From positions 5,001 through 69,000 of the forward strand of contig JAFLBK010000001.1 in assembly GCA_017303335.1 (NCBI GenBank): DNA of 64,000 nucleotides, in the 5' to 3' direction. Positions 1 to 64,000 of the stretch are shown here, piece after piece. The notes beneath the pieces are model-generated. The model saw only the letters and a program-made list of their open reading frames with translations. It was not told where the DNA came from and made no database searches. The stretch's first letter is position 1; every line of letters starts with the position of its first letter. This DNA comes from Chitinophagales bacterium (lineage in GTDB: Bacteria; Bacteroidota; Bacteroidia; Chitinophagales; Chitinophagaceae). The position numbers and the translations under genes were made by a program.

Positions 1-215
1 TCGTGAAGCAACCGATCAAAGTCGAAATGAAAATAATTCTGAAGCGCATGCACACCCGCATCTGTTCGGGAAGAACCAGTCAGCGAAAAAGCGCTCCGGT
101 AAAAGATCCCCAGCGCACGCTCCACCTCGGCCTGTACCGAGTTCGCATTCTGCTGAGCCTGGAAACCTGAGTAATTTCCGCCCTTATACATCACTTCAAT
201 AAAATACCGTGGCAT
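1..215 (-). CDS. truA: tRNA pseudouridine synthase A, N-terminal part
   Basis: First 71 codons of TruA, the enzyme that forms pseudouridine at positions 38-40 in the tRNA anticodon arm. The frame begins MPRYFIEVMYKGGNYSGFQ and carries the family's catalytic motif SSRTDAGVHA, with the nucleophile at Asp52. The ATG is at 213-215 on the minus strand, 24 bases after the stop of the DUF4476 gene, so the two are probably cotranscribed. The remainder lies beyond base 1 and cannot be inspected. The frame is too short for default ORF calling but the motif makes the family call firm. Confidence 0.9.
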   Translation of the reverse strand, partial: MPRYFIEVMYKGGNYSGFQAQQNANSVQAEVERALGIFYRSAFSLTGSSRTDAGVHALQNYFHFDFDRLLH

Positions 216-239
216 TGGAAAACAGTTTAAGCAACTAAA

Positions 240-1409
240 TCACCGCGTGAGCATGGCCCTGAACCTGCTGATATAATAGGCGTCTTTTAATTCCGACCCG
301 AGGGTACCGAACAGATCAAGATCGGCCACAAAAGGATAGGCCGCAACATACAACTTATATTTCCCTTCATCAGTCAAAAATAAACTCCCGAGGTTCCTGA
401 TCTGTTCGGTACCGTAACACATGTTTCGAAATCTTTTCAACGCTGCAGTAACCTTGCCCGAATCAGATTCGGCTGCCGACATTTGTTTACGTAGATTCAA
501 AAAATCTTTTTCCGTCGCAACCTGTTTACAGGGGGGCCTGGGTGTTACCTTTTTTACCACTGCACCCGGCAAAGTATCTGTTGCACCGCTCATTGAATCG
601 GCCGAAACATGTGAATCAGGCACCTTCATACCGATGAAACGGGGCGTCTCTTCCCGGGTTTGGGTAGCAATTGGCTGTGGACCGGGTTTCTGCAACGACA
701 AACTATCTGCTTTCACAATCGTGGATGCCGAAAATGGAATAAGCACCAGTACGGTATCCGCGGTTTCCCCCTTGCCATCGATATAACGAATACGAAGACC
801 GTCAGCCTGCTTTTCTTCATCGATCTTCCGCAACGCCGCCTCTTTCACAATGTCGCTCTTCTTTGTTACGCTGGGCTTTTCTGTGGGCACCGTAGTAGTT
901 AAGTTTGCTGAAGATGGCCGGGCTATACTGTCTTTAACAGCTGGCTGTTGCCGCTGAAGGATGCTGTTATCGCCCACCACGGAGGCAAGAACAAGCGCAA
1001 ACGAGTCGCTTACCGGTTCGGTTAAAGCGTCCGGAGCAGGTCCCCCTTCGGGCTGCATGAAAAGGATCGCTGCTGTTTGCAGGTTTACCAGGCCCCATCC
1101 CTTGCTGCCAAAGTACCGCAGCTGGTACCCGGCATTTTCTTCTTTGACAGCACATGTAACTTTCTGAACAGGCCATTCGTTTTTGGGAAAACCAAAAAAT
1201 AATTCATAATTGCCGGCATCCAGGCGGGAAAGGATCAGGTAACCGGCTTCCGATGAGGCAAACAGTTTACCGCCAAGTTTTACAGAAAATGGGTGATTGC
1301 CCTCTGATTGAATATAGATAAACCTGCTCTTCTGGGCAGCGGAAACAAGGCTAAGCAACAAAAAGAAAACAGTGACCAGCAATGCTCGTTTGGGATCCGG
1401 GCTCTTCAT
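240..1409 (-). CDS. exported DUF4476-type protein
   Basis: A 389-residue exported protein of unknown role. A signal peptide is evident (KR, then ALLVTVFFLLLSLVSAA, then Q). Residues about 28-115 look like a beta-rich domain; about 130-290 is a low-complexity Ser/Thr/Lys/Pro linker with one predicted-disordered look; residues about 295-387 match the DUF4476 pattern as I remember it, with FLNLRKQMSAAESDS, EQIRNLGSLF and KYKLYVAAYPFVADLD spaced as in that family. DUF4476 proteins are common in Bacteroidota and have no assigned function. It is followed closely by truA on the same strand, which is unlikely to be a functional link. Confidence 0.75.
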   Translation of the reverse strand: MKSPDPKRALLVTVFFLLLSLVSAAQKSRFIYIQSEGNHPFSVKLGGKLFASSEAGYLILSRLDAGNYELFFGFPKNEWPVQKVTCAVKEENAGYQLRYFGSKGWGLVNLQTAAILFMQPEGGPAPDALTEPVSDSFALVLASVVGDNSILQRQQPAVKDSIARPSSANLTTTVPTEKPSVTKKSDIVKEAALRKIDEEKQADGLRIRYIDGKGETADTVLVLIPFSASTIVKADSLSLQKPGPQPIATQTREETPRFIGMKVPDSHVSADSMSGATDTLPGAVVKKVTPRPPCKQVATEKDFLNLRKQMSAAESDSGKVTAALKRFRNMCYGTEQIRNLGSLFLTDEGKYKLYVAAYPFVADLDLFGTLGSELKDAYYISRFRAMLTR

Positions 1410-1495
1410 CGTACTTGATTGAACGGGCCAAAATTACTCAAATATTATGCCTTTGCCATTTAAATAAAAACGCCCTGCCAATCAACCGCCTCCCG

Positions 1496-1503
1496 TATTT
1501 TTG
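1496..1503 (+). promoter_or_regulatory. probable -7 box for the M1 peptidase gene
   Basis: TATTTTTG fits the Bacteroidota -7 consensus TAnnTTTG and lies 18 bases before the ATG at 1521. No clean TTG -33 element is seen about 20 bases upstream, so this is a partial match. Confidence 0.4.
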
Positions 1504-1520
1504 CACCCTAAATTTATAGT

Positions 1521-3968
1521 ATGAAAAAAATGTTGTTGCTGCTTGCCTTGACCGCAGGCTCTTTTTTTACACAAGCCCAGCAAGGCAATGAACCCGCACC
1601 GGATACATCCTGGAAAAAGATATACCGGGCCACGCCTACCAAGTTCAACGACCTGGTACATACCAAACTGGAGGTACGTTTCGATTATGACAAAGCCTGG
1701 ATGTACGGCAAAGAATGGCTGACGGCCAAACCTCATTTTTATCCTACCGACTCAATAACACTGGATGCCAAGGGAATGGAGATCAAAGAAGTGGCACTGG
1801 TGAAAGGAACCGCTAAATCGGCCCTCAAATATGATTACGACGGCTGGGAACTGCGGATCAAACTGGATAGAACATATAAGAACAATGAGAATTACACCCT
1901 CTACATCGACTACATCAGCAAACCCAATGAGGTTAAAGTAAAGGGCAGTGCCGCGATCAACGACGCCAAAGGCCTCTATTTCATCAACCCCAAAGGCGAA
2001 GAGAAAGACAAGCCAACACAGATCTGGACGCAGGGTGAAACAGAAGGTACCAGCGTTTGGTGCCCTACCATCGACAAACCCAACCAGAAAACCACCCAGG
2101 AAATGTACATGACCGTTCCGGCCAAGTACGTAACCTTAAGCAATGGGTTACTCATCAGCCAGAAGAAAAATACAGATGGCACCCGCACCGATTACTGGAA
2201 AATGGACCTGCCCCACGCTCCCTATCTTTTTTTCATGGGTGTGGGCGATTTCAAAATCATCAAAGACAGTTATAAAGGCAAAGAAGTAAGTTATTACGTA
2301 GAACCTGAGCAGGCTCCGTACGCAAGAGGCGTATTCGGACTTACACCGGAAATGATCAAATTCTTTTCCGATAAACTGGGCGTAGAGTACCCCTGGCAGA
2401 AATACAACCAGATCGTTGGCCGCGACTACGTAAGCGGCGCCATGGAAAACACCACGGCCACCCTTCACCAGGAAAGCGCTTACCAGAACAGCCGCCAGCT
2501 CACCGATGGCAATTCCTGGGAAACCGTTATCGCCCATGAACTCTTTCACCAATGGTTCGGCGATTACGTAACCACCGAAAGCTGGAGCAACATCACCGTT
2601 AATGAAACCATGGCCGATTACAGCCAGACCCTCTGGATGGAATACAAATACGGAAAAGATGCCGGCGACGAAGAGAATTTCCAGGGACAGGCTCAATACC
2701 TCTCGAACCCCAACGAAGCCAAGAAAGACCTCGTTCGCTTTAAATACAGCGATAAAGAGGATGTCTTCGACCTGGTAAGCTACCAGAAGGGCGGACGGGT
2801 ACAGCACATGCTCCGGAATTACGTAGGTGATGAAGCCTATTTCAAATCACTGAATAACTATCTTACCACCAACAAATTCAAAAACGGCGAAGCGCACCAG
2901 ATGCGACTTGCCTTTGAAGAAGTGACCGGGCAAGACCTGAGCTGGTTCTGGAACCAATGGTATTTTGGCAGCGGGCACCCCATTGTAAAGATTGATTACA
3001 ACTACGATGACGCGGCCGGTAAAGCCATGGTGATCATCGAACAAACTCAAAAGACAGATAAAGTATTCAGGCTGCCGATTGCAATCGACGTATACAACGG
3101 CGCCAACAAAAAACGCTACAATGTATGGGTGGAGAACAAGATCGATACCTTCACATTCAGCTATTCACAAAAGCCCGACCTGATCAACGTGGACGCCGAT
3201 AAAGTGATCCTCTGGCAAAAGACCGATAATAAGACCACCGAGAATTTTATTCATCAATTACGCTATGCTCCCCTGTACCTCGACCGTAAAGAGGCCATCG
3301 ATTACCTCGGTAAAAAAGCCCTGCCTGAACTCGCGGATGGATTAAAAGATAAATACGCCACCCTCCGCAGAAGCACCATCAACAAACTGGCAAGCTCCAA
3401 GTTCAAAGACGATCCGAAAGTGGTAGCTGCGATTGAACAGATCGCCAACACCGAGAAAGATCGTAAAACAAAAGGAGCCGCCCTCTCCTTCCTGGCAAAA
3501 AAAGTAGATGCCAAATACAAACCCCTGTTCGAAAAGAACCTGAACGACAGCAGCTACACCGTTGCCGGCGCCGCGTTGGAAGGACTGAAAAGCCTCGAAC
3601 CCGCGAAAGCATACGAACTGGCCAAGAAATACAATAGCGACGCAAAGGGCGACCTGGGCGAAACCGTTACCGATATCATCATGAGCGAGGGAACAGAAGC
3701 CGACTTCGACCTCGTGGCCAACCGTTACAATAAAATGCCGCTTAGCCAGGAAAAAGTGGCAGGCAGCGCCACCTTTGCCACCTACCTGGAAAAAGTACAG
3801 AACATCGCCAACGTGAAGAAAGGCATCGACATGATCGTTGCTTTCCGCAACCTGGTACCCGAGCAGTTCCGCGGTTTTGTGGACCCCACCATCAAAGGCG
3901 GATTAAGCAAACTGGGCAAGGCCAAGGGAAAAGAGATCGAAGATTATATCGCCGAGAAAATGAAGTAA
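1521..3968 (+). CDS. M1 family zinc metallopeptidase (aminopeptidase N-like)
   Basis: An 815-residue exported aminopeptidase that removes N-terminal residues from peptides, probably in the periplasm. It begins with the signal peptide MKKMLLLLALTAGSFFTQAQ. The M1 exopeptidase motif GAMEN is present, followed by the zinc site HELFHQW (His339, Glu340, His343) and the third ligand Glu362 in NVNE spacing of 18 residues, as in M1 enzymes. The C-terminal part (about 585-720) has repeating helical pairs of HEAT type, ending in a long helical tail. It is a single gene between divergent and convergent neighbours and is closed by a strong hairpin terminator. Substrate preference cannot be read from sequence. 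Confidence 0.93.
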   Translation: MKKMLLLLALTAGSFFTQAQQGNEPAPDTSWKKIYRATPTKFNDLVHTKLEVRFDYDKAWMYGKEWLTAKPHFYPTDSITLDAKGMEIKEVALVKGTAKSALKYDYDGWELRIKLDRTYKNNENYTLYIDYISKPNEVKVKGSAAINDAKGLYFINPKGEEKDKPTQIWTQGETEGTSVWCPTIDKPNQKTTQEMYMTVPAKYVTLSNGLLISQKKNTDGTRTDYWKMDLPHAPYLFFMGVGDFKIIKDSYKGKEVSYYVEPEQAPYARGVFGLTPEMIKFFSDKLGVEYPWQKYNQIVGRDYVSGAMENTTATLHQESAYQNSRQLTDGNSWETVIAHELFHQWFGDYVTTESWSNITVNETMADYSQTLWMEYKYGKDAGDEENFQGQAQYLSNPNEAKKDLVRFKYSDKEDVFDLVSYQKGGRVQHMLRNYVGDEAYFKSLNNYLTTNKFKNGEAHQMRLAFEEVTGQDLSWFWNQWYFGSGHPIVKIDYNYDDAAGKAMVIIEQTQKTDKVFRLPIAIDVYNGANKKRYNVWVENKIDTFTFSYSQKPDLINVDADKVILWQKTDNKTTENFIHQLRYAPLYLDRKEAIDYLGKKALPELADGLKDKYATLRRSTINKLASSKFKDDPKVVAAIEQIANTEKDRKTKGAALSFLAKKVDAKYKPLFEKNLNDSSYTVAGAALEGLKSLEPAKAYELAKKYNSDAKGDLGETVTDIIMSEGTEADFDLVANRYNKMPLSQEKVAGSATFATYLEKVQNIANVKKGIDMIVAFRNLVPEQFRGFVDPTIKGGLSKLGKAKGKEIEDYIAEKMK

Positions 3969-3991
3969 TCAGCAATAGTAAATGCTACCAG

Positions 3992-4016
3992 GCCCCGGAT
4001 AACTCCGGGGCTTTTT
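3992..4016 (+). terminator. Rho-independent terminator after the M1 peptidase
   Basis: Perfect 8-bp stem GCCCCGGA / TCCGGGGC with a 4-base loop, followed by TTTTTATTTT. It starts 24 bases after the stop codon at 3968. Confidence 0.9.
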
Positions 4017-4038
4017 ATTTTGCCGGATTGATCTGCGC

Positions 4039-4251
4039 TTACCTGAAGAACTCAGCAAGGGGAATTTCAAGCACCCTGCTGATCTTGTGCAATGTACGTA
4101 TGGTGGGATTGACCCGGCCCGCTTCTATCCGCGACATCCTGCCTTTCGCAAAACCACATTTCATGGCTACATAATGCTGTGTGAGGCCTTTCCGGGTGCG
4201 TAACGATTTGATCCTGTTTCCCAACGTACGCAGTAATTCTGCTTCGGTCAT
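4039..4251 (-). CDS. small HTH (XRE/Cro-CI type) transcriptional regulator
   Basis: A one-domain DNA-binding protein of about 70 residues. The helix-turn-helix is clear: IKSLRTRKGLTQHYVAMKCG followed by RMSRIEAGRVNPTIRTL and a last helix with LEIPLAEFF. I chose the ATG at 4249-4251 because GAAGGAAAC lies just upstream and translation then starts at MTEAELLRTLGNRIKS, where the domain begins; an upstream ATG at 4288-4290 would add 13 residues without domain features. It stands alone between the peptidase terminator and a divergent kinase gene, so its target may be itself or the two-component cluster; that is a guess. Confidence 0.8.
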   Translation of the reverse strand: MTEAELLRTLGNRIKSLRTRKGLTQHYVAMKCGFAKGRMSRIEAGRVNPTIRTLHKISRVLEIPLAEFFR

Positions 4252-4435
4252 ATAGTTTCCTTCATTTGGACAGGAAAGTAGGGTAGCCAAGCCGGCAGGA
4301 GCCTAATATCAGTCAGGCCAGGGATTGATATTGCTCATACCGCATTTACCCTGATTGCATTAGAAAAAGATCAGAATGTTGCTTTTTATGACAACATTTC
4401 CTATATTACTTAAGCCAGTTTGCAATTGATTGCCT

Positions 4436-5392
4436 ATGAAAGAGGCGACTACCATGATCCCGCCCGAATTCGGCTCCGACGCTTTTTTAGTTATCGGGCA
4501 GGATGGTCGTATAACAGCCGGTAACCAGGCCGCCGCCCGGATCAGTGGTTTATCCCAATCCGAATTACTCGAAACCGGTTTCGGTGATCTCTTCGCCAAC
4601 CCCGCAGAAGCCAACGCATTCATACAGGAAGTCCTGCGTACAGGAACCGCATCGAACCATACCTTGCCCCTGCGCCACAACAACGGAACGGCTCCCCGAA
4701 ACATATGCATCTCCGCTTTTACAGACCGGCGCAAGGAATTGGTTTTTGTGAGTGCCTCTCCCGAAGCCATGCCCGTTCCGGCAACTGAAACCGATATCCG
4801 GTTGATCCGCCAGGAGATCTCCGATTATAAATATGCACTCGATGAATCATCGATCGTGGCCATCACCGACCAGAAAGGGATCATTAAACACGTAAACTCA
4901 AATTTTTGCAGGATCTCCAAATACAGCCGCGAAGAATTGATCGGGCAGGACCACCGCATCATCAACTCAGGCTATCATCCCAAAGAATTCATCCGGAATC
5001 TCTGGGTAACAATCGCTCATGGAAAAATATGGCGGGGAGAATTAAAGAACCGGGCCAAGGACGGCACGTATTATTGGGTGGATACCACCATTGTTCCGTT
5101 TGTGAATGCAGATGGAAAACCTTTTCAATACCTGGCCATCCGCTCCGACATCACTTCCCGTAAGATGGCGGAAGAAGAACTCGAAAAAAGCCTGAAAGAA
5201 ATTTCCGATTACAAGTATGCGCTCGATGAATCCGCCATTGTTGCCATCACGGATCAGAAAGGGGGCATCCGGTACGCCAATCATAACTTTTGCCGGATCT
5301 CCAAGTTCGGCTACGATGAATTGATCGGCCAGGACCATCGCATCATCAATTCAGGCTATCACCCCAAGGAATTCATCCGCAACCCTGGGTGA
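4436..5392 (+). pseudogene. PAS-domain histidine kinase, N-terminal fragment (frameshifted)
   Basis: First part of a sensor histidine kinase. From the ATG at 4436 it encodes PAS-A (about 10-110), PAS-B (about 125-245) and the first half of PAS-C (from about 260), then stops early at RNPG. The matching place in PAS-B reads RNLWVTIAHGKIWRGE. At 5379-5390 the sequence is CGCAACCCTGGGTGA where the sister PAS predicts CGCAACCTCTGGGTGA, so one base is missing and frame is lost. The remaining domains continue in the next frame at 5389. A TTG at 4430 is in frame but the ATG at 4436 is preferred. No transmembrane segment is seen, so it would be a cytoplasmic sensor. Either a real recent mutation or a sequencing error. 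Confidence 0.8.
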
Positions 5393-6276
5393 CGATCGCC
5401 AACGGAAAAATCTGGCGGGGAGAATTGAAGAACCGGGCCAAAGACGGTACCCACTACTGGGTGGATACCACCATTGTTCCCTTTCTTGGCGAGCAAGGCA
5501 AACCCCACCAGTATGTAGCCATCCGGGCCGATATCACGCAACGCAAACAGGCCGAAGAAGAGATCATGATCCTGAACGAAGAACTGGAAAAACGGGTACG
5601 GGAACGTACCGAAGAGATGGAATCCTTTTCGTATTCGGTATCGCACGACCTGCGGGCGCCGCTCAGGGCCATCAACGGCTACGCGAATATCCTGGAAGAA
5701 GATTACAATGACCGGCTCGATGAAGAAGGGAAAAGACTGCTGAAAGAGGTACAGCAGAATGCCCGGAAAATGGGCGTTCTTATCGACGACCTTCTGGCAT
5801 TCTCCCGGCTGGGCCGTAAAGAGATCGAACGCAGCGCCATCGATATGAACCGGCTGGCCAAACAGGCGATCAAAGAAACGGAACTGGCAAGCCCGCACCA
5901 TGCCAGCATCAAATTATGGCCCTTGCTCCCGGCAAAAGGCGATCCGGCATTACTGCAGAATGTTCTGAACAACCTGGTATCAAACGCGATCAAGTACTCC
6001 GGTAAAAACGAAAAACCCTTCATCGAAATCCGTTCAAAGAGAGGGAACGGAGAACTGATCTATTCCGTAAAGGACAACGGCGTCGGTTTCGATATGCAGT
6101 ATGAAGGAAAACTATTCGGCCTCTTTCAGCGGCTCCACTCGGCCGATGAATTTCCGGGTACCGGTGTGGGCCTCGCCATGGCCAAACGCATCATCAGCAA
6201 ACACAAGGGCCGTATATGGGCCCAGGGAAAGCTGAACGAAGGCGCTACATTTTATTTTAGTTTACCCGATGACTAA
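5389..6276 (+). pseudogene. PAS-domain histidine kinase, C-terminal fragment (frameshifted)
   Basis: Second part of the kinase begun at 4436. It opens in the middle of PAS-C (IANGKIWRGELKNRAKDG), then a short coiled coil (about 57-82), a HisKA domain with phospho-acceptor His86 in SYSVSHDLRAPLR, and a HATPase_c domain with N-box NVLNNLVSNAIKYS, DNGVGFDM and GTGVGLAMAKRI. The nominal start is the GTG at 5389, created only by the frame change; there is no sign of an independent start site. As a separate protein it would keep the catalytic core but have lost sensing. It overlaps the following response regulator by 8 bases, consistent with a kinase/regulator operon. Confidence 0.8.
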
Positions 6277-6550
6277 CAACCGAAATATGAACGACATGGA
6301 AATTGAAATACTGCTGGTGGAAGACAATACAAGCGACGCGGAACTCACCATCCGGGCCCTGCACAAGAAACACATCGCCAATAACATCATCCACCTGCAG
6401 GATGGCGCCATGGCACTTGATTTTCTTTTGGCACCGGTTCGTTCGCGAACCGGAACATCAACAACCGGCCAAAGATCATCCTGCTCGATCTTAAAATGCC
6501 CAAAGTGGATGGTATCGAAGTGCTGCGCAAGATCAAAGCGGAGGAACTGA
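6269..6550 (+). pseudogene. single-domain response regulator, N-terminal fragment (frameshifted)
   Basis: Start of a CheY-like receiver of the Rcp1 kind. [20 protein letters not shown] gives beta-1 and the acidic pocket (Glu-Asp). Frame is lost at about 6424-6432: the sequence CTTTTGGCACC reads LLAP, whereas inserting one T gives [26 protein letters not shown], exactly the expected receiver. The phospho-acceptor Asp of LDLKMP therefore lies in neither fragment. The ATG at 6269 overlaps the kinase stop, so the two genes were translationally coupled. Second one-base deletion within 1.1 kb. Confidence 0.75.
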
Positions 6551-6726
6551 CCCGCAAAATTCCCGTGGTCGTTCTCACTTCGTCGAAAGAAAACCCGGAC
6601 ATCGAAAAAGCGTATTCGCTCGGCGCCAACAGTTATATCGTGAAGCCCGTAGACTTTGATGGCTTTTCGAAAGCCATTGCAGAACTGGGATTTTACTGGT
6701 TGTTACTGAATGAATCACCGCAATAA
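6496..6726 (+). pseudogene. single-domain response regulator, C-terminal fragment (frameshifted)
   Basis: Second half of the receiver begun at 6269. It reads [17 protein letters not shown], then VVVLTSS (the conserved Thr/Ser switch) and [10 protein letters not shown] (the conserved Lys), and ends after a last helix. The ATG at 6496 is the ordinary Met of the LDLKMPK motif and not a true start. With one T restored near 6428 the whole regulator would run 6269-6726, about 152 residues, with no output domain, as is usual for partners of phytochrome-like or PAS kinases. Confidence 0.75.
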
Positions 6727-6732
6727 AAACAA

Positions 6733-8904
6733 ATGGCTCCTGTACTGAAAATACTGTTACTGGAAGACAATCCGGCGGATGCAGACCTGGTACAACTTTG
6801 CCTGCATAAGGAGAAAATGGATTGTATCTTCCATATTGCCAGCGACAAAACGGGTTTTATCGATGCCCTGGACCATTTTTCGCCCGACCTGATCCTTTCC
6901 GATCATTCGTTGCCGCAATTCAATTCATTTGATGCGCTCTCCGCCGCTCGCCAGCGTTTCCCCAATATTCCTTTCATTATGGTGACCGGTACGGCGTCGG
7001 AAGAATTTGCCGCACACATCATCAAACAGGGAGCCGATGATTACATCCTCAAGGATCGCATGGCCCGGCTACCGGCAGCCATCAAAGCATCGCTGCTGCA
7101 ACGCAGGTCGCTCAAGGAAGTGGCCGATTACAAATACGCCCTGGATCAGACAGCCATTGTGGCCATCACCGATCAGCGGGGTATCATCCAGTACGCCAAT
7201 GATAACTTTTGCCGGATATCAAAATACCGATTGGATGAACTCATCGGGCAAGACCACCGGATCATCAACTCGGGCTACCACCCGGCGGCCTACATCCGCA
7301 CATTGTGGAAAACCATTGCGCATGGCAATATCTGGAGGGGCGAGTTCTGCAACAAGGCAAAAGACGGAACCCTCTACTGGGTGGATACGACCATCATCCC
7401 GTTCGTCAATGAGAAAGGCAAACCGTATCAGTACCTCTCCATACGGATCGATATCACCCAAAAGAAAACGGCCGAATACCTGCTCAAAGTCAGCGAAGAG
7501 AATTACCGCACGATCTTTTTTAAAAGTCCGTTCCCCAAGTGGATTTACGACCTGGAAACACTCCGGTTCCTGGATATAAATGAAACTGCCCTGAAACATT
7601 ATGGTTACAGCCGCGATGAATTCCTCTGCCTCACGATCCGCGACATCCGCCCACCGAAGGACGTGGATGCGCTGCTCAAAGACATCGCCCGGATTACGGA
7701 AGACCCCGGCAACCGTAATGGCACCTGGCGGCACCTGAAAAAAAACGGCGAGATCATCATGGTTGAAACAACCGCTCACCCAATTGAGTATAACGGAAGA
7801 AAGGCCCGGCTGGTAATAGCCATCGACATTACGAAAAAACTAAAGGCCGAAGAAGAATTGCGCCGGAGCGAAATGATGCTTAAGGAAGCACAGGGTATCG
7901 CTCACCTTGGCAGCTGGGAGATCGACTTCACCGAAGCGAACCATATCTGGTCGGATGAACTTTTCCGGATACTCGGGATAGACAAGGCTGAATCCGCTCC
8001 ATCGATTGAACTTTTCATTTCATTCATACATCCCGATGACCGAGTTGTTGCACAGCAGATCATTTTTGATGCACTCCGGAATTACACCCAATCCAGGATC
8101 GGCTTCCGTTTCATCCGGAAAAACGGGGCGATCCGCTTTGGCCTGATCGAATGGCGGTTTGAATTCGACGACAAAGGCGCTCCGCTCCGGCTTTATGGCA
8201 TTCTGCAAGACATAACCGAACAAAAAGCAGCTGAAGACAACCTGAAAAAAATGGAACGGAAGATACAGGAACAGCGGATACAGGAACAAAAGAAGATCGC
8301 CCGGGCCATCATCAAGGCACAGGAAAAAGAGCGCAATTACCTCGGGCAGGAGCTGCACGACAATGTGAACCAGATCCTGGCTGGCACCAAAATGTTCCTG
8401 GGCAGCGCCGCAAAAAAAAATACGGAAGTAAAAGAACTGATCAGGTACCCGCTGGAACTCATCGACACCGCCATCGAAGAGATCCGCACCTTATGCCAGC
8501 GGCTGGCCACGCCGGCAAAAAACATCGACCTGAAAGAACTGGTTGATGAGCTGCTCCGGAGCCTGCTTGACGGGCCGGACATCAAAACCATCTTCACATT
8601 CAATATCCCGGCAGAAAGCATCCAGGATGAATTGAAACTGAATATTTACCGGATCATCCAGGAACAGGTCAACAATATCATCAAGTATGCGGAAGCGAAA
8701 AACATAACGATTTCCCTTACGCATTCCACCGGTATCATCCGGGTTATCATCGCCGATGACGGCAAAGGCTTCGATGTGAATAAAAAAAGAAAAGGAGTGG
8801 GCATCTCAAACATGATCAACCGGGCCGAGTCGTTCAACGGGCAGGTGGACATAAAAAGTGAACCCGGCAAAGGAACCAGGATTTCGATAACCATCCCCGC
8901 TTGA
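6733..8904 (+). CDS. receiver-PAS-histidine kinase fusion (NarX/DesK-type kinase core)
   Basis: An intact 723-residue signalling protein. Domains in order: receiver (about 5-125; phospho-acceptor Asp57 in LILSDHSLP), PAS-1 (about 130-250, nearly the same sequence as PAS-B/C of the upstream kinase), PAS-2 (about 255-370), PAS-3 (about 385-500), coiled coil, HisKA_3 with His542 in LGQELHDNVNQ, and HATPase_c with DDGKGFDV and GVGISNM. HisKA_3 kinases normally phosphorylate LuxR-type regulators; none is encoded next door. The gene starts 7 bases after the broken response regulator, so all belong to one operon. No membrane segment. Its N-terminal receiver may accept phosphate from the upstream kinase, making a relay; that is inference. 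Confidence 0.88.
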   Translation: MAPVLKILLLEDNPADADLVQLCLHKEKMDCIFHIASDKTGFIDALDHFSPDLILSDHSLPQFNSFDALSAARQRFPNIPFIMVTGTASEEFAAHIIKQGADDYILKDRMARLPAAIKASLLQRRSLKEVADYKYALDQTAIVAITDQRGIIQYANDNFCRISKYRLDELIGQDHRIINSGYHPAAYIRTLWKTIAHGNIWRGEFCNKAKDGTLYWVDTTIIPFVNEKGKPYQYLSIRIDITQKKTAEYLLKVSEENYRTIFFKSPFPKWIYDLETLRFLDINETALKHYGYSRDEFLCLTIRDIRPPKDVDALLKDIARITEDPGNRNGTWRHLKKNGEIIMVETTAHPIEYNGRKARLVIAIDITKKLKAEEELRRSEMMLKEAQGIAHLGSWEIDFTEANHIWSDELFRILGIDKAESAPSIELFISFIHPDDRVVAQQIIFDALRNYTQSRIGFRFIRKNGAIRFGLIEWRFEFDDKGAPLRLYGILQDITEQKAAEDNLKKMERKIQEQRIQEQKKIARAIIKAQEKERNYLGQELHDNVNQILAGTKMFLGSAAKKNTEVKELIRYPLELIDTAIEEIRTLCQRLATPAKNIDLKELVDELLRSLLDGPDIKTIFTFNIPAESIQDELKLNIYRIIQEQVNNIIKYAEAKNITISLTHSTGIIRVIIADDGKGFDVNKKRKGVGISNMINRAESFNGQVDIKSEPGKGTRISITIPA

Positions 8905-8967
8905 TGGCGCTGCCCTTCTAAACATATAAGTTGTAAATCACCCGCCGAATAGAAATCATGGCGGGCG

Positions 8968-9002
8968 CCTACTATCTACAGATGTATGCACTCTGGACAC
9001 AA
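8968..9002 (+). repeat. left end of AT-rich transposon: direct repeat plus inverted repeat
   Basis: 8968-8979 is CCTACTATCTAC, repeated exactly at 13575-13586. 8982-9002 is an inverted match (17 of 21) to 13554-13574; both end in GGACACAA when read inward. The rest of the gene-free stretch 8905-9296 is AT-rich and contains only the cargo promoter near 9225 and, outside the element, an unpaired CCCGCC/GGCGGG hairpin at 8941-8965. Confidence 0.75.
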
Positions 9003-9212
9003 GTAAAAAATATGTGGAAAACTTAGTAAAAAATAAAAAGTTCTATATTAGAATATATAACAAAAAATAATGGGCTTTCCCCTTTCATATTTTATAATTT
9101 TTAGGCTGGTAGCTAATTTTATTAGCAAATCATAATTAAATGACTTGTAGTCAACTGGGCATTAAAAATATTAAAAATTAAGCCATTATAGTTGGTAGAA
9201 TCATTTTTGCAT

Positions 9213-9232
9213 TGTATTTTTAAATACATTTG
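9213..9232 (+). promoter_or_regulatory. promoter -7 box overlapped by a palindromic operator
   Basis: TACATTTG at 9225-9232 matches the TAnnTTTG -7 box. It overlaps a perfect 7-2-7 palindrome, TGTATTT TT AAATACA (9213-9228), a likely repressor site. The first cargo gene begins at 9297. Confidence 0.5.
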
Positions 9233-9296
9233 CACTCCCTAATAAAGTTGTTTACTTAGGTAATAGCTTTATAAGTTAATTAAGAAGGAGCCGTAT

Positions 9297-9536
9297 ATGA
9301 AATACACTAAAGCAAGATTGACCTTTACCCCCGGAGCATTGCCATTCCTTCTGAAAGCATTTGGTCACTCTATGACAGAGAATGGAGTTATCTTAAATCC
9401 TACAGGAGAGATTGCCCTTACCCCAGAAGGTGAAGAACTCACTAAAGATAACTTTGGGGGATTTAAAAAAGGGTCTATTCAATTATTGAAAAAGGATTTA
9501 TTAACTGCGATTAAATTAACTGAAGGCAGTTATTAG
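9297..9536 (+). CDS. unknown 79-residue transposon cargo protein
   Basis: A small soluble protein I do not recognise. It has no Cys or His pair, no membrane segment and no HTH; the centre (TPEGEELTKDNFGGFKKGSI) is charged. An AAGAAGGAG sequence 6 bases before the ATG is a near-ideal Shine-Dalgarno site, unusual against the local background and consistent with foreign origin. A TAnnTTTG box and palindrome lie upstream. It ends 9 bases before the 277-residue gene and the two are surely one transcript. Could be the small partner of a two-component cargo (antitoxin or immunity type); nothing in the sequence proves it. Confidence 0.6.
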   Translation: MKYTKARLTFTPGALPFLLKAFGHSMTENGVILNPTGEIALTPEGEELTKDNFGGFKKGSIQLLKKDLLTAIKLTEGSY

Positions 9537-9545
9537 CAGATACCT

Positions 9546-10379
9546 ATGCCCAAACCTTCCAAGCCTTCGAAATCTAAGGTTATTGATGAAATTGCTAAAC
9601 ACGCTGCAAGGCGAGGGGTTTTTATTGTCTTAGATGGAGATAATAAATCAAAAGCGGCATTAGCTGACAAAAAATATCTTTTCGAGCCAGATGGCAAAAT
9701 TCTAACTATAGTACTTGATTCTTTGAATGCAGAGGAATCTGAAGCGGTATCTGAAATAGCACTTGAATATTTTGAAAAGCACGGGTTAATCTTAGATGCA
9801 GAGCAGGAGGCCGCGTTAGAAAACTATCAATCGTACGACTCTTTCAATCCATATACAGAGATATTAAATCTATTCCAAGGGAAAATTCCGAAAAACGATC
9901 TTAATGCTCTAAAAATGTCGCTATATATGCTGGTGCAAAGCGAAGAGGGGGTTAATGTAGATGAGATAAAAAAGCAAATAAAAGACAGATTTGGAAGTCG
10001 TGGCGTTTATATATCGAACTTATGTAAAGCCGGGTATTACGAAGGAATTTTTAGAGATCAATGTCTTAAACTATCGCCCGATAAGTTTACAGAATATTAT
10101 GAACTGAGAGTTGGAGAAGAATTGGCGGCATTATTTGTACATACTGGGTTAACTATAAATAGCATGGCTATTGCATTTATTGAAAAAGTGCAGGGATGTC
10201 TAAGAAATGATATTGGCAAATTTAGGGTCTTAGGGTTTGGGAGAAAAAATAAGGATTTAATTGAAGAGTTTAAGAGGAGAATTGAAGAATTTGATATTGA
10301 AACAGAGTTGAAATGGAAATTGATATTGAAAAGTCCACCCCCGCATGTTGGAATAGAATATGATATACTTCTACCTTAA
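9546..10379 (+). CDS. unknown 277-residue transposon cargo protein
   Basis: A soluble, charged protein that I cannot place in a family. The start is Lys/Pro/Ser rich (PKPSKPSKSK), followed by a mixed region about 15-95, then a helical middle with DEIKKQIKDRFGSRGVYISN that resembles a small winged-helix or HTH arrangement, and a C-terminal block with EEFKRRIEEFDIETELKWK. No nuclease, kinase or protease motif is visible. It follows the 79-residue gene by 9 bases and precedes a 48-residue frame by 11 bases, so the three form a cassette. Low G+C like the rest of the element. Confidence 0.6.
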   Translation: MPKPSKPSKSKVIDEIAKHAARRGVFIVLDGDNKSKAALADKKYLFEPDGKILTIVLDSLNAEESEAVSEIALEYFEKHGLILDAEQEAALENYQSYDSFNPYTEILNLFQGKIPKNDLNALKMSLYMLVQSEEGVNVDEIKKQIKDRFGSRGVYISNLCKAGYYEGIFRDQCLKLSPDKFTEYYELRVGEELAALFVHTGLTINSMAIAFIEKVQGCLRNDIGKFRVLGFGRKNKDLIEEFKRRIEEFDIETELKWKLILKSPPPHVGIEYDILLP

Positions 10380-10390
10380 AATAATAAGCT

Positions 10391-10537
10391 ATGTCAAAGA
10401 AAATTAAATCTATGGCAGAACTTACTCTGGGCTACGAAAAGTTCATTTCTAATAAGCATATAGCAGAAAAACCCCTACAATTATTTGAAAAAGTTTTGAA
10501 GAAAGCATCTAAGCCTAAACGACGTGGCTCAAAATAA
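10391..10537 (+). CDS. possible 48-residue cargo protein
   Basis: Short frame MSKKIKSMAELTLGYEKF... ending in KASKPKRRGSK. It starts 11 bases after the 277-residue gene, is strongly basic, and its last 23 bases overlap the end of the transposase gene on the other strand. Codon use and spacing fit a third cassette member, but the length allows chance. Upstream purines are weak as a ribosome site. Confidence 0.4.
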   Translation: MSKKIKSMAELTLGYEKFISNKHIAEKPLQLFEKVLKKASKPKRRGSK

Positions 10538-11414
10538 TTTCAAACATCGTATCCTGTTTATCCTTCTGCATTAATCTAAATGCAACTTCATCTACATATA
10601 ACTGCAAATACTGTGGGGAAACGCTAATATGAGTTCCGTATATGGTTCGGCGAAGTAAAGCCCAGGCCGATTCAATATTATTAGTGTGATATTTACCTTT
10701 CTTAAATTCTCTTATGGAATGATTTACTACCTCATGCTGCTTATAATGTAAACTCAATCCTTCGTACCCTGCATGGCTATCTGTAACAATAATTGATTCT
10801 TTTGCTACATTATTTTTTACTCTTTCTTTAAAGGTTTTATTATCTGTCATAACTTCAAATCTTACTTCGCCCTTATCTGAAACAAATCCCATTACACCAG
10901 TCTTGTTATCGAATTTAGTAAGGTCATCTGCTTTAATTTTCGCTCTTTGTTTGTGGCTCATTGTAACAAGCGATTGACCAAGATACACTTCATCTATTTG
11001 AACAGTTCCTGCAATCTTGCCTAAACTCCCCTTTTTTGCTTTTGTGTTGGCTATTAGTTTTTTGATTTGATGATTCATTCTAAGGGCCGTTGTATAACAT
11101 ATACTCAACATCCTTTCCAGTTCTTTAGCAGATACGCCGTTCCTTGTCGTTGTTTGCAGGAAAATAGCATAAAACCAGTGTATTAAAGGAACCCTGCACT
11201 TCTCAAATACAGTATCTTTTGTAGGGTAGATTTGATATGAGCAGCAAGGGCATTGGTAAGACCTTCTATTTTTCACCCTTGTAAATTCTTTTGTGCTTTC
11301 ACATTTAGGGCATACCAAGCCAGTAAATCTTAACTGGAATATTTTATGCAGGCAGGCATCATCATCGGGGTACATTTCCCGGAACTGATTAATAGTAAAT
11401 TTACTCTTTGCCAT
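10515..11414 (-). CDS. IS1595-family transposase
   Basis: A 299-residue transposase of the ISXO2-like DDE type. Zinc ribbon: Cys35, Cys38, Cys55 and Cys58 (VCPKC ... YQCPCC). Catalytic core: Asp141 in VQIDEVYLG, Asp212 in IVTDSHAGYEGL, and the NNIE box with Asn245-Asn246 and Glu248 in HTNNIESAW. Length and domain order match full-length family members, so it looks active. The gene lies in the middle of the AT-rich element, not at its edge; no separate inverted repeats were found immediately around it, so it most likely mobilises the whole 8.98-13.57 kb unit. Confidence 0.92.
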   Translation of the reverse strand: MAKSKFTINQFREMYPDDDACLHKIFQLRFTGLVCPKCESTKEFTRVKNRRSYQCPCCSYQIYPTKDTVFEKCRVPLIHWFYAIFLQTTTRNGVSAKELERMLSICYTTALRMNHQIKKLIANTKAKKGSLGKIAGTVQIDEVYLGQSLVTMSHKQRAKIKADDLTKFDNKTGVMGFVSDKGEVRFEVMTDNKTFKERVKNNVAKESIIVTDSHAGYEGLSLHYKQHEVVNHSIREFKKGKYHTNNIESAWALLRRTIYGTHISVSPQYLQLYVDEVAFRLMQKDKQDTMFEIILSHVV

Positions 11415-11423
11415 AATTCATAA

Positions 11424-11448
11424 CTACTAATTTTATATAAATTAGTAG
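11424..11448. promoter_or_regulatory. palindromic operator between transposase and fic (copy 1)
   Basis: Arms CTACTAATTT and AAATTAGTAG, perfect 10-5-10 palindrome with centre TATAT, starting 10 bases before the transposase ATG. Shares its left 15 bases with the copy at 11486. A repressor could control the transposase here. Confidence 0.5.
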
Positions 11449-11485
11449 CAATTTAGCAAGTAAATTTGGGTGCACCAAAAAAAAT

Positions 11486-11510
11486 CTACTAATTTTATAT
11501 CATTTAGTAT
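11486..11510. promoter_or_regulatory. palindromic operator between transposase and fic (copy 2)
   Basis: CTACTAATTTTATAT repeated from 11424-11438, followed by CATTTAGTAT, an imperfect right arm. It lies about 60 bases before the fic start, so the divergent genes may share one regulator. Confidence 0.45.
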
Positions 11511-11568
11511 TTATTTACTAGTTTTAGATAGATACTATATGGTAAAATAATTATTAAATAATTTAAAT

Positions 11569-12936
11569 ATGAAGCAGCCAGAGCCGCCACCCTCAATGCT
11601 TGAGGTTATTCAAAAATTAGGGCCTGACAAATTTGTAGAGTTGTTAAAGAATAAGGAAGTAGCCGACAAGCTGAATGAGGTAGACAAAGATTATCCGTAT
11701 TGGGAAACTTTTAAAAGAAAAGTGAAAGGGCTCGCTTTTGAGCCGGAAGCATTATGGGTTTATAATAAAGTTTCCCGGGGAAAGACTATTACAACCGTAA
11801 AAATTTCTGACTTATCAGGGTTCTCTTTTAAGTTTAATACTACAACAAAAATTATAAAACACTTACATGAATTTGATTTGCATTTGGGAGGGGCTTTAGA
11901 AGGAAGGTCAATTATTCCAACCGAAGATAAAAATAGGTATTTAATTAGTTCAATAATGGAGGAAGCAATAGCTTCAAGTCAATTGGAAGGTGCTGCAACT
12001 ACTAGAGAAATAGCAAAGGAAATGCTTAGAACTCAAAGAAAGCCCATAAATCATTCTGAAAAGATGATATTAAATAACTATCTCACAATAAAAAGGGTAT
12101 TAGAAATAAAAGACCAAAAGCTATCAAAGGAGTTAATACTACAAATACACTCACTAATATCAAAAGATACGCTAAAGAGTAAGGATAATGAAGGGAAATT
12201 CAGAAGCAATAATAAAGTAGATGTAGTAGATGAACTAACGGGGGAGATTTTTTATTCTCCTCCAAATTATGAACTCATAGAAAGTCTAATGGACAAATTT
12301 TGTGAGTTCGCAAACACTGAAAATGAGAAAGAATTTATTCATCCGATTATTAAGGGAATAATTATTCACTTCCTAATTGGTTATATACACCCGTTTGTTG
12401 ATGGAAATGGTAGAACTGCTAGAGCGCTATTTTATTGGTATCTATTATCCAAAGGATATTGGCTTGTAGAGTATATGGCAATTTCAAAAATAATTATTAG
12501 AGCCCCAGCGCAATATGCAAGAGCCTATTTATATACAGAACATGACGAAAACGATTTAACTTATTTTATTGACTACAATGTTAAATGCCTAGACCTAGCT
12601 GCTCAAAATTTGCAATCATATATTGAGAGAAAGGTTATGGAAAAAAGAAATTTATATCATTTACTACAATACGAAAGTGTAAATGAAAGGCAAGCTGAAA
12701 TACTAAGAAGTTTAATTATTGATAATCAAAAAGCATTTACAATAAATGAAATTCAAAATAAATTTGGCGTTGTTTACCAAACCGCAAGAACTGATCTTAT
12801 GGGGTTACAAGATTTAGGATATGTAAAAGAAAAAAAGTTTGGTAAAAAACTAATTTTCTTTAAGACTGATGATTTTGAAACAAAATTAAAATCTGTATTC
12901 AAACATGGGGAATACAGCGAGTTTGCTGAAAATTAA
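11569..12936 (+). CDS. Fic-domain protein (probable AMP transferase) with C-terminal winged helix
   Basis: A 455-residue Fic protein; the family mostly transfers AMP from ATP to Ser/Thr/Tyr of target proteins. The catalytic loop HPFVDGNGRTAR begins at His274 and is complete. Upstream, Ser136-Ser-Gln-Leu-Glu140-Gly fits the inhibitory motif (S/T)xxxE(G/N), so this is a class II Fic with its own N-terminal inhibitory helix. The last about 85 residues (ERQAEILRSLIIDN ... QTARTDLMGLQDLGYVKEK) form a winged helix suited to autoregulation. It diverges from the transposase gene across a region with repeated palindromes. Low G+C and location mark it as transposon cargo. Target unknown. Confidence 0.88.
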   Translation: MKQPEPPPSMLEVIQKLGPDKFVELLKNKEVADKLNEVDKDYPYWETFKRKVKGLAFEPEALWVYNKVSRGKTITTVKISDLSGFSFKFNTTTKIIKHLHEFDLHLGGALEGRSIIPTEDKNRYLISSIMEEAIASSQLEGAATTREIAKEMLRTQRKPINHSEKMILNNYLTIKRVLEIKDQKLSKELILQIHSLISKDTLKSKDNEGKFRSNNKVDVVDELTGEIFYSPPNYELIESLMDKFCEFANTENEKEFIHPIIKGIIIHFLIGYIHPFVDGNGRTARALFYWYLLSKGYWLVEYMAISKIIIRAPAQYARAYLYTEHDENDLTYFIDYNVKCLDLAAQNLQSYIERKVMEKRNLYHLLQYESVNERQAEILRSLIIDNQKAFTINEIQNKFGVVYQTARTDLMGLQDLGYVKEKKFGKKLIFFKTDDFETKLKSVFKHGEYSEFAEN

Positions 12937-12968
12937 TTAAATAAGCACCTAATATGTAGTCTAAGCTA

Positions 12969-13469
12969 TTATTTAAACTCTAGCATATCATCAGTGTATA
13001 ATAGGTCAAATCCTTCGAATTTGTGCTGTTCTTTTAAATGCCCTTGCTCATCCAGCCATTCGCTTTTAATCCAATACAATCCCCTTACGTTGCCTTTTGG
13101 CTGAACTAATTTCAGAATGTCGTGTCTGTTGAGGTTTCTAAGGGTTTCCCGGAAGTTTACATTTAGCCCTGTTATTTCGTGGTATTTATCCCTAACATCG
13201 GACAATTTACTTGCTACCCCCAAAATATCGAAGATTTTAATTGCTTGCACCTTTAAATCAGCCTTTCGGGGAAATGCTTGTGCATGTTGGGTTTCATCTG
13301 GTTCAATATGCTCTTTAATTGGTGCTGTTCCCTTATTCCCCCCAAAATTAAGGTTGCCATATTTTACCCTCTTAATTACCTTATCTATTTCGGCAATCCT
13401 ATCAGTTAACTCTCTTTTCTCTTTTGTCAGGCTATTAATAATCACCTGTACATCGCTGCTATATTCCAT
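12969..13469 (-). CDS. unknown coiled-coil/winged-helix-like protein
   Basis: About 166 residues, cytoplasmic. The N-terminal 35 residues (VIINSLTKEKRELTDRIAEI) form a clear coiled coil; a polar linker follows; the C-terminal half (KLSDVRDKYHEITG ... FRETLRNLNRHDILKLVQ) reads like a winged helix ending in GLYWIKSEWLDEQG. I prefer the ATG at 13467-13469 over a TTG two codons upstream. No family is recognised; a DNA-binding or accessory role for the transposon is possible. It runs convergent with fic, 32 bases apart, and is the last gene before the right inverted repeat. Confidence 0.6.
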   Translation of the reverse strand: MEYSSDVQVIINSLTKEKRELTDRIAEIDKVIKRVKYGNLNFGGNKGTAPIKEHIEPDETQHAQAFPRKADLKVQAIKIFDILGVASKLSDVRDKYHEITGLNVNFRETLRNLNRHDILKLVQPKGNVRGLYWIKSEWLDEQGHLKEQHKFEGFDLLYTDDMLEFK

Positions 13470-13553
13470 AATCAATGCTTTTGAAACACAAAGCTATTGA
13501 CTATTAATGCTATAAAATACAGCCCGAAATGTCTCAGGGGGTTTGAGGGAAAT

Positions 13554-13586
13554 TTGTGTCCTAACTGCATATATCCTACTATCTAC
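13554..13586 (-). repeat. right end of AT-rich transposon: inverted repeat plus direct repeat
   Basis: 13554-13574 read on the minus strand matches 8982-9002 at 17 of 21 bases. 13575-13586 is CCTACTATCTAC, identical to 8968-8979. The direct repeat contains the stop codon of the TPM gene ending at 13583. Confidence 0.75.
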
Positions 13587-14377
13587 CAGCTTCCGCTGGC
13601 GCCGCCGCCGCCGCCGCTTCCCCCACCAAAACCCCCGAAGCCGCCACCACCGCCGCTCCAGCCGCCGCCACCTCCACCACCACTCCAGCCGCCGCTGTTG
13701 CGGGTGAGGTTGCTGAGAATATTGCCGATCGTCCAGGCGGTATAACCACGGCGGCTCATAAACGATCCACCGCCGCCGCCGCCACTCAGCGCCAGGAAAA
13801 TAATAATGATAATGATGATGAATACAATGCGCAATACCGAACCGCCACTGCTCTTTTTGTGGTACCCGGCAGGCGCCTTGTATTCGCCTTTAACGGCCTG
13901 TATGATGGCGTCGGTACCTTCTTCAATGCCGCGGTAGTAATCCTCGCCTTTGAAGTTCGGAACAATGATGCCATCGATGATCTGTTTGCAGACAAGATCC
14001 GGGAGCGCCCCTTCCACGCCATAGCCCGTGCTGATATTCAATTTACGATCACCCCTGGCGATCAGCAGCACCACACCGTTGTTGTTCTCCTTCCCGCCCA
14101 CGCCCCAGGCACGTAATACCTTCAGGTTGTAATCGGCGATCTCGTTTCCATCGAGTGAATTGATAATCACAACCGCGATCTGGGTTGAGGTACTGTCGTC
14201 GAACGCCACCAGTTTTCTTTCGAGCGCCTGCTCCTGGTCGGGCGTAAGGGTGCCGGTGAAATCGTTTACGAGTTTCGTCGGTTTATAGGAAAGCAGTTTT
14301 TCAGCCGTCATGTTCTGCTGCGAAAACGAAACGGCTGAAACCAGCAACGCGATAAATATGGAAAGAAGTTTTTTCAT
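13583..14377 (-). CDS. TPM-domain (YgcG-like) membrane protein
   Basis: About 264 residues. Signal peptide MKKLLSIFIALLVSAVSFSQ, extracellular or periplasmic TPM domain (about 30-170; FTGTLTPDQEQALERKL, NNNGVVLLIARGDRKL, STGYGVEGALPD), a transmembrane helix (VLRIVFIIIIIIIFLAL), then a long Gly/Ser/Trp-rich tail. I start at the ATG at 14375-14377 because the signal peptide begins there; an upstream in-frame Met would add 21 residues overlapping the next gene. Last gene of the LemA-LemA-TPM-TPM operon; such proteins are linked to membrane stress and to photosystem repair in plants, but the bacterial role is unsettled. Its stop codon lies in the transposon's direct repeat and is intact. Confidence 0.88.
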   Translation of the reverse strand: MKKLLSIFIALLVSAVSFSQQNMTAEKLLSYKPTKLVNDFTGTLTPDQEQALERKLVAFDDSTSTQIAVVIINSLDGNEIADYNLKVLRAWGVGGKENNNGVVLLIARGDRKLNISTGYGVEGALPDLVCKQIIDGIIVPNFKGEDYYRGIEEGTDAIIQAVKGEYKAPAGYHKKSSGGSVLRIVFIIIIIIIFLALSGGGGGGSFMSRRGYTAWTIGNILSNLTRNSGGWSGGGGGGGWSGGGGGFGGFGGGSGGGGGASGSW

Positions 14378-14405
14378 TGGTCGGCCCGGTAAGGCGCTGT
14401 TTTTA

Positions 14406-14867
14406 TCAATGTCCGAAAACAATCTCGTCGGGCAATTCATTTTTATCTTCCGTGGGTATATAAGGAAATTTCTCTTTCAGGGTTTCTCCGACCTGCTTCA
14501 CACAATCGGCAATGCCGCCGGGGATATCGTCGCTTTTAAACCGGGCGATCATATTCTTTACCGCCTGGTTCCAGTATTCGGCTCCTGTTTTCTGGTAGAT
14601 CCCCTCATCGGCGAAGAGCGCCAGTTCGTGGTGTTTCATCGCCACGTACAGCAACACGGCATTCCGGTGATCGGTATTCTGCATCTTGAGTTTGTAGAAA
14701 ATATCCGCGGCCCGGTCGATCGCGTCCACATACGGATTCTTGCTTTCCACGTACACCCGCACTTCGCCACTCGTTTCCTTCTCGGCCATACGGATAGCCT
14801 GCACGATCTGTTCCTTCTCGGCCTTGTTGAAGAAATCTTTCTTTTTAATGAATGGAAACAATCTCAT
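14406..14867 (-). CDS. TPM-domain protein, short soluble form
   Basis: A 153-residue TPM-domain protein without signal peptide or membrane helix. Motifs: FFNKAEKEQIVQAIRMAEKE, TSGEVRVYVES, NAVLLYVAMKHHELALFADEG and ADCVKQVGETLKEKFPY, the usual order for the family. The start codon overlaps the stop of the upstream LemA gene by one base (ATGA arrangement), so translation is coupled. Together with two LemA proteins and a membrane-anchored TPM protein it makes the standard LemA/TPM module; the two TPM types probably act together at the membrane. Confidence 0.88.
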   Translation of the reverse strand: MRLFPFIKKKDFFNKAEKEQIVQAIRMAEKETSGEVRVYVESKNPYVDAIDRAADIFYKLKMQNTDHRNAVLLYVAMKHHELALFADEGIYQKTGAEYWNQAVKNMIARFKSDDIPGGIADCVKQVGETLKEKFPYIPTEDKNELPDEIVFGH

Positions 14868-15457
14868 CAGAATTTTATTTCGACGGGTTTTTCGGCCCCT
14901 GCGTCCGACTGGAATCCTTCTTTTACCTTAAAGCCCAGCATCCCGGCCACCAGTTTTGCCGGGAAAGCCCTGACAGCGTTGTTATAGCTGTTGATGGCCT
15001 CATTGAAATCCTGCCTGGCCACCTTGATCCTCCGTTCCGTTCCTTCGAGTTGTGTTTGCAAGCCGGCATAGGCGGCGGTGCCTTTTAAGGAAGGGTATTT
15101 CTCGATCTGGATGATCAGGTTATTGGTCGCAACCGCCAGTTCGTTCTGCACGCCGGATTGTTTTTGAACATCCCCGGCAGTAACATTGTCGCCACTGAAT
15201 GTAACGGAGGCCGCCTTGCTTCGGGCCTCAGCGATCTTTTCGAGGGTGGTTTGCTCAAAATCGGAAACTCCTTTCACCACGTTCACAATATTGGGAATGA
15301 GGTTCAGGCGGCGCTGATACGCGTTCTGCACCTCGTTCCACTGCAATTTTATCCGCTCCTCTTTCTTCACCAGGCTGTTGAAGGTTGTGATCAGGTATAC
15401 CACAACAATGGCTACAACCACACCGATGATCAGCCAGGAAGATTTCTGCTTGGTCAT
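14867..15457 (-). CDS. LemA family protein (membrane-anchored)
   Basis: 196 residues with one N-terminal membrane anchor (SWLIIGVVVAIVVVYLITTF) and a LemA helical-bundle domain. Conserved LemA features: LQWNEVQNAYQRRLNLIPNI, VKGVSDFEQTTLEKIAEARS and QDFNEAINSYNNAVRAFPAK, ending in GFKVKEGFQSDAGAEKPVEI. The N-terminus is typically outside the membrane in this family. It lies 5 bases after the first lemA copy and is its paralogue, probably from tandem duplication. Confidence 0.92.
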   Translation of the reverse strand: MTKQKSSWLIIGVVVAIVVVYLITTFNSLVKKEERIKLQWNEVQNAYQRRLNLIPNIVNVVKGVSDFEQTTLEKIAEARSKAASVTFSGDNVTAGDVQKQSGVQNELAVATNNLIIQIEKYPSLKGTAAYAGLQTQLEGTERRIKVARQDFNEAINSYNNAVRAFPAKLVAGMLGFKVKEGFQSDAGAEKPVEIKF

Positions 15458-15462
15458 GCGGA

Positions 15463-16047
15463 TCAGAATTTAACTTCGGGAGCTTTTTCAGCGCCTGCGT
15501 CGGCCTTGAATCCTTCTTTAGCATGGAAGCCGAACATACCTCCCAGGATATTCATCGGGAATGACCGCACTTTGGTATTGTATACATTAATGGCCTCGTT
15601 GAAGACCTTGCGGGAGTTTTTGATATTGTTCTCAATCCCTTCCAATTGCCCCTGCAATTGGGTAAAGTTCTGGGTCGCTTTTAAATCAGGATAATTTTCA
15701 ACCACGGCAAGCAGACGGCTCAAAGCGCCGCTCATCTGGCTCTGCGCTTCCTGGAATTTGGCGATATTCTCCGGAGTCAGCTGATCGGCCGTAAAATTCA
15801 CCGATGTCGCTTTCGACCGGGCTTCAACCAGTTTGGTCAGGGTTGTTTGTTCAAAATTGGCGGCCCCTTTTACGGTGTTAACAAGATTGCCAACCAGGTC
15901 TGAACGGTTCTGGTACTCTGTCTGAACATTGTTCCATGCCTTTTTCACGCTTTCATCCTGCTTTACAAGTCCATTATATCCGCTGCACCCCCAGAATCCG
16001 AGAATTACAAGTAGTCCAAGTACAACCAATAATCCGATGCGTTTCAT
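15463..16047 (-). CDS. LemA family protein (lipoprotein-like)
   Basis: 194 residues; first gene of the LemA/TPM operon. The N-terminus MKRIGLLVVLGLLVILGFWG is followed by CSGY, so the membrane anchor may be a lipid on that Cys rather than a helix, unlike the paralogue downstream. The domain shows KKAWNNVQTEYQNRSDLVGN, ANFEQTTLTKLVEARSKATS, and RKVFNEAINVYNTKVRSFPM. About half of the residues match the downstream LemA by eye. Function in envelope physiology is not settled. Confidence 0.92.
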   Translation of the reverse strand: MKRIGLLVVLGLLVILGFWGCSGYNGLVKQDESVKKAWNNVQTEYQNRSDLVGNLVNTVKGAANFEQTTLTKLVEARSKATSVNFTADQLTPENIAKFQEAQSQMSGALSRLLAVVENYPDLKATQNFTQLQGQLEGIENNIKNSRKVFNEAINVYNTKVRSFPMNILGGMFGFHAKEGFKADAGAEKAPEVKF

Positions 16048-16127
16048 GATGTTTTGTTTTAGTGTATATTAAAAATACTATTGTTTTTGTTATGGAGACG
16101 AATAAGCGGCTCAAACCTTTTAAATAC

Positions 16128-17345
16128 CTACTCTTTTATCGCGGCAATGCCCGGCAGCGATTTGCCTTCAAAATATTCGAGCATGGCGCCTCCCCCGGTA
16201 CTCACATAGCTAACTTTTTCGGCCAGACCGAATTTATTCACCGCCGCCACACTGTCGCCGCCACCCACCAGGCTGAAAGCGCCCTGGGCTGTGGCAGCGG
16301 CTACTGATTCGGCCACAGCCTTCGTACCTGCCTGGAACTTATCCATTTCAAATACGCCCATGGGCCCGTTCCAGAGCACGGTTTTGGATTTTCCGATCAC
16401 TTCGTTGAAGATACCGGTGGCCTTGGGACCGATGTCGAGTCCCATCCAACCGTCGGGAATGGCGTCACTGGGGCAGGTATTGGTATTGGCATCAGCCGCG
16501 AATTTGTCGGCGATCACCGAATCTTCCGGCAGGTGGATGCTGACATTCTTTTGCTTTGCCTGTTCCAGGATCTCCAGGGCCGTTTGCAAACGATCGTCTT
16601 CGCAAAGCGATGAGCCGATCTTTCCACCCCTGGCTTTCATGAATGTATATGCCATACCGCCGCCAATGATGATATCGGTGGCCCGCTGCAGCAGGTTTTC
16701 GATGATCAGTATCTTATCGGATACCTTGGCCCCGCCAATGATCGCCGTAAAGGGTTTTTCCGCTCCGTGAAGTACTTTCTCGGCGCTTATCACTTCACCT
16801 TCCATGAGCAAGCCAAACATCCGGTTGGCGGGTGTGAAGAATTTAGCGATCACGGCAGTAGAAGCATGGGCACGGTGGGCGGTGCCGAAGGCGTCGTTCA
16901 CATACACATCGCCCAGTTTACCCAGTTTTTCCGCAAAGGCTTCGTCACCTTTTTCTTCTTCTTTATAAAAGCGAAGGTTCTCCAGCAATAATACTTCCCC
17001 GCCCTTCAGCATGGAAGCCGTTAACCCCGCCTGCTCGCCGATGCAGTCATCCGCGAAGAATACCCGGGTTTGCCCTCCCAATCCTTCGACTCCGCTCAGG
17101 AGTTCATGAAGATGTTTCACCAGGTGCTTCAACGAGTATTTATCGGCAGGGCCTTCTTTCGGTCTGCCCAGGTGGCTCATGAGGATCACCGAGCCGCCAT
17201 CGCCCAATATCTTACGGAGTGTAGGCAAGGTGGCCCGCATGCGGGTGTCGTCGGTAATGTTGAAGCTGGCATCAAGGGGTACGTTGAAATCGACACGAAC
17301 CAGGGCCTTATGCCCGGCAAAATTGAAGTTGCTGAATTTGGACAT
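16128..17345 (-). CDS. pgk: phosphoglycerate kinase
   Basis: 405 residues, the glycolytic enzyme that makes ATP from 1,3-bisphosphoglycerate. N-terminal substrate domain has [18 protein letters not shown] and RAHASTAV; C-terminal nucleotide domain has [45 protein letters not shown] and the Gly-rich [14 protein letters not shown]. Length is normal. It follows gap with a 101-base gap containing a hairpin, the common gap-pgk order, so glycolytic steps 6 and 7 are encoded together. Confidence 0.97.
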
Positions 17346-17366
17346 ACATAGATTTTAGAAATGAAA

Positions 17367-17425
17367 AACCGCAAAAACACAGGACGCAGGGTGAATGACC
17401 TCAGCGACCTTGCGTCTTTGCGGTT
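17367..17425 (-). repeat. inverted repeat between gap and pgk (possible terminator)
   Basis: Outer arms AACCGCAAA and TTTGCGGTT pair perfectly; inner parts GACGCAGGGT and ACCTTGCGTC pair with one or two mismatches. On the minus strand it follows gap and ends in TTTTTC, so it could terminate gap transcripts. CCGCAAAGACGCAAGG-like sequences recur in Bacteroidota intergenic DNA. Confidence 0.55.
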
Positions 17426-17446
17426 ATAAATATATTACTTAAACGA

Positions 17447-18457
17447 TTACGCGATGAGTTTGGCGAAATGATGCACGGTACGTACCAGTTGGGATACATA
17501 GCTCATTTCATTATCGTACCAGCTCACGGTTTTCACCAGTTGTTTGTCGCCTGTTTTGATCACGCGGGTCTGGGTAGCGTCGAAAAGGCTTCCGAAACTG
17601 ATGCCGATCACGTCGCTGCTCACGATCTCGTCTTCGGTATACCCGAAACTTTCGTTGCTGGCGGCCTTCATGGCGGCGTTCACTTCTTCGGCGGTGGTAT
17701 CCTTAGCGAGGATGCTGTACAGTTCGGTTACTGAACCGGTGATGGTTGGTACACGCTGGGCGCCTCCATCGAGTTTGCCTTTCAGGTTGGGCAACACCAG
17801 GCCGATGGCTTTGGCTGCGCCGGTACTGTTGGGAACAATATTGGCCGCGGCGGCACGTGCCCTGCGCAGGTCGCCTTTTGCATGCGGCGCATCGAGGGTG
17901 TTCTGATCGTTGGTATAGGCGTGGATGGTACTCATCAGGCCGGTAACGATACCGAATTTTTCGTCGAGTACCTTGGCCATGGGCGCCAGGCAGTTGGTGG
18001 TACAGCTTGCGCAGCTGATGATGGTTTCGCTTCCGTCGAGTATCGCATGATTTACATTGAACACAACAGTCTTGAGATCACCGGTCGCCGGGGCGGAGAT
18101 AACCACGCGTTTGGCTCCCGCGGCCAGGTGCGCTTCCGCCTTGGCTTTATCGGTGAAGAAGCCGGTACTTTCGATCACCACGTCCACATCATGAGTACCC
18201 CAGGGAATCTGGGCCGGATCTTTCTGAGCGTATACTTTCACTTCATGGCCATTTACCACGATCGCGTTTTCCGTAGAAGTCACATTCTGACCAAAGCGGC
18301 CCTGTGCGCTGTCGTATTTTAACAGATGTGCCAGTACGGCCGGACTGGTGAGGTCGTTGATGGCAACAACATCGATACCCTCCATATTATAGATCTGGCG
18401 GAAAACCAAGCGGCCGATGCGGCCAAAACCGTTGATTGCAACTTTTACTGTACTCAT
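17447..18457 (-). CDS. gap: glyceraldehyde-3-phosphate dehydrogenase, type I
   Basis: 336 residues, NAD-dependent oxidation of glyceraldehyde 3-phosphate. Rossmann start [18 protein letters not shown]; catalytic Cys152 in [12 protein letters not shown]; His in the [11 protein letters not shown] segment; substrate-site [13 protein letters not shown]-terminal [14 protein letters not shown]. Asp-Leu after VVAIND suggests NAD rather than NADP preference. It is upstream of pgk on the same strand. The region 18458-18628 upstream holds no other gene. Confidence 0.97.
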
Positions 18458-18628
18458 AACTTTAATTTGAATTTACATTTGAGTGGCAAAAGTACAGGAT
18501 AAGGAAGAATTTTCAGCGATTATTTTCCGACAAATTTTAGCCCGCAAAAACATCCTGAAAAGCAGGCCCAGACTGGATTTATCTGATACAGCCCGAACCG
18601 GAAAAACTGATCCAGTTTTCGTAAAAGA

Positions 18629-18660
18629 TTTGGTTACAAAGTGGCCACGCTTTATCTTTG
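18629..18660 (+). promoter_or_regulatory. promoter of the tRNA-Glu gene
   Basis: TTTG at 18629-18632, 20 bases, then TATCTTTG at 18653-18660: a good match to the Bacteroidota housekeeping promoter. The tRNA begins 17 bases later. Confidence 0.75.
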
Positions 18661-18677
18661 CCGTCCTTTACGGAACC

Positions 18678-18752
18678 GCCGCGTTGGTCAAGGGGTTAAG
18701 ACGCCTCCCTTTCACGGAGGAATCACGGGTTCGAATCCCGTACGTGGTACCA
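18678..18752 (+). tRNA. tRNA-Glu (anticodon TTC)
   Basis: Cloverleaf by eye: acceptor GCCGCGT / ACGTGGT with two G-U pairs, D arm starting GGTCAAGGGGTTAAGAC, anticodon stem CCTCC / GGAGG around loop CTTTCAC with TTC, T arm CGGG TTCGAAT CCCG, discriminator A. CCA follows in the DNA (18750-18752), so the 3' end may be encoded. The body is 18678-18749. Confidence 0.95.
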
Positions 18753-18753
18753 A

Positions 18754-18785
18754 GAAAGCCTCTCTGACCGAGAGGCTTTCTTTAT
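18754..18785 (+). terminator. terminator of tRNA-Glu (first copy)
   Basis: 11-bp stem GAAAGCCTCTC / GAGAGGCTTTC with loop TGACC (18754-18780), followed by TTTATTTT. Directly after the tRNA CCA. Confidence 0.88.
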
Positions 18786-18791
18786 TTTAGA

Positions 18792-19064
18792 ATGGTTACC
18801 GTATATGTATTACAAAGTATCAAGGATGCCGCAACCTATGTTGGTATTGCGCTAGATGCAGAAAAAAGACTCAAGGAGCATAACTCCGGAAAAAACCGAT
18901 ACACGAAAGGTCACCTACCCTGGCAGATAATCTACACTGAGCAACAACCGGATTGGGCCAGCGCCAGAAAGAGGGAAAAATACCTTAAGTCGACTGCCGG
19001 CAAAAATTGGTTACGAAAATTTCTAGCTCAAAAAGATGGAGACAAGGGTTCCCTGCCTGCTTGA
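18792..19064 (+). CDS. GIY-YIG (URI-type) nuclease family protein
   Basis: A 90-residue single-domain GIY-YIG protein. VYVLQS and TYVGIA are the two halves of the GIY-YIG signature; Arg in EKRLKEHNSG, Lys-Gly-His in TKGHLPWQI and Glu in ASARKREKYLKS complete the usual catalytic set. No added DNA-binding domain is present. The last codons (GSLPA) are written by a palindrome at 19049-19081. The gene sits between two copies of the tRNA-Glu 3' end and terminator, so the upstream terminator may limit its expression. Such small stand-alone genes often sit beside tRNA genes in Bacteroidota; a homing-type origin is my inference. Confidence 0.88.
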   Translation: MVTVYVLQSIKDAATYVGIALDAEKRLKEHNSGKNRYTKGHLPWQIIYTEQQPDWASARKREKYLKSTAGKNWLRKFLAQKDGDKGSLPA

Positions 19065-19126
19065 CGCAGTCAGGCAGGGAATCCCGTACGTGGTACCAAA
19101 AAAGCCTCTCTGACCGAGAGGCTTTT
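19046..19126 (+). repeat. partial tRNA-Glu 3' copy interrupted by a palindrome, plus second terminator
   Basis: GGGTTC (19046-19051) and GAATCCCGTACGTGGTACCA (19079-19098) are the two halves of the tRNA T arm and 3' end, separated by 27 bases. The 27-base insert forms most of a hairpin with arms TTCCCTGCCTG and CAGGCAGGGAA (19049-19081). The second terminator (19100-19124) has the same stem AGCCTCTC / GAGAGGCT and ends in TTTTTT. Confidence 0.75.
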
Positions 19127-19150
19127 TTATGCCGTCACAACACTGCCTGT

Positions 19151-19741
19151 TTACTTACCGGTGTCGAATTTCCGGAAGATTGTTTTCACACTCCGGTCGA
19201 TCTCGTTACTGCTGATTCGGCTGCTGCTCAACTCACTGGTGGTCCAGCCCTGCCATACCGTCTTATCGGTACTGTTATCGATGAGTGTAATGGTGATCGT
19301 GCCTTCCCGTACCGTGGTGGAATAGGTATCATATCCCATGAAACGGGAGGGGAAATAGTACGTAATAACCCGGCCGCTGTACCGGTTATAGTAGCTGCGT
19401 GTATACGGCTGAGAGTAAACCGGGTCTTGCTGCTCTTTCCGATTCCGCTCCACAAGCAACTCAGAACTCACGAGTACATCCGGGTTGGCACTCACTTCCC
19501 GCCAGCCATTTTTCTGCAATTGCTCATTCACGGCGTTCCGGATATTCGTTTCAGTAAGTTCTGTACGGCGGTTTTTCTTTCTGCCTTTTTCTTCCGGCTT
19601 ATCGATCCAGGCATACGTGCGGTACTTACTGAAGTCTGCAGATTTATCTTTTTCGATATGGGCCGTTCCGGCGCAACCGGACAGTACAAGCAAAGCGGAA
19701 ACAGCCACCGTGCTTACCCATTTAACTGATGCTGGTAACAT
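19151..19741 (-). CDS. DUF4136 lipoprotein
   Basis: 196 residues; signal peptide with lipobox LVLSGC, so lipidation at that Cys. The DUF4136 domain is recognisable: DFSKYRTYAWID, NAVNEQLQKNGW, DVLVSSELLVE and a C-terminal TITITLIDNSTDKTVWQGWT followed by IDRSVKTIFRKF. Function unknown; the family is common in Bacteroidota and Proteobacteria envelopes. An unusually strong AAAGGAGGACCT ribosome site precedes the ATG at 19739-19741. Convergent with the tRNA/GIY-YIG locus. Confidence 0.88.
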   Translation of the reverse strand: MLPASVKWVSTVAVSALLVLSGCAGTAHIEKDKSADFSKYRTYAWIDKPEEKGRKKNRRTELTETNIRNAVNEQLQKNGWREVSANPDVLVSSELLVERNRKEQQDPVYSQPYTRSYYNRYSGRVITYYFPSRFMGYDTYSTTVREGTITITLIDNSTDKTVWQGWTTSELSSSRISSNEIDRSVKTIFRKFDTGK

Positions 19742-19924
19742 AGGTCCTCCTTTTTTAATCGTTTAAAAAAATGCGTCCTATGAGCGCAAAAAGGGTGCAT
19801 GGGTAAAAGCATTCACTGTAAAATTTTCGTAAAAAAGATCCCCCTTTCCCGGGAACAGATCAACCGGAATTGTTCGGCAACCTGCGTTAAAATTCTATGA
19901 ATTATCTTTAGCAAAAACTTGCTT

Positions 19925-20824
19925 ATGCACTTCGAATGGAACGGTGTATTTCCCGCACTCACCACAAAATTCACGGCCGATGATCAACTCGATCTCCCGG
20001 TATTTGAAAAGAATTTACAGGCCCAGTTGAATGCCGGTGTTCATGGTATCGTACTGGGTGGCACCCTGGGGGAAGCCAGTGTGCTGACAACGGCCGAAAA
20101 AGAACAATTGGTACAATTCGCCGTTGAAAAATGCGCCGGAAAGGTTCCCGTGATCCTGAACATCGCCGAAGGAAGTACCCGCGAAGCGCTGCAGCAGGCT
20201 GTAAACGCAAAGACCTGGGGCGCCCAGGGGCTGATGATGCTTCCGCCCATGCGGTATAAAAGCGATCACCGCGAAACGGTCACTTATTTTAAAACCGTGG
20301 CCGATTCCACAGACCTGCCGATCATGATCTACAACAACCCGGTTGATTACAAGATCGAGGTTACGCTCGACATGTTTGCCGAACTGGCTGCTTGCAAAAA
20401 CATCAACGCGGTGAAAGAATCTACCCGGGATGTAACCAATGTAACCCGGATGCGGAACCGGTTTGGCGACCGCTTCAAACTGCTTTGCGGCGTTGATACC
20501 CTGGCCATGGAAGAACTTTGCCTTGGCGCCGATGGCTGGGTTGCGGGACTGGTTTGCGCATTCCCCAAAGAAACCGTCGCTATATATAACCTGGTAAAAG
20601 CCGGCAGGATCGCTGAAGCCACAGGCATCTATCGCTGGTTCATGCCCCTGCTGGAACTCGATATCCACCCGAAGCTGGTTCAATATATCAAACTGGCCGA
20701 AGCACAGGTTGGGTTGGGATCGGAATACGTGCGGGCTCCCCGCCTGGCGCTTACCGGTAAAGAAAGAGAAGACATCCTGAAGATCATTACCGACGGAATC
20801 GCTGCAAGACCAAACCTTGGCTGA
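19925..20824 (+). CDS. 1-pyrroline-4-hydroxy-2-carboxylate deaminase (DHDPS family)
   Basis: 299 residues of the dihydrodipicolinate synthase/NAL superfamily. Class I aldolase features: GGTLGEASVLT, Tyr136 in MIYNNPVDY and Schiff-base Lys164 in INAVKESTRD. The family alone does not give the substrate; context does: the next gene is a 2-oxoglutarate semialdehyde dehydrogenase and the epimerase and oxidase of hydroxyproline breakdown follow. It should deaminate and dehydrate the pyrroline to 2-oxoglutarate semialdehyde. I use the ATG at 19925, not the TTG two codons upstream. TATCTTTA at 19903-19910 may be the -7 box. Confidence 0.85.
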   Translation: MHFEWNGVFPALTTKFTADDQLDLPVFEKNLQAQLNAGVHGIVLGGTLGEASVLTTAEKEQLVQFAVEKCAGKVPVILNIAEGSTREALQQAVNAKTWGAQGLMMLPPMRYKSDHRETVTYFKTVADSTDLPIMIYNNPVDYKIEVTLDMFAELAACKNINAVKESTRDVTNVTRMRNRFGDRFKLLCGVDTLAMEELCLGADGWVAGLVCAFPKETVAIYNLVKAGRIAEATGIYRWFMPLLELDIHPKLVQYIKLAEAQVGLGSEYVRAPRLALTGKEREDILKIITDGIAARPNLG

Positions 20825-20879
20825 GAATAAAAAATCACAAAGGAAGAATGAAAAATTTCTTCAGGACAAAATAATTGTT

Positions 20880-22364
20880 ATGGGTTACAAGGACTTTACA
20901 CCGGAAGAAATAAACGCGGTAATGCAGGACGCATGGAAAGCCTTTCATGTGTACCGCAGGTTTTCATTAAAACAACGGGCCGGTTTCATGAAAGCCATTG
21001 CCATTGAACTGGAAAATGCGGGCGATGCCCTGATACAAACCGCCATGCGGGAAACCCATTTACCCGAGGCACGATTACGGGGCGAGCGGGCCAGGACCAT
21101 TTTTCAACTGAACAGTTATGCCGATGCCTGCGAAAAAGGCGACTGGCTCGAAGCACGGATCGATACGGCCATACCAGACAAAACGCCACCCAAGCCCGAT
21201 ATCCGCAAAATGCTGGTACCGCTTGGGCCTGTGGTTGTTTTTGGAGCCAGTAATTTCCCCTTCGCTTATTCCACCGCCGGGGGCGACACGGCCTGCGCAT
21301 TCGCTGCCGGGTGCCCCGTGATCGTTAAAGCGCATCCCGCTCATGCCGACACTTCCGAAATGGTAGCCAATGCTGTTTTTACAGCGGCTGAAAAATGCAA
21401 CATGCCAAAAGGAATCTTTGCGCATGTTCATGGCGCCGGCTTTGAAGTGGGCAAAGCGCTGGTAACACATCCACACACAAAAGCCGTTGGCTTCACCGGA
21501 TCCTATGCCGGCGGAAAGCAATTGTTCGATTGGGGCAACCAACGCAAAGAACCGATCCCGGTATTTGCCGAAATGGGAAGCATCAATCCGGTTTTCCTGC
21601 TGCCCGAAAAATTGAAAACATCAGCCAGCGACATTGCCACGATGTACGCCGGATCCATTACCCTCGGCGTTGGTCAATTCTGCACCAACCCCGGGCTGAT
21701 CATCGGCACCGAAGGTGAAGCGCTGCAAGCTTTTATTCACGACCTCGGCAAGGCGATACAACAGATTGCCCCCGCACCCATGCTCCACCAGGGCATTGTG
21801 GAAGCGTATAAAAAAAATAAGGGCAATGCGTTGCTGCAGGATGATGTACACCTGGTAGCGGAAAGTGAATCGCCCGTACATGCCAACGAAGGTCTGCCCA
21901 CAATCGCCACGGCCAGCGGACAGGCTTTTTTGAACAACCCGGTACTTCACCAGGAAGTATTCGGCCCCTACTCGATCGTCGTTCGTTGCAAGGATATGAA
22001 TGAAATGCTGGAAGTAGCCCGGCACATCGAAGGACAACTAACCGCCACCCTCATGGCAACCGATGCCGACATTACGCAAAACACGGCACTGGTGGAAGCC
22101 GTAAAAAATATCTGCGGGCGTTTCATACTCAATGGCGTTCCCACCGGTGTGGAAGTATGTTTAAGCATGCAGCACGGCGGACCCTTCCCCGCCAGTTCCG
22201 ATTCCCGTTTCACATCCGTGGGCGCCGATGGCATCAAACGTTTTGCCCGGCCGATCGCCTTCCAGAACTGGAGCAACGACCTGCTGCCGGATGAATTGAA
22301 GAATGAAAACCCCCTCGGCATCTGGCGAACGGTGAACAACGAGCTGATGAAAACGCCTCTGTAA
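20880..22364 (+). CDS. 2-oxoglutarate semialdehyde dehydrogenase (hydroxyproline pathway)
   Basis: 494-residue aldehyde dehydrogenase of the NADP-dependent KGSADH type. Catalytic Cys268 in GVGQFCTNPG and general-base Glu231 in FAEMGSINP; NAD(P)-binding GPVVVFGASNFPFAYS. The GQFCTNPG form, rather than GQxCxAGSR, is typical of KGSADH from hydroxyproline and sugar-acid pathways. It oxidises 2-oxoglutarate semialdehyde, the product of the preceding deaminase, to 2-oxoglutarate. The frame is open upstream to 20817 but the ATG at 20880 starts MGYKDFTPEEINAVMQDAW, where homology is expected; 55 bases separate the two genes. Confidence 0.88.
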   Translation: MGYKDFTPEEINAVMQDAWKAFHVYRRFSLKQRAGFMKAIAIELENAGDALIQTAMRETHLPEARLRGERARTIFQLNSYADACEKGDWLEARIDTAIPDKTPPKPDIRKMLVPLGPVVVFGASNFPFAYSTAGGDTACAFAAGCPVIVKAHPAHADTSEMVANAVFTAAEKCNMPKGIFAHVHGAGFEVGKALVTHPHTKAVGFTGSYAGGKQLFDWGNQRKEPIPVFAEMGSINPVFLLPEKLKTSASDIATMYAGSITLGVGQFCTNPGLIIGTEGEALQAFIHDLGKAIQQIAPAPMLHQGIVEAYKKNKGNALLQDDVHLVAESESPVHANEGLPTIATASGQAFLNNPVLHQEVFGPYSIVVRCKDMNEMLEVARHIEGQLTATLMATDADITQNTALVEAVKNICGRFILNGVPTGVEVCLSMQHGGPFPASSDSRFTSVGADGIKRFARPIAFQNWSNDLLPDELKNENPLGIWRTVNNELMKTPL

Positions 22365-22379
22365 TATCCCGGAATCCTT

Positions 22380-22802
22380 TTACCTGCTTCCCTTCGGAAT
22401 AAAGGCCCTGTCGAACGGAATCTTCCGGATAAGAAGGCCATGATACACGAAGACTCCTTCGATGCTTATATTAATGGCATAATAGGTATCATTGATGTCC
22501 CAGCAACTGATCAACGCGATCTGTTTCCCATCCCGGATAAGTTCAATAGATCCACCGGGAGTTACGCCGTATTTTTCTACGTCAAAATCCTTGTCACTGA
22601 AATACAATCCCGCGATCTGCCCGATACCTGCTTTATACAAGGTGTCCGTCATTGCTCCCTTTGCGATCTTCGGTCCGCCACGAACAACAAGCGTATCGGT
22701 GTCCTTCAGTAAATTCATGAAAGGAAAAACCGTGGTCCGTTTCTGCGCCGAACCAGCCAGGCAAAGCAAAAGGAATAATACTGTTACCAGGAATTGTTTC
22801 AT
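22380..22802 (-). CDS. exported hypothetical protein
   Basis: About 140 residues. Signal peptide MKQFLVTVLFLLLCLAGSAQ, then a small soluble domain with repeated DTL segments and beta-rich GVTPGGSIELIRDGKQIALI and YYAINISIEGVFVYHGLLI. I do not recognise the family. Start chosen at 22800-22802 because the signal peptide begins there. It lies 22 bases after the sterol-desaturase gene on the same strand and interrupts the hydroxyproline genes on the other strand; no link is evident. Confidence 0.7.
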   Translation of the reverse strand: MKQFLVTVLFLLLCLAGSAQKRTTVFPFMNLLKDTDTLVVRGGPKIAKGAMTDTLYKAGIGQIAGLYFSDKDFDVEKYGVTPGGSIELIRDGKQIALISCWDINDTYYAINISIEGVFVYHGLLIRKIPFDRAFIPKGSR

Positions 22803-22824
22803 CGGGTGATCGTATTTGACCATG

Positions 22825-24105
22825 TTACAAGGCATGCTGCACCCGCATATCTTCTTTCCGGTGCTTTTGCACCAGCCAGGCTGTTACCAGTATCGAAACA
22901 ACAAAATAGGTTCCCAGGATATATGTCACGGCCGGCAAATAGGTTGAGGCTCCAAACCAGTCGTTTTGCTGAAACAGGAAAGACAATCCCAACCCGCCCC
23001 GGAAACATTCCCAGAGGATGGCGGTATGGTTACGGTCCATCAGGTCGGTAAACGCGTATACACTCAGGAAAACAAAACCGCCATACCAGAAGATATAAAA
23101 ATGATTGAGTGCATTGATGGCGGCGATATTTCCAAACAGGTAGCTGATGAAGAACAATACCATCAATAGCTGTATCCAGCTCCAGGTTTGCAGGGCTGTG
23201 GATGCCGGTTTATTGTACTTTTCAAAATGATACACATCATTGATCTTGTATACCGGGTATTTTTCAACCACGTCCGCGGGGCGATAACCCGTATGCCGGA
23301 ACCAAAGGGTGAATTTATCCTTCCAGTTTTTCGTATGCCAGGCATCCTGTATCAGCAACCAAACGTGCTGAAAATTTATCCGGATCGGGTTCCAGGTACG
23401 CACCGGCCTGGTGATCCCGTATACCGGTGGCACATCCGGCAGTTCTTCCTGGAACGTGCCGAACCATTTATCCCAGAATATGAATATCTGGCTGTAATTC
23501 TTATCGATGTACTCGGGGTTAATGGCGTGATGAACCGGGTGATGTGAAGGCGTAACAATGATCTTCTCCAGGAAACCCATGCGGCCGATATGCTGCGTAT
23601 GATACCAGAACTGCGCAAAGAGATGAAGCGGAGCCACCACGGCGATCACATCGGCCGGAACACCAAGCAGGGCCGCCGGCAGCAGGAAGATGGCGAATGT
23701 TTTAACGATGGAAGAAATACTTTGCCGTAAGGCGCAGGCGAGGTTGAATTCTTCGCTGCTGTGGTGCACAATATGCCCATTCCAGAAAAAATTTGCCACA
23801 TGCTGCAGGCGATGCACCCAATAGCCGGCAAAATCGAGGGCCAGGAAGGCGATCACATAAACAAGGAAATCGTTGCTGATATGAACCAGGGCGAGATTCC
23901 GCACGAGAAAGGGATACGACAGCACCACAAAGGCAAGCCCGATTACATCCTTGGTAACATTGGTGACCCCGCTGCTGAGGCTGCTGATCATATCCATGTT
24001 CCGGACCGTATCTTTCCCCTTGATCCGGCCATACCATTTCTCGAACAACACCAGCAGCAGAAAGGCCGGCATGGCGATGAGTAAAACCTGTCCGTAGCGT
24101 TCCAT
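22825..24105 (-). CDS. sterol desaturase/fatty acid hydroxylase family membrane protein
   Basis: 426 residues with six or more membrane helices. The di-iron histidine clusters are present: HRLQHVANFFW with NGHIVHHSSEEFN, and HTQHIGRMGFLEK with TPSHHPVHHAINP. Length and extra C-terminal helices (WSWIQLLMVLFFISYLFG and after) recall alkylglycerol-monooxygenase-like members rather than short desaturases. Substrate is probably a membrane lipid. It shares a strand with the small exported protein downstream. Divergent from the epimerase across a 258-base spacer. Confidence 0.9.
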   Translation of the reverse strand: MERYGQVLLIAMPAFLLLVLFEKWYGRIKGKDTVRNMDMISSLSSGVTNVTKDVIGLAFVVLSYPFLVRNLALVHISNDFLVYVIAFLALDFAGYWVHRLQHVANFFWNGHIVHHSSEEFNLACALRQSISSIVKTFAIFLLPAALLGVPADVIAVVAPLHLFAQFWYHTQHIGRMGFLEKIIVTPSHHPVHHAINPEYIDKNYSQIFIFWDKWFGTFQEELPDVPPVYGITRPVRTWNPIRINFQHVWLLIQDAWHTKNWKDKFTLWFRHTGYRPADVVEKYPVYKINDVYHFEKYNKPASTALQTWSWIQLLMVLFFISYLFGNIAAINALNHFYIFWYGGFVFLSVYAFTDLMDRNHTAILWECFRGGLGLSFLFQQNDWFGASTYLPAVTYILGTYFVVSILVTAWLVQKHRKEDMRVQHAL

Positions 24106-24363
24106 CTGTTTTGTTTTTATAAAAATAGTTCAATTCCCGGTACCTGTATTATATTGACTGGCAGTATGAAACAACTCTTTTATGCACCAGGAACTTTAAT
24201 TTGTAATCAAAATTGTATAACGCCGTAGATTTACTTCTACAAATATTTATTAACCCGTTCAGCAACAAAACAATTGTTTGTCCATACTGAACGCAGCGTC
24301 GAATTTTATTTTATCTTCCAATTCCGATATTTCTTTATCTGTAACCAGTAAAGCAATAAAAGT

Positions 24364-25362
24364 TTGAACGTTTTCCATTGCATCGACGCCCATACCTGCG
24401 GAAATCCGGTACGCCTGGTGAAACAGGGCGGCCCCGTACTCACCGGCAACAGCATGAGTGAGAAAAGACAGCATTTCCTCCGCGAATTCGACTGGATCCG
24501 CAAAGGCCTTATGTTTGAACCCCGGGGGCACGACATGATGAGCGGGAGCATCCTCTACCCGCCACACGATCCGCAGAACGACGTTGCGGTGCTCTTCATC
24601 GAAACCAGCGGCTGCCTGCCCATGTGCGGGCATGGCACCATCGGCACCATCACCATCGCCATCGAAGAAGGATTGATCCAACCCAAAACCCCGGGCACCG
24701 TACGCATGGAAGCGCCCGCCGGGCTGGTGATCATCTCCTACCAACAGGAGGGCGGAAAAGTTAAAAGCGTACGCCTAACCAATGTTCCCGCCTTCCTGCA
24801 TTCCACAGAACTCACGGCCGTTTGTCCCGAACTGGGTGAACTGGTGGTGGATGTTTCGTACGGCGGTAATTTCTACGCCATCGTGGATGTACAGAAAAAT
24901 TTCAGCGGACTCGAACATTACCCGGCCGATAAACTGATCGCCTGGGCGAGAGAACTGAGAAAAGACATCAATGCCCGCTATGAGTTTGTTCACCCGGAAA
25001 ATGAAACCATCAACGGGTGCAGTCATATCCTGTGGACCGGCGCCGTGCTTGATAAAACCTCCACCGCCCGCAATGCCGTTTTCTATGGCGACAAAGCCAT
25101 CGACCGCAGCCCCTGTGGCACCGGCACCAGCGCCCGCATGGCGCAATGGTACGCGAAAGGAAAACTGAAGAAAGGGGATGAATTCGTACACGAAAGCATC
25201 ATCGGCAGCAAATTCATCGGGCGTATCGAGGAAGAATTAACCGTAAGCGGCAAGCCCGCCATCCGGCCAAGCATCGAAGGATGGGCCCGGATCTATGGCC
25301 ACAATACCATTACCATCGACCCCGAAGACGATCCCTATGCCCTGGGTTTCCAGGTCATCTGA
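24364..25362 (+). CDS. 4-hydroxyproline 2-epimerase (proline racemase family)
   Basis: 332 residues; interconverts trans-4-hydroxy-L-proline and cis-4-hydroxy-D-proline, entry step of the pathway. Two catalytic Cys are present: Cys88 in PMCGHGTIG and Cys251 in SPCGTGTSARMA, so it is an epimerase and not the Thr-containing dehydratase. The frame is closed by a stop at 24349, and the only credible start is the TTG at 24364 giving MNVFHCIDAHTCGNPVRLV, the family's usual beginning. Followed by a PqqB-like gene and the D-amino-acid oxidase, each about 10 bases apart, so one operon. Confidence 0.92.
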   Translation: MNVFHCIDAHTCGNPVRLVKQGGPVLTGNSMSEKRQHFLREFDWIRKGLMFEPRGHDMMSGSILYPPHDPQNDVAVLFIETSGCLPMCGHGTIGTITIAIEEGLIQPKTPGTVRMEAPAGLVIISYQQEGGKVKSVRLTNVPAFLHSTELTAVCPELGELVVDVSYGGNFYAIVDVQKNFSGLEHYPADKLIAWARELRKDINARYEFVHPENETINGCSHILWTGAVLDKTSTARNAVFYGDKAIDRSPCGTGTSARMAQWYAKGKLKKGDEFVHESIIGSKFIGRIEEELTVSGKPAIRPSIEGWARIYGHNTITIDPEDDPYALGFQVI

Positions 25363-25371
25363 TCGCCCACC

Positions 25372-26313
25372 ATGCGAATATTGCTTATCATATCAACCCT
25401 TTTCATTGCTGCACCGGCACTCCCGGCAGTTGCACAAACAAAGACGCCCGAAACATTCATCGTTGTATTAGGTATCGCACAGGATGCCGGTTACCCGCAG
25501 CTGGGTTGTACGCGGAAATGCTGCGCCGCTTTCTGGAACAGGCAGCAAACCAAAAAACATTGTACAGCCCTGGCGGTGGTTGACCGGGCCAGCAATCAAT
25601 ACTGGCTCATCGAGGCCACGCCCGACATCAGGGAGCAGTTGCAAACGCTGCAGTCGTATTTACCGAATCCTGGTAATTATAAGCCCGATGGCGTTTTTCT
25701 TACGCATGCGCACATGGGGCATTATACCGGCCTGCTGCAATTCGGCCGCGAAGCGATGGGCGCGGGCGGCATACCTGTATGGACAATGCCCCGGATGAAG
25801 GAATACCTGCGCAGCAACGGCCCCTGGAGCCAGTTGGTTTTGCTGAATAATATAGCGCTTCGGCCGCTGGCAAACGACAGTGCCGTCAATTTGAACAGTT
25901 CATTGCGCATCACCCCGCTGCAGGTACCGCACCGCGATGAATATTCCGAAACCGTTGGTTTCCGCATCGAAAGCGGCGCACGGAGCATCCTCTTCATTCC
26001 CGATATCGACAAGTGGAGTACGTGGAACCGCAACCTCGCGGAAGAAATTAAGAAATCGGATATGGCATTGCTCGACGGAACGTTTTTCGCCAACGGGGAA
26101 CTGCCCGGCAGAGACATGAAGGAGATACCGCATCCCTTCGTTACCGAAACGATGGAACTGCTGGCTGAACTGCCGGCATCCGAAAAAAACAAAATCGTAT
26201 TCATTCATTTCAATCATACCAATCCACTGATCCGGCAGGAAAAGAACGCGATGGACAATGTAAAAGCGCAGGGAATGCAGGTGGCGTCGGAAGGAATGAT
26301 CATCGGACTATAA
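25372..26313 (+). CDS. exported PqqB-like metallo-beta-lactamase-fold hydrolase
   Basis: 313 residues with a signal peptide (LLIISTLFIAAPALPAVAQ), hence periplasmic. After it, VVLGIAQDAGYPQLGCTRKC is the signature of stand-alone PqqB-like proteins; WLIEATPDIREQL and the metal motif THAHMGHYTGLLQFG follow, with Gly in place of Asp in HxHxDH. Later metal ligands include His in PHRDEYSETVG and Asp in LDGTFF. No pqqA/C/D/E is nearby, so PQQ synthesis is unlikely. It lies inside the hydroxyproline operon (9 bases after the epimerase, 10 before the oxidase); a lactonase or similar role on a pathway compound is possible but unproved. Confidence 0.82.
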   Translation: MRILLIISTLFIAAPALPAVAQTKTPETFIVVLGIAQDAGYPQLGCTRKCCAAFWNRQQTKKHCTALAVVDRASNQYWLIEATPDIREQLQTLQSYLPNPGNYKPDGVFLTHAHMGHYTGLLQFGREAMGAGGIPVWTMPRMKEYLRSNGPWSQLVLLNNIALRPLANDSAVNLNSSLRITPLQVPHRDEYSETVGFRIESGARSILFIPDIDKWSTWNRNLAEEIKKSDMALLDGTFFANGELPGRDMKEIPHPFVTETMELLAELPASEKNKIVFIHFNHTNPLIRQEKNAMDNVKAQGMQVASEGMIIGL

Positions 26314-26323
26314 AAAACACATC

Positions 26324-27565
26324 ATGAAAGTGACGATCGTTGGGGCTGGCGTCATCGGTTTGTGCAGCGCCTATTACCTGCAGAAAGAAGGTTATGAAGT
26401 AACTGTCATCGAACGGGGCGATATCACCGACGGCTGCTCCTTCGGCAATATGGGTTATATCTCGCCGAGCCATTTTATTCCCCTCGCGAGCCCGGGTATC
26501 ATCGCCGAAGGCATCCGGCACATGCTCAGCAGCAGCAGCCCCTTCTACATCAAACCCCGCCTGAACTGGGATCTCCTGCAGTGGGGCTATCATTTCTGGC
26601 GCAACTGCAACGCCGCTACGGTGAAACGCAATGCGCCCCATCTCAACAATATCCTCCACCTCAGCCGCTACCTGATCAACGACATGCGGGATGAGATCGG
26701 CGATACATTCGAGATGGAAGAGATCGGTTGCCTGATGATGTGCAAGGAGGAGAAAACACTGCAGCACGAATTTCACCTGGCCGACGATGCCGAAAAATTC
26801 GGGCTCCAGGTTGAACGATTGCGCCGCAACGAGGTGCAGCAACTGGAGACCGACGTGGAAGTGGATGTGGCCGGCGCCGTACTGTTCAAAGACGATTGCC
26901 ACTTCGACCCGGGAAAGATGATTACCGCCCTGAAGAAACACCTTGAAAGCAACGGTGTGCGTTTTCAACTCCATACCACGGTCACCGGTTTCGAAAAACA
27001 GAACAACCGCGTCACCGCCGTGCTCACCGACAAGGGGAAAACAGATGCGGATGAACTCATCGTGGCAACGGGCAGCTGGCTGCCGGTGGTTATGCGCATG
27101 ATGGGCATCCGCCTGTTACTGCAACCCGGCAAGGGCTACAGTCATACCTATGACCATGTGGAGAAGAACCTCAAATATCCCGCGATCCTGGTCGACGGCC
27201 GTTGCGCCATCACGCCCTGGAAACAACGCCTGCGCATCGGCGGCACCATGGAACTGAGCGGTATCAACAACCGGGTTCTCATCAAACGCATGCAGGGTAT
27301 CTATGAATCGGCGAGGAATTTTTACCCCGGACTTACCATCGATTTTCCGCCGGCCGATAAGATATGGAATGGACTCCGGCCTGTAACACCCGATGGACTC
27401 CCCTATATCGGGCGGGTGAATAATTTTGAGAACGTGATCGTTGCCGGCGGACATGCCATGCTGGGTATTTCCGAAGGCACGGGCACCGGTAAACTGGTGA
27501 GCGAGATCACACAACACAAGACCACATCAGTCGACATCTCGGCCTTCAAGCCGCAGCGGTATTAG
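26324..27565 (+). CDS. FAD-dependent D-hydroxyproline dehydrogenase (DadA-like)
   Basis: 413 residues of the DAO/DadA family. FAD-binding VTIVGAGVIGLCSAYYLQ at the N-terminus with Glu in VIERGD for the ribose, GSFGNMGYISP-like segment (CSFGNMGYISPSH), and C-terminal FAD contact GHAMLGISEGTGTGKLVSEI. Chemistry: oxidises cis-4-hydroxy-D-proline to the pyrroline used by the deaminase at 19925. The link rests on operon context with the epimerase. Electrons probably enter the quinone pool. Overlaps tail to tail by 4 bases with the beta-CASP RNase gene. Confidence 0.87.
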   Translation: MKVTIVGAGVIGLCSAYYLQKEGYEVTVIERGDITDGCSFGNMGYISPSHFIPLASPGIIAEGIRHMLSSSSPFYIKPRLNWDLLQWGYHFWRNCNAATVKRNAPHLNNILHLSRYLINDMRDEIGDTFEMEEIGCLMMCKEEKTLQHEFHLADDAEKFGLQVERLRRNEVQQLETDVEVDVAGAVLFKDDCHFDPGKMITALKKHLESNGVRFQLHTTVTGFEKQNNRVTAVLTDKGKTDADELIVATGSWLPVVMRMMGIRLLLQPGKGYSHTYDHVEKNLKYPAILVDGRCAITPWKQRLRIGGTMELSGINNRVLIKRMQGIYESARNFYPGLTIDFPPADKIWNGLRPVTPDGLPYIGRVNNFENVIVAGGHAMLGISEGTGTGKLVSEITQHKTTSVDISAFKPQRY

Positions 27566-28965
27566 CTTAGCCCGATCTCGTAATGCATCTCGGGTATTTC
27601 TACATCGGCGAATCCTTTTTTGATCAGCCGTTGTTTAAAATCCATCTGTACATTGTACTCACCATGCACCAGGAACAGGCGCTTCACCTGCCGCGGATCC
27701 TGGCAGGCCAGGAACTGGCAGAGATCGTCGTAATCGCCGTGTGCGCTCATGCTCCGGATGGCGCCTACTTCGGCGTTCACCTCGTGCATCACACCGAATA
27801 TACGCACTTCCTTTACACCGCTCTGCAGCCTCGCCCCCAGGGAATTCGGTTCGCAATAACCGGTGAGCAGGATGGTGTTCCGGCTGTTCTCGATATTATT
27901 ACTGATGTGGTGCTTTACCCGGCCCGCTTCGGCCATGCCGCTGGCAGAGATGATCACACAGGGTCCGTTGCGGAAGTTGAGCATCTTGGATTCATCCACC
28001 GATTTGATGAATTTCAATCCTTTGAAGCCGAAGGGATCGCTATCGTTTTCCAATACTTTCTGGATCGTGCGGTTAAAGTACTTGGGATATTTCTTTACGA
28101 TCTCGGTGGCTTTCACGCTGAGCGGACTATCCACATAGTATGGCAGTTCGGGCAGGCGCCTTTCCAGTTCCAGTTGATTCAGCGCATACAATATCTCCTG
28201 GGTACGCCCCACACTGAATGCCGCGATGATGAGTTTGCCTTTTTTCTGCAGGCAGGCCTTTTCGATCCATTGCAGGATCTGGTCGGGCGTGGTGATGGCG
28301 TTATCGTGCAGGCTGTTGCCGTAGGTCGATTCCAGCAGGATATAATCAGCCTGCGGAAAAACGGCGGGCGATTTCAGGATCACATCACGGTAGCGGCCCA
28401 CATCGCCACTGAAGGTAAGCGTGGTTGTTTTACTGTTCTCGGTGATCCGCAGGTGCACGGCGGCGCTGCCGATGATATGTCCCGCGTCGGTGAACATCAC
28501 TTCGATGCACTCATCGATCCGGAACCAGCCATCGTATTCTACCTGAACAAAATGATCGCAGGCATCCAGGGCCTCCTGCGTGGTATATAACGGTTTGAGG
28601 TAGGGTAATCCTTCCTGCGCCCTTCGTTTGTTCTCGTAGCGTATGTCGTTCTCCTGGATACCAGCGCTGTCTTCCATCAGCACGGCTGCCAGTTCTTTGG
28701 TCGCGGGGGTGCAGTAAATTTTTCCATGGTAACCATCCGCCACCAGTTTGGGTACCAGTCCGCAATGATCGATATGCGCATGTGAGAGAATCATCGCGGT
28801 GATCTCACCCACATCAAAACCAAATTGCCGGTTGAAGGCATCCGTTTGCCGGCCCATGCCCTGGAACATACCGCAGTCGAGCAGGTATTTATTACCGTTC
28901 TTTAACGTGATCAGGTGTTTACTGCCGGTAACGGTTCGGGCGGCGCCGTGAAATGCTATTTTCAT
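27562..28965 (-). CDS. metallo-beta-lactamase/beta-CASP RNA hydrolase
   Basis: 467 residues, the CPSF73-like exonuclease/endonuclease class found in many bacteria. Metal motifs SHAHIDHCGLVPKL, GDVGRYRD and STYGNSLHD; beta-CASP region about 210-390; C-terminal RMMBL with LVHGEYNVQMDFKQRL; also ISASGMAEAGRVKHH and MSAHGDYDDL typical of the group. Predicted cytoplasmic RNA processing. Stand-alone gene; upstream lies a 106-base field of CGTTTAA-type repeats. Confidence 0.92.
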   Translation of the reverse strand: MKIAFHGAARTVTGSKHLITLKNGNKYLLDCGMFQGMGRQTDAFNRQFGFDVGEITAMILSHAHIDHCGLVPKLVADGYHGKIYCTPATKELAAVLMEDSAGIQENDIRYENKRRAQEGLPYLKPLYTTQEALDACDHFVQVEYDGWFRIDECIEVMFTDAGHIIGSAAVHLRITENSKTTTLTFSGDVGRYRDVILKSPAVFPQADYILLESTYGNSLHDNAITTPDQILQWIEKACLQKKGKLIIAAFSVGRTQEILYALNQLELERRLPELPYYVDSPLSVKATEIVKKYPKYFNRTIQKVLENDSDPFGFKGLKFIKSVDESKMLNFRNGPCVIISASGMAEAGRVKHHISNNIENSRNTILLTGYCEPNSLGARLQSGVKEVRIFGVMHEVNAEVGAIRSMSAHGDYDDLCQFLACQDPRQVKRLFLVHGEYNVQMDFKQRLIKKGFADVEIPEMHYEIGLS

Positions 28966-29071
28966 CGTTTAAGTCGTTTAAGAAGTTTAAAATCGTTTCA
29001 GTCGTTTCACATCGTTTAAATCGTTTCATCAACATCACCCAACCCTGAAACGACTTAAACCTTAAAACGGA
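28966..29071. repeat. CGTTTAA-type inverted repeat block (MITE-like)
   Basis: Six direct copies of a TCGTTTaa/ca unit (28966-29027), a short spacer, then about four copies in reverse (ACCCTGAAACGACTTAAAC at 29042-29060 and on). The reverse arm matches the right arm of the 40.1-40.6 kb element almost exactly (40589-40607). It fills the whole spacer between the RNase and the M20 peptidase genes. Confidence 0.75.
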
Positions 29072-30247
29072 TTAAACGGTTGCTCCCAGCCAGGCCATCA
29101 TACCCATCCCGATCCCGATGGCATTTTCATCAATATTGAAGGTAGGCGTATGCACGCCGCTGGTAATGCCTTTTGCCTTGTTGCCCGCGCCGAGGCGGAA
29201 AAAACAGGCGGGCACCTGGTGAGAGTAATAGGCAAAATCCTCGGCGCCCATGCGCAATTCTGTTTCCTCCACATTGCCCGCGCCCATGTATTCTTCCGCT
29301 TTTTGCCTCGCGGAATTTCCCAGGGCTTCATCATTGAGTACAAACGGGTAGCCCACATCGATATGAATACTGGCTTCAGCGCCCAGCGCATGAACGAGTT
29401 CGGTGGTTTGTTTGCGGATCAGTTCGTGCGCTTTGAAACGCCATTCTTCATCCATGGCCCGGAAAGTACCCATGAGTTTCACTTCGGATGGGATCACATT
29501 GGTGGTATGCCCACCCTGGAAAGACGTGATGGACAGAACAGAAGGATTCACCGGGCTGTTGTTCCGGCTGATGATCTGCTGCAGGCTTACCACCAGTTGC
29601 GAAGCGATCAGGATGGTATCGGCGGTAAACTGCGGCGCGGCGGCATGCCCTCCCTTGCTTTTGATCGTTATATATAGTTCATCGGCGCTGGCCATCACCA
29701 TACCATTGCGGAAACTGAGTCGGCCAACTTCCAGACCGGGATGCACGTGCAGGGCAATTATTTTTCCGGGCTTCGGGTCTTCCAGCACGCCATCTGCGAT
29801 CATCAGGCTGGCGCCACCCGGGTTCTTTTCCTCGCCGGGCTGAAAGATCAGTTTTACGGTGCCCTCCCACTCGTCTTTCAGACTGTGCAGGATCCTGGCC
29901 GCACCCAGCAAACAGGTGGTGTGTACATCGTGCCCGCAGGCATGCATGACACCGGGCTTTGTCGACTTGTAATCAATATCATTTTCTTCGGTGATCGGAA
30001 GCGCATCCATATCCGCCCGCAGGGCCACCACCCGCTTATCCGGGTTCTTTCCCTTCAGCAAACCCACCACACCCGTTTTGGCCATCACCACGAACGGTAT
30101 TCCCCAGCTTTGCAGTTTTTGCTGAACGAAAGCGGATGTATCGTATTCCTCATAGCTGAGTTCGGGGTGTGCGTGCAGGTGATGACGTATCTCGATGAAT
30201 TCGGCGGCATGGTCTTTTGCCAGTTGCCGGATGCGTTCTTTTATCAT
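29072..30247 (-). CDS. M20 family metallopeptidase/amidohydrolase
   Basis: 391 residues, the hippurate/N-acyl-amino-acid hydrolase branch of M20. Metal and catalytic motifs: HACGHDVHTTCLLGAA, FQPGEEKNPGGAS with the catalytic Glu pair, LHVHPGLEVG, and MGAEDFAYYSHQVP. Lid domain with KSKGGHAAAPQ in between. Cytoplasmic (no signal). Releases amino acids from N-acyl derivatives; exact substrate open. Its last codons touch the repeat block at 28966-29071. Confidence 0.93.
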   Translation of the reverse strand: MIKERIRQLAKDHAAEFIEIRHHLHAHPELSYEEYDTSAFVQQKLQSWGIPFVVMAKTGVVGLLKGKNPDKRVVALRADMDALPITEENDIDYKSTKPGVMHACGHDVHTTCLLGAARILHSLKDEWEGTVKLIFQPGEEKNPGGASLMIADGVLEDPKPGKIIALHVHPGLEVGRLSFRNGMVMASADELYITIKSKGGHAAAPQFTADTILIASQLVVSLQQIISRNNSPVNPSVLSITSFQGGHTTNVIPSEVKLMGTFRAMDEEWRFKAHELIRKQTTELVHALGAEASIHIDVGYPFVLNDEALGNSARQKAEEYMGAGNVEETELRMGAEDFAYYSHQVPACFFRLGAGNKAKGITSGVHTPTFNIDENAIGIGMGMMAWLGATV

Positions 30248-30326
30248 GTACTAAAATTAACGGGAATGGAGCAAACTAAAAAGGAGTTCCTTCCGGGAAC
30301 CCCTTGATACATGCAGTAAGTAATCA

Positions 30327-30773
30327 TTATTTTGATTCGAGTTCTTTCAGTTTGTCGGGCTTCAGTTCCACCATCTCGGGAAGCAGGTAAACACCCCCGG
30401 TAACCACACCCGATTTGAGGATGATGTCGCGGCATTTTTCAGCTTCCTTCTTGTCTACAAAATCGCCAAATTTCATTTTGATAAAAGGCGCTTGAAAGGT
30501 CATAACCACTTTCTCTTCCGGGAAATTCTGCAGCAGGTAGGTGCGTACACGCATGGCATAATTGCGGTCGGTGGTCTTTAACACAAAAAGACGGTATCCT
30601 TTGGTGAACCGGTTGGCGTAGCTATTGATCTCGGCCTCGGCCTTGGCCAGTATGTCCAGGCGGGGGTCTTTGGTAACGGTAACTTTTGCCGGCATACTAT
30701 CGGCGCCGCTGTGTTGCGCCAGCAAGGATCCGGATATAAACAGAAGGGCAAGAAGGCTGCTGAACTTTTTCAT
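30327..30773 (-). CDS. exported SPOR-domain protein
   Basis: About 148 residues. Signal peptide MKKFSSLLALLFISGSLLAQ, then an acidic/neutral linker and a C-terminal SPOR-like fold: GYRLFVLKTTDRNYAMRVRT, PEEKVVMTFQAPFIKMKFGD and KKEAEKCRDIIL. SPOR domains bind denuded peptidoglycan, usually at septa; here the match is by pattern only. Start set at 30771-30773 where the signal peptide begins; an in-frame upstream Met is 8 codons away. Separated from the M20 gene by 79 bases. Confidence 0.8.
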   Translation of the reverse strand: MKKFSSLLALLFISGSLLAQHSGADSMPAKVTVTKDPRLDILAKAEAEINSYANRFTKGYRLFVLKTTDRNYAMRVRTYLLQNFPEEKVVMTFQAPFIKMKFGDFVDKKEAEKCRDIILKSGVVTGGVYLLPEMVELKPDKLKELESK

Positions 30774-30946
30774 GTCGGCTTGTTTTGCAAATATCATTCC
30801 GCCAAAGGTATTTGAAATGCCCGGCTACAAACCCCATTTTAACAGGGGCCGTAAAATTACGGAATATGCATAACTATTTTATGCGGGTGGTGGCGGCTGC
30901 TATTAATCATTTGCTATATTTATCGCCCAATCAAAATATTAACTGC

Positions 30947-33900
30947 ATGAAAAAATTCAAGCTCCTGCTTATGCTGCTGGCCTTTTCGGTCGCCGGTATA
31001 CATGGCCTGCGGGCCCAGGCAACCTTCCCGGTCAACGACGTGGCCAATCCCAAAGACGGTTGCTATGCATTTACCAATGCCACCATTTTCAAAGACGCAC
31101 GTGATACATTGAAAAATGCCAGCATGGTCATCCGAAAGGGGAAAATAGAAGCCGTTGGCATCAACATCAGCATTCCCAAAGATGCGGTGGTGATCGATTG
31201 CAGCGGAAAGTTCATCTACCCGTCTTTCATTGATATATATACCGATTACGGCATTGCCGGCGCCAGCGCCCAGCAGGCCGGTTTTGCCGGCGGCGCAGCG
31301 GCTTTCTTCCGCACGCAGCAACTCACATCCAACACCAAGGGTGCCTACGGCTGGAACCAGGCCATCCGCAGTGAAACCGAAGCCTATAAATTGTTTTCAG
31401 CCGACGATACCAGGGCAAAAACCCTCCGCGACCTCGGGTTCGGAGCCGTTCTCACCCACCAGAAAGACGGTATCGCACGTGGCACCGGCGCCTTCGTGAC
31501 GCTGGCCACGCAACCCGACAATTTTGTACTGATAAAGGACAGGGCATCCGCTCACTACTCTTTCAACCGCGGCACATCATCGCAAAGCTACCCGAGTTCC
31601 ATGATGGGTATGATCGCCTTACTGCGCCAGACCTATCTCGATGCGCAATGGTATAAAAATAATCCCGCGGCCGAAGGAGTAAACCTCTCGCTGAAAGGAT
31701 GGAACGAAAGCCAGCAACTTCCCCAGGTATTCGAGGCCAATGATAAATGGAACGACCTCCGTGCCGACAAGATCGGCGACGAATTCGGCGTTCAATACAT
31801 TATTAAAGGAGGTGGTAACGAATACCAGCGCATCCGCGAAATGGCCGATACAAAGGCTTCCTTCATCCTCTCGCTCAACTTCCCCGCCGCCATGGATGTG
31901 GATGACCCGAACGATGTTCGCTTTGTAGGACTTGACGACCTTAAACACTGGGAGCTGGCGCCGGGCAACGCGGCCGCCTTTGAAAAAGCGGGTATCAATT
32001 TCTGCCTTACCACGGCCGACCTGAGCAATCCCGCCGATTTCCTGGCAAACCTGCGCAAGGCCATTGAATACGGACTGACCGAACAAAAAGCTTTTGAAGC
32101 GCTTACCAAAACACCGGCCTCCCTCCTGGGCGTATACGATAAAATTGGCAGCCTGGAAACAGGCAAGATCGCCAACTTCATCATCACCAGCGGCCCGGTA
32201 TTCGCTGAAAGAACGAGCTTGCTCCAGAACTGGACACAAGGCATCCGCAATGCCGTAAAAGAAGAAAACTGGTACGATGCAAAAGGAACCTATACCCTGG
32301 TTGCCAATACCAGCGGCGGGCCGAAGAATTTCACATTAGAACTGAAAGACGCCGGTGTCGCGAGTTTCATCAGCAAAGACACCCTTACCGGTAAATATAC
32401 CTACGACGGCAAACTGGTAAAACTGAGTTATACCGAAGGCCGTGGCCCGGGAGCAAGAGAAACGATCTTCAGCGGCGCCGTTGCCGGCACCAACTGGAAT
32501 GGCTTTGGTTCCGACGCACAGGGAAATAAATTCACCTGGAGCGCCAGCTTCGACAAGAAAGCCGAAGCAAAGGCCGACAGCGCAAGGACACGTCAGCCGC
32601 AAACACTTGGCAAAGTGACATACCCCTTCCTGAGCTATGGCTGGGAAGAAATGCCAAAACAAGAAACCATACTGATCAGGAACGCCACGGTATGGACCAG
32701 TGAAAAAGAAGGAAAACTCGAGAACACCGATATCCTTATCAAGAATGGTAAGATCGCGGCCATCGGAAAAAATCTTTCCGACCCCACAGCCCGGGTGATC
32801 GATGCCACCGGCAAGAATGTAACAGCGGGTATCATCGACGAGCACTCGCACATTGCGGTGTCGTCCATTAATGAAGGCGGACAAAGCGTTACCTCCGAAG
32901 TACGCATCGGCGATAACATGAACCCGGACGATATCAATATATACAGGCAACTGAGCGGCGGTGTTACCACCTCGCACATCCTGCACGGATCGGCCAATAC
33001 CATCGGCGGACAAACCCAACTCATCAAACTGCGCTGGGGCGCCAATGCCGAAGACCTCAAATTCGCCGGCGCCGATCCCTTCATCAAATTCGCCCTGGGC
33101 GAAAACGTAAAACGGAGTTCCGCCACGCAGGGCAATCCCCGTTTCCCCGATACCCGCATGGGTGTCGACCAGGTTCAGATGGACGCCTTCCAGCGTGCCA
33201 GCGATTACCAGAAAGCGATGAAAGCGGCCGAGGAGAACAATAAGAAAAAAGGAGCAACGCCCATCTTCGTACGCAGGGATCTTGAACTCGACGCTCTTGT
33301 GGAGATCATGAACAAGAAGCGTTTCATCACCTGCCACTCGTATGTACAGAGCGAGATCAACGCAACCATGAAAGTGGCCGAGAAATTCGGTTTTACCGTA
33401 AACACCTTCACACATATACTCGAAGGATATAAGGTAGCCGACAAGATGAAAGCCCATGGCGCCAACGCCTCCACCTTCAGCGACTGGTGGAATTACAAAA
33501 TGGAAGTGGTTGATGCCATCCCCTTCAACGCCTACATCATGAACAAAGTAGGTTTGAACGTGGCCATCAATTCCGACGATGCCGAAATGGCCCGCCGCCT
33601 GAACCAGGAAGCGTCCAAGAGTGTGAAATACGGTGGCATGAGCGAGGAAGAAGCCCTGAAGATGGTAACCATCAACCCGGCTAAAATGCTGCATGTCGAT
33701 AGTAAAGTGGGTAGTCTGAAAGTGGGCAAGGATGCCGATATCGTGATCTGGAGCGACAACCCGCTTTCGATCTACGCCAAGGCCGAGAAAACGATCGTGG
33801 ACGGAATCATCTATTTCGACCGCGATCGCGACCTGACCCTGCGCAAGCAAAATCTCGCCGAAAAATACCGCCTTGTTCAAAAACTCGCTGCCGCTAAACG

Positions 33901-34042
33901 CACAGCCACGGGTGGCGCGGGTGGAGCCGGCGGTTTCCAACGGGCCAGGCCCCGCTACGAGATCGTGAACACCTGCAGTGATCACAATCACAACACAGGA
34001 TTACTCACCATCCATGCCGACGAATCGGATGAAAACAACTAA
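30947..34042 (+). CDS. exported tandem amidohydrolase-fold protein
   Basis: 1031 residues after a signal peptide (MKKFKLLLMLLAFSVAGIHG). Two amidohydrolase modules: the first (about 40-440) reads FIYPSFIDIYTDYG where HxH metal ligands are expected, so it looks non-catalytic; the second (about 575-1000) has GIIDEHSHIAVSS, FITCHSY, TFTHILEG and INSDDAEM, a full metal site. The ORF extends upstream to 30785 but the start at 30947 is set by the signal peptide. Followed by a 435-residue relative 18 bases later. Substrate unknown; periplasmic imidazolonepropionase- or prolidase-like hydrolysis is possible. Confidence 0.88.
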   Translation: MKKFKLLLMLLAFSVAGIHGLRAQATFPVNDVANPKDGCYAFTNATIFKDARDTLKNASMVIRKGKIEAVGINISIPKDAVVIDCSGKFIYPSFIDIYTDYGIAGASAQQAGFAGGAAAFFRTQQLTSNTKGAYGWNQAIRSETEAYKLFSADDTRAKTLRDLGFGAVLTHQKDGIARGTGAFVTLATQPDNFVLIKDRASAHYSFNRGTSSQSYPSSMMGMIALLRQTYLDAQWYKNNPAAEGVNLSLKGWNESQQLPQVFEANDKWNDLRADKIGDEFGVQYIIKGGGNEYQRIREMADTKASFILSLNFPAAMDVDDPNDVRFVGLDDLKHWELAPGNAAAFEKAGINFCLTTADLSNPADFLANLRKAIEYGLTEQKAFEALTKTPASLLGVYDKIGSLETGKIANFIITSGPVFAERTSLLQNWTQGIRNAVKEENWYDAKGTYTLVANTSGGPKNFTLELKDAGVASFISKDTLTGKYTYDGKLVKLSYTEGRGPGARETIFSGAVAGTNWNGFGSDAQGNKFTWSASFDKKAEAKADSARTRQPQTLGKVTYPFLSYGWEEMPKQETILIRNATVWTSEKEGKLENTDILIKNGKIAAIGKNLSDPTARVIDATGKNVTAGIIDEHSHIAVSSINEGGQSVTSEVRIGDNMNPDDINIYRQLSGGVTTSHILHGSANTIGGQTQLIKLRWGANAEDLKFAGADPFIKFALGENVKRSSATQGNPRFPDTRMGVDQVQMDAFQRASDYQKAMKAAEENNKKKGATPIFVRRDLELDALVEIMNKKRFITCHSYVQSEINATMKVAEKFGFTVNTFTHILEGYKVADKMKAHGANASTFSDWWNYKMEVVDAIPFNAYIMNKVGLNVAINSDDAEMARRLNQEASKSVKYGGMSEEEALKMVTINPAKMLHVDSKVGSLKVGKDADIVIWSDNPLSIYAKAEKTIVDGIIYFDRDRDLTLRKQNLAEKYRLVQKLAAAKRTATGGAGGAGGFQRARPRYEIVNTCSDHNHNTGLLTIHADESDENN

Positions 34043-34060
34043 TCGAAAAAACGCATTGAT

Positions 34061-35368
34061 ATGAAAAAGATATTCCTGATAATAACCTGTGTCGCGGTCA
34101 TCACCGGCGCCTTCGCCCAGGAGACCATCTCGCCCGCACCGGCACAAAAAGAGACCATCGCCCTCACCAACGCCACCATTCATGTGGGCAACGGACAGGT
34201 GATCCAGAATGGAACCGTGGTATTCAAGAACGGCAAAATCACCGAAGTAGGCGCCAATGCATCTACAGCGGGCGCCAAAGTGATCGACTGCAAGGGCAAA
34301 CATATTTATCCCGGGCTCATCCTGAGCGCAACCCAGATCGGGCTCGTGGAAGTTCCTTCCGTTCGGGCCACGGCGGATGGTTCCGAGATCGGCGAAATGA
34401 ATCCCAGCATCCGTTCGCTGGTTGCCTATAATACCGACTCGAAAGTGATCAACACACTTCGGTACAACGGTATCCTATTGGGCAATATCGTTCCCGACGG
34501 CGGACTCATCTCCGGCTCTTCTTCCGTGGTACAGTTCGACGCCTGGAACTGGGAAGACGCGGCCTACCGCTCCGATGGCGCCATCCATTTCCGCATGCCA
34601 TCCCTCCTGCAACGCCGCGGCGGCAGAGGCGGGTTCGGCAATTTCGGCGGCGGTCAGCAGAATGTGGACCCGGTAAAACGGGGCCTCGAACAGATCGAAA
34701 ACGTAAAAGTATTTTTCCGCGAAGCGAAAGCATACATGGCCGAAGCCAATCACGCCAGCGCCAATCTTAAATTTGAAGCGGTACGCGGACTGTTCGAGAA
34801 GAAACAAAAACTCTTCATCCACTGCAACATCGTGAAGGAAATGCTGCTGGCGATCGACTTCTCCAAAGAATTTGGTTTCGATGTGGTACTCGTAGGCGCT
34901 GTAGACAGCTGGCAGATCGCCGACCTGCTGCGCCAGAACAACATTGCCGTTGTACTGAATCAACTGCATAACCTGCCGGTAATGATCGACGACGACATCG
35001 ACCAGCCTTTCAAAACGCCTTCCATGCTGCAGAAGGCCGGCGTGCTTTTCAGCATCACCGACGACGATGAGAACACCCGCAGCCGAAACCTCGCTTTCAA
35101 TGCAGGCACCGCCGCCGCGTATGGCTTAACCAAAGAAGAAGCGCTCAGTGCCATTACCCTCAACGCGGCCCGGATCCTTGGCATTGCCGACAGAACCGGG
35201 AGCATTGAAGCCGGCAAAGACGCCAATATTGTTGTCAGCGAAGGCGACCTGCTGGATATGCGCACCAACATCATCGATCATGCCTATATCCAGGGCCGCG
35301 ATGTGGATCTGCACAACAAGCAAACCCAGCTCGCTGAAAAATACGAGAATAAATACGGGATAAAATAA
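34061..35368 (+). CDS. exported amidohydrolase-fold protein lacking the HxH motif
   Basis: 435 residues with a signal peptide (MKKIFLIITCVAVITGAFAQ). The beta-sandwich of amidohydrolases is clear (NATIHVGNGQVIQNGTVVF, GKITEVGANA, and C-terminal GSIEAGKDANIVVSEGD), but the expected GxxDxHxH is GLILSATQIGLVE, so two metal ligands are missing. A Gly/Arg-rich insert (RRGGRGGFGNFGGGQQN) lies near 185-205. It appears to be a pseudoenzyme partner of the preceding protein, with the same order of domains. Operon of two, closed by a strong terminator. Confidence 0.87.
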   Translation: MKKIFLIITCVAVITGAFAQETISPAPAQKETIALTNATIHVGNGQVIQNGTVVFKNGKITEVGANASTAGAKVIDCKGKHIYPGLILSATQIGLVEVPSVRATADGSEIGEMNPSIRSLVAYNTDSKVINTLRYNGILLGNIVPDGGLISGSSSVVQFDAWNWEDAAYRSDGAIHFRMPSLLQRRGGRGGFGNFGGGQQNVDPVKRGLEQIENVKVFFREAKAYMAEANHASANLKFEAVRGLFEKKQKLFIHCNIVKEMLLAIDFSKEFGFDVVLVGAVDSWQIADLLRQNNIAVVLNQLHNLPVMIDDDIDQPFKTPSMLQKAGVLFSITDDDENTRSRNLAFNAGTAAAYGLTKEEALSAITLNAARILGIADRTGSIEAGKDANIVVSEGDLLDMRTNIIDHAYIQGRDVDLHNKQTQLAEKYENKYGIK

Positions 35369-35389
35369 TCCCGACTGGATAATTTTTTT

Positions 35390-35423
35390 AAAAAGCAGGA
35401 TCAACTGGGTCCTGCTTTTTTAT
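35390..35423 (+). terminator. terminator after the amidohydrolase pair
   Basis: 11-bp stem AAAAAGCAGGA / TCCTGCTTTTT with a 9-base loop, followed by TTTATTTG. 21 bases after the stop at 35368. Confidence 0.9.
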
Positions 35424-35535
35424 TTGTTTCATCTTCCCGATCATTTGCTTACCTTTTGCGGCGAAAGAAACGCAGGCATTCTTCACTGCCCGCCGGTGTT
35501 TCCGGATTTCCCTGGTACAGAACAAACAACCCGCT

Positions 35536-36552
35536 ATGCCCGCAAAAAAGATCAAGCAGCATGAGTGTGCCAACTGTGGCTTCCGGTTCAGCTCAAACAG
35601 TGAGCACACCAATTTCTGTCCCAACTGCGGACAGGAGAACCACAACCCACGGTTCCCGCTGGTTCATTACGGGTATGAATTACTGGAAGGTCTCCTGCAC
35701 TTTGATACCAAGTTCTTTTATTCACTGAAGATACTTTTATTCAGGCCCGGCAAGATCACACACGATTACATCCGCAACATCAGGGGGCGCTATACGCCTC
35801 CTTTCCGGATGTTTATCTTTCTTTCCATTTTCGGCTTGCTGGTAATGGGCTTGTACGAAAAGAACCTGCTCAATAAAGGGCTTTTTGGAGAAAGTCCCGA
35901 CGTTGCGGAAAAGAACATGACCATCAGCGAGCTGTTCGACAGATCGGCGGATAGTGTGAAGGATCATATCCTGGTGCCGCCGTTTTCCTGGGTGATGAAA
36001 AACCCCGCGATCAGCAACGCCGATCTCCGGTTGCTTAAAAAAACAGACAAGGAAGATATCGGCGCATGGCTTACCAAACATGGCTATGCGGATAATATCA
36101 TTACCCGGCTGTATGCCGGGAATAAAAAAGTACGCATCAGCCGGGAGATGACGATGCCCGAAGCGGTGATCATGGTAACGGGTATTTTCAAATGGCTGTT
36201 CCTGGTGATGATACCTGTGAATGCGCTGATCTGCTTCCTGGTATTTTACCGCCGCGGATTGTATTACTACGATGCCATGCTGTTTTCTATCCACTTCGGG
36301 TGTTTCTTCCTGATCCTCTTCCCCGTCATGTTGCTTTCTGTATTGCTGTTGCAGGGAGCCGGCAGCGGGGCATTACTGGTGTCGGGAATATTTTTTTTGC
36401 TGGCCTTGTTTGTCTACCTGGCTTTCGCATTGAAACGGGTATTCGCGTTTTCATGGCTCGGAACGCTGCTCAGAATGACGGTTGTCTGCCTCACGGCATT
36501 CGCGCTGTTTCAACTGATCCACTACTTCATATCATCGCATTCGGGCAGGTAA
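35536..36552 (+). CDS. DUF3667 membrane protein with zinc ribbon
   Basis: 338 residues. N-terminal zinc ribbon CANCGF ... FCPNCGQ (about residues 10-35), then HYGYELLEGLLHFDTKFF, LFRPGKITHDYIRNIRGRY and TPPFRMFIFLSIFGLL, the DUF3667 signature; a soluble stretch about 110-210; and four C-terminal membrane helices. Function of DUF3667 is unknown. Stands alone between a terminator and the nucleoside genes. Confidence 0.87.
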   Translation: MPAKKIKQHECANCGFRFSSNSEHTNFCPNCGQENHNPRFPLVHYGYELLEGLLHFDTKFFYSLKILLFRPGKITHDYIRNIRGRYTPPFRMFIFLSIFGLLVMGLYEKNLLNKGLFGESPDVAEKNMTISELFDRSADSVKDHILVPPFSWVMKNPAISNADLRLLKKTDKEDIGAWLTKHGYADNIITRLYAGNKKVRISREMTMPEAVIMVTGIFKWLFLVMIPVNALICFLVFYRRGLYYYDAMLFSIHFGCFFLILFPVMLLSVLLLQGAGSGALLVSGIFFLLALFVYLAFALKRVFAFSWLGTLLRMTVVCLTAFALFQLIHYFISSHSGR

Positions 36553-36662
36553 CGATCCTTCACCAACCGATCCCGCTGACGGGCGTGGACAGGCGCACTT
36601 ATTGCCGGCCTGTGTGCCCATATAGCGGGTACGAAAGTCACTGTTCCAAGTCCATTAATCAA

Positions 36663-36670
36663 TATCTTTG
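36663..36670 (+). promoter_or_regulatory. probable -7 box upstream of nucleoside phosphorylase
   Basis: TATCTTTG matches TAnnTTTG, 18 bases before the ATG at 36688. The -33 element is not convincing. Confidence 0.4.
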
Positions 36671-36687
36671 TTTTTCAACGATCCGCT

Positions 36688-37560
36688 ATGCAACGTATAC
36701 CCGATTCGGAACTCATCATCAATGATCGCGGCGCCATCTATCACCTCGATGTACGGCCCGATGAACTGGCCGATACCATCATCGTGGTAGGCGACCCCGA
36801 CCGGGTGAAAAAGATCAGCGCTTATTTCGACCGGATCGAATTCAAACTGCAGCACCGCGAATTCATCACCCACACGGGTTATGTGGGTAACAAACGGCTC
36901 TCGTGCATCTCCACCGGCATCGGCCCCGATAATATCGACATCGTATTCAATGAACTCGACGCACTGGCCAATATCGATTTCAATACACGGACCATCAAGG
37001 ACACACTGACCAAACTCAAGATCATTCGCTTCGGCACTTCCGGTTCGCTGCAGGCCGATATACCGGTTGACAGCCTGGTGGCTTCCACACACGGACTCGG
37101 CCTCGACAACCTGCTTAACTTTTACCAGTATACAAAGGCAAGCGCCGATCGGGAAATGGCCGACGCTTTCGTAGCGCAAACCGGTCTCGACACAACCATC
37201 ACCATCCCCTACTGCTTCAGCGGAAGCGAAATGCTGCTTGATAAATTCGGTAACGAATTCTATAAAGGAATCACCGTTACCTGCCCGGGATTTTTTGGTC
37301 CGCAGGGACGGGTACTCCGGTTAGGACTGGCCAGTCCGGGATTGGTTGACAAACTCACCCACTTCCGCTTTCATAATCACCGAATCACTAACTTTGAAAT
37401 GGAGACCTCGGCCATCTATGGCTTGGGCAAACTGATGGGCCATGAATGCATGAGCGTAAATGCCATCATTGCCAACCGGGTGGTAAAGGAATTCTCCAAA
37501 GACAACAATGCCGCTGTTGAAAAACTGATCAAAAAAGCGCTGGAGGTTCTGACGTCGTAA
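36688..37560 (+). CDS. nucleoside phosphorylase (uridine phosphorylase-like)
   Basis: 290 residues of the PNP/UDP superfamily; splits nucleosides with phosphate to base and (deoxy)ribose 1-phosphate. Motifs: TIIVVGDPDRVKKISAYFD (phosphate loop), SCISTGIGPDNIDIVFNEL, IRFGTSGSLQADIPV, and ITNFEMETSAIYGLGKLMGH with the ribose-binding Glu-Met-Glu. The latter form favours uridine or purine nucleosides of the UP branch. Followed 35 bases later by deoC, which uses deoxyribose 5-phosphate; the phosphopentomutase step is not in the window. Confidence 0.92.
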   Translation: MQRIPDSELIINDRGAIYHLDVRPDELADTIIVVGDPDRVKKISAYFDRIEFKLQHREFITHTGYVGNKRLSCISTGIGPDNIDIVFNELDALANIDFNTRTIKDTLTKLKIIRFGTSGSLQADIPVDSLVASTHGLGLDNLLNFYQYTKASADREMADAFVAQTGLDTTITIPYCFSGSEMLLDKFGNEFYKGITVTCPGFFGPQGRVLRLGLASPGLVDKLTHFRFHNHRITNFEMETSAIYGLGKLMGHECMSVNAIIANRVVKEFSKDNNAAVEKLIKKALEVLTS

Positions 37561-37595
37561 ACCTCCAAACCCATAAATGACTTAAACGTTCTGTA

Positions 37596-38519
37596 ATGAT
37601 CGCAACCCGAATGATCCCCGACTTCTCCGCCCCGGTGCATATCGACCAGGTAGGTGTGGAAGAAAGGGCCTCCCGCTTTACGAAGCGAAGCATCAAAAAT
37701 GAGAGTAAACTGAACGGATTGATGCTCGCCCTCAACATGATCGATCTTACCACCCTGGAAGGAAAGGACACCGACGGAAAAGTGAAACAGCTTTGCTACA
37801 AAGCGCAGCATCTGCATGACGCATACCCGGGCTTGCCCACCGTTGCCGCTATCTGCGTATACCCATCGATGGTTAAAACAGCGAAGGCGGCCCTCGGCAA
37901 TTCCGGGATTAAAGTTGCTTCCGTGGCCACCGCTTTTCCCAGCGGACAAGCGCCCCGCGATGTAAAGATCCGCGACACCAAATACGCCGTGCAGAATGGA
38001 GCCGACGAGATCGATATGGTCATCTCCCGGGGTAAATTCCTGCAGGGCGAATACAATTTTGTTTTTGACGAGATCGCAGCGATCAAGGAAGCCTGTGGCC
38101 CCGCCAACGGCGGGGCGAGGCTTAAAGTGATCCTGGAAACCGGCGAACTGGTTACCTACGACAAAGTGCGCAAGGCCAGCGACATTGCCATGTATGCCGG
38201 CGCCGATTTCATCAAAACATCCACGGGCAAGATATCACCGGCTGCCACCATGCCCGTGACACTGGTAATGCTGGAAGCCATCCGTGATTTTTATTACAAG
38301 ACCGGGAAGAAGATCGCCATGAAACCAGCGGGCGGTATTTCGAAGGCAAAAGCGGCGCTGCACTACCTCGTGATGCTGAATGAAGTGCTGGGTGAAGAAT
38401 GGATGAACAACGAATGGTTCCGCTTCGGCGCCAGCAGCCTGGCCAACGACATACTGATGCAATTAATGAAACAGCGGACCGGCGTATACCAGGCAGCGAA
38501 TTATTTTTCAATAGACTGA
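37596..38519 (+). CDS. deoC: deoxyribose-phosphate aldolase
   Basis: 307 residues; splits 2-deoxyribose 5-phosphate to acetaldehyde and glyceraldehyde 3-phosphate. The Schiff-base Lys207 is in ADFIKTSTGKISPA; the second active Lys is in KKIAMKPAGGISKAKAA. AAICVYPSMV and ASVATAFPSGQA complete the core. Longer than short bacterial DeoC, like the animal-type enzyme. Next genes are aldehyde dehydrogenases, which would remove the acetaldehyde. Confidence 0.94.
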   Translation: MIATRMIPDFSAPVHIDQVGVEERASRFTKRSIKNESKLNGLMLALNMIDLTTLEGKDTDGKVKQLCYKAQHLHDAYPGLPTVAAICVYPSMVKTAKAALGNSGIKVASVATAFPSGQAPRDVKIRDTKYAVQNGADEIDMVISRGKFLQGEYNFVFDEIAAIKEACGPANGGARLKVILETGELVTYDKVRKASDIAMYAGADFIKTSTGKISPAATMPVTLVMLEAIRDFYYKTGKKIAMKPAGGISKAKAALHYLVMLNEVLGEEWMNNEWFRFGASSLANDILMQLMKQRTGVYQAANYFSID

Positions 38520-38604
38520 TAAGGTTCAACGTTAAACGTTCAAATCGTTCAACGTTGAATCAGGACTCAACATCAAACGTTAAACCTTAAACGATTTAAA
38601 CGTA
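38520..38604. repeat. AACGTT/CGTTTAA-type inverted repeat between deoC and ALDH
   Basis: Runs of AACGTTAAACGTTC and TCGTTCAACGTTGA, a spacer, then TCAACATCAAACGTTAAACC and TTAAACGATTTAAACGT. A diverged relative of the 28966 and 40081 repeats. It fills the deoC-ALDH spacer and could fold into one long hairpin in the mRNA. Confidence 0.65.
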
Positions 38605-38608
38605 CTAA

Positions 38609-40087
38609 ATGGCAACCAAAAAAAACAATACCCTCAAACTGAAATTCGACAGTGCCCGCAAACTGGCTCCCGCGCCGGAGAGTAAGAGTGCCGCTAAAAT
38701 AGATCCGCAATACGACCTGTTCATCAACGGTAAATTCGAAAAGCCGCTGAGCAAAAAATATTTCGCCACGATCAATCCCGCTACCGAGGAAAAATTATCG
38801 GTTGTGGCCGAGGCAAACAGCTCCGATGTGAACAAAGCCGTTGGCGCCGCCCGCAACGCCTATGAAAAAGTTTGGAAGAAAATGCCGGCCAGGGAACGGG
38901 CCAAGTACATCTACCGCATTGCCCGCATGGTTCAGGAACGGGCCCGTGAGTTCGCCATCATCGAAACGCTGGATGGAGGAAAACCGATCCGGGAAAGCCG
39001 TGATTTTGATGTACCCACCGCCGCCAATCATTTCTTTTATTATGCCGGCTGGGCCGATAAACTGGAATACGCCTTTCCCAACCGCAATGCGGTACCGATG
39101 GGTGTAGCCGGTCAGATCATTCCCTGGAATTTCCCCCTGCTGATGGCCGCCTGGAAAATTGCGCCGGCGCTGGCAACAGGCAATACCGTTGTACTGAAGC
39201 CCGCCGAAACAACACCGCTTACTGCCTTAAAACTGGCCGAGATCATCCAAGAAGCCGACCTGCCGCCCGGCGTGGTGAACATCATCACAGGCGCTGGCGC
39301 AACCGGCGCCGCCATCGTCAATCATCCCGATATCAATAAGATCGCTTTCACCGGTTCCACCGAGGTAGGTAAGATCATACAGCGGGCCATTGCCGGCACC
39401 CCTAAAAAAGCAACCCTGGAACTGGGTGGCAAGGCAGCCAACATCATCTTTGACGATGCCCCGCTCGACCAGGCGGTGGAAGGAGTGATCAATGGCATCT
39501 TCTTCAACCAGGGACATGTTTGCTGTGCAGGCTCACGCTTGTATGTACAGGAATCGGTGTATAAGGAAGTGGTACGCAAACTGAAAGACCGGATCGAAAC
39601 CCTGATCGTGGGCGACCCGATCGATAAGAATACAGATATCGGCGCCATCAATTCAAAAGCGCAACTGGAAACGATCAATAAGTATATCAGGATCGGCCAG
39701 CAGGAAGGAGCCGAAATGCACCAGAGTTCCTGTTCGGTTCCCGGGAAAGGTTTCTTCTGCCGCCCCACCCTGTTCACCAATGTGGCGCAGAGCAACCGCA
39801 TTGCGCAGGAAGAGATCTTCGGACCCGTTCTGGCGATCCAGAGTTTCAGAACCGATGATGAAGTGATCGAGAAAGCGAACAACAGTGCCTATGGTTTATC
39901 GGCCGGCGTATGGACCGACAAGGGCTCAAAGATCTTCAACATGACCACGAAGATGCGGGCCGGTGTGGTGTGGGCAAATACCTTCAACAAATTTGATCCC
40001 ACTTCTCCTTTCGGTGGTTACAAAGAAAGTGGTTATGGAAGAGAAGGAGGCGTGCATGGGTTGAATGCGTATGTGAATATCGTTTAA
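38609..40087 (+). CDS. aldehyde dehydrogenase, catalytic (ALDH16-like, N-terminal half)
   Basis: 492 residues. A basic N-terminal tail (about 35 residues) precedes a complete ALDH fold: IPWNFPLLMAAWKIAPALA, general base in LELGGKAANIIF, catalytic Cys305 in NQGHVCCAGSR, and the C-terminal FGGYKESGYGREGG. Its neighbours are deoC upstream and, past a small inserted gene, a 298-residue ALDH-like protein without active site. That pair recalls ALDH16, which in other bacteria and animals is one chain with a catalytic and a non-catalytic ALDH domain. Likely substrate: acetaldehyde from DeoC. The stop codon is the first CGTTTAA of the downstream repeat. Confidence 0.9.
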   Translation: MATKKNNTLKLKFDSARKLAPAPESKSAAKIDPQYDLFINGKFEKPLSKKYFATINPATEEKLSVVAEANSSDVNKAVGAARNAYEKVWKKMPARERAKYIYRIARMVQERAREFAIIETLDGGKPIRESRDFDVPTAANHFFYYAGWADKLEYAFPNRNAVPMGVAGQIIPWNFPLLMAAWKIAPALATGNTVVLKPAETTPLTALKLAEIIQEADLPPGVVNIITGAGATGAAIVNHPDINKIAFTGSTEVGKIIQRAIAGTPKKATLELGGKAANIIFDDAPLDQAVEGVINGIFFNQGHVCCAGSRLYVQESVYKEVVRKLKDRIETLIVGDPIDKNTDIGAINSKAQLETINKYIRIGQQEGAEMHQSSCSVPGKGFFCRPTLFTNVAQSNRIAQEEIFGPVLAIQSFRTDDEVIEKANNSAYGLSAGVWTDKGSKIFNMTTKMRAGVVWANTFNKFDPTSPFGGYKESGYGREGGVHGLNAYVNIV

Positions 40088-40628
40088 GAAGTTTCAGACG
40101 TTTAAGTCGGTTCAGGGTCGGGATAATACCATTTTTAGATGATCTATTTCCTGGAATCTCACGAACGAATCAAACGATCTTGAGTTTTAAAACGATAGGC
40201 ATGGCAACAATAAAAAGGTTTGAGGATCTGGATGTCTGGAAAGTGAGCCGGGATTTATGTGACAGGCTTGGAGTTATTATAGATAGCGATGCATTAAAGA
40301 GAAACTTCAGACTAATTGGCCAAATAGAGGGATCCTCCGGATCTGTTATGGATAACATAGCCGAAGGGTTTGAAAGAGGGACAAAGGCGGAATTTATATT
40401 ATTCCTTGGCTATTCAAAAGGATCCTGTGGTGAATTAAGATCGCAATTATACAGGGCGTTGGATAGAAAATATATCAATAAAGAACAGTTCCAGGAGTTG
40501 TATTTACTTGCAGTCAGAATCAGCGTTATGCTGCAGAAGTTCATTAACTACCTGTTGCAATCTCAAGTAAAAGGATTGCGCAAAAAGAACCCTGAAACGG
40601 CTTAAACGATTTAAACGTTTTTAAACGA
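40081..40628 (+). mobile_element. candidate IVS-like element: four-helix-bundle gene between inverted repeats
   Basis: CGTTTAAGTCGGTTCAGGGT (40099-40118) and the reverse of 40589-40608 match at 18 of 20 bases, and both arms continue outward with more CGTTTAA units (40081-40098 and 40609-40628). Only the four-helix-bundle gene lies between. The right arm matches the solo repeat at 29042-29060. The unit splits two aldehyde dehydrogenase genes that belong together. No target duplication was found. Confidence 0.55.
40201..40605 (+). CDS. four-helix-bundle protein (S23/IVP family)
   Basis: About 134 residues. FEDLDVWKVSRDLCDRLG, GQIEGSSGSVMDNIAEGFER and FILFLGYSKGSCGELRSQL are the family signature; four long amphipathic helices. 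Relatives are encoded in intervening sequences of some 23S rRNA genes, and Avd of diversity-generating retroelements has the same fold. Start is the ATG at 40201; a TTG seven codons earlier is in frame. The last codons and the stop (NPETA, TAA) are supplied by the right inverted repeat. Codon use is more AT-rich than its neighbours. Confidence 0.88.
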   Translation: MATIKRFEDLDVWKVSRDLCDRLGVIIDSDALKRNFRLIGQIEGSSGSVMDNIAEGFERGTKAEFILFLGYSKGSCGELRSQLYRALDRKYINKEQFQELYLLAVRISVMLQKFINYLLQSQVKGLRKKNPETA

Positions 40629-40634
40629 CAGAAT

Positions 40635-41531
40635 ATGGCAACTACAGATAAAAGACTCGAAATCCTCAAAACCTACAAAATCTACATCGGCGGACAATTT
40701 CCCCGTACGGAATCGGGCCGTTATTATATAGCCAGCAGCAACAAGGGACTTAAACTGGCCAATGTTTGCCTTTGTTCCCGTAAGGATTTCCGGGATGCCG
40801 TGGTGGCGGCGCGTGGCGCTTTCGGCGGCTGGAGCGGAAGAGCCGCTTTCAACCGGGGCCAGATCCTCTACCGCATCGCCGAAATGCTCGAAGGCAGGAA
40901 AGCCCAGTTCATCGATGAACTGATGAAACAGGATGCGTCAAGGGCGCAGGCCGAAAACGAAGTATCACTTTGTATCGACCGCCTGATCTATTACAGCGGC
41001 TGGTGCGACAAATTCCAGCAACTCTTCAGCACGGTGAACCCGGTGGCTTCTTCGCATTTCAATTTCTCCGTTCCCGAACCAACAGGCGTTGTGGCAGCCA
41101 TCGCCCCGCAGGCCGATTCCTTGCTGGGACTGGTTTCACTGATCGCTCCCATCATCGCCGGTGGAAATACCTGCATTGTGCTGGCCGCTCACAGCAAGCC
41201 TCTTTGCGCCGTAACCTTTGCCGAAGTACTGAACAGCTCCGACCTTCCGGGCGGCGTGGTGAATATCCTCACCGGGAAAGTATCCGAACTCATTCCCTTC
41301 TTCGCCGATCACATGGATGTGAATGCCGTTGTGTATTGCGAAGCCGATAGCTCCAACCAGAAAATGATCCGGGAAAAAGCGGCAATGAACCTGAAACGTG
41401 TTTCGTTTTACGACAAGGTGAAATGGGCTCATGAAGAAGGACAATCTCCCTATTTCATCATGGACTTCCAGGAGATCAAAACCACCTGGCACCCGATCGA
41501 AAATATCGGCGGCGCCAAGGCTGGATATTGA
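40635..41531 (+). CDS. non-catalytic aldehyde dehydrogenase-like protein (ALDH16 C-terminal-like)
   Basis: 298 residues covering only the cofactor-binding half of an ALDH: KIYIGGQFPRTESGRYY, GGWSGRAAFNRGQILYRIAE, EPTGVVAAIAPQADSLLGLV and SSDLPGGVVNILTG. There is no catalytic Cys motif and no catalytic domain; after NLKRVSFYDKVKW the chain ends in a short tail (TTWHPIENIGGAKAGY). A terminator follows at once, so this is not a frameshift. This layout fits the inactive second domain of ALDH16. It probably binds the catalytic partner at 38609. Confidence 0.82.
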   Translation: MATTDKRLEILKTYKIYIGGQFPRTESGRYYIASSNKGLKLANVCLCSRKDFRDAVVAARGAFGGWSGRAAFNRGQILYRIAEMLEGRKAQFIDELMKQDASRAQAENEVSLCIDRLIYYSGWCDKFQQLFSTVNPVASSHFNFSVPEPTGVVAAIAPQADSLLGLVSLIAPIIAGGNTCIVLAAHSKPLCAVTFAEVLNSSDLPGGVVNILTGKVSELIPFFADHMDVNAVVYCEADSSNQKMIREKAAMNLKRVSFYDKVKWAHEEGQSPYFIMDFQEIKTTWHPIENIGGAKAGY

Positions 41532-41550
41532 GAACACTATATAGCACAAA

Positions 41551-41582
41551 ACAGCCCGGTACTAATGTGCCGGGCTGTTTAT
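41551..41582. terminator. bidirectional terminator between ALDH-like gene and secA
   Basis: Stem ACAGCCCGG / CCGGGCTGT, 10-base loop; AAAA precedes and TTTATTTA follows, so it can serve both convergent genes. Confidence 0.9.
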
Positions 41583-41597
41583 TTAGTGTGTTCCTGG

Positions 41598-44500
41598 TTA
41601 CAGGTCTTTACCGTGACAATGTTTGTATTTCTTACCGCTGCCGCAGGGACAAAGATCATTTCGGCCCGGGGCTTTTTCCACGCGGATAGGTTCCTGCTTA
41701 ACCGGTCCTGAAGGATCGATGTACTCATTCTCCTGGCTCAGGTATTCGGGGCCTTCGCCGGCATTGGCATATTCTTCCTTGCGCTGGCGCATCTTGCTCA
41801 TATCGGTACGCTGTTCCCGGCCTTCGCGGATGCGACCGGCATTGGTTTGTTCCATCGGTATCTGCGCATGGCAAAGGAAACTCACGATATCCTTGTTCAC
41901 CTGGTCGTCCATCACCTTGAAGGCGTTGAAGGCTTCGATCTTATAGATCACCAGCGGATCTTTCTGCTCGTACCCTGCCGTTTGCACACTGTGCCGCAGG
42001 TCGTCCATGGCCCGCAGGTGTTCTTTCCAGGCATCGTCGATGAGCGCCAGGGTGATGCTGCGTTCGAGGGCGTCATTCAATTCTCGGCCTTGCGTGGCCA
42101 GGTATTTATCGAGGTTGGCAAGCGCCTGTATGGCTTTCTTTCCATCGGTGAAGGGAACCGCTACGTTTTCGATGTGATTGCCCTGTTCCCTGCGGATGTT
42201 GGAGATGATGGGCATTGTTTGCTGGGCGATGCCGTCCGTTTTCCGCCTGTATTGCATGATGGCTTCTGCATAAAGCCGCTCGCTCAATACATTCGGATCG
42301 TCCTTATCCAGTTCGGCAGCGGTGATCGCTGTATCGATACCGAAGTTGATGATGGCGGCCAGCTTGAAGCCTTCGTGATCGTTGGCTTCCTTGAAGGAGT
42401 TCACCAGGCCGTTGGCCACGGAATAGAACGCATTATCAAGATCCAGCGCCAGGCGTTCTCCAAACAGGGCGTGGTTACGTTTCTTATACACAACATTCCG
42501 CTGCTTGTTCATCACGTCATCATATTCCAGCAGGCGTTTACGGATGCCAAAGTTGTTTTCTTCCACTTTCTTCTGCGCCCGTTCGATCGACTTGGTGATC
42601 ATGCTGTGCTGGATCACTTCGCCTTCTTTATAACCCATGCGGTCCATAAGGCCCGCGATACGCTCACTACCGAACATACGCATCAGGTCGTCTTCCAGCG
42701 ATACAAAGAAACTGGAGCTACCGGGATCGCCCTGGCGGCCGGCACGGCCACGCAACTGCCTGTCGACCCGGCGGCTTTCATGCCGCTCCGTACCGATGAT
42801 GGCCAACCCGCCCGCCTCTTTTACACCGGGGCCAAGCTTGATATCGGTTCCACGACCCGCCATGTTGGTAGCGATGGTAACGGCGCCGGCCAATCCGGCT
42901 TCGGCAACCACCTGCGCTTCCTTGGCGTGCTGTTTCGCGTTCAGTACGTTATGCGGAATATTTTTCTGCTTCAGCATACGCGAAAGCAGTTCACTCACTT
43001 CCACGGAAGTGGTACCCACCAGGGAAGGACGACCCACGCTTCGCAGTTTTTCCACTTCCTCGATCACGGCCTTGTATTTCTCCCGCTTGGTTTTGTATAC
43101 AAGATCCTGCTCGTCTTTGCGGATCACTTTTACGTTGGTAGGAATGGTTACCACATCCAGTTTATAGATGCTCCAGAACTCGGCGGCTTCCGTTTCGGCG
43201 GTACCGGTCATACCGGCCAGCTTGTGATACATACGGAAGTAGTTCTGCAGGGTGATGGTGGCATAGGTTTGCGTGGATGCTTCGATCTTCACATTTTCCT
43301 TCGCTTCGATGGCCTGGTGCAACCCGTCGGAATAACGGCGTCCTTCGAGGATACGGCCCGTTTGTTCATCCACGATCTTCACCGCTCCTTCGAGTACCAC
43401 GTACTCGACATCTTTTTCAAACAAGGTATACGCTTTCAGCAATTGCTGAACGGTATGGATGCGATCGGCCTTCAGCGCATAATCATTCAGGAGCGCTTCT
43501 TTGCGGTGCAGTTTTTCTTCATCGGCGATACCGCTTTTTTCGATCTCCGAAAGTTTGGTGGCGATATCCGGCAGGATGAAGAACTCAGGGTCTTCGCCCG
43601 AGCGGGTGATCAGCTGGATGCCCTGGTCGGTAAGATCCACCTGGTTGTTCTTCTCATCAATATAAAAGAACAGTTCTGCATCCACTTTCGGCATTTCCTT
43701 TTGCTGATCGGCCAGGTAATAGTTCTCGCTCTTCTGGAGTTTCACCCGGTTTCCGGATTCACTCAGGAATTTGATCAGGGCGCTGTTCTTCGGTAAACCG
43801 CGGTGGGCACGCATCAGCGCCAGTCCACCGTCTTTGGGATCATCATTGCCTTCGGCGATTTTTTTCTTCGCTTCGATGAGGAACTGGTTTACGGCCTTGC
43901 GTTGTGCATCCACCAGTTTCTCGATCCGCGGTTTCAGATCGAAGAACTGCTGGGTATTATCGCTGTGCCCAACGGGTCCGCTGATGATCAGCGGGGTACG
44001 GGCGTCATCGATCAATACGCTATCCACCTCATCCACCATGGCGAAATGGTGCTTGCGCTGTACCATTTCCTGCGGACTGTGCACCATGTTATCGCGGAGA
44101 TAATCGAAACCGAATTCGTTGTTGGTACCGTAAACAATATCGGCATTGTAGGCATTGCGCCGGGCATCGCTGTTGGGTTCGTGTTTGTCGATGCAATCCA
44201 CCCGCAGGCCGAGGAACTCGAACAAAGGTCCGTTCCATTCACTATCCCGGCGGGCCAGGTAATCGTTCACCGTAACGATGTGAACCCCTTCACCCGACAG
44301 GGCATTGAGGTAGGCCGGGAGTGTACTCACGAGGGTTTTACCTTCACCCGTTGCCATCTCGGCGATCTTGCCGGAATGCAGTACATAACCACCGATCAGC
44401 TGCACATCATAGTGCACCATGTTCCAGGTGATGGTACCGCCGGCGGCGGTCCAGGTGTTTTTATAAATGGCTTTATCGCCCTGGATGGTAAGGTTGTCTT

Positions 44501-44930
44501 TTTTAACGGCCAGCGCCTTATCGAGTTCGGTGGCGGTTACTTCGATGGTGGGATTTTCTGTAAAACGGCGGCTGGTTTCCTTTACAACGGCAAATGCTTC
44601 GGGAAGGATTTCGAGCAGGATGACTTCCAGTTGTTTATCCTTATCCTTTTTCAATTCATCGATCTCTTTATAAAGATCGTCGCGGCCATTGATATCATCG
44701 ACCGGTAATTCTTCCGCCGCTTTTTGTTTATCGGCGATCTGCCCGCTGATGGTTGCCAGGTGCGCCGCGATCCGTTGCCTGAATTCCTGGCTCTTGTTCC
44801 GCAGTTCGTCGTGACTCAGGGATTTGTATTGTGCAAAGTACTGGTTGACCTTATCAACCACGGGCAATATCTTTTTAACATCCTTCTCGCTCTTGCTGCC
44901 TCCAAAAAGCTTCGAAATAACTCCGATCAT
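41598..44930 (-). CDS. secA: preprotein translocase ATPase SecA
   Basis: 1110 residues, motor of Sec protein export. Walker A MATGEGKTLVS, DEAD-like box VDEVDSVLIDDARTPL, motif VATNMAGRGTDIKL (as ITIATNMAGRGTDIKLG) and ESRRVDRQLRGRAGRQGDPG. C-terminal zinc site CPCGSGKKYKHCHG binds SecB/ribosomes. It is about 200 residues longer than E. coli SecA, mostly in the nucleotide-binding domain 1 and N-terminal helices, which is usual in Bacteroidota. Single gene, convergent with the ALDH-like gene. Confidence 0.98.
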   Translation of the reverse strand: MIGVISKLFGGSKSEKDVKKILPVVDKVNQYFAQYKSLSHDELRNKSQEFRQRIAAHLATISGQIADKQKAAEELPVDDINGRDDLYKEIDELKKDKDKQLEVILLEILPEAFAVVKETSRRFTENPTIEVTATELDKALAVKKDNLTIQGDKAIYKNTWTAAGGTITWNMVHYDVQLIGGYVLHSGKIAEMATGEGKTLVSTLPAYLNALSGEGVHIVTVNDYLARRDSEWNGPLFEFLGLRVDCIDKHEPNSDARRNAYNADIVYGTNNEFGFDYLRDNMVHSPQEMVQRKHHFAMVDEVDSVLIDDARTPLIISGPVGHSDNTQQFFDLKPRIEKLVDAQRKAVNQFLIEAKKKIAEGNDDPKDGGLALMRAHRGLPKNSALIKFLSESGNRVKLQKSENYYLADQQKEMPKVDAELFFYIDEKNNQVDLTDQGIQLITRSGEDPEFFILPDIATKLSEIEKSGIADEEKLHRKEALLNDYALKADRIHTVQQLLKAYTLFEKDVEYVVLEGAVKIVDEQTGRILEGRRYSDGLHQAIEAKENVKIEASTQTYATITLQNYFRMYHKLAGMTGTAETEAAEFWSIYKLDVVTIPTNVKVIRKDEQDLVYKTKREKYKAVIEEVEKLRSVGRPSLVGTTSVEVSELLSRMLKQKNIPHNVLNAKQHAKEAQVVAEAGLAGAVTIATNMAGRGTDIKLGPGVKEAGGLAIIGTERHESRRVDRQLRGRAGRQGDPGSSSFFVSLEDDLMRMFGSERIAGLMDRMGYKEGEVIQHSMITKSIERAQKKVEENNFGIRKRLLEYDDVMNKQRNVVYKKRNHALFGERLALDLDNAFYSVANGLVNSFKEANDHEGFKLAAIINFGIDTAITAAELDKDDPNVLSERLYAEAIMQYRRKTDGIAQQTMPIISNIRREQGNHIENVAVPFTDGKKAIQALANLDKYLATQGRELNDALERSITLALIDDAWKEHLRAMDDLRHSVQTAGYEQKDPLVIYKIEAFNAFKVMDDQVNKDIVSFLCHAQIPMEQTNAGRIREGREQRTDMSKMRQRKEEYANAGEGPEYLSQENEYIDPSGPVKQEPIRVEKAPGRNDLCPCGSGKKYKHCHGKDL

Positions 44931-45170
44931 AATTCAGTGTTGTTGGGTATTGTATAAATGCATTTATTCGGGAACCTTGCTTGTCAAATATGGTGCTCGA
45001 TGCCAATTCGAGCCATATTGGCAGCCCCCCGTTTCGGGGCCGACAAAGATAGGGAATGTTTGGGGGTTGACGGGAACCGATTAAATCCTCCCGGGCCGTC
45101 CTGAATATGCTTTATTCTTTTGTTAACGAACCTTTTAGCCGAAAACTGTATTAAGTCGAAAACCCGAATC

Positions 45171-45863
45171 ATGAAAAGATACCCGCATCTGTTTACCCTC
45201 CTGGCATTGACTGTTTTTTCCGCCTGCTCCAGCAACGAGATCGGAGAAAGTAAAGACGTAAACCAGGATAAGATCTACCTGCAGTACTATATTTCACATA
45301 CCGAAGGAGCGCATGATGTTGATGTGAAATGCACATTCCGGTTTGCGGGCCAAAACGGAACCACGCTCGTATTGAGCCCGGGAAGCACTGTTGAACTGGA
45401 TGGGGAGAAAATGAAGGCCGACAGCGGCTTTGCGAGCGGCGCCTATTACAAGATCCGTAAACCCATCGGCAGTTTTTATGGTAACCATACGATCCGCTTT
45501 ACCGATATCAACGGCCGGAAATTCGAAAACAGCTTCAACTTCGATCCCGTTTCCCTGAACATACCTCCGGAAGCCGACCGCAAAAAAGACCTGCGCATCA
45601 CTTACCGAACCGGCGTTGTTGGCCGCGATGATTATTTTGATGTGCGCCATGTGGATACGGCAGGTTATTTCCGGTATTCGCTGCCTGTAAAAGATTCCGC
45701 CATCGTGATCCCCGCAAAAGACCTGCTGGCCGTAAAAGGCGATGTACTTGAATTCGATTGCAGCCTGGTGCGGGATGTGATGCTGCAACAGCGCACACCG
45801 GAAGGCGGTATACTTACCATCAGCCAGGTATTGAGGCCCGTAAGAATAAAACTGCTTCCGTGA
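45171..45863 (+). CDS. hypothetical lipoprotein
   Basis: 230 residues. Signal peptide with lipobox TVFSAC, then a beta-rich protein with no recognised domain (TFRFAGQNGTTLVLSPGSTV, HTIRFTDINGRKFENSFNFD). Start set at 45171 by the signal peptide; the open frame reaches back to 45120. The spacer 44931-45170 from secA holds promoters for the two divergent genes but no other clear feature. Confidence 0.75.
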   Translation: MKRYPHLFTLLALTVFSACSSNEIGESKDVNQDKIYLQYYISHTEGAHDVDVKCTFRFAGQNGTTLVLSPGSTVELDGEKMKADSGFASGAYYKIRKPIGSFYGNHTIRFTDINGRKFENSFNFDPVSLNIPPEADRKKDLRITYRTGVVGRDDYFDVRHVDTAGYFRYSLPVKDSAIVIPAKDLLAVKGDVLEFDCSLVRDVMLQQRTPEGGILTISQVLRPVRIKLLP

Positions 45864-45900
45864 ACAAACCGGGAATGAGCGTTGTTTCGTACTTTGTAAA

Positions 45901-46491
45901 ATGCATAACATGAAACGAACCATCCTGTTGCTCGTACTGGCAAGCCTGGCGCATGCATCGTTTGCGCAAACGACCGATCTCGTAACATTTGAAAAAGAAC
46001 GGATCGGCATCTCAAAAAAATCCATGCTGGTGCTGGGCGGATGGTCGGTTGCCAATATCGTTGGCAGCGGCATCGCCACCAATACCAGCAACCGGGAAAT
46101 GCGTTATTTCCACCAGATGAACGTGATGTGGGGCGGTATAAACCTGGCGATCGCCACCCTGGGCTATATCGGTAATGCCAACGAAAAGATCAATAATCCC
46201 ACCCTGGCAGGCGTACTCAAACACCAGAATAGAACCGTGAAGACCTATCTCTGGAACGCGGGATTGGATGTACTCTATATAGGCTCCGGTTTCTGGATGA
46301 ACAAGGCCAGTGATAACCAGAAAAACCCCGATAAATTCAAAGGCTACGGAAACTCCATCATGGTACAGGGAGGTTTCCTGCTGCTCTACGACGCCATCAA
46401 CTACGCCATCCACCGCAAGCATGGAAAGTTGCTCGACAAGGTTCAGCTCAGCGGAGGGCCGGGATCGGTATCGATGATCTACAAATTTTAG
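45901..46491 (+). CDS. exported or membrane protein, DUF6992-like
   Basis: 196 residues. Signal peptide (MKRTILLLVLASLAHASFAQ, from the second Met at 45910; the first Met at 45901 is also possible) followed by three hydrophobic stretches: KSMLVLGGWSVANIVGSGIA, MWGGINLAIATLGYIGNA and IMVQGGFLLLYDAINYAIH. It resembles what I recall as DUF6992, a small Bacteroidota family of unknown role. Follows the lipoprotein by 37 bases and may be cotranscribed. Confidence 0.72.
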   Translation: MHNMKRTILLLVLASLAHASFAQTTDLVTFEKERIGISKKSMLVLGGWSVANIVGSGIATNTSNREMRYFHQMNVMWGGINLAIATLGYIGNANEKINNPTLAGVLKHQNRTVKTYLWNAGLDVLYIGSGFWMNKASDNQKNPDKFKGYGNSIMVQGGFLLLYDAINYAIHRKHGKLLDKVQLSGGPGSVSMIYKF

Positions 46492-46596
46492 TTGGCTGTT
46501 AATTAAATACAAAATCAACCGCCATTCATCAAAATCAGTAGTGCCGTTTGTGTTTCTGGATTACTTTTACACGAAACAATTCGTATATCGCTTCTT

Positions 46597-49458
46597 ATGA
46601 GAAAATTCTACGCCGGCATTGTACTGCTTTTCATCTCATCAAGCATTCATGCGCAAGTCAAAGGATACCTGGTTGATTCAGCCACCAAAAAACCGATCGA
46701 ACATGCCGTTATAGGGCTGGTTGTAAAGACTCATACCAGCGATACCACTTATTCCTTCACCGATGATAAGGGCCAGTTCCGTTTCGATGTGGTGCCCGCC
46801 TCCAATTTTTCCATCATCATCCGTCACCTGGGTTACCGGCCGGTTGCCAAATTTGTACCGGTAAGCAAACAGGAAAAAACGATCGAACTCGGGAATTTTT
46901 CCCTGGCCTATGATGCCAAACTCCTGCAGGAAGTGGTGGTGGAGGCGCCCGCCATACAGGTGAAAGAAGATACCATTGAATACCGGGCCGACGCGTTTAA
47001 AGTAAAAGAAGGCGCCGTTGTGGAAGACCTCCTGAAAAAACTACCCGGTGTGCAGGTTGACAAGGACGGAAACGTTACCGCCCAGGGAAAGAGTGTAAGC
47101 CGGGTGAAAGTGAACGGTAAGGATTTCTTCGGTGGCGATGTAAAAACTGCCACCAAGGAACTGCCGGCCAATATCGTAGACAAGATCCAGGTGATCGATG
47201 ACTATGGTGACCAGGCCACTGTAAGCGGCATCAAGGACGGCGACCCCGATAAGATCCTCAACATCGAGATCAAAAAAGACAAGAACCGCGGCTTCTTCGG
47301 CCGGGTGACAGGCGGGTATGGCACCGAAGAGCGATACCAGGGTTCCTTCAACGGAAATTATTTCCAGAACAATACACAGATATCGGTGCTTGCCAACAGC
47401 AACAATACCAACACCTCGCTCTTTAATTTCAACGGAGGCGGAAACCGCGGCGCCACCAGCATGATGCGGCAGGGTATGTCGGTCATGAATGATATGGGCG
47501 GCATGGGACAGATGAACAACATGATGCAGAGCGGTGGAGGCGGATCCTTTGGAGGCGGCGCAGGCAACGGCGGAATCACCACAAGCAATTCGTTCGGATT
47601 CAACTACCGCGACCAATGGAGCAAACGCATCAGCGTGTACGGAAGTTATTCGTACAACCACCGCAATACCAGCCAGCTTCAATACACTTCTTCGCAGAAT
47701 TTTTATGAAACGAACAGTTTTGTCAACAACCAGGATGTGAACAATCTCACCAAGGGAAATTCGCATCGCTTTACGTTCAATTTCGAATACCAGGTGGATT
47801 CGTTCAATTACCTGAAGATCAGCCCCAGCATCAACTACAGCGGGAACGACGGTAACAACCGTACGGTATTCGATTATTTCGAAACCACCAACAATACCTA
47901 CAGCAAAACAAGCGACGGAAGCAACAAGAACCTCAGCAACTCGCAGGCTCCCAACCTCGCCGCCAATATCCTCTACAACCACAAATTCAGGAAACGGGGC
48001 CGGAATTTTTCGGCCAGCATCAGCATGGGAACGTCGGAAAACAATTCCGAGCAGGACGTGACCAACCTCAATTACCAGTATGTGCCGCCCTTTATCGGCC
48101 CCCGGAATACCTTCCAGTACATCGACCAGGAGAATGACAATTACAATTACGGGGTCCGGTTCACGTATTCGGAGCCGTTGAACAAATACCGCAGCATCGA
48201 CTTCAGTTATTCGCACAACAAAAGCTACAGCCGCAACAACCGGCAGACCTACAACGTGGATTCGCTGACAAAGGCCAAAACACTCAACAACTTCCTGAGC
48301 AATGATTACGAGAACGACTTTTACAACAACCGCATCGGCATATCCATGCGCACGACCAAAAAGAAATACAATTACACCATCGGCCTGAGTGTTCAGCCCG
48401 TGAATATGCAGGGCAACTCGGTTACCAAGGACAGCGCCTATAAAACCATCCGCCGGGCCAGTGTATTCCCCATTGCCCGCTTCACGTATAATTTCAACCG
48501 CACCAAAACATTCACGTTCAGTTATAACGGCAATGCCACGCAACCGAGTTTCAGCCAGCTGCAACCGGTACAGGATTTCAGCAACCAGCAAAGCGTAAGT
48601 TCGGGAAATCCCAACCTGAAACCTTCGATGAATCATAACCTGAACTTCTCGTACAACAACTTCAATTTCGTAAGCGGTAAAGTGCTGTTCTCGAACCTGA
48701 CCGTTAGCACCATCCGCAACCAGATCGTGAACAACACCATCAACCAGGGGGCCGGCCGCCAGCTCAGCATACCGGAAAATGTGAACGGCTATTACAACCT
48801 GCTTGGTTTTTATGTGTTCTCCAAACCCTATAAGAACCGTAAGTATGTGCTGTCGCTCCGCGGAACAGCCAATTACAACCACAACATCAACCTGATCGAC
48901 AGCATCAAGAATATCGGAAGCAACTGGATCATCGGCCAGGGCTTTACGTTCGAGTACAATTACAAGGACATACTCGAATTTGGCGCGGGAGTCAATTACA
49001 GCCTGAACGACGTAAAGTACAGCAACAAATCGGGCGCAGCCATCTCTACCCTGCGCAATTCCTCCAGCAATGCCTGGACCTTCAGCAGCAATATCAACCT
49101 GAACATCACCAAGACCCTGGTGCTGAAATACGATTTCGATTATACCATCAATTCGGGCCTGGCCAGCAATGTGAGCCGCAACCAGGCGATCATGAACGCC
49201 TCGCTCGAAAAACAGCTTTTCAAGAAGCGGAATGGCATCATCCGGCTGGAGGCCTACGACCTGTTCAAACAGAACAGTAATATCAACCGGAGTGTAACGG
49301 CCAACAGCATCGTCGACAGCCGCACCAACCGCCTTACCCGGTACTTCATCCTAACGTTCACCTACCGACTGCAACGCTTTGCTGGTCAGAACATTCAGCA
49401 GCGGGGTATGGATTTCCGCCGGATGGGTACACCACCCACCGGAACCCCCAACTTATAG
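46597..49458 (+). CDS. outer-membrane beta-barrel protein with carboxypeptidase-like N-terminal domain
   Basis: 953 residues. Signal peptide (MRKFYAGIVLLFISSSIHAQ), a CarboxypepD_reg-like domain (about 22-110; VKGYLVDSATKKPIEHAV), a plug-like segment with EDLLKKLPGVQVDKDGNVT and KVNGKDFFGGD, then a large barrel of alternating Asn/Tyr-rich strands ending in RYFILTFTYRLQRFAG. A Met/Gly-rich loop (NNMMQSGGGGSFGGGAGNG) lies near 300-325. This is the TonB-receptor-like class without a TonB box that I can see. No SusD gene is nearby, so polysaccharide import is not indicated. Terminator follows. Confidence 0.88.
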   Translation: MRKFYAGIVLLFISSSIHAQVKGYLVDSATKKPIEHAVIGLVVKTHTSDTTYSFTDDKGQFRFDVVPASNFSIIIRHLGYRPVAKFVPVSKQEKTIELGNFSLAYDAKLLQEVVVEAPAIQVKEDTIEYRADAFKVKEGAVVEDLLKKLPGVQVDKDGNVTAQGKSVSRVKVNGKDFFGGDVKTATKELPANIVDKIQVIDDYGDQATVSGIKDGDPDKILNIEIKKDKNRGFFGRVTGGYGTEERYQGSFNGNYFQNNTQISVLANSNNTNTSLFNFNGGGNRGATSMMRQGMSVMNDMGGMGQMNNMMQSGGGGSFGGGAGNGGITTSNSFGFNYRDQWSKRISVYGSYSYNHRNTSQLQYTSSQNFYETNSFVNNQDVNNLTKGNSHRFTFNFEYQVDSFNYLKISPSINYSGNDGNNRTVFDYFETTNNTYSKTSDGSNKNLSNSQAPNLAANILYNHKFRKRGRNFSASISMGTSENNSEQDVTNLNYQYVPPFIGPRNTFQYIDQENDNYNYGVRFTYSEPLNKYRSIDFSYSHNKSYSRNNRQTYNVDSLTKAKTLNNFLSNDYENDFYNNRIGISMRTTKKKYNYTIGLSVQPVNMQGNSVTKDSAYKTIRRASVFPIARFTYNFNRTKTFTFSYNGNATQPSFSQLQPVQDFSNQQSVSSGNPNLKPSMNHNLNFSYNNFNFVSGKVLFSNLTVSTIRNQIVNNTINQGAGRQLSIPENVNGYYNLLGFYVFSKPYKNRKYVLSLRGTANYNHNINLIDSIKNIGSNWIIGQGFTFEYNYKDILEFGAGVNYSLNDVKYSNKSGAAISTLRNSSSNAWTFSSNINLNITKTLVLKYDFDYTINSGLASNVSRNQAIMNASLEKQLFKKRNGIIRLEAYDLFKQNSNINRSVTANSIVDSRTNRLTRYFILTFTYRLQRFAGQNIQQRGMDFRRMGTPPTGTPNL

Positions 49459-49488
49459 TCGGCAAAACCTGAATAAATATAATTTTCC

Positions 49489-49513
49489 AAGGGGTTTTTA
49501 CACCCCTTTTTTA
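49489..49513 (+). terminator. terminator after the outer-membrane protein
   Basis: Stem AAGGGGT / ACCCCTT, 6-base loop, then TTTTT. Lies 30 bases after the stop at 49458 and immediately before the atpG promoter. Confidence 0.75.
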
Positions 49514-49514
49514 T

Positions 49515-49522
49515 TACCTTTG
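49515..49522 (+). promoter_or_regulatory. -7 box of atpG
   Basis: TACCTTTG matches TAnnTTTG and lies 28 bases before the ATG at 49551. The -33 region falls in the preceding terminator hairpin and has no clean TTG. Confidence 0.5.
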
Positions 49523-49550
49523 CCGCCGTTCATAAACCAGACAGATTACT

Positions 49551-50432
49551 ATGAGTGGAGCGTTAAAAGAAGTCCGCAACCGTATCAAAAGTGTGCAAAG
49601 CACCCAGCAGATCACCAAGGCGATGAAGATGGTGAGCGCCGCCAAATTGCGCCGTGCCCAGGATGCCATTACCCAGATGCGTCCGTACGCCAAAAAACTG
49701 CAGGAAATGCTCAGCAATATCGTGAGCAGCAGTGAGGGGGATGTGAGCATGGCACTGGCCGCACAGCGCCCGGTGGAAAAAGTAATGATTATCGTGGTTA
49801 CCAGCGACCGCGGGCTTTGCGGAGGCTACAACAGCAACCTCATCAAACTGGCCAAGAGCATCATCCAGGAAAAATATGCCGCCCAGCACGCCAAAGGCAA
49901 TGTGACCATCCTCCCGATCGGGAAAAAAGGGTTCGAGAATTTCACCAAGAACAACTTTAAGGTAGTGAGCGATTACTGGGATATACTTGGAAACCTGACT
50001 TTCGACAAAGTGCAGACCGCCGCTAAATATGCCATGGAAGCCTTTGCCAATAAAGAAGTGGATGCCGTAGAACTGGTGTACAGCGAATTCAAGAATGCCG
50101 CTACCCAGCGTTTTGTTTCCGAGCAATTTCTGCCGGTAGCCAAAGTGGCCAAACAGGAAGGACAGAAAAACGCCGATTTCATATTCGAACCCGGCAAAGA
50201 GATACTGATCGCCGAGCTGATGCCGAAGATCCTCAATACCCAACTGTTCAAAGCCACACTCGATGGCAATGCCAGCGAACACGGCGCCCGGATGACAGCG
50301 ATGGACAAGGCGAGCGATAACGCCAATGAATTGCTCAAGACCCTTAAGATAAGCTACAACCGTGCACGGCAGGCAGCGATCACCACCGAGTTGACGGAGA
50401 TCGTGAGCGGCGCCGCGGCCTTACAGGGATAA
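49551..50432 (+). CDS. atpG: F1F0 ATP synthase subunit gamma
   Basis: 293 residues, the rotor shaft of F1. N-terminal coiled coil ALKEVRNRIKSVQSTQQITK and AMKMVSAAKLRRAQDA, central VTSDRGLCGGYNSNLIK, C-terminal helix ALDGNASEHGARMTAMDKAS and NRARQAAITTELTEIVSGAA, all diagnostic. Normally it sits beside atpA; here it stands with an outer-membrane protein upstream and scpB downstream, so the rest of the ATP synthase genes are elsewhere. Confidence 0.97.
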   Translation: MSGALKEVRNRIKSVQSTQQITKAMKMVSAAKLRRAQDAITQMRPYAKKLQEMLSNIVSSSEGDVSMALAAQRPVEKVMIIVVTSDRGLCGGYNSNLIKLAKSIIQEKYAAQHAKGNVTILPIGKKGFENFTKNNFKVVSDYWDILGNLTFDKVQTAAKYAMEAFANKEVDAVELVYSEFKNAATQRFVSEQFLPVAKVAKQEGQKNADFIFEPGKEILIAELMPKILNTQLFKATLDGNASEHGARMTAMDKASDNANELLKTLKISYNRARQAAITTELTEIVSGAAALQG

Positions 50433-50434
50433 TG

Positions 50435-50508
50435 CCCCTATCCCCTAAAGGGGAAAAAGGCAAAACAACAATTATTAAACAGAAAATTTCCCCTTTAGGG
50501 GACAGGGG
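50435..50508. repeat. inverted repeat of the CCCCTAAAGGGG type between atpG and scpB
   Basis: 22-base arms at 50435-50456 and 50487-50508 match as inverted repeats at 21 of 22 bases; each arm is itself half-palindromic (CCCCTAAAGGGG, CCCCTTTAGGGG). The right arm ends one base before the scpB ATG. It fills nearly all of the spacer. Confidence 0.85.
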
Positions 50509-50509
50509 T

Positions 50510-51223
50510 ATGGAACTTTCAGAAATCATTCCGCATATTGAATCGCTCATCTTTGCCAGCGACAGGCCACTGAACAATGCCGAATTGCTGGAGCTGGTGA
50601 ACAACGCCCTTGCCTTCATCGAAGACCGGGCTACCCAGGAACAGGTGGATGCGGCCATTGAAGGCATCGTGGAAAAATACAACTCCGAGTTCTACGCGTT
50701 TGAAGTGCGTAAGGTCGGCGGCGGCTGGCAGTTTCTTACCAAGAAAGAATACCACAAAACCGTTGCCCAGCTCAACGGCGATAAATTCCTGAAACGTCTT
50801 TCGGTGGCGGCCCTGGAAACACTGGCCATCATCGCCTATAAGCAACCGATCACCAAGAGTGAGATCGAATCCATCCGGGGCGTGAACTGCGATTACGCGG
50901 TACAGAAACTCCTGGAAAAAGACCTCGTGGTGATCTCCGGCCGTAACGAAGAGGCCGTGGGTAAACCCCTCATCTACTCCACCTCCAAATCCTTCATGGA
51001 TTATTTCGGCATCAACAGTTCGGATGACCTTCCCAAAATTTCCGAAGTGCTGATGGAAGAACTGGTGCAGGCAACCCTGGTGAAAGAAGCCGAAGCCAAT
51101 ATCATGGCCGTGGATGCCGAACCGGAAACGGAAAGCATATTATCGGTTACCGAAACCGGCGACATCGTGGAAGAGCCCAATACCGATACCAGCAAAGAAT
51201 CCGGAGAACAAGCGGAAAGCTAA
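50510..51223 (+). CDS. scpB: segregation and condensation protein ScpB
   Basis: 237 residues of two winged helices; forms the SMC-ScpA-ScpB complex that organises chromosomes. IIPHIESLIFASDRPLNNAE opens the first domain; LAIIAYKQPITKSEIESIRG and KPLIYSTSKSFMDYFGI are the family signature; the acidic tail (about 180-237) is typical. The open frame extends into the repeat upstream, but the ATG at 50510 begins the recognised domain. Confidence 0.94.
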   Translation: MELSEIIPHIESLIFASDRPLNNAELLELVNNALAFIEDRATQEQVDAAIEGIVEKYNSEFYAFEVRKVGGGWQFLTKKEYHKTVAQLNGDKFLKRLSVAALETLAIIAYKQPITKSEIESIRGVNCDYAVQKLLEKDLVVISGRNEEAVGKPLIYSTSKSFMDYFGINSSDDLPKISEVLMEELVQATLVKEAEANIMAVDAEPETESILSVTETGDIVEEPNTDTSKESGEQAES

Positions 51224-51294
51224 ACCGGTGTATTCATCATATTGAACGGGGCGGGATCATTTCCCGCCTTTGTTTTTTCCGCTACCTTTATTCC

Positions 51295-52248
51295 ATGAAA
51301 ATCTTCGCCACAACACCGGCATCCCGGAAATGGCTCCGTTTCCTGGTCGTGGGATTCGCCTGCATCGCCTGTACATCCACCCGGCCGACACAATCCCAAT
51401 CCGACACCAAAAAAGAATCCAGCATGCCGGTACAAACCGAATTCGATAAACAGGGCCATCGCGGTTGCCGGGGGCTCATGCCCGAAAATACCATTCCCGC
51501 TATGATCAATGCCATCAGCCTGGGCGTTACCACCCTGGAAATGGATATCAGCATCAGCAAAGACAAGAAAGTGTTGCTCTCGCACGAGCCTTTCTTTAAC
51601 CACGAGATCAGCACCAAACCCGACGGCAGTTTCATCAGTGGAAAAGAAGAGAGATCCTACAACCTCTACCAGATGACCTACGATTCGATCCGGAAATACG
51701 ATGTAGGACTGAAACCCCACCCCCGGTTTCCGCAACAGCAGAAAATGAAGGCAGTGAAGCCACTCCTGGGCGAGCTCTTCGATTCAGTGCGGGTTGATAT
51801 GATGACCCGGAGAAGGCCCTTCCCCTATTATAACATCGAAACCAAGACCAACCCCGCTACCGACAATATTTATCACCCGGCCCCGGCCGAGTTTGTAGAG
51901 TTACTGATGGCGGTGATCAAAGAAAAAGAAATGGAAGAGTATGTGATCATCCAGTCATTCGACTTCCGCACGCTTCAATACCTGCATCAGCATTACCCAA
52001 AAATCAAAACGGCCATGCTCATCGAAGACTTCGATAAACGGGGCCTCGACAAACAACTGCAGACCCTGGGTTTCACACCAACCATTTACAGTCCGGCCTA
52101 CCAGCTGGTAACACCGCAACTGATCGCCGATTGCCATGCAAAGCAGATCAAGGTGATCCCCTGGACGGTGAACGATAAAAAGAAAATAGAGGAATTGAAG
52201 GCGATGGGTGTGGATGGGATCATCAGTGATTACCCGGATCTGTTCTGA
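51295..52248 (+). CDS. glycerophosphodiester phosphodiesterase lipoprotein
   Basis: 317 residues; hydrolyses glycerophosphodiesters to glycerol 3-phosphate. Signal with lipobox GFACIAC (lipid at the second Cys is likely). Catalytic HRGCRGLMPENTIPA and TLEMDISISKDKKVLLSHEP give the His-Arg, Glu-Asp and His ligands; C-terminal IKVIPWTVNDKKKIEELKAM and DGIISDYPDLF close the TIM barrel. It overlaps the opposite-strand membrane-protein gene by 26 bases at the end. Confidence 0.92.
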   Translation: MKIFATTPASRKWLRFLVVGFACIACTSTRPTQSQSDTKKESSMPVQTEFDKQGHRGCRGLMPENTIPAMINAISLGVTTLEMDISISKDKKVLLSHEPFFNHEISTKPDGSFISGKEERSYNLYQMTYDSIRKYDVGLKPHPRFPQQQKMKAVKPLLGELFDSVRVDMMTRRRPFPYYNIETKTNPATDNIYHPAPAEFVELLMAVIKEKEMEEYVIIQSFDFRTLQYLHQHYPKIKTAMLIEDFDKRGLDKQLQTLGFTPTIYSPAYQLVTPQLIADCHAKQIKVIPWTVNDKKKIEELKAMGVDGIISDYPDLF

Positions 52249-53029
52249 CCTGTTGTTCTTTCCGTTTGAACTCCCGCACAAATTCGTAACCAAGAGCCCC
52301 ACGCTGCACACACAGTATGAGTACCGAATCGGCGTTGCCCAGTTTCCTTATAAGAGACGCCGGCGGTTGAAACCGTTCTTCCCTGTCGTTCACAAAAACA
52401 GACAGGTACTTGCTCCTGCTTTTTTTCACAGGCGATGGCTTTTCAGCGATTGCATACTCCCGGCAGTTTACCGGTGCATGGGCCAACCATTGGTTTAGAG
52501 CCGGCGCCAGCCCGACAAATAGAATCATGGTAACGACTACGATCCAGAAGCCAATTTCTATTGCTTTATTTCTGTCAGAAGTCCAGTTTGTAAACCGGAG
52601 CTTGAGTACCTGGTATACAAACAGGCCTGTAAGTACGCCAGCCAGCAATGAATGCCAGATCAGTGTATTACCCCCGAAGTTGTTTTCATGCTTGCGGGCC
52701 AGCAGGCCGATGAACAGGAAGATAAAGAGATAGGCAAGTATCCAACCGTAGCGCTTTGTCCATGCCGACCACTCAATGTAGGTTTCCCTGAACACTTCGC
52801 CGGTTTCTTCTTCCCGGATCTTTCCTTTGGCCCGGTAGAGCAGATCAAACGTTACTGATATAAGCATTAATGATCCGATCCCAACGAGCATGCCTGCAAT
52901 AACAAACAGATCGGCCATAATACCTTTCATACGGATGCCCGCGCCGATCAGTATAATCCCCAGCAGGAGGAATGCGCCATACTTTACGTACAACCGTTTC
53001 TCCAGTTTCCGGATGATATCCAAACTCAT
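52223..53029 (-). CDS. hypothetical membrane protein coupled to ACMSD
   Basis: 268 residues with about five membrane helices: YGAFLLLGIILIGAGI, DLFVIAGMLVGIGSLMLISV, WILAYLFIFLFIGLLA, LLAGVLTGLFVYQVLKL and GFWIVVVTMILFVGLAP, then a C-terminal soluble domain. I recognise no family. Its start overlaps the ACMSD stop (ATGA), which predicts translational coupling. A role in uptake or export of a pathway compound is possible, but the protein does not look like a known transporter. Confidence 0.72.
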   Translation of the reverse strand: MSLDIIRKLEKRLYVKYGAFLLLGIILIGAGIRMKGIMADLFVIAGMLVGIGSLMLISVTFDLLYRAKGKIREEETGEVFRETYIEWSAWTKRYGWILAYLFIFLFIGLLARKHENNFGGNTLIWHSLLAGVLTGLFVYQVLKLRFTNWTSDRNKAIEIGFWIVVVTMILFVGLAPALNQWLAHAPVNCREYAIAEKPSPVKKSRSKYLSVFVNDREERFQPPASLIRKLGNADSVLILCVQRGALGYEFVREFKRKEQQVRTDPGNH

Positions 53030-54024
53030 TTGCGGGAGGTTAAAGCCAGCCAGTCTTGGGCGTTGCGGAATACTAGTTTTTCCCGTAGCCCGGTAGCCAA
53101 TCCCATCTCTTCGATCAACTTGCCGGGATGCTGTTCGCCCAGGGGAAAGGGATAGTCACTGCCAAGACATATTTTATCTTCGCCCATCACATCAATAATG
53201 TATTGCATGGCCTTGGCATCGTGTACAAGGCTGTCGATCCAGAACCGGCCGATGTAGTCGCGGGGATTAATCGCATTGTCGATCTGCACCAGGTCGGGCC
53301 GTACGTTGAACCCATGTTCGATGCGCCCGATGGTGATCGGAAACGAGCCGCCGCCATGGGCGAATGCCACCCGCAGTTCCGGGAATTTTTCAAATACAGC
53401 ACCGAAGATCAGGGAACAGATGGCACGAGACGTTTCGGCGGGCATACCTACCAGCCAGGGCAGCCAGTATTTTTGCATCTGCTGTTCGCCCATCATTTCC
53501 CAGGGATGAACAAAAAGAGCGCAACCCAGTTTTTCGGCAGCCGCGTAAAAGGGGAAGAAACGTTCGTCGCTTAGGTTTACCCCGTTGATATTGCTGCCGA
53601 TCTCGAGACCGGGCATTTTTAATTCCTTCACACAACGTTCCATCTCCGCGATGGCAAGATCCATATCCTGCAGCGGCACCGTTCCGATACCGATGAAGCG
53701 TTTGGGTTCCTTGCTGACCGTTTCGGCGATATGGTCGTTGAAAAAGCGGGACGTTTCCAATCCGTCCTTCGGCTTTGCCCAGTAATTGAACAGTACCGGG
53801 ATTGTAGAGAGTACCTGAACGGTTACATCCGTTTCATCCATTTCCTTCAGCCGTACGCTTGCATCGAAGCAATTGGCATCTACCTCACGGAAGAGCTTAT
53901 CCCCCTTCATCATGCAGGCCTTGCAGTTGCGATGCTCGAGGTGAATGAATTCGCCATACCCGAATTTCTGCACCCAGTTGGGCATCTTGTCGGGCATGAT
54001 GTGGGTGTGGATGTCGATTTTCAC
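53026..54024 (-). CDS. 2-amino-3-carboxymuconate-6-semialdehyde decarboxylase
   Basis: 332 residues of the amidohydrolase superfamily, ACMSD type. Zn ligands His6 and His8 in KIDIHTHIMPDKMP, His in LFVHPWEMMG, His in FAHGGGSFP and Asp in CLGSDYPFPLGE. It decarboxylates the ring-opened product of 3-hydroxyanthranilate, directing it away from NAD synthesis and toward full degradation. Lies downstream of the dioxygenase gene on the same strand, 96 bases apart across an inverted repeat. Confidence 0.92.
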   Translation of the reverse strand: MKIDIHTHIMPDKMPNWVQKFGYGEFIHLEHRNCKACMMKGDKLFREVDANCFDASVRLKEMDETDVTVQVLSTIPVLFNYWAKPKDGLETSRFFNDHIAETVSKEPKRFIGIGTVPLQDMDLAIAEMERCVKELKMPGLEIGSNINGVNLSDERFFPFYAAAEKLGCALFVHPWEMMGEQQMQKYWLPWLVGMPAETSRAICSLIFGAVFEKFPELRVAFAHGGGSFPITIGRIEHGFNVRPDLVQIDNAINPRDYIGRFWIDSLVHDAKAMQYIIDVMGEDKICLGSDYPFPLGEQHPGKLIEEMGLATGLREKLVFRNAQDWLALTSRK

Positions 54025-54036
54025 GCAGCTATGTTA

Positions 54037-54115
54037 TATGATAAATGTTGAATGCTGAATCAATAGGCTTTTCTAATCCAGCGTCTTAATTCAAAATACA
54101 ACATTCAACACGCAA
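54037..54115. repeat. TGTTGAATG-type inverted repeat
   Basis: ATGTTGAATGCTGAATC near 54043-54060 and AATTCAAAATACAACATTCA near 54091-54110 pair imperfectly. Fills the spacer between dioxygenase and ACMSD genes. Confidence 0.5.
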
Positions 54116-54120
54116 AATAA

Positions 54121-54645
54121 TTAACCTTTTCGCACCGGTGGTGCCATTACCGCCCCGCATTTGCTGCAGGTACGTTTCTGTTCGTCGTTGTAGAACCCTT
54201 CCATGACGGGTGGCAGTTGTTTTACGATATCGGTGATGACCTTGTATTCTTCGTAAATCTTGTTGCCGCAATTTTCGCAGTACCAGAGAAAGCCGTCTTC
54301 TTCGGTCTCCCGCACTTTTTCGATCACCAGGCCCACGGTGTTGGGGCCGCGTTGCGGCGAATGCGGTGTTTTCGGCGGCAGCAGGAACATATCACCCTCG
54401 TTGATCGGGATATCCTTCGGCACGCCCCCATCGATGATCTTTAATACAATATTGCCCTCGAGCTGGTAGTACAGCTCTTCGCTTTCGTTGTAATGATAAT
54501 CTTTGCGGGAGTTGGGACCGCCCACCACCATGACGATAAAATTCTCGGCGTCTTTATATACACACTGGTTGCCCACCGGCGGCTTCAGCAGGTCGCGGTG
54601 ATCGTCGATCCATTTTTTCAGGTTGAAGGGTGCTGCAATAGCCAT
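54121..54645 (-). CDS. 3-hydroxyanthranilate 3,4-dioxygenase
   Basis: 174 residues; opens 3-hydroxyanthranilate with O2. Iron ligands of the cupin are His51, Glu57 and His95 (KDYHYNESEELYYQLEGN; PPKTPHSPQRG), the same spacing as the known bacterial enzyme. A second, rubredoxin-like metal site is present: Cys123, Cys126, Cys160 and Cys163. First gene of the minus-strand group; divergent from the semialdehyde dehydrogenase gene across a repeat-bearing spacer. Confidence 0.96.
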   Translation of the reverse strand: MAIAAPFNLKKWIDDHRDLLKPPVGNQCVYKDAENFIVMVVGGPNSRKDYHYNESEELYYQLEGNIVLKIIDGGVPKDIPINEGDMFLLPPKTPHSPQRGPNTVGLVIEKVRETEEDGFLWYCENCGNKIYEEYKVITDIVKQLPPVMEGFYNDEQKRTCSKCGAVMAPPVRKG

Positions 54646-54675
54646 AGCAAAAGTTTTAGGCTCGTAAGTTAGTCA

Positions 54676-54753
54676 AGATACAGGATACAAGATACAGTAT
54701 AGGGGAAAAAATGAATCCAGCCCCACGTCTCCTGTATCCTGAATCTTGTATCC
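54676..54753. repeat. GATACARG-type inverted repeat between divergent kynurenine genes
   Basis: AAGATACAGGATACAAGATA from 54675 and the reverse set CCTGTATCCTGAATCTTGTA from 54731 are the same tandem unit in opposite orientation. It lies in the 150-base spacer that must hold both promoters. Confidence 0.65.
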
Positions 54754-54795
54754 CGCATCTCCTATCCTTATCCCGCTTTTCTTTACCTTTAAACC

Positions 54796-56253
54796 ATGCA
54801 ATTCGACATTCCCTTTCACCTCGAGAATTTTATCGGGGGTAATTTCATCGGGCCGCTCAGCGGGAATTTTATCGACAATGTGAATCCCGCCACGGGAGCC
54901 GTGTACGGGCAGATCCCCGACAGCAACAGCAAGGATATTGATGCAGCCGTTAAAGCCGCCCGGAAAGCGTTCCCGGAATGGAGTGTTACCCCGCTTGAAA
55001 AACGTTTCAGCATTCTTAACAAGATCGCCGAACTGATCGATGAAAACCTCGATGCACTGGCCCTGGCCGAAACGAACGACAACGGGAAACCGCTGTGGCT
55101 GAGCAAAACAGTAGATATACCCCGGGCTTCTTCCAACTTCCGGTTCTTTGCCACCGGCATCATGCATTTCGCCACCGAGAGCCATGCGATGGAAGACAAA
55201 GCCATTAACTATACCCTGCGGCAACCCATCGGAATCGTAGGTTGCATCTCTCCCTGGAATCTTCCCCTGTATTTATTTACCTGGAAGATTGCCCCGGCGC
55301 TGGCCGCCGGCAATTGCGTGATCGCCAAACCATCGGAAGTAACCCCGGTAACCGCTTTTCTGCTCGGGAAGATCTGCAAGGCGGCAGGCCTGCCGGATGG
55401 CGTGCTGAATATTGTGCATGGAGCCGGACCGCACTGCGGCGAAGCCATCGTAAAACATCCCGAGATCAAGGCCATTTCTTTTACCGGCAGTACCCGTGCG
55501 GGCGAACGGATCGCCTCCATCGCGGCTCCAATGTTCAAAAAGCTATCGCTGGAACTGGGCGGAAAGAACCCGGCCATCATTTTCGCCGATTGCGATTGGG
55601 AGAAGATGATGAAAACAACCATCCGCTCCTCTTTCAGTAACCAGGGACAGATATGCCTCTGCGGAAGCCGGATACTCGTGGAAGAAAGCATCTACGAAAA
55701 ATTCAAACAGGAATTCATGGAACGAACCCGGTCATTGACCGTGGGAGATCCGCTCGAGGAAACTTCCAAACAAGGAGCCCTGGTAAGCCACATGCATTTT
55801 GATAAGGTGATGAACTGCATACATACCGCCAAGGAAGAGGGCGGTAGGATATTGTGCGGGGGTAATGCGAAAAAAATTCCGGGCCGTTGTGAGAATGGAT
55901 ACTTTATTGAACCAACGGTTATCGAAGGACTGGGCCCGAACTGCAAAACCAACCGGGAAGAGATATTCGGCCCGGTGGTTACACTTCAGTCATTTAAAAC
56001 AGAAGAAGAAGCGCTGCAGCTGGCCAATGCGAGTTCGTATGGACTTGCCGCTACCATCTGGACACAGGATATCAGCCGGGCCAACCGCGTGGCGGCGCAG
56101 GTGCAGAGCGGTATCATCTGGGTGAATTGCTGGCTGGTACGTGATCTTCGCACTCCTTTCGGCGGAATGAAGAACAGCGGCGTGGGAAGAGAGGGTGGAT
56201 GGGAAGCCTTGCGGTTCTTTACAGAACCAAAGAATGTTTGCATACAATTCTAG
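54796..56253 (+). CDS. 2-aminomuconate 6-semialdehyde dehydrogenase
   Basis: 485-residue NAD aldehyde dehydrogenase. Catalytic Cys287 in NQGQICLCGSR, Glu in LELGGKNPAIIF, cofactor IGIVGCISPWNLPLYLFTW, and C-terminal FGGMKNSGVGREGG. The LPLYLFTW and NLPL forms are typical of hydroxymuconic/aminomuconic semialdehyde dehydrogenases. Context settles the substrate: the divergent ACMSD makes the semialdehyde and the next gene deaminates the product. Confidence 0.93.
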   Translation: MQFDIPFHLENFIGGNFIGPLSGNFIDNVNPATGAVYGQIPDSNSKDIDAAVKAARKAFPEWSVTPLEKRFSILNKIAELIDENLDALALAETNDNGKPLWLSKTVDIPRASSNFRFFATGIMHFATESHAMEDKAINYTLRQPIGIVGCISPWNLPLYLFTWKIAPALAAGNCVIAKPSEVTPVTAFLLGKICKAAGLPDGVLNIVHGAGPHCGEAIVKHPEIKAISFTGSTRAGERIASIAAPMFKKLSLELGGKNPAIIFADCDWEKMMKTTIRSSFSNQGQICLCGSRILVEESIYEKFKQEFMERTRSLTVGDPLEETSKQGALVSHMHFDKVMNCIHTAKEEGGRILCGGNAKKIPGRCENGYFIEPTVIEGLGPNCKTNREEIFGPVVTLQSFKTEEEALQLANASSYGLAATIWTQDISRANRVAAQVQSGIIWVNCWLVRDLRTPFGGMKNSGVGREGGWEALRFFTEPKNVCIQF

Positions 56254-56335
56254 GATGAAGCGCTTGCATGCGTAGTGAGTGGCACCTGGATGTGTACATG
56301 GTATGCGCCTTCATGAATGACGCCGTCCTAAGAAC

Positions 56336-56440
56336 AGCACCGGTCTTCTGAATAGCACCGGCCTTTTGATATAGCACCGGCCTTCTGAATAGCACCGGCC
56401 TTCAGGCCGGTGTACCAAATTAAAAAATACCGGACTTTAG
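56336..56440. repeat. REP-like array with AGCACCGG units and terminal hairpins
   Basis: Four copies of AGCACCGGCCTTCTGAAT (18-19 base spacing; 56336, 56354, 56373, 56391), the last folding as CACCGGCCTTCAGGCCGGTG, followed by a second hairpin CGGACTTTAGTCCG (56431-56444). It fills the spacer before the RidA gene. Confidence 0.8.
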
Positions 56441-56450
56441 TCCGAACAAC

Positions 56451-56867
56451 ATGAGCGATATCATTCATACCAACGAAGCAGCCAAGCCCCTGGGCGCTTA
56501 TCCCCACGCCCGGCGTGTGGGCAATCTTTTATTCCTCTCCGGCATCGGCAGCCGGAATGCCAAAGACAATTCCATACCCGGACTGGAACAGGACGCATCG
56601 GGCAATATTGTCAAATACGATATTGAAGCCGAATGCCACCAGTGCTTCGCCAATGTGAAAGCCGTATTGGAAGCCAGCGGCAGCAGCTGGGATAAGATCG
56701 TGGACGTAACCGTATTCCTGACGAACATGAAAAAGGATTTCCCCTTGTATAACAAGATTTACGCGGAGTATTTTACATCGGTACAGGCCTGCCGGACCAC
56801 GGTGGAAGTGAAAAGTCTGCCCACGCCGATCGCGATCGAATTAAAAGTAATAGCAACGATAGATTAG
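56451..56867 (+). CDS. RidA-family 2-aminomuconate deaminase
   Basis: 138 residues of the YjgF/RidA family. LFLSGIGSRNAKDN, CFANVKAVLEASGSSWDKIV, VTVFLTNMKKDFPLYNKIYA and ACRTTVEVKSLPTPIAIELK are all present; the Arg that binds carboxylates is in CRTTVEV. In this cluster it should hydrolyse 2-aminomuconate to 4-oxalocrotonate with ammonia release, as the AmnD enzymes of aminophenol and nitrobenzoate pathways do. Confidence 0.9.
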   Translation: MSDIIHTNEAAKPLGAYPHARRVGNLLFLSGIGSRNAKDNSIPGLEQDASGNIVKYDIEAECHQCFANVKAVLEASGSSWDKIVDVTVFLTNMKKDFPLYNKIYAEYFTSVQACRTTVEVKSLPTPIAIELKVIATID

Positions 56868-56888
56868 TTCATAGTTAACAGTTAACAG

Positions 56889-58169
56889 GTGATAGTACAT
56901 TTTCAGAACAGTTTGGATTTTGCCCGGCAACTCGACAGCAACGACCCCCTGAAGGGATTCAGGGATAAATTCTACCTCCCGATCATCAACGGGCAGGAAT
57001 GCGTTTACTTCACCGGCAATTCGCTCGGACTGCAACCCAAAACCACCCAGGATTATGTATTGAATGAACTGGAAGACTGGGCCAGTTTTGGCGTGGAAGG
57101 TCATTTTCATGCCCGCCAGCCCTGGTTCAGCTATCACGAGATGTTTCCACAATTGCTGACAAAGATCGTTGGCGGTTTACCCGAAGAGATCGTGGTGATG
57201 AACCAGCTTACGGTGAATCTCCATTTACTGATGGCGAGTTTTTATCAGCCAACCGGCGAACGCTTCAAGATCATCTGCGAGGCGAAAGCCTTCCCGTCCG
57301 ATCAGTATGCCTTCGAATCGCAGGTTCGGTTTCACGGCTTCGATCCCGGTAAAGCCATCATCGAAGTGGCGCCACGGGAAGGAGAACATGTGATCAGAAC
57401 AGAAGATATCCTGAGCACAATCCAACAAAACGCCGCCGAAACAGCCCTCGTGATCTTCAGCGGTGTGAATTATTACAACGGTCAGGTGTTCGACATGAAG
57501 GCCATTGCAAAAGCAGCTCATGAGGCGGGTGCCTATTGCGGGTTCGACCTGGCGCATGCCGTGGGCAATATCGAATTGCACCTCCACGACTGGGAAGCCG
57601 ATTTCGCCTGCTGGTGCAGTTATAAATACCTGAACAGCGGACCCGGTGGCGTGGCCGGCGCCTTCGTGCATCAAAAACATTTCAGCAATACAAATTTACC
57701 CCGGCTCGCCGGCTGGTGGGGCTATGAAAAAAGCACCCGCTTCCTGATGCAGAAAGGATTCAAACCCATTGAAACCGCCGAAGGCTGGCAATTGAGCAAT
57801 GCCCCCATACTGAGCATGGCGGCGCACAAGGCATCGCTGGATATTTTTGAAGAAGCAGGAATGGATCGCCTGCTGGCAAAAGGAAAAATGCTCAGCGATT
57901 ACCTGTTCTACATCATTGACAGTATCAACGCGGCCACAGCCGAAAAACTGATTGAGGTGATCACCCCCCGGGATGCAAAGGGATGCCAGGCGTCCATGCT
58001 GATGCTGAAGATGGGCAGGGAAGTGTTTGAAGCGCTGAAGAACAATGGCGTCATTGCCGACTGGCGTGAACCGAATGTAATCCGGGTAGCGCCCGTTCCT
58101 TTGTACAATTCATTCGAAGACATACACCGTTTTGGTGAGATTATACGCGGAATTCTTAAATCAGCATGA
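56889..58169 (+). CDS. kynU: kynureninase
   Basis: 426-residue PLP enzyme; converts 3-hydroxykynurenine to 3-hydroxyanthranilate and alanine. PLP Lys246 in WCSYKYLNSGPGG; CGFDLAHAVGN supplies the Asp; GLQPKTTQDYV and substrate loop. The start is a GTG at 56889: a TAA ends the frame six bases upstream and the next residues, MIVHFQNSLDFARQL, line up with kynureninase starts. The GTG lies in a GTTAACAGTTAACAG repeat. The stop overlaps the start of the monooxygenase gene. Confidence 0.94.
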   Translation: MIVHFQNSLDFARQLDSNDPLKGFRDKFYLPIINGQECVYFTGNSLGLQPKTTQDYVLNELEDWASFGVEGHFHARQPWFSYHEMFPQLLTKIVGGLPEEIVVMNQLTVNLHLLMASFYQPTGERFKIICEAKAFPSDQYAFESQVRFHGFDPGKAIIEVAPREGEHVIRTEDILSTIQQNAAETALVIFSGVNYYNGQVFDMKAIAKAAHEAGAYCGFDLAHAVGNIELHLHDWEADFACWCSYKYLNSGPGGVAGAFVHQKHFSNTNLPRLAGWWGYEKSTRFLMQKGFKPIETAEGWQLSNAPILSMAAHKASLDIFEEAGMDRLLAKGKMLSDYLFYIIDSINAATAEKLIEVITPRDAKGCQASMLMLKMGREVFEALKNNGVIADWREPNVIRVAPVPLYNSFEDIHRFGEIIRGILKSA

Positions 58170-59518
58170 TGCAGGAAAACAAAATTATTATAGCAGGCGC
58201 GGGACTGGTTGGCTCCCTGCTCTCCATCTACTTATCCAAACGCGGCTACCAGGTTCAATTGTTTGAACGCCGGCCCGACATGCGCAAAGAAGCCATCTCC
58301 GCAGGCCGCTCGATCAACCTCGCTTTGAGCGATCGTGGTATCAAGGCACTCGAAGAAGTAGGCCTGATCGAAGAGATCCGCAAGATCTGCATTCCCATGC
58401 ACGGCCGTTACCTGCACAATGCCGACGGCACAACGGCCTTTCAGCCTTATGGCAAGGAAGGACAGTTCATCAATTCCGTTTCAAGGGGCGAGCTGAACAA
58501 AAAGCTGATGGACCTGGCCGAACATCACGGCGCTGAGATACACTTTAGTGAGATGTGCAAGCATATCGATTGGCAGAAGGGAGAGATCCATTTTGAGAAC
58601 GCACTCAATCACAAGGTTCAGACGGTACCCTTCAACCGCTGTTTCGGAAGCGACGGCGCTTATTCAGCCGCCAGGCTCACCCACCAGCTCCAGCACGATC
58701 GCTTCCAGTACCAGCAATATTATATCGACTTCGGTTATAAAGAACTCTGCATCCCGCCGGCTGATAACGGAGGCTTTCAACTCGAAAAGAACGCCCTGCA
58801 TATCTGGCCACGCGGCAATTACATGCTGATCGCCCTGCCGAATATGGACGGCAGTTTCACCTGCACGCTCTTCTTCCCCTTCGAGGGCGATCCTTCCTTT
58901 GCCAGCCTCGATACCAACGAAAAGGTTCGCTCCTTTTTCAACAGCACCTTTACCGATGCCTCGGCCCTGATGCCCACGCTGGAGGAGGATTTCTTTCACA
59001 ACCCCACCGCTTCCCTGGTTACCGTAAAATGCTATCCCTGGGTGCGGGAAGATCGGTTTGCCCTCATCGGCGACGCGGCACATGCCATCGTTCCTTTCTT
59101 CGGACAGGGTATGAACTGCGGGTTCGAGGATTGCTCGGTATTGAATGGCCTGATCGATAAGCACGCGGGAAACTGGTCGGCCATATTCGCCGAATACCAG
59201 CAATTGCGCAAGCCGGATGCCGACGCGATCGCCGACCTGGCCTTGAATAATTTCGTGGAGATGCGGGACAAGGTGGCCGATCCGAAATTCCTGCTGCAAA
59301 AAAAGATCGAAGCGGCCTTCAGCAAAAAACACCCGGATAAATGGATACCCGCATACTCGCAGGTAACCTTCAGTCCGCACATACGCTACTCCGAAGCGCT
59401 GGTGAACGGCCGGCGGCAGGAAGCCATCATGCAGGAGATCATGTCGATACCCGGCATTGAATCGAAATGGGAAACAGGAGAAATCGAAACGTTGATCCTG
59501 CAAAAAATAAAAGGGTAA
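58166..59518 (+). CDS. kmo: kynurenine 3-monooxygenase
   Basis: 450 residues, FAD/NADPH aromatic hydroxylase. FAD-binding IIIAGAGLVGSLLSIYLSKR, Arg in EAISAGRSINLALSDRG, the family's GDAAHAIVPFFGQGMNCGFED and long C-terminal region about 380-450. No C-terminal membrane anchor is seen, unlike the mitochondrial enzyme. Translationally coupled to kynU by ATGA. Two Met (58166 and 58169) are possible. Provides 3-hydroxykynurenine for KynU. Confidence 0.95.
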   Translation: MMQENKIIIAGAGLVGSLLSIYLSKRGYQVQLFERRPDMRKEAISAGRSINLALSDRGIKALEEVGLIEEIRKICIPMHGRYLHNADGTTAFQPYGKEGQFINSVSRGELNKKLMDLAEHHGAEIHFSEMCKHIDWQKGEIHFENALNHKVQTVPFNRCFGSDGAYSAARLTHQLQHDRFQYQQYYIDFGYKELCIPPADNGGFQLEKNALHIWPRGNYMLIALPNMDGSFTCTLFFPFEGDPSFASLDTNEKVRSFFNSTFTDASALMPTLEEDFFHNPTASLVTVKCYPWVREDRFALIGDAAHAIVPFFGQGMNCGFEDCSVLNGLIDKHAGNWSAIFAEYQQLRKPDADAIADLALNNFVEMRDKVADPKFLLQKKIEAAFSKKHPDKWIPAYSQVTFSPHIRYSEALVNGRRQEAIMQEIMSIPGIESKWETGEIETLILQKIKG

Positions 59519-59564
59519 AAAAAATCTATTGCCGGAAGCCTGTTCGGCCTTCAAAATAATTATC

Positions 59565-60179
59565 ATGTACAAGTTCGATTACTACACAGAAAAAGATCCG
59601 CAGAAAATAATTGAGTTCATCAAAGAGCACAACTTTGCCCTGGTCACGGGCATGGGCGACAGCCACCCGGTGGCAACACAGGTTCCGCTGGGAATCGAAA
59701 CAACCGGCGACAAGATCCTCCTGCGGGGGCATATGATGCGCAAGACAGATCACCACCTGGCTTTTGAAAAGAACAACAACGTGATGGTGGTATTCACCGG
59801 GCCGCATTGCTTTGTAAGCGCCGCCTGGTATACCAATTCCAGCATGGGCTCTACCTGGAACTACATGACCGTACAGGCAAAGGGAACGATGCGTTTCCTG
59901 GATGCCAGGGGCACTTATAATGCCGTCAAAGAACTTTCCGACAACTATGTTGGCGCCACCGGATCGGCTTCATTCGATTCATTGCCGCCGGAATACATCG
60001 AGGGCATGATGAAGGGCATCGTGGGATTTGAGATTGAGGTGGAAAGTATGGAAAATACGTTCAAGCTGAGCCAGAACCGCGACCTGGAATCCCAGCGGAA
60101 TATCATCGAAGAACTGATGAAGCGCAGCGATGAACATTCAAGAAAGATCGCACGGGAAATGATCAAACGGCTTGACTGA
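59565..60179 (+). CDS. PaiB-like FMN-binding protein
   Basis: 204 residues of the split-barrel flavin-binding fold. NFALVTGMGDSHPVATQVPL, ILLRGHMMRKTDHHLAFEK and AAWYTNSSMGSTWNYMTVQA match PaiB, often named FMN-binding negative transcriptional regulator, though an oxidoreductase or haem role has been proposed for relatives. I start at the ATG 59565; an upstream TTG at 59529 adds only 12 residues. It follows the monooxygenase by 46 bases and could belong to that operon. Confidence 0.85.
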   Translation: MYKFDYYTEKDPQKIIEFIKEHNFALVTGMGDSHPVATQVPLGIETTGDKILLRGHMMRKTDHHLAFEKNNNVMVVFTGPHCFVSAAWYTNSSMGSTWNYMTVQAKGTMRFLDARGTYNAVKELSDNYVGATGSASFDSLPPEYIEGMMKGIVGFEIEVESMENTFKLSQNRDLESQRNIIEELMKRSDEHSRKIAREMIKRLD

Positions 60180-60200
60180 TAAGAGACTTATATTTGCGGC

Positions 60201-61088
60201 ATGACCCGAAAGCAACTCATCGAACAGATAAAACAGAAACGCTCGTACCTCTGCGTTGGCCTCGATACCGACATCACAAAAATCCCCCGTCACCTGCAAG
60301 CGCACCCCGATGCCGTTTTTGAATTCAACCGGCAGATCATCGACGCCACCAAAGATCTTTGTGTTTCCTACAAACTCAACACGGCTTTTTACGAAGCCAT
60401 GGGACTGAAAGGATGGGAAGCCATGGAGCGAACAGTGAATTATATTCCCCAGGAACATTTCATCATCGCCGACGCCAAGCGGGGTGATATCGGCAATACT
60501 TCCTCCCAATACGCCCGGGCTTTTTTTGAAACCCTGAACTTCGATGCCATCACCGTGGCGCCGTACATGGGTGAAGACAGCGTAAAGCCCTTCCTGGAAT
60601 TTGAAAACAAGTGGGCGATCGTGCTGGGGTTGACCAGCAACCCGGGCAGTAAGGATTTTGAACAATTGAAAGTTGTTGGTCAGGCGACCAACAACAGCGA
60701 TGAGGCGACCAACAACGGCGATGAGGCGACCAACAACGGCAATAAGGCGGGCAACACCGAAGCCGGGTACCTGTATGAATCCGTACTGGAAAAAGTAAGC
60801 GCCTGGGGAAACCCGGGTAATCTCATGTTCGTGGTGGGCGCCACCAAGGCCAGCGACCTGGCAGGGATACGCAAGATCATACCCGATCATTTTTTACTGG
60901 TACCCGGCGTGGGATTCCAGGGCGGCAGTTTGAAAGAAGTAAGCCAATATGGTATGAACGCCGATTGCGGGCTGCTGGTAAACGCCAGCAGGGCCATCAT
61001 TTACGCCAGTGAAAAAGAAGACTTTGCGGCAGAGGCCCGGGCTATAGCGCAACAGTACCAGGCTGAGATGGCTGGATATCTTCACTAA
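60201..61088 (+). CDS. pyrF: orotidine 5'-phosphate decarboxylase with an in-frame repeat insertion
   Basis: 295 residues, last step of UMP synthesis. [38 protein letters not shown] (catalytic Asp-Lys-Asp), TSNPGSKDF and [12 protein letters not shown] are the long type-2 form. After [12 protein letters not shown] a heptapeptide ATNN(S/G)DE is repeated about three times (residues about 162-182); homologues I know pass from this loop straight to YLYESVLEK. The insert is acidic and probably looped out, so activity may survive. Single gene between PaiB and the phosphoesterase. Confidence 0.93.
60672..60745 (+). repeat. palindrome and 21-base tandem repeat inside pyrF
   Basis: GTTGTTGGTC AGGC GACCAACAAC (60672-60695) is a perfect 10-4-10 palindrome. 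Its right arm starts three 21-base units at 60683, 60704 and 60725 (GGCGACCAACAACGGCGATG and one more A). All are in frame. Confidence 0.9.
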
Positions 61089-61102
61089 GAAATCTTAATA
61101 GT

Positions 61103-62020
61103 ATGCAACGCAGAAAATTCATTCAGAACCTGTCACTGGCTTCTGCAGCCACTGTATTGCCCATCGGGGTAAACGCGGAAAATACCGGAAAGAAAAAACG
61201 ATTCCGGGCGGCATTCATCAGTGATATCCATATCAAAACACTGGATGTTGCGGAAGCGGGAATGCGGAAAGCCCTGCAAACCATCAACCAGTCAGACATA
61301 AAGCCCGACTTCATCATCAACGGAGGCGACAGCATCATGGATGCATTGGCCGTATCGAAGGAAAAGACAAAGGCACAATGGGATCTTTTCTTCGACATAC
61401 TGCAGGCCGAAAACAAGTTACCGGTGAAACACTGTATGGGCAATCATGATATCTGGGGCTGGCAATTGAAGGAAGATGTGAAATCAGATCCGCTCTATGG
61501 AAAAAACTGGTGGCTCCAGTTAACGGGCAATACAAAATCCTATTACAGTTTTACCCACCAGAACTGGCATTTCATTGTACTCGACAGCACACAGGAGAAC
61601 AACGGGGGTTATATCGCACTCCTGGATGCGGAGCAGTTCAACTGGCTCGGTGCTGAGCTGGAATCAAATAAAGACAAACACATCTGCGTTGTATCACACA
61701 TTCCCATCGTATCCTTCTGCAGCGCCATGTTCTTCAAAGACATGCTTCCCAATGGCGATTGGAAACTTTCGCGGGCGCTGCTGCACACCGATGCTCGTAT
61801 GATCAAGGACCTCTTCAGGAAATACCCAAACATACGTTGCTGCCTCAGCGGGCATATTCACCTGCAGGATGAAGTAACCTACCTGGGCATACAGTATTTC
61901 TGTAACGGTGCCGTAAGTGGAAATTGGTGGAAAGGGGCATTCCAGGATTTTGCTCCCGCCTATGCGCTCTTCGATTTTCACCAGGATGGAGCGGTAGAGC
62001 GGACCATGGTTGAATATTGA
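61103..62020 (+). CDS. exported metallophosphoesterase
   Basis: 305 residues. The N-terminus QRRKFIQNLSLASAATVLPI has a twin-arginine look followed by a hydrophobic stretch. Calcineurin-like motifs: AAFISDIHIK, NGGDSIMD, CMGNHDIWG, VSHIPIVSF and LSGHIHLQD. Substrate unknown; a phosphodiester or phosphomonoester outside the cytoplasm. Follows pyrF by 14 bases. Confidence 0.88.
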   Translation: MQRRKFIQNLSLASAATVLPIGVNAENTGKKKRFRAAFISDIHIKTLDVAEAGMRKALQTINQSDIKPDFIINGGDSIMDALAVSKEKTKAQWDLFFDILQAENKLPVKHCMGNHDIWGWQLKEDVKSDPLYGKNWWLQLTGNTKSYYSFTHQNWHFIVLDSTQENNGGYIALLDAEQFNWLGAELESNKDKHICVVSHIPIVSFCSAMFFKDMLPNGDWKLSRALLHTDARMIKDLFRKYPNIRCCLSGHIHLQDEVTYLGIQYFCNGAVSGNWWKGAFQDFAPAYALFDFHQDGAVERTMVEY

Positions 62021-62025
62021 TTCAC

Positions 62026-62550
62026 TCAGGATATCTTCAGTTTCGCTTCCGTGTTGATTTGTTCCAGGAAGCGTTCCAGTTCATCGGGCTTTGCCGTACC
62101 GATAAGCAGCAATCTCCCTTCGCGGAATCTGAGCTGAAGCCCCCGGTTGGCCGATTGGGAGGTATTGATGGCATTACCCGTTTTGGGTGAGCCTACCCGT
62201 ATACCCCAGCCGCCATATTCCAGCAGGGAATTGTACGGGCGCATATAAGCTTCCGATAATTCGTTCCAGGAAATAAAACGTTCGCGGCGATGAAAAGGAT
62301 GAAAGCGGTAGTATATGCCGCCCGCGTTGATCTTTGTATACAACCGGATGGAAACAAGGAAATACAACAGGGCAAGCAGCAGAAGTTCAATAAGGATCAG
62401 TACAAAATCCGGCGCCGGCTTTTCGCCGAAAGGCTTTCCCAGAATCAACTGCTGAACGATCGCGTACAGGAAGAGGATATTAAGGGCCGCTACTCCCAGC
62501 CAGGCCCACCAGATCCGGAATCGCTGCACTTCGTTGAATTCATGTTCCAT
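62026..62550 (-). CDS. hypothetical membrane protein with PH-like domain
   Basis: 174 residues. Two N-terminal helices (WAWLGVAALNILFLYAIVQQ; FVLILIELLLLALLYFLVSI) followed by a soluble domain (YTKINAGGIYYRFHPFHRRE, ISWNELSEAYMRPY, LQLRFREGRLLLIGTAKPDE) that looks like a bacterial PH domain. No family assignment. The gene starts 3 bases after the SGNH hydrolase stop on the same strand. Confidence 0.7.
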   Translation of the reverse strand: MEHEFNEVQRFRIWWAWLGVAALNILFLYAIVQQLILGKPFGEKPAPDFVLILIELLLLALLYFLVSIRLYTKINAGGIYYRFHPFHRRERFISWNELSEAYMRPYNSLLEYGGWGIRVGSPKTGNAINTSQSANRGLQLRFREGRLLLIGTAKPDELERFLEQINTEAKLKIS

Positions 62551-62552
62551 GG

Positions 62553-63155
62553 TTACAGTTGTTTAATGATGGCATCAGCCAGTTTCACCGCCCATTTACC
62601 ATATTCGTTGCCCGAAGGATGCAACCCATCCGCCACCAGGAATTCGGGTTTATGGCCATCGGCCCGTTGCGCCCGGGTGATGTCAATATAATTTACCTGG
62701 TACCTTTCTGCCGCTTCCCTGCAAACCCGGTTGAAGGCGTCGATCTCCGCGGCGATTTGTTTTCGATCCCTGCCTTCGGCAAAAGGCGTAACACCCCAAT
62801 CCGGAATACTCAGCACAAATACCCGGCGGCTTATATTGTTCGCGAACTGTATTGCACGTTGCAATAAATGCTCAAACTCCGGTTCAAACTCTGTTGGCGT
62901 GCGTCCTCGGTACTGGTTGTTTACACCGATAAGCAACGACACCACATCGTATTGATCGAGAAAACGCGTTTGGCTGATCGCCTGGTTCAACTCATCCGTT
63001 GTCCAGCCCGTTTTGGCAATAATCTCCGCGCCATAAAAGGCAAAGCCGGCTTCCCGGAGCAACTGTACGGCCTGGTTGGGAAAATTATCCGCAAACGGCG
63101 CCTGTTCTCCGATCGTGTAGCTGTCGCCCAGCGCCAGGTAAGTATAATGCACCAT
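62553..63155 (-). CDS. SGNH/GDSL hydrolase
   Basis: About 200 residues. Block I LALGDSYTIGEQ with the nucleophile Ser, block III-like LLIGVNNQYRG, block V VADGLHPSGNEYGKW with the catalytic Asp-His. No signal peptide; likely a cytoplasmic esterase or acyl hydrolase. Start taken at the ATG 63153-63155, just before the first block; a TTG further out adds six residues. Confidence 0.9.
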   Translation of the reverse strand: MVHYTYLALGDSYTIGEQAPFADNFPNQAVQLLREAGFAFYGAEIIAKTGWTTDELNQAISQTRFLDQYDVVSLLIGVNNQYRGRTPTEFEPEFEHLLQRAIQFANNISRRVFVLSIPDWGVTPFAEGRDRKQIAAEIDAFNRVCREAAERYQVNYIDITRAQRADGHKPEFLVADGLHPSGNEYGKWAVKLADAIIKQL

Positions 63156-63217
63156 AAACAAGTATTCCCGCAAAAGTAAATGATTGCCCTTATCTGGCTA
63201 AGCGTGTTAAATATTTC

Positions 63218-63268
63218 TTACATAATGTAAAAATATTTTGTCTTAATGTAAAATATACTTTACATTTG
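63218..63268 (+). promoter_or_regulatory. promoter with two palindromic operators
   Basis: TTG at 63238-63240, 20 bases, TACATTTG at 63261-63268. The -7 box overlaps AATGTAAA / TTTACATT (63245-63266, 6-base centre); a second site TTACATAATGTAA (63218-63230) lies just before the -33. Same half-site in both. Likely bound by the HTH protein at 63754. Confidence 0.75.
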
Positions 63269-63287
63269 CCTTATAAAACAATTAGTC

Positions 63288-63764
63288 ATGAAAACAACAC
63301 CCTTATTACCCAACCGGTACAAGAAAATTGGCTGGGTAATTTTTATCCCGGCGATACTGGCGGGATTAATGCTTTCCATCCTCGACTTCAATGCCGCCTG
63401 GTTAACGACCAACGTTTTTGCCATCTGGAACGACCCCATCGTTGGGAGAGCCAGTTTCTTCACCGTCATCAAGACTGATGTGACCAATACGTTGGTGGGG
63501 GCATTGTTCATCATTGGCGGTATGATGGTGGGTTTCTCCCGCGAGAAACAGGAGGATGAGTACATTGCGGAACTTCGCCTTTCCTCGCTTCTCTGGGCTG
63601 TATGCGTGAGTTATGTACTGCTGCTGCTGGCCTTTCTTTTTGTGTACGGCGGCCCCTTCTTCACGGTGATGGTATACAACATGTTTACCGTACTTATCAT
63701 CTTTATCGCACGGTTCAATTACCTGCTTTACCGAAACGCCCAATCGATCTCCCATGAAAAATAA
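63288..63764 (+). CDS. small membrane protein of a membrane-protein/HTH pair
   Basis: 158 residues with four membrane helices: IGWVIFIPAILAGLMLSIL, TNTLVGALFIIGGMMVGF, LLWAVCVSYVLLLLAFLFVY and VMVYNMFTVLIIFIARFNYL. No enzyme motif. Its stop overlaps the HTH regulator start by 11 bases, so the two are coupled. In other bacteria such pairs are common and mostly unstudied; a DUF2178-like relation is possible. Preceded by a well-formed promoter and operators. Confidence 0.8.
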   Translation: MKTTPLLPNRYKKIGWVIFIPAILAGLMLSILDFNAAWLTTNVFAIWNDPIVGRASFFTVIKTDVTNTLVGALFIIGGMMVGFSREKQEDEYIAELRLSSLLWAVCVSYVLLLLAFLFVYGGPFFTVMVYNMFTVLIIFIARFNYLLYRNAQSISHEK

Positions 63765-63954
63765 CATAAAAGTAGAGCGGGCCATCAAAGGACTTACCCA
63801 GGAAGACCTGGCAAACAAAGTGGCTGTAAGCCGGCAAACCATCAATGCCATGGAAGCGAACAAATATGTGCCTTCAACCGTATTGGCGCTCAAGATTGCC
63901 CGGGTATTCGGGAAACCTGTTGAAGACATTTTCATGCTGGAAGAAACCGATTGA
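63754..63954 (+). CDS. small HTH transcriptional regulator
   Basis: 66 residues, one Cro/CI HTH: VERAIKGLTQEDLANKVAVS RQTINAMEANKYVPST, then ALKIARVFGKPVEDIFML, close to the YozG-like family that follows four-helix membrane proteins. Overlaps the preceding gene by 11 bases. Best candidate to bind the ATGTAA palindromes at 63218-63266 and repress its own operon. The last 46 bases of the window hold no further start. Confidence 0.88.
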   Translation: MKNNIKVERAIKGLTQEDLANKVAVSRQTINAMEANKYVPSTVLALKIARVFGKPVEDIFMLEETD

Positions 63955-64000
63955 CGGGTTCATGTTTGCTGGCGGGCCAGTTCCCGGATCCATTTACGGC

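Follow-up and report, generated by a model that had tools for sequence, protein, structure and literature searches.

A minimal GIY-YIG nuclease element bound to tRNA genes in Bacteroidota

Behind the tRNA-Glu gene of a 64,000-nt stretch of a Chitinophagales genome (the window, by which we mean the whole stretch of DNA that was analysed) lies an element of about 350 bp in all, in which a GIY-YIG nuclease gene stands between two copies of the tRNA 3' end. Elements of this kind recur across Bacteroidota, patchily and each bound to a tRNA isoacceptor; of this we are nearly certain. On balance we favour the reading that the nuclease moves the element by cutting the tRNA gene, which would make these elements a selfish, tRNA-targeted family that operates without an integrase.

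The tRNA-Glu element and its nuclease

The host gene is an intact tRNA-Glu (TTC) at 18678-18752 (+), the sole tRNA that ARAGORN finds in the window. Next to it is a first intrinsic terminator (18752-18782, +), found by inverted-repeat search as a 13-bp perfect inverted repeat, and the nuclease reading frame follows at 18792-19064 (+). After the gene comes a partial tRNA-Glu copy (19046-19098, +), a direct repeat that sequence comparison resolves as tRNA positions 50-75 split by a palindrome. A second terminator (19098-19128, +), recognized by its inverted repeat and by alignment with the relative L311, adjoins this copy. The flanks are a GAPDH gene on the left (17447-18457, -), kept beside tRNA-Glu in empty and occupied relatives, and on the right a lipoprotein-like gene (19151-19741, -), which we take to be a DUF4136 gene and which is kept beside the empty site in G008.

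The preliminary description had reported that the tRNA 3' end and terminator at 18733-18780 are repeated at 19079-19126 with about two differences, and this holds: identity is 48/50 between 18733-18782 and 19079-19128. The latter segment is the best plus-strand match to the 50-mer 18733-18782, and 12 random 50-mers of the window reach 26-33/50. As to extent, the second copy is present as described and is longer than was described, beginning at 19046 and containing a 27-nt T-loop palindrome that had been overlooked. This palindrome, CCTGCCTGCTTGACGCAGTCAGGCAGG (19052-19078, +), identified as an inverted repeat and by sequence comparison, is inserted between TTC and GAA (GGGTTC^GAATCCC) with no tRNA bases lost; the inverted repeat around it reaches 19049-19081. 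The stop and last codons of the nuclease (...GSLPA*) fall in the tRNA copy and palindrome (19046-19064). Gene and palindrome tag thus overlap, and L095 shows the same overlap.

The only recognizable gene between the direct repeats is, as had been noted, a GIY-YIG nuclease of 90 residues (Pfam PF01541, E = 1e-14), and an integrase gene is absent there. The gap between tRNA-Glu and the nuclease ATG is 39 nt, mostly terminator hairpin, which would leave no space for a promoter of the nuclease's own; judging by this spacing, transcription of the gene probably starts at the tRNA promoter. A motif, AGTTCTT, occurs just before the nuclease start, or at the same place in nuclease-less remnants, in several lineages (e.g. 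L054, L062, L097, L290, L300).

The residues Y5, Y16, G18, R26 and E62, corresponding to the GIY-YIG catalytic Y-YxG, Arg and Glu, are invariant in alignments. The AlphaFold model of the protein (mean pLDDT 88) consists of a single GIY-YIG domain of about 83 ordered residues with a low-confidence tail, and a separate DNA-binding domain, which we sought in this predicted structure, is absent. The closest proteins by sequence are UPF0213 and SLX1. Among solved structures, Slx1 and UPF0213 come closest, followed by the catalytic domain of I-TevI, with best E-values of only 2.5e-3, a modest fold match. Neither NCBIfam nor PHROGs has a family for the window protein, and a search for a phage vehicle of the nuclease found none, only relatives of 50% identity or less. 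The median dN/dS of 0.14 (53 pairs) places the nuclease under purifying selection; truncated copies occur at L122, L110 and L119.

Distribution over tRNA genes, isoacceptors and species

Searches of the same genome and of individual loci within it show seven GIY-YIG domains. Three belong to proteins of 450-600 residues and have no tRNA close by; the other four are stand-alone genes, every one of them immediately behind a tRNA that is read in the same direction (Met, Asp, Pro-GGG, Glu), and each is followed by a partial, palindrome-tagged copy of its own tRNA. By simple arithmetic (39 tRNAs, 4.0 Mb), a random gene has a chance of about 0.15% of lying within 300 bp downstream of a same-strand tRNA. 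Tagged partial copies also occur without a nuclease: some seven units, each about 120 bp long, at Pro-TGG (L016), four of about 155 bp at Cys (L037), two at Ser-GCT (L016), and single ones at Arg-CCT, Pro-CGG and Asn. Such nuclease-less, palindrome-tagged arrays with terminators (L016, L037, L020, L022, L011) are likely decayed or non-autonomous units. At Asp (L017) and Arg-CCG (L030), 5' partial tRNA copies with palindromes are stacked upstream of the intact gene, and the tRNA promoter is kept.

We surveyed the genomes of the genus (77 of 78 had a GIY-YIG match) together with 30 loci across the phylum, comparing 113 proteins; four low-scoring loci outside the tree were omitted from the linkage counts. 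A sister clade of 26 proteins (SH-aLRT 98) has no member near a tRNA or tRNA fragment (0/26). In the clade of the window's nuclease, at least 80 of the 87 genes are tied to tRNA genes or fragments: 65 adjoin an intact tRNA on the same strand and none on the opposite strand, and the 22 with no intact tRNA in reach have tRNA fragments in 15 cases and a contig edge in 14. Nearly all tRNA-linked nuclease genes have flanking direct repeats. A scan for GIY-YIG genes at tRNAs with duplicated ends had been proposed; it shows the architecture at about 20 isoacceptors. Members of the nuclease clade seldom occur apart from tRNA sequence, contrary to what would be expected had the gene existed equally without flanking repeats.

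Two observations on the survey stand apart from these counts. About 17 of the 26 loci in the clade never found at tRNAs are flanked by direct copies of dispersed repeats, e.g. CTGTCATTCCGAG...GAGGAATCT (among them L057, L058, L074, L092, L096, L173, L174, L177, L182, L188 and L190), possibly a parallel nuclease-repeat system. Also, many draft contigs end in or near elements, as at L053, L056, L063, L067, L075, L080, L086, L089, L100 and L119, so that the elements probably break short-read assemblies and are under-counted.

The nuclease lineages sort by isoacceptor. With 20 labels on 65 proteins, the protein tree requires 27 isoacceptor changes, against 49.8 (45-54) in 200 shuffles. When a tRNA-Met lineage alignment was run against 84,980 species and its best 80 relatives were taken by protein similarity alone, tRNA-Met(CAT) stood immediately before the nuclease gene in 62 cases and after it in one; the rest were mostly at contig edges or tRNA-Met-like fragments, with L245 at tRNA-Asn. 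Many Bacteroidota orders are represented among these 80, along with records labelled Cloacimonadota, Marinimicrobia, Balneolia and KSB1, which are metagenome bins whose names carry some risk. Taxonomy is poorly reflected in the Met-lineage tree (42 changes versus 52.5 shuffled, range 46-58; 77 columns, low resolution), which is suggestive of horizontal spread, and we rest no claim on it.

Occupied and empty versions of the same site were found at two positions. Between tRNA-Met and era the distance is 52-171 bp in 16 empty species, and where the site is occupied (six species) it is 470-624 bp. At these occupied sites the two Met copies are offset by 348-374 bp, or by 492 in the window's genome, where there is an extra fragment. 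Two further species retain the tagged Met copy and lack the nuclease. At the GAPDH-tRNA-Glu site, two species are occupied and 15 are empty (two of these on short contigs). Thus the empty tRNA-Glu that had been sought exists, even in the nearest relative, whose GAPDH is 97% identical and whose site is clean; G008 is likewise empty, and GAPDH, the lipoprotein-like gene and DapA are all kept around its site. The window's terminator 2 aligns better than terminator 1 with the empty-site terminator of the nearest relative (L311). At the Met-era site, the question of which terminator is native has a clear answer in only two of six species. In the other occupied GAPDH-tRNA-Glu species (L095) the nuclease is 44% identical, while a closer protein (52%, L129) lies at a tRNA-Glu without GAPDH, after two nuclease-less units; both loci have a T-loop palindrome of the same site and type.

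Architecture, copies and palindromes

Two arrangements are found. In type A, that of the window, the order is intact tRNA, terminator, nuclease, tagged 3' copy; in type B it is tagged 5' copy, nuclease, intact tRNA (L062 at Asp, L070 at Leu, L083 and L113 at Arg). Both retain one whole tRNA and place the nuclease within the tRNA transcription unit. The earlier proposal that the element regenerates the end of the tRNA therefore suits 3' copies such as the window's and not those elements that duplicate the 5' part, before the intact tRNA; moreover, in sequence the copy goes with the tRNA of its own host and not with a foreign tRNA. The last 24 nt of the 3' copy match the host's own tRNA at a mean of 23.1/24 and the same anticodon elsewhere at 14.7 (a comparison in which initiator and elongator Met are mixed). 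The copy is closer to its own tRNA at 66 of 69 loci and closer to the average of the others at none; only two loci have a discordant copy. The 3' copies are therefore either made from the resident tRNA or kept converted to it. Whole units can also be tandem: L065 has five near-identical copies, each of 365 bp, and there are two or three at L071, L080, L104, L107, L116, L180 and L247.

The palindrome abuts tRNA sequence at 91 of 125 loci, and its position is characteristic of the lineage. At 41 tRNA-Met loci a palindrome of 15-16 nt, typically TCCGYCnnnnGRCGGA, stands in place of the same 10 nt (positions 37-46, initiator numbering). These 10 nt are the core of TCATAACCCnnAGGTC, a block common to initiator and elongator tRNA-Met, and the Met lineage is found at both. 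At Lys, Arg-TCT, Arg-ACG and Val, 17 nt comprising the whole anticodon arm are replaced, and at Pro-TGG 17 nt of the T arm. The Asp palindrome occupies site 38|50 in type A and type B alike. Palindromes in Leu and in Arg of type B are inserted with 0-2 nt lost, and at Glu the T-loop insertion removes none. Since each lineage's position is kept across orders and architectures, these sequences suggest that the palindrome sits where the nuclease recognizes its target, and that this site is inactivated in the copy.

Away from tRNAs, the genome of the window holds 50 palindromes of the form CCCGCC..GGCGGG and 17 of the form CCTGCCT..AGGCAGG; the reversed patterns occur 1 and 0 times. The same palindromes are seen in other dispersed repeats (GAGATTGCTTC, palindrome, TCGCAATGACG) and in terminators, as at L141, L145 and others of L140-L169 in this genome. 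A parent copy was looked for beside the dispersed palindromes; apart from tRNA loci and local tandem repeats, hardly any turned up.

How the element may move, and what it resembles

The preliminary description took the locus for a minimal element that inserts at a tRNA without any integrase and may owe its mobility to the nuclease, and this interpretation of the sequences has passed all the comparative tests run. In the mechanism we propose, the nuclease would be translated from read-through of the tRNA transcript and would make or promote a break in the cognate tRNA gene. Repair by recombination with an occupied copy, the tRNA sequence providing homology arms, would install the nuclease gene while keeping one intact tRNA, and the palindrome in the second copy would both mark and destroy the recognition site. 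Breaks at the repeats would also drive tandem amplification, convert the copies to the sequence of the host tRNA, and let units decay into nuclease-less palindrome arrays. Candidates for how a lineage fits its tRNA are sequence, hairpin structure, or mere recombination homology.

Several points argue against such a homing reading. A protein that has no DNA-binding domain and is closer to the structure-specific Slx1/UPF0213 than to the homing nuclease I-TevI offers no ready explanation of site specificity; the presumed target is still present in the intact tRNA; and the palindrome families occur away from tRNAs as well. Local duplication or gene conversion would account for copies so close to the resident tRNA just as well as transfer between species would. 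A possible objection is thus that the nuclease acts on hairpins or cruciforms, whether of the palindrome or of the tRNA-gene arms, rather than on a specific sequence; its nicks would provoke tandem duplication, the units would spread by ordinary homologous recombination, and the isoacceptor lock would reflect tRNA homology only. The kinship to Slx1 and UPF0213, the single domain, the palindromes abutting tRNA sequence and the identical tandem arrays agree with this. The constancy of palindrome position and type within a lineage, across orders and in two architectures, does not, and neither do the tRNA-Met sites, which share exactly the replaced core and so look like sequence recognition. We consider this objection unlikely to be correct, though it deserves to be taken seriously.

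A role in the service of the host, in which the nuclease adjusts tRNA gene dosage or processes tRNA, e.g. through amplification under tRNA-targeting stress, would accord with purifying selection and with the adaptive tRNA-gene amplification by phage SegB (PMC13096335). We find it improbable given the patchy occupancy, with most sites empty, and given that amplification does not raise tRNA dosage, since the units concerned usually hold a broken tRNA fragment and no more.

It could also be argued that the unit is placed at tRNA 3' ends by a tyrosine integrase supplied in trans, the nuclease being cargo and the direct repeats attachment sites. Direct repeats at tRNA 3' ends, as seen here, are typical of integrase targets; yet no integrase lies between the repeats, the type B loci (L062, L070, L083, L113) duplicate the tRNA 5' part instead, the repeats extend through the terminator and carry palindromes, and it is the nuclease lineage, not a mix of cargo, that tracks the isoacceptor. 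This explanation, very improbable in our judgement, is rejected. Least credible of all is the view that tRNA ends were simply duplicated in tandem and caught an immobile GIY-YIG gene between them by accident, a view which the nuclease-less partial-copy arrays of this genome might suggest and which is refuted as a general account by the consistent gene and tag (the window's second copy being itself a palindrome-tagged fragment, not a plain tandem remnant), the linkage of the one clade and not its sister to tRNAs, the isoacceptor-sorted tree, the conserved palindrome sites and the purifying selection.

Returning to the nuclease-driven reading, we compared the elements with known systems. tRNA genes are among the commonest landing sites of bacterial mobile DNA, usually via integrases; tRNA-targeting integrative elements with a tyrosine integrase insert there with a direct repeat of the 3' end. 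The present elements differ in having no integrase, a total of about 350 bp, and 5'-side duplications too. At Escherichia coli tyrT, tandem repeats with the tRNA 3' end lie downstream of the tRNA, at one locus and with no GIY-YIG gene. RAYT is a tyrosine transposase, not a GIY-YIG protein, and REPs are not known to be tied to tRNA genes; here a Y1/HUH transposase is absent, GIY-YIG being the element's only protein. There is a likeness to REP/REPIN and RAYT (TnpA-REP) in the short dispersed palindromes linked to a nuclease gene (PMC2817692, PMC3116915).

Mitochondrial mobile ORFs with duplicated gene ends, known from Allomyces atp6 and Glomus atp6, atp9, cox2 and nad3 (PMC3630166), resemble our elements in that an endonuclease ORF at a gene's 3' end stands between two copies of that end, with one functional gene remaining. 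The inserted end there is foreign and unlike the native one, whereas here both copies follow the host tRNA. Our elements differ further in having a tRNA as their target, in carrying an added palindrome and in forming tandem arrays of units. SegB of phages T4 and T6 is a free-standing GIY-YIG homing endonuclease of a tRNA gene region, where it cuts and drives tandem amplification (PMC2988022, PMC13096335). Like the elements described here, it is an intron-free GIY-YIG nuclease beside tRNA genes, and it favours the inheritance of the tRNA region as well as the recombination-based amplification of segments in tandem. It is, however, phage-borne, with one enzyme per tRNA cluster, while our elements are chromosomal and encode single-domain proteins of 80-90 aa; a palindrome-tagged tRNA copy and per-isoacceptor lineages are not reported for SegB (PMC2988022, PMC13096335). 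The occupied and empty alleles of one site expected of a SegB-type homing endonuclease are present (Met-era, GAPDH-tRNA-Glu), and the joining of a nuclease domain to a DNA-binding domain is absent. Since features of each were looked for in the elements and found to be lacking, we assign them neither to the SegB type nor to the mitochondrial mobile ORFs. A description of a tRNA-bound GIY-YIG element family was sought in the open-access literature and none was found. The recurrent arrangement and the per-tRNA enzyme lineages suggest an undescribed selfish family that homes into tRNA genes without an integrase. More tentatively, and with less than even confidence, we propose a distinct integrase-free class of mobile DNA in which each minimal GIY-YIG nuclease recognizes one tRNA gene (or its hairpin form), the homology arms are copied from the host tRNA, the palindrome tags the recognition site, and spread and amplification have taken place in Bacteroidota and neighbouring phyla.

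If this is true, the family would represent a new way to exploit tRNA genes, through a 90-residue nuclease with one lineage per isoacceptor, and would be a source of small nucleases that may differ in DNA specificity. The idea lends itself to direct test, as about twenty natural lineages and matched empty sites are available. SegB-like amplification of tRNA loci would be predicted outside phages, and the elements would explain the partial tRNA copies, the palindrome arrays and possibly many of the contig breaks in Bacteroidota genomes.
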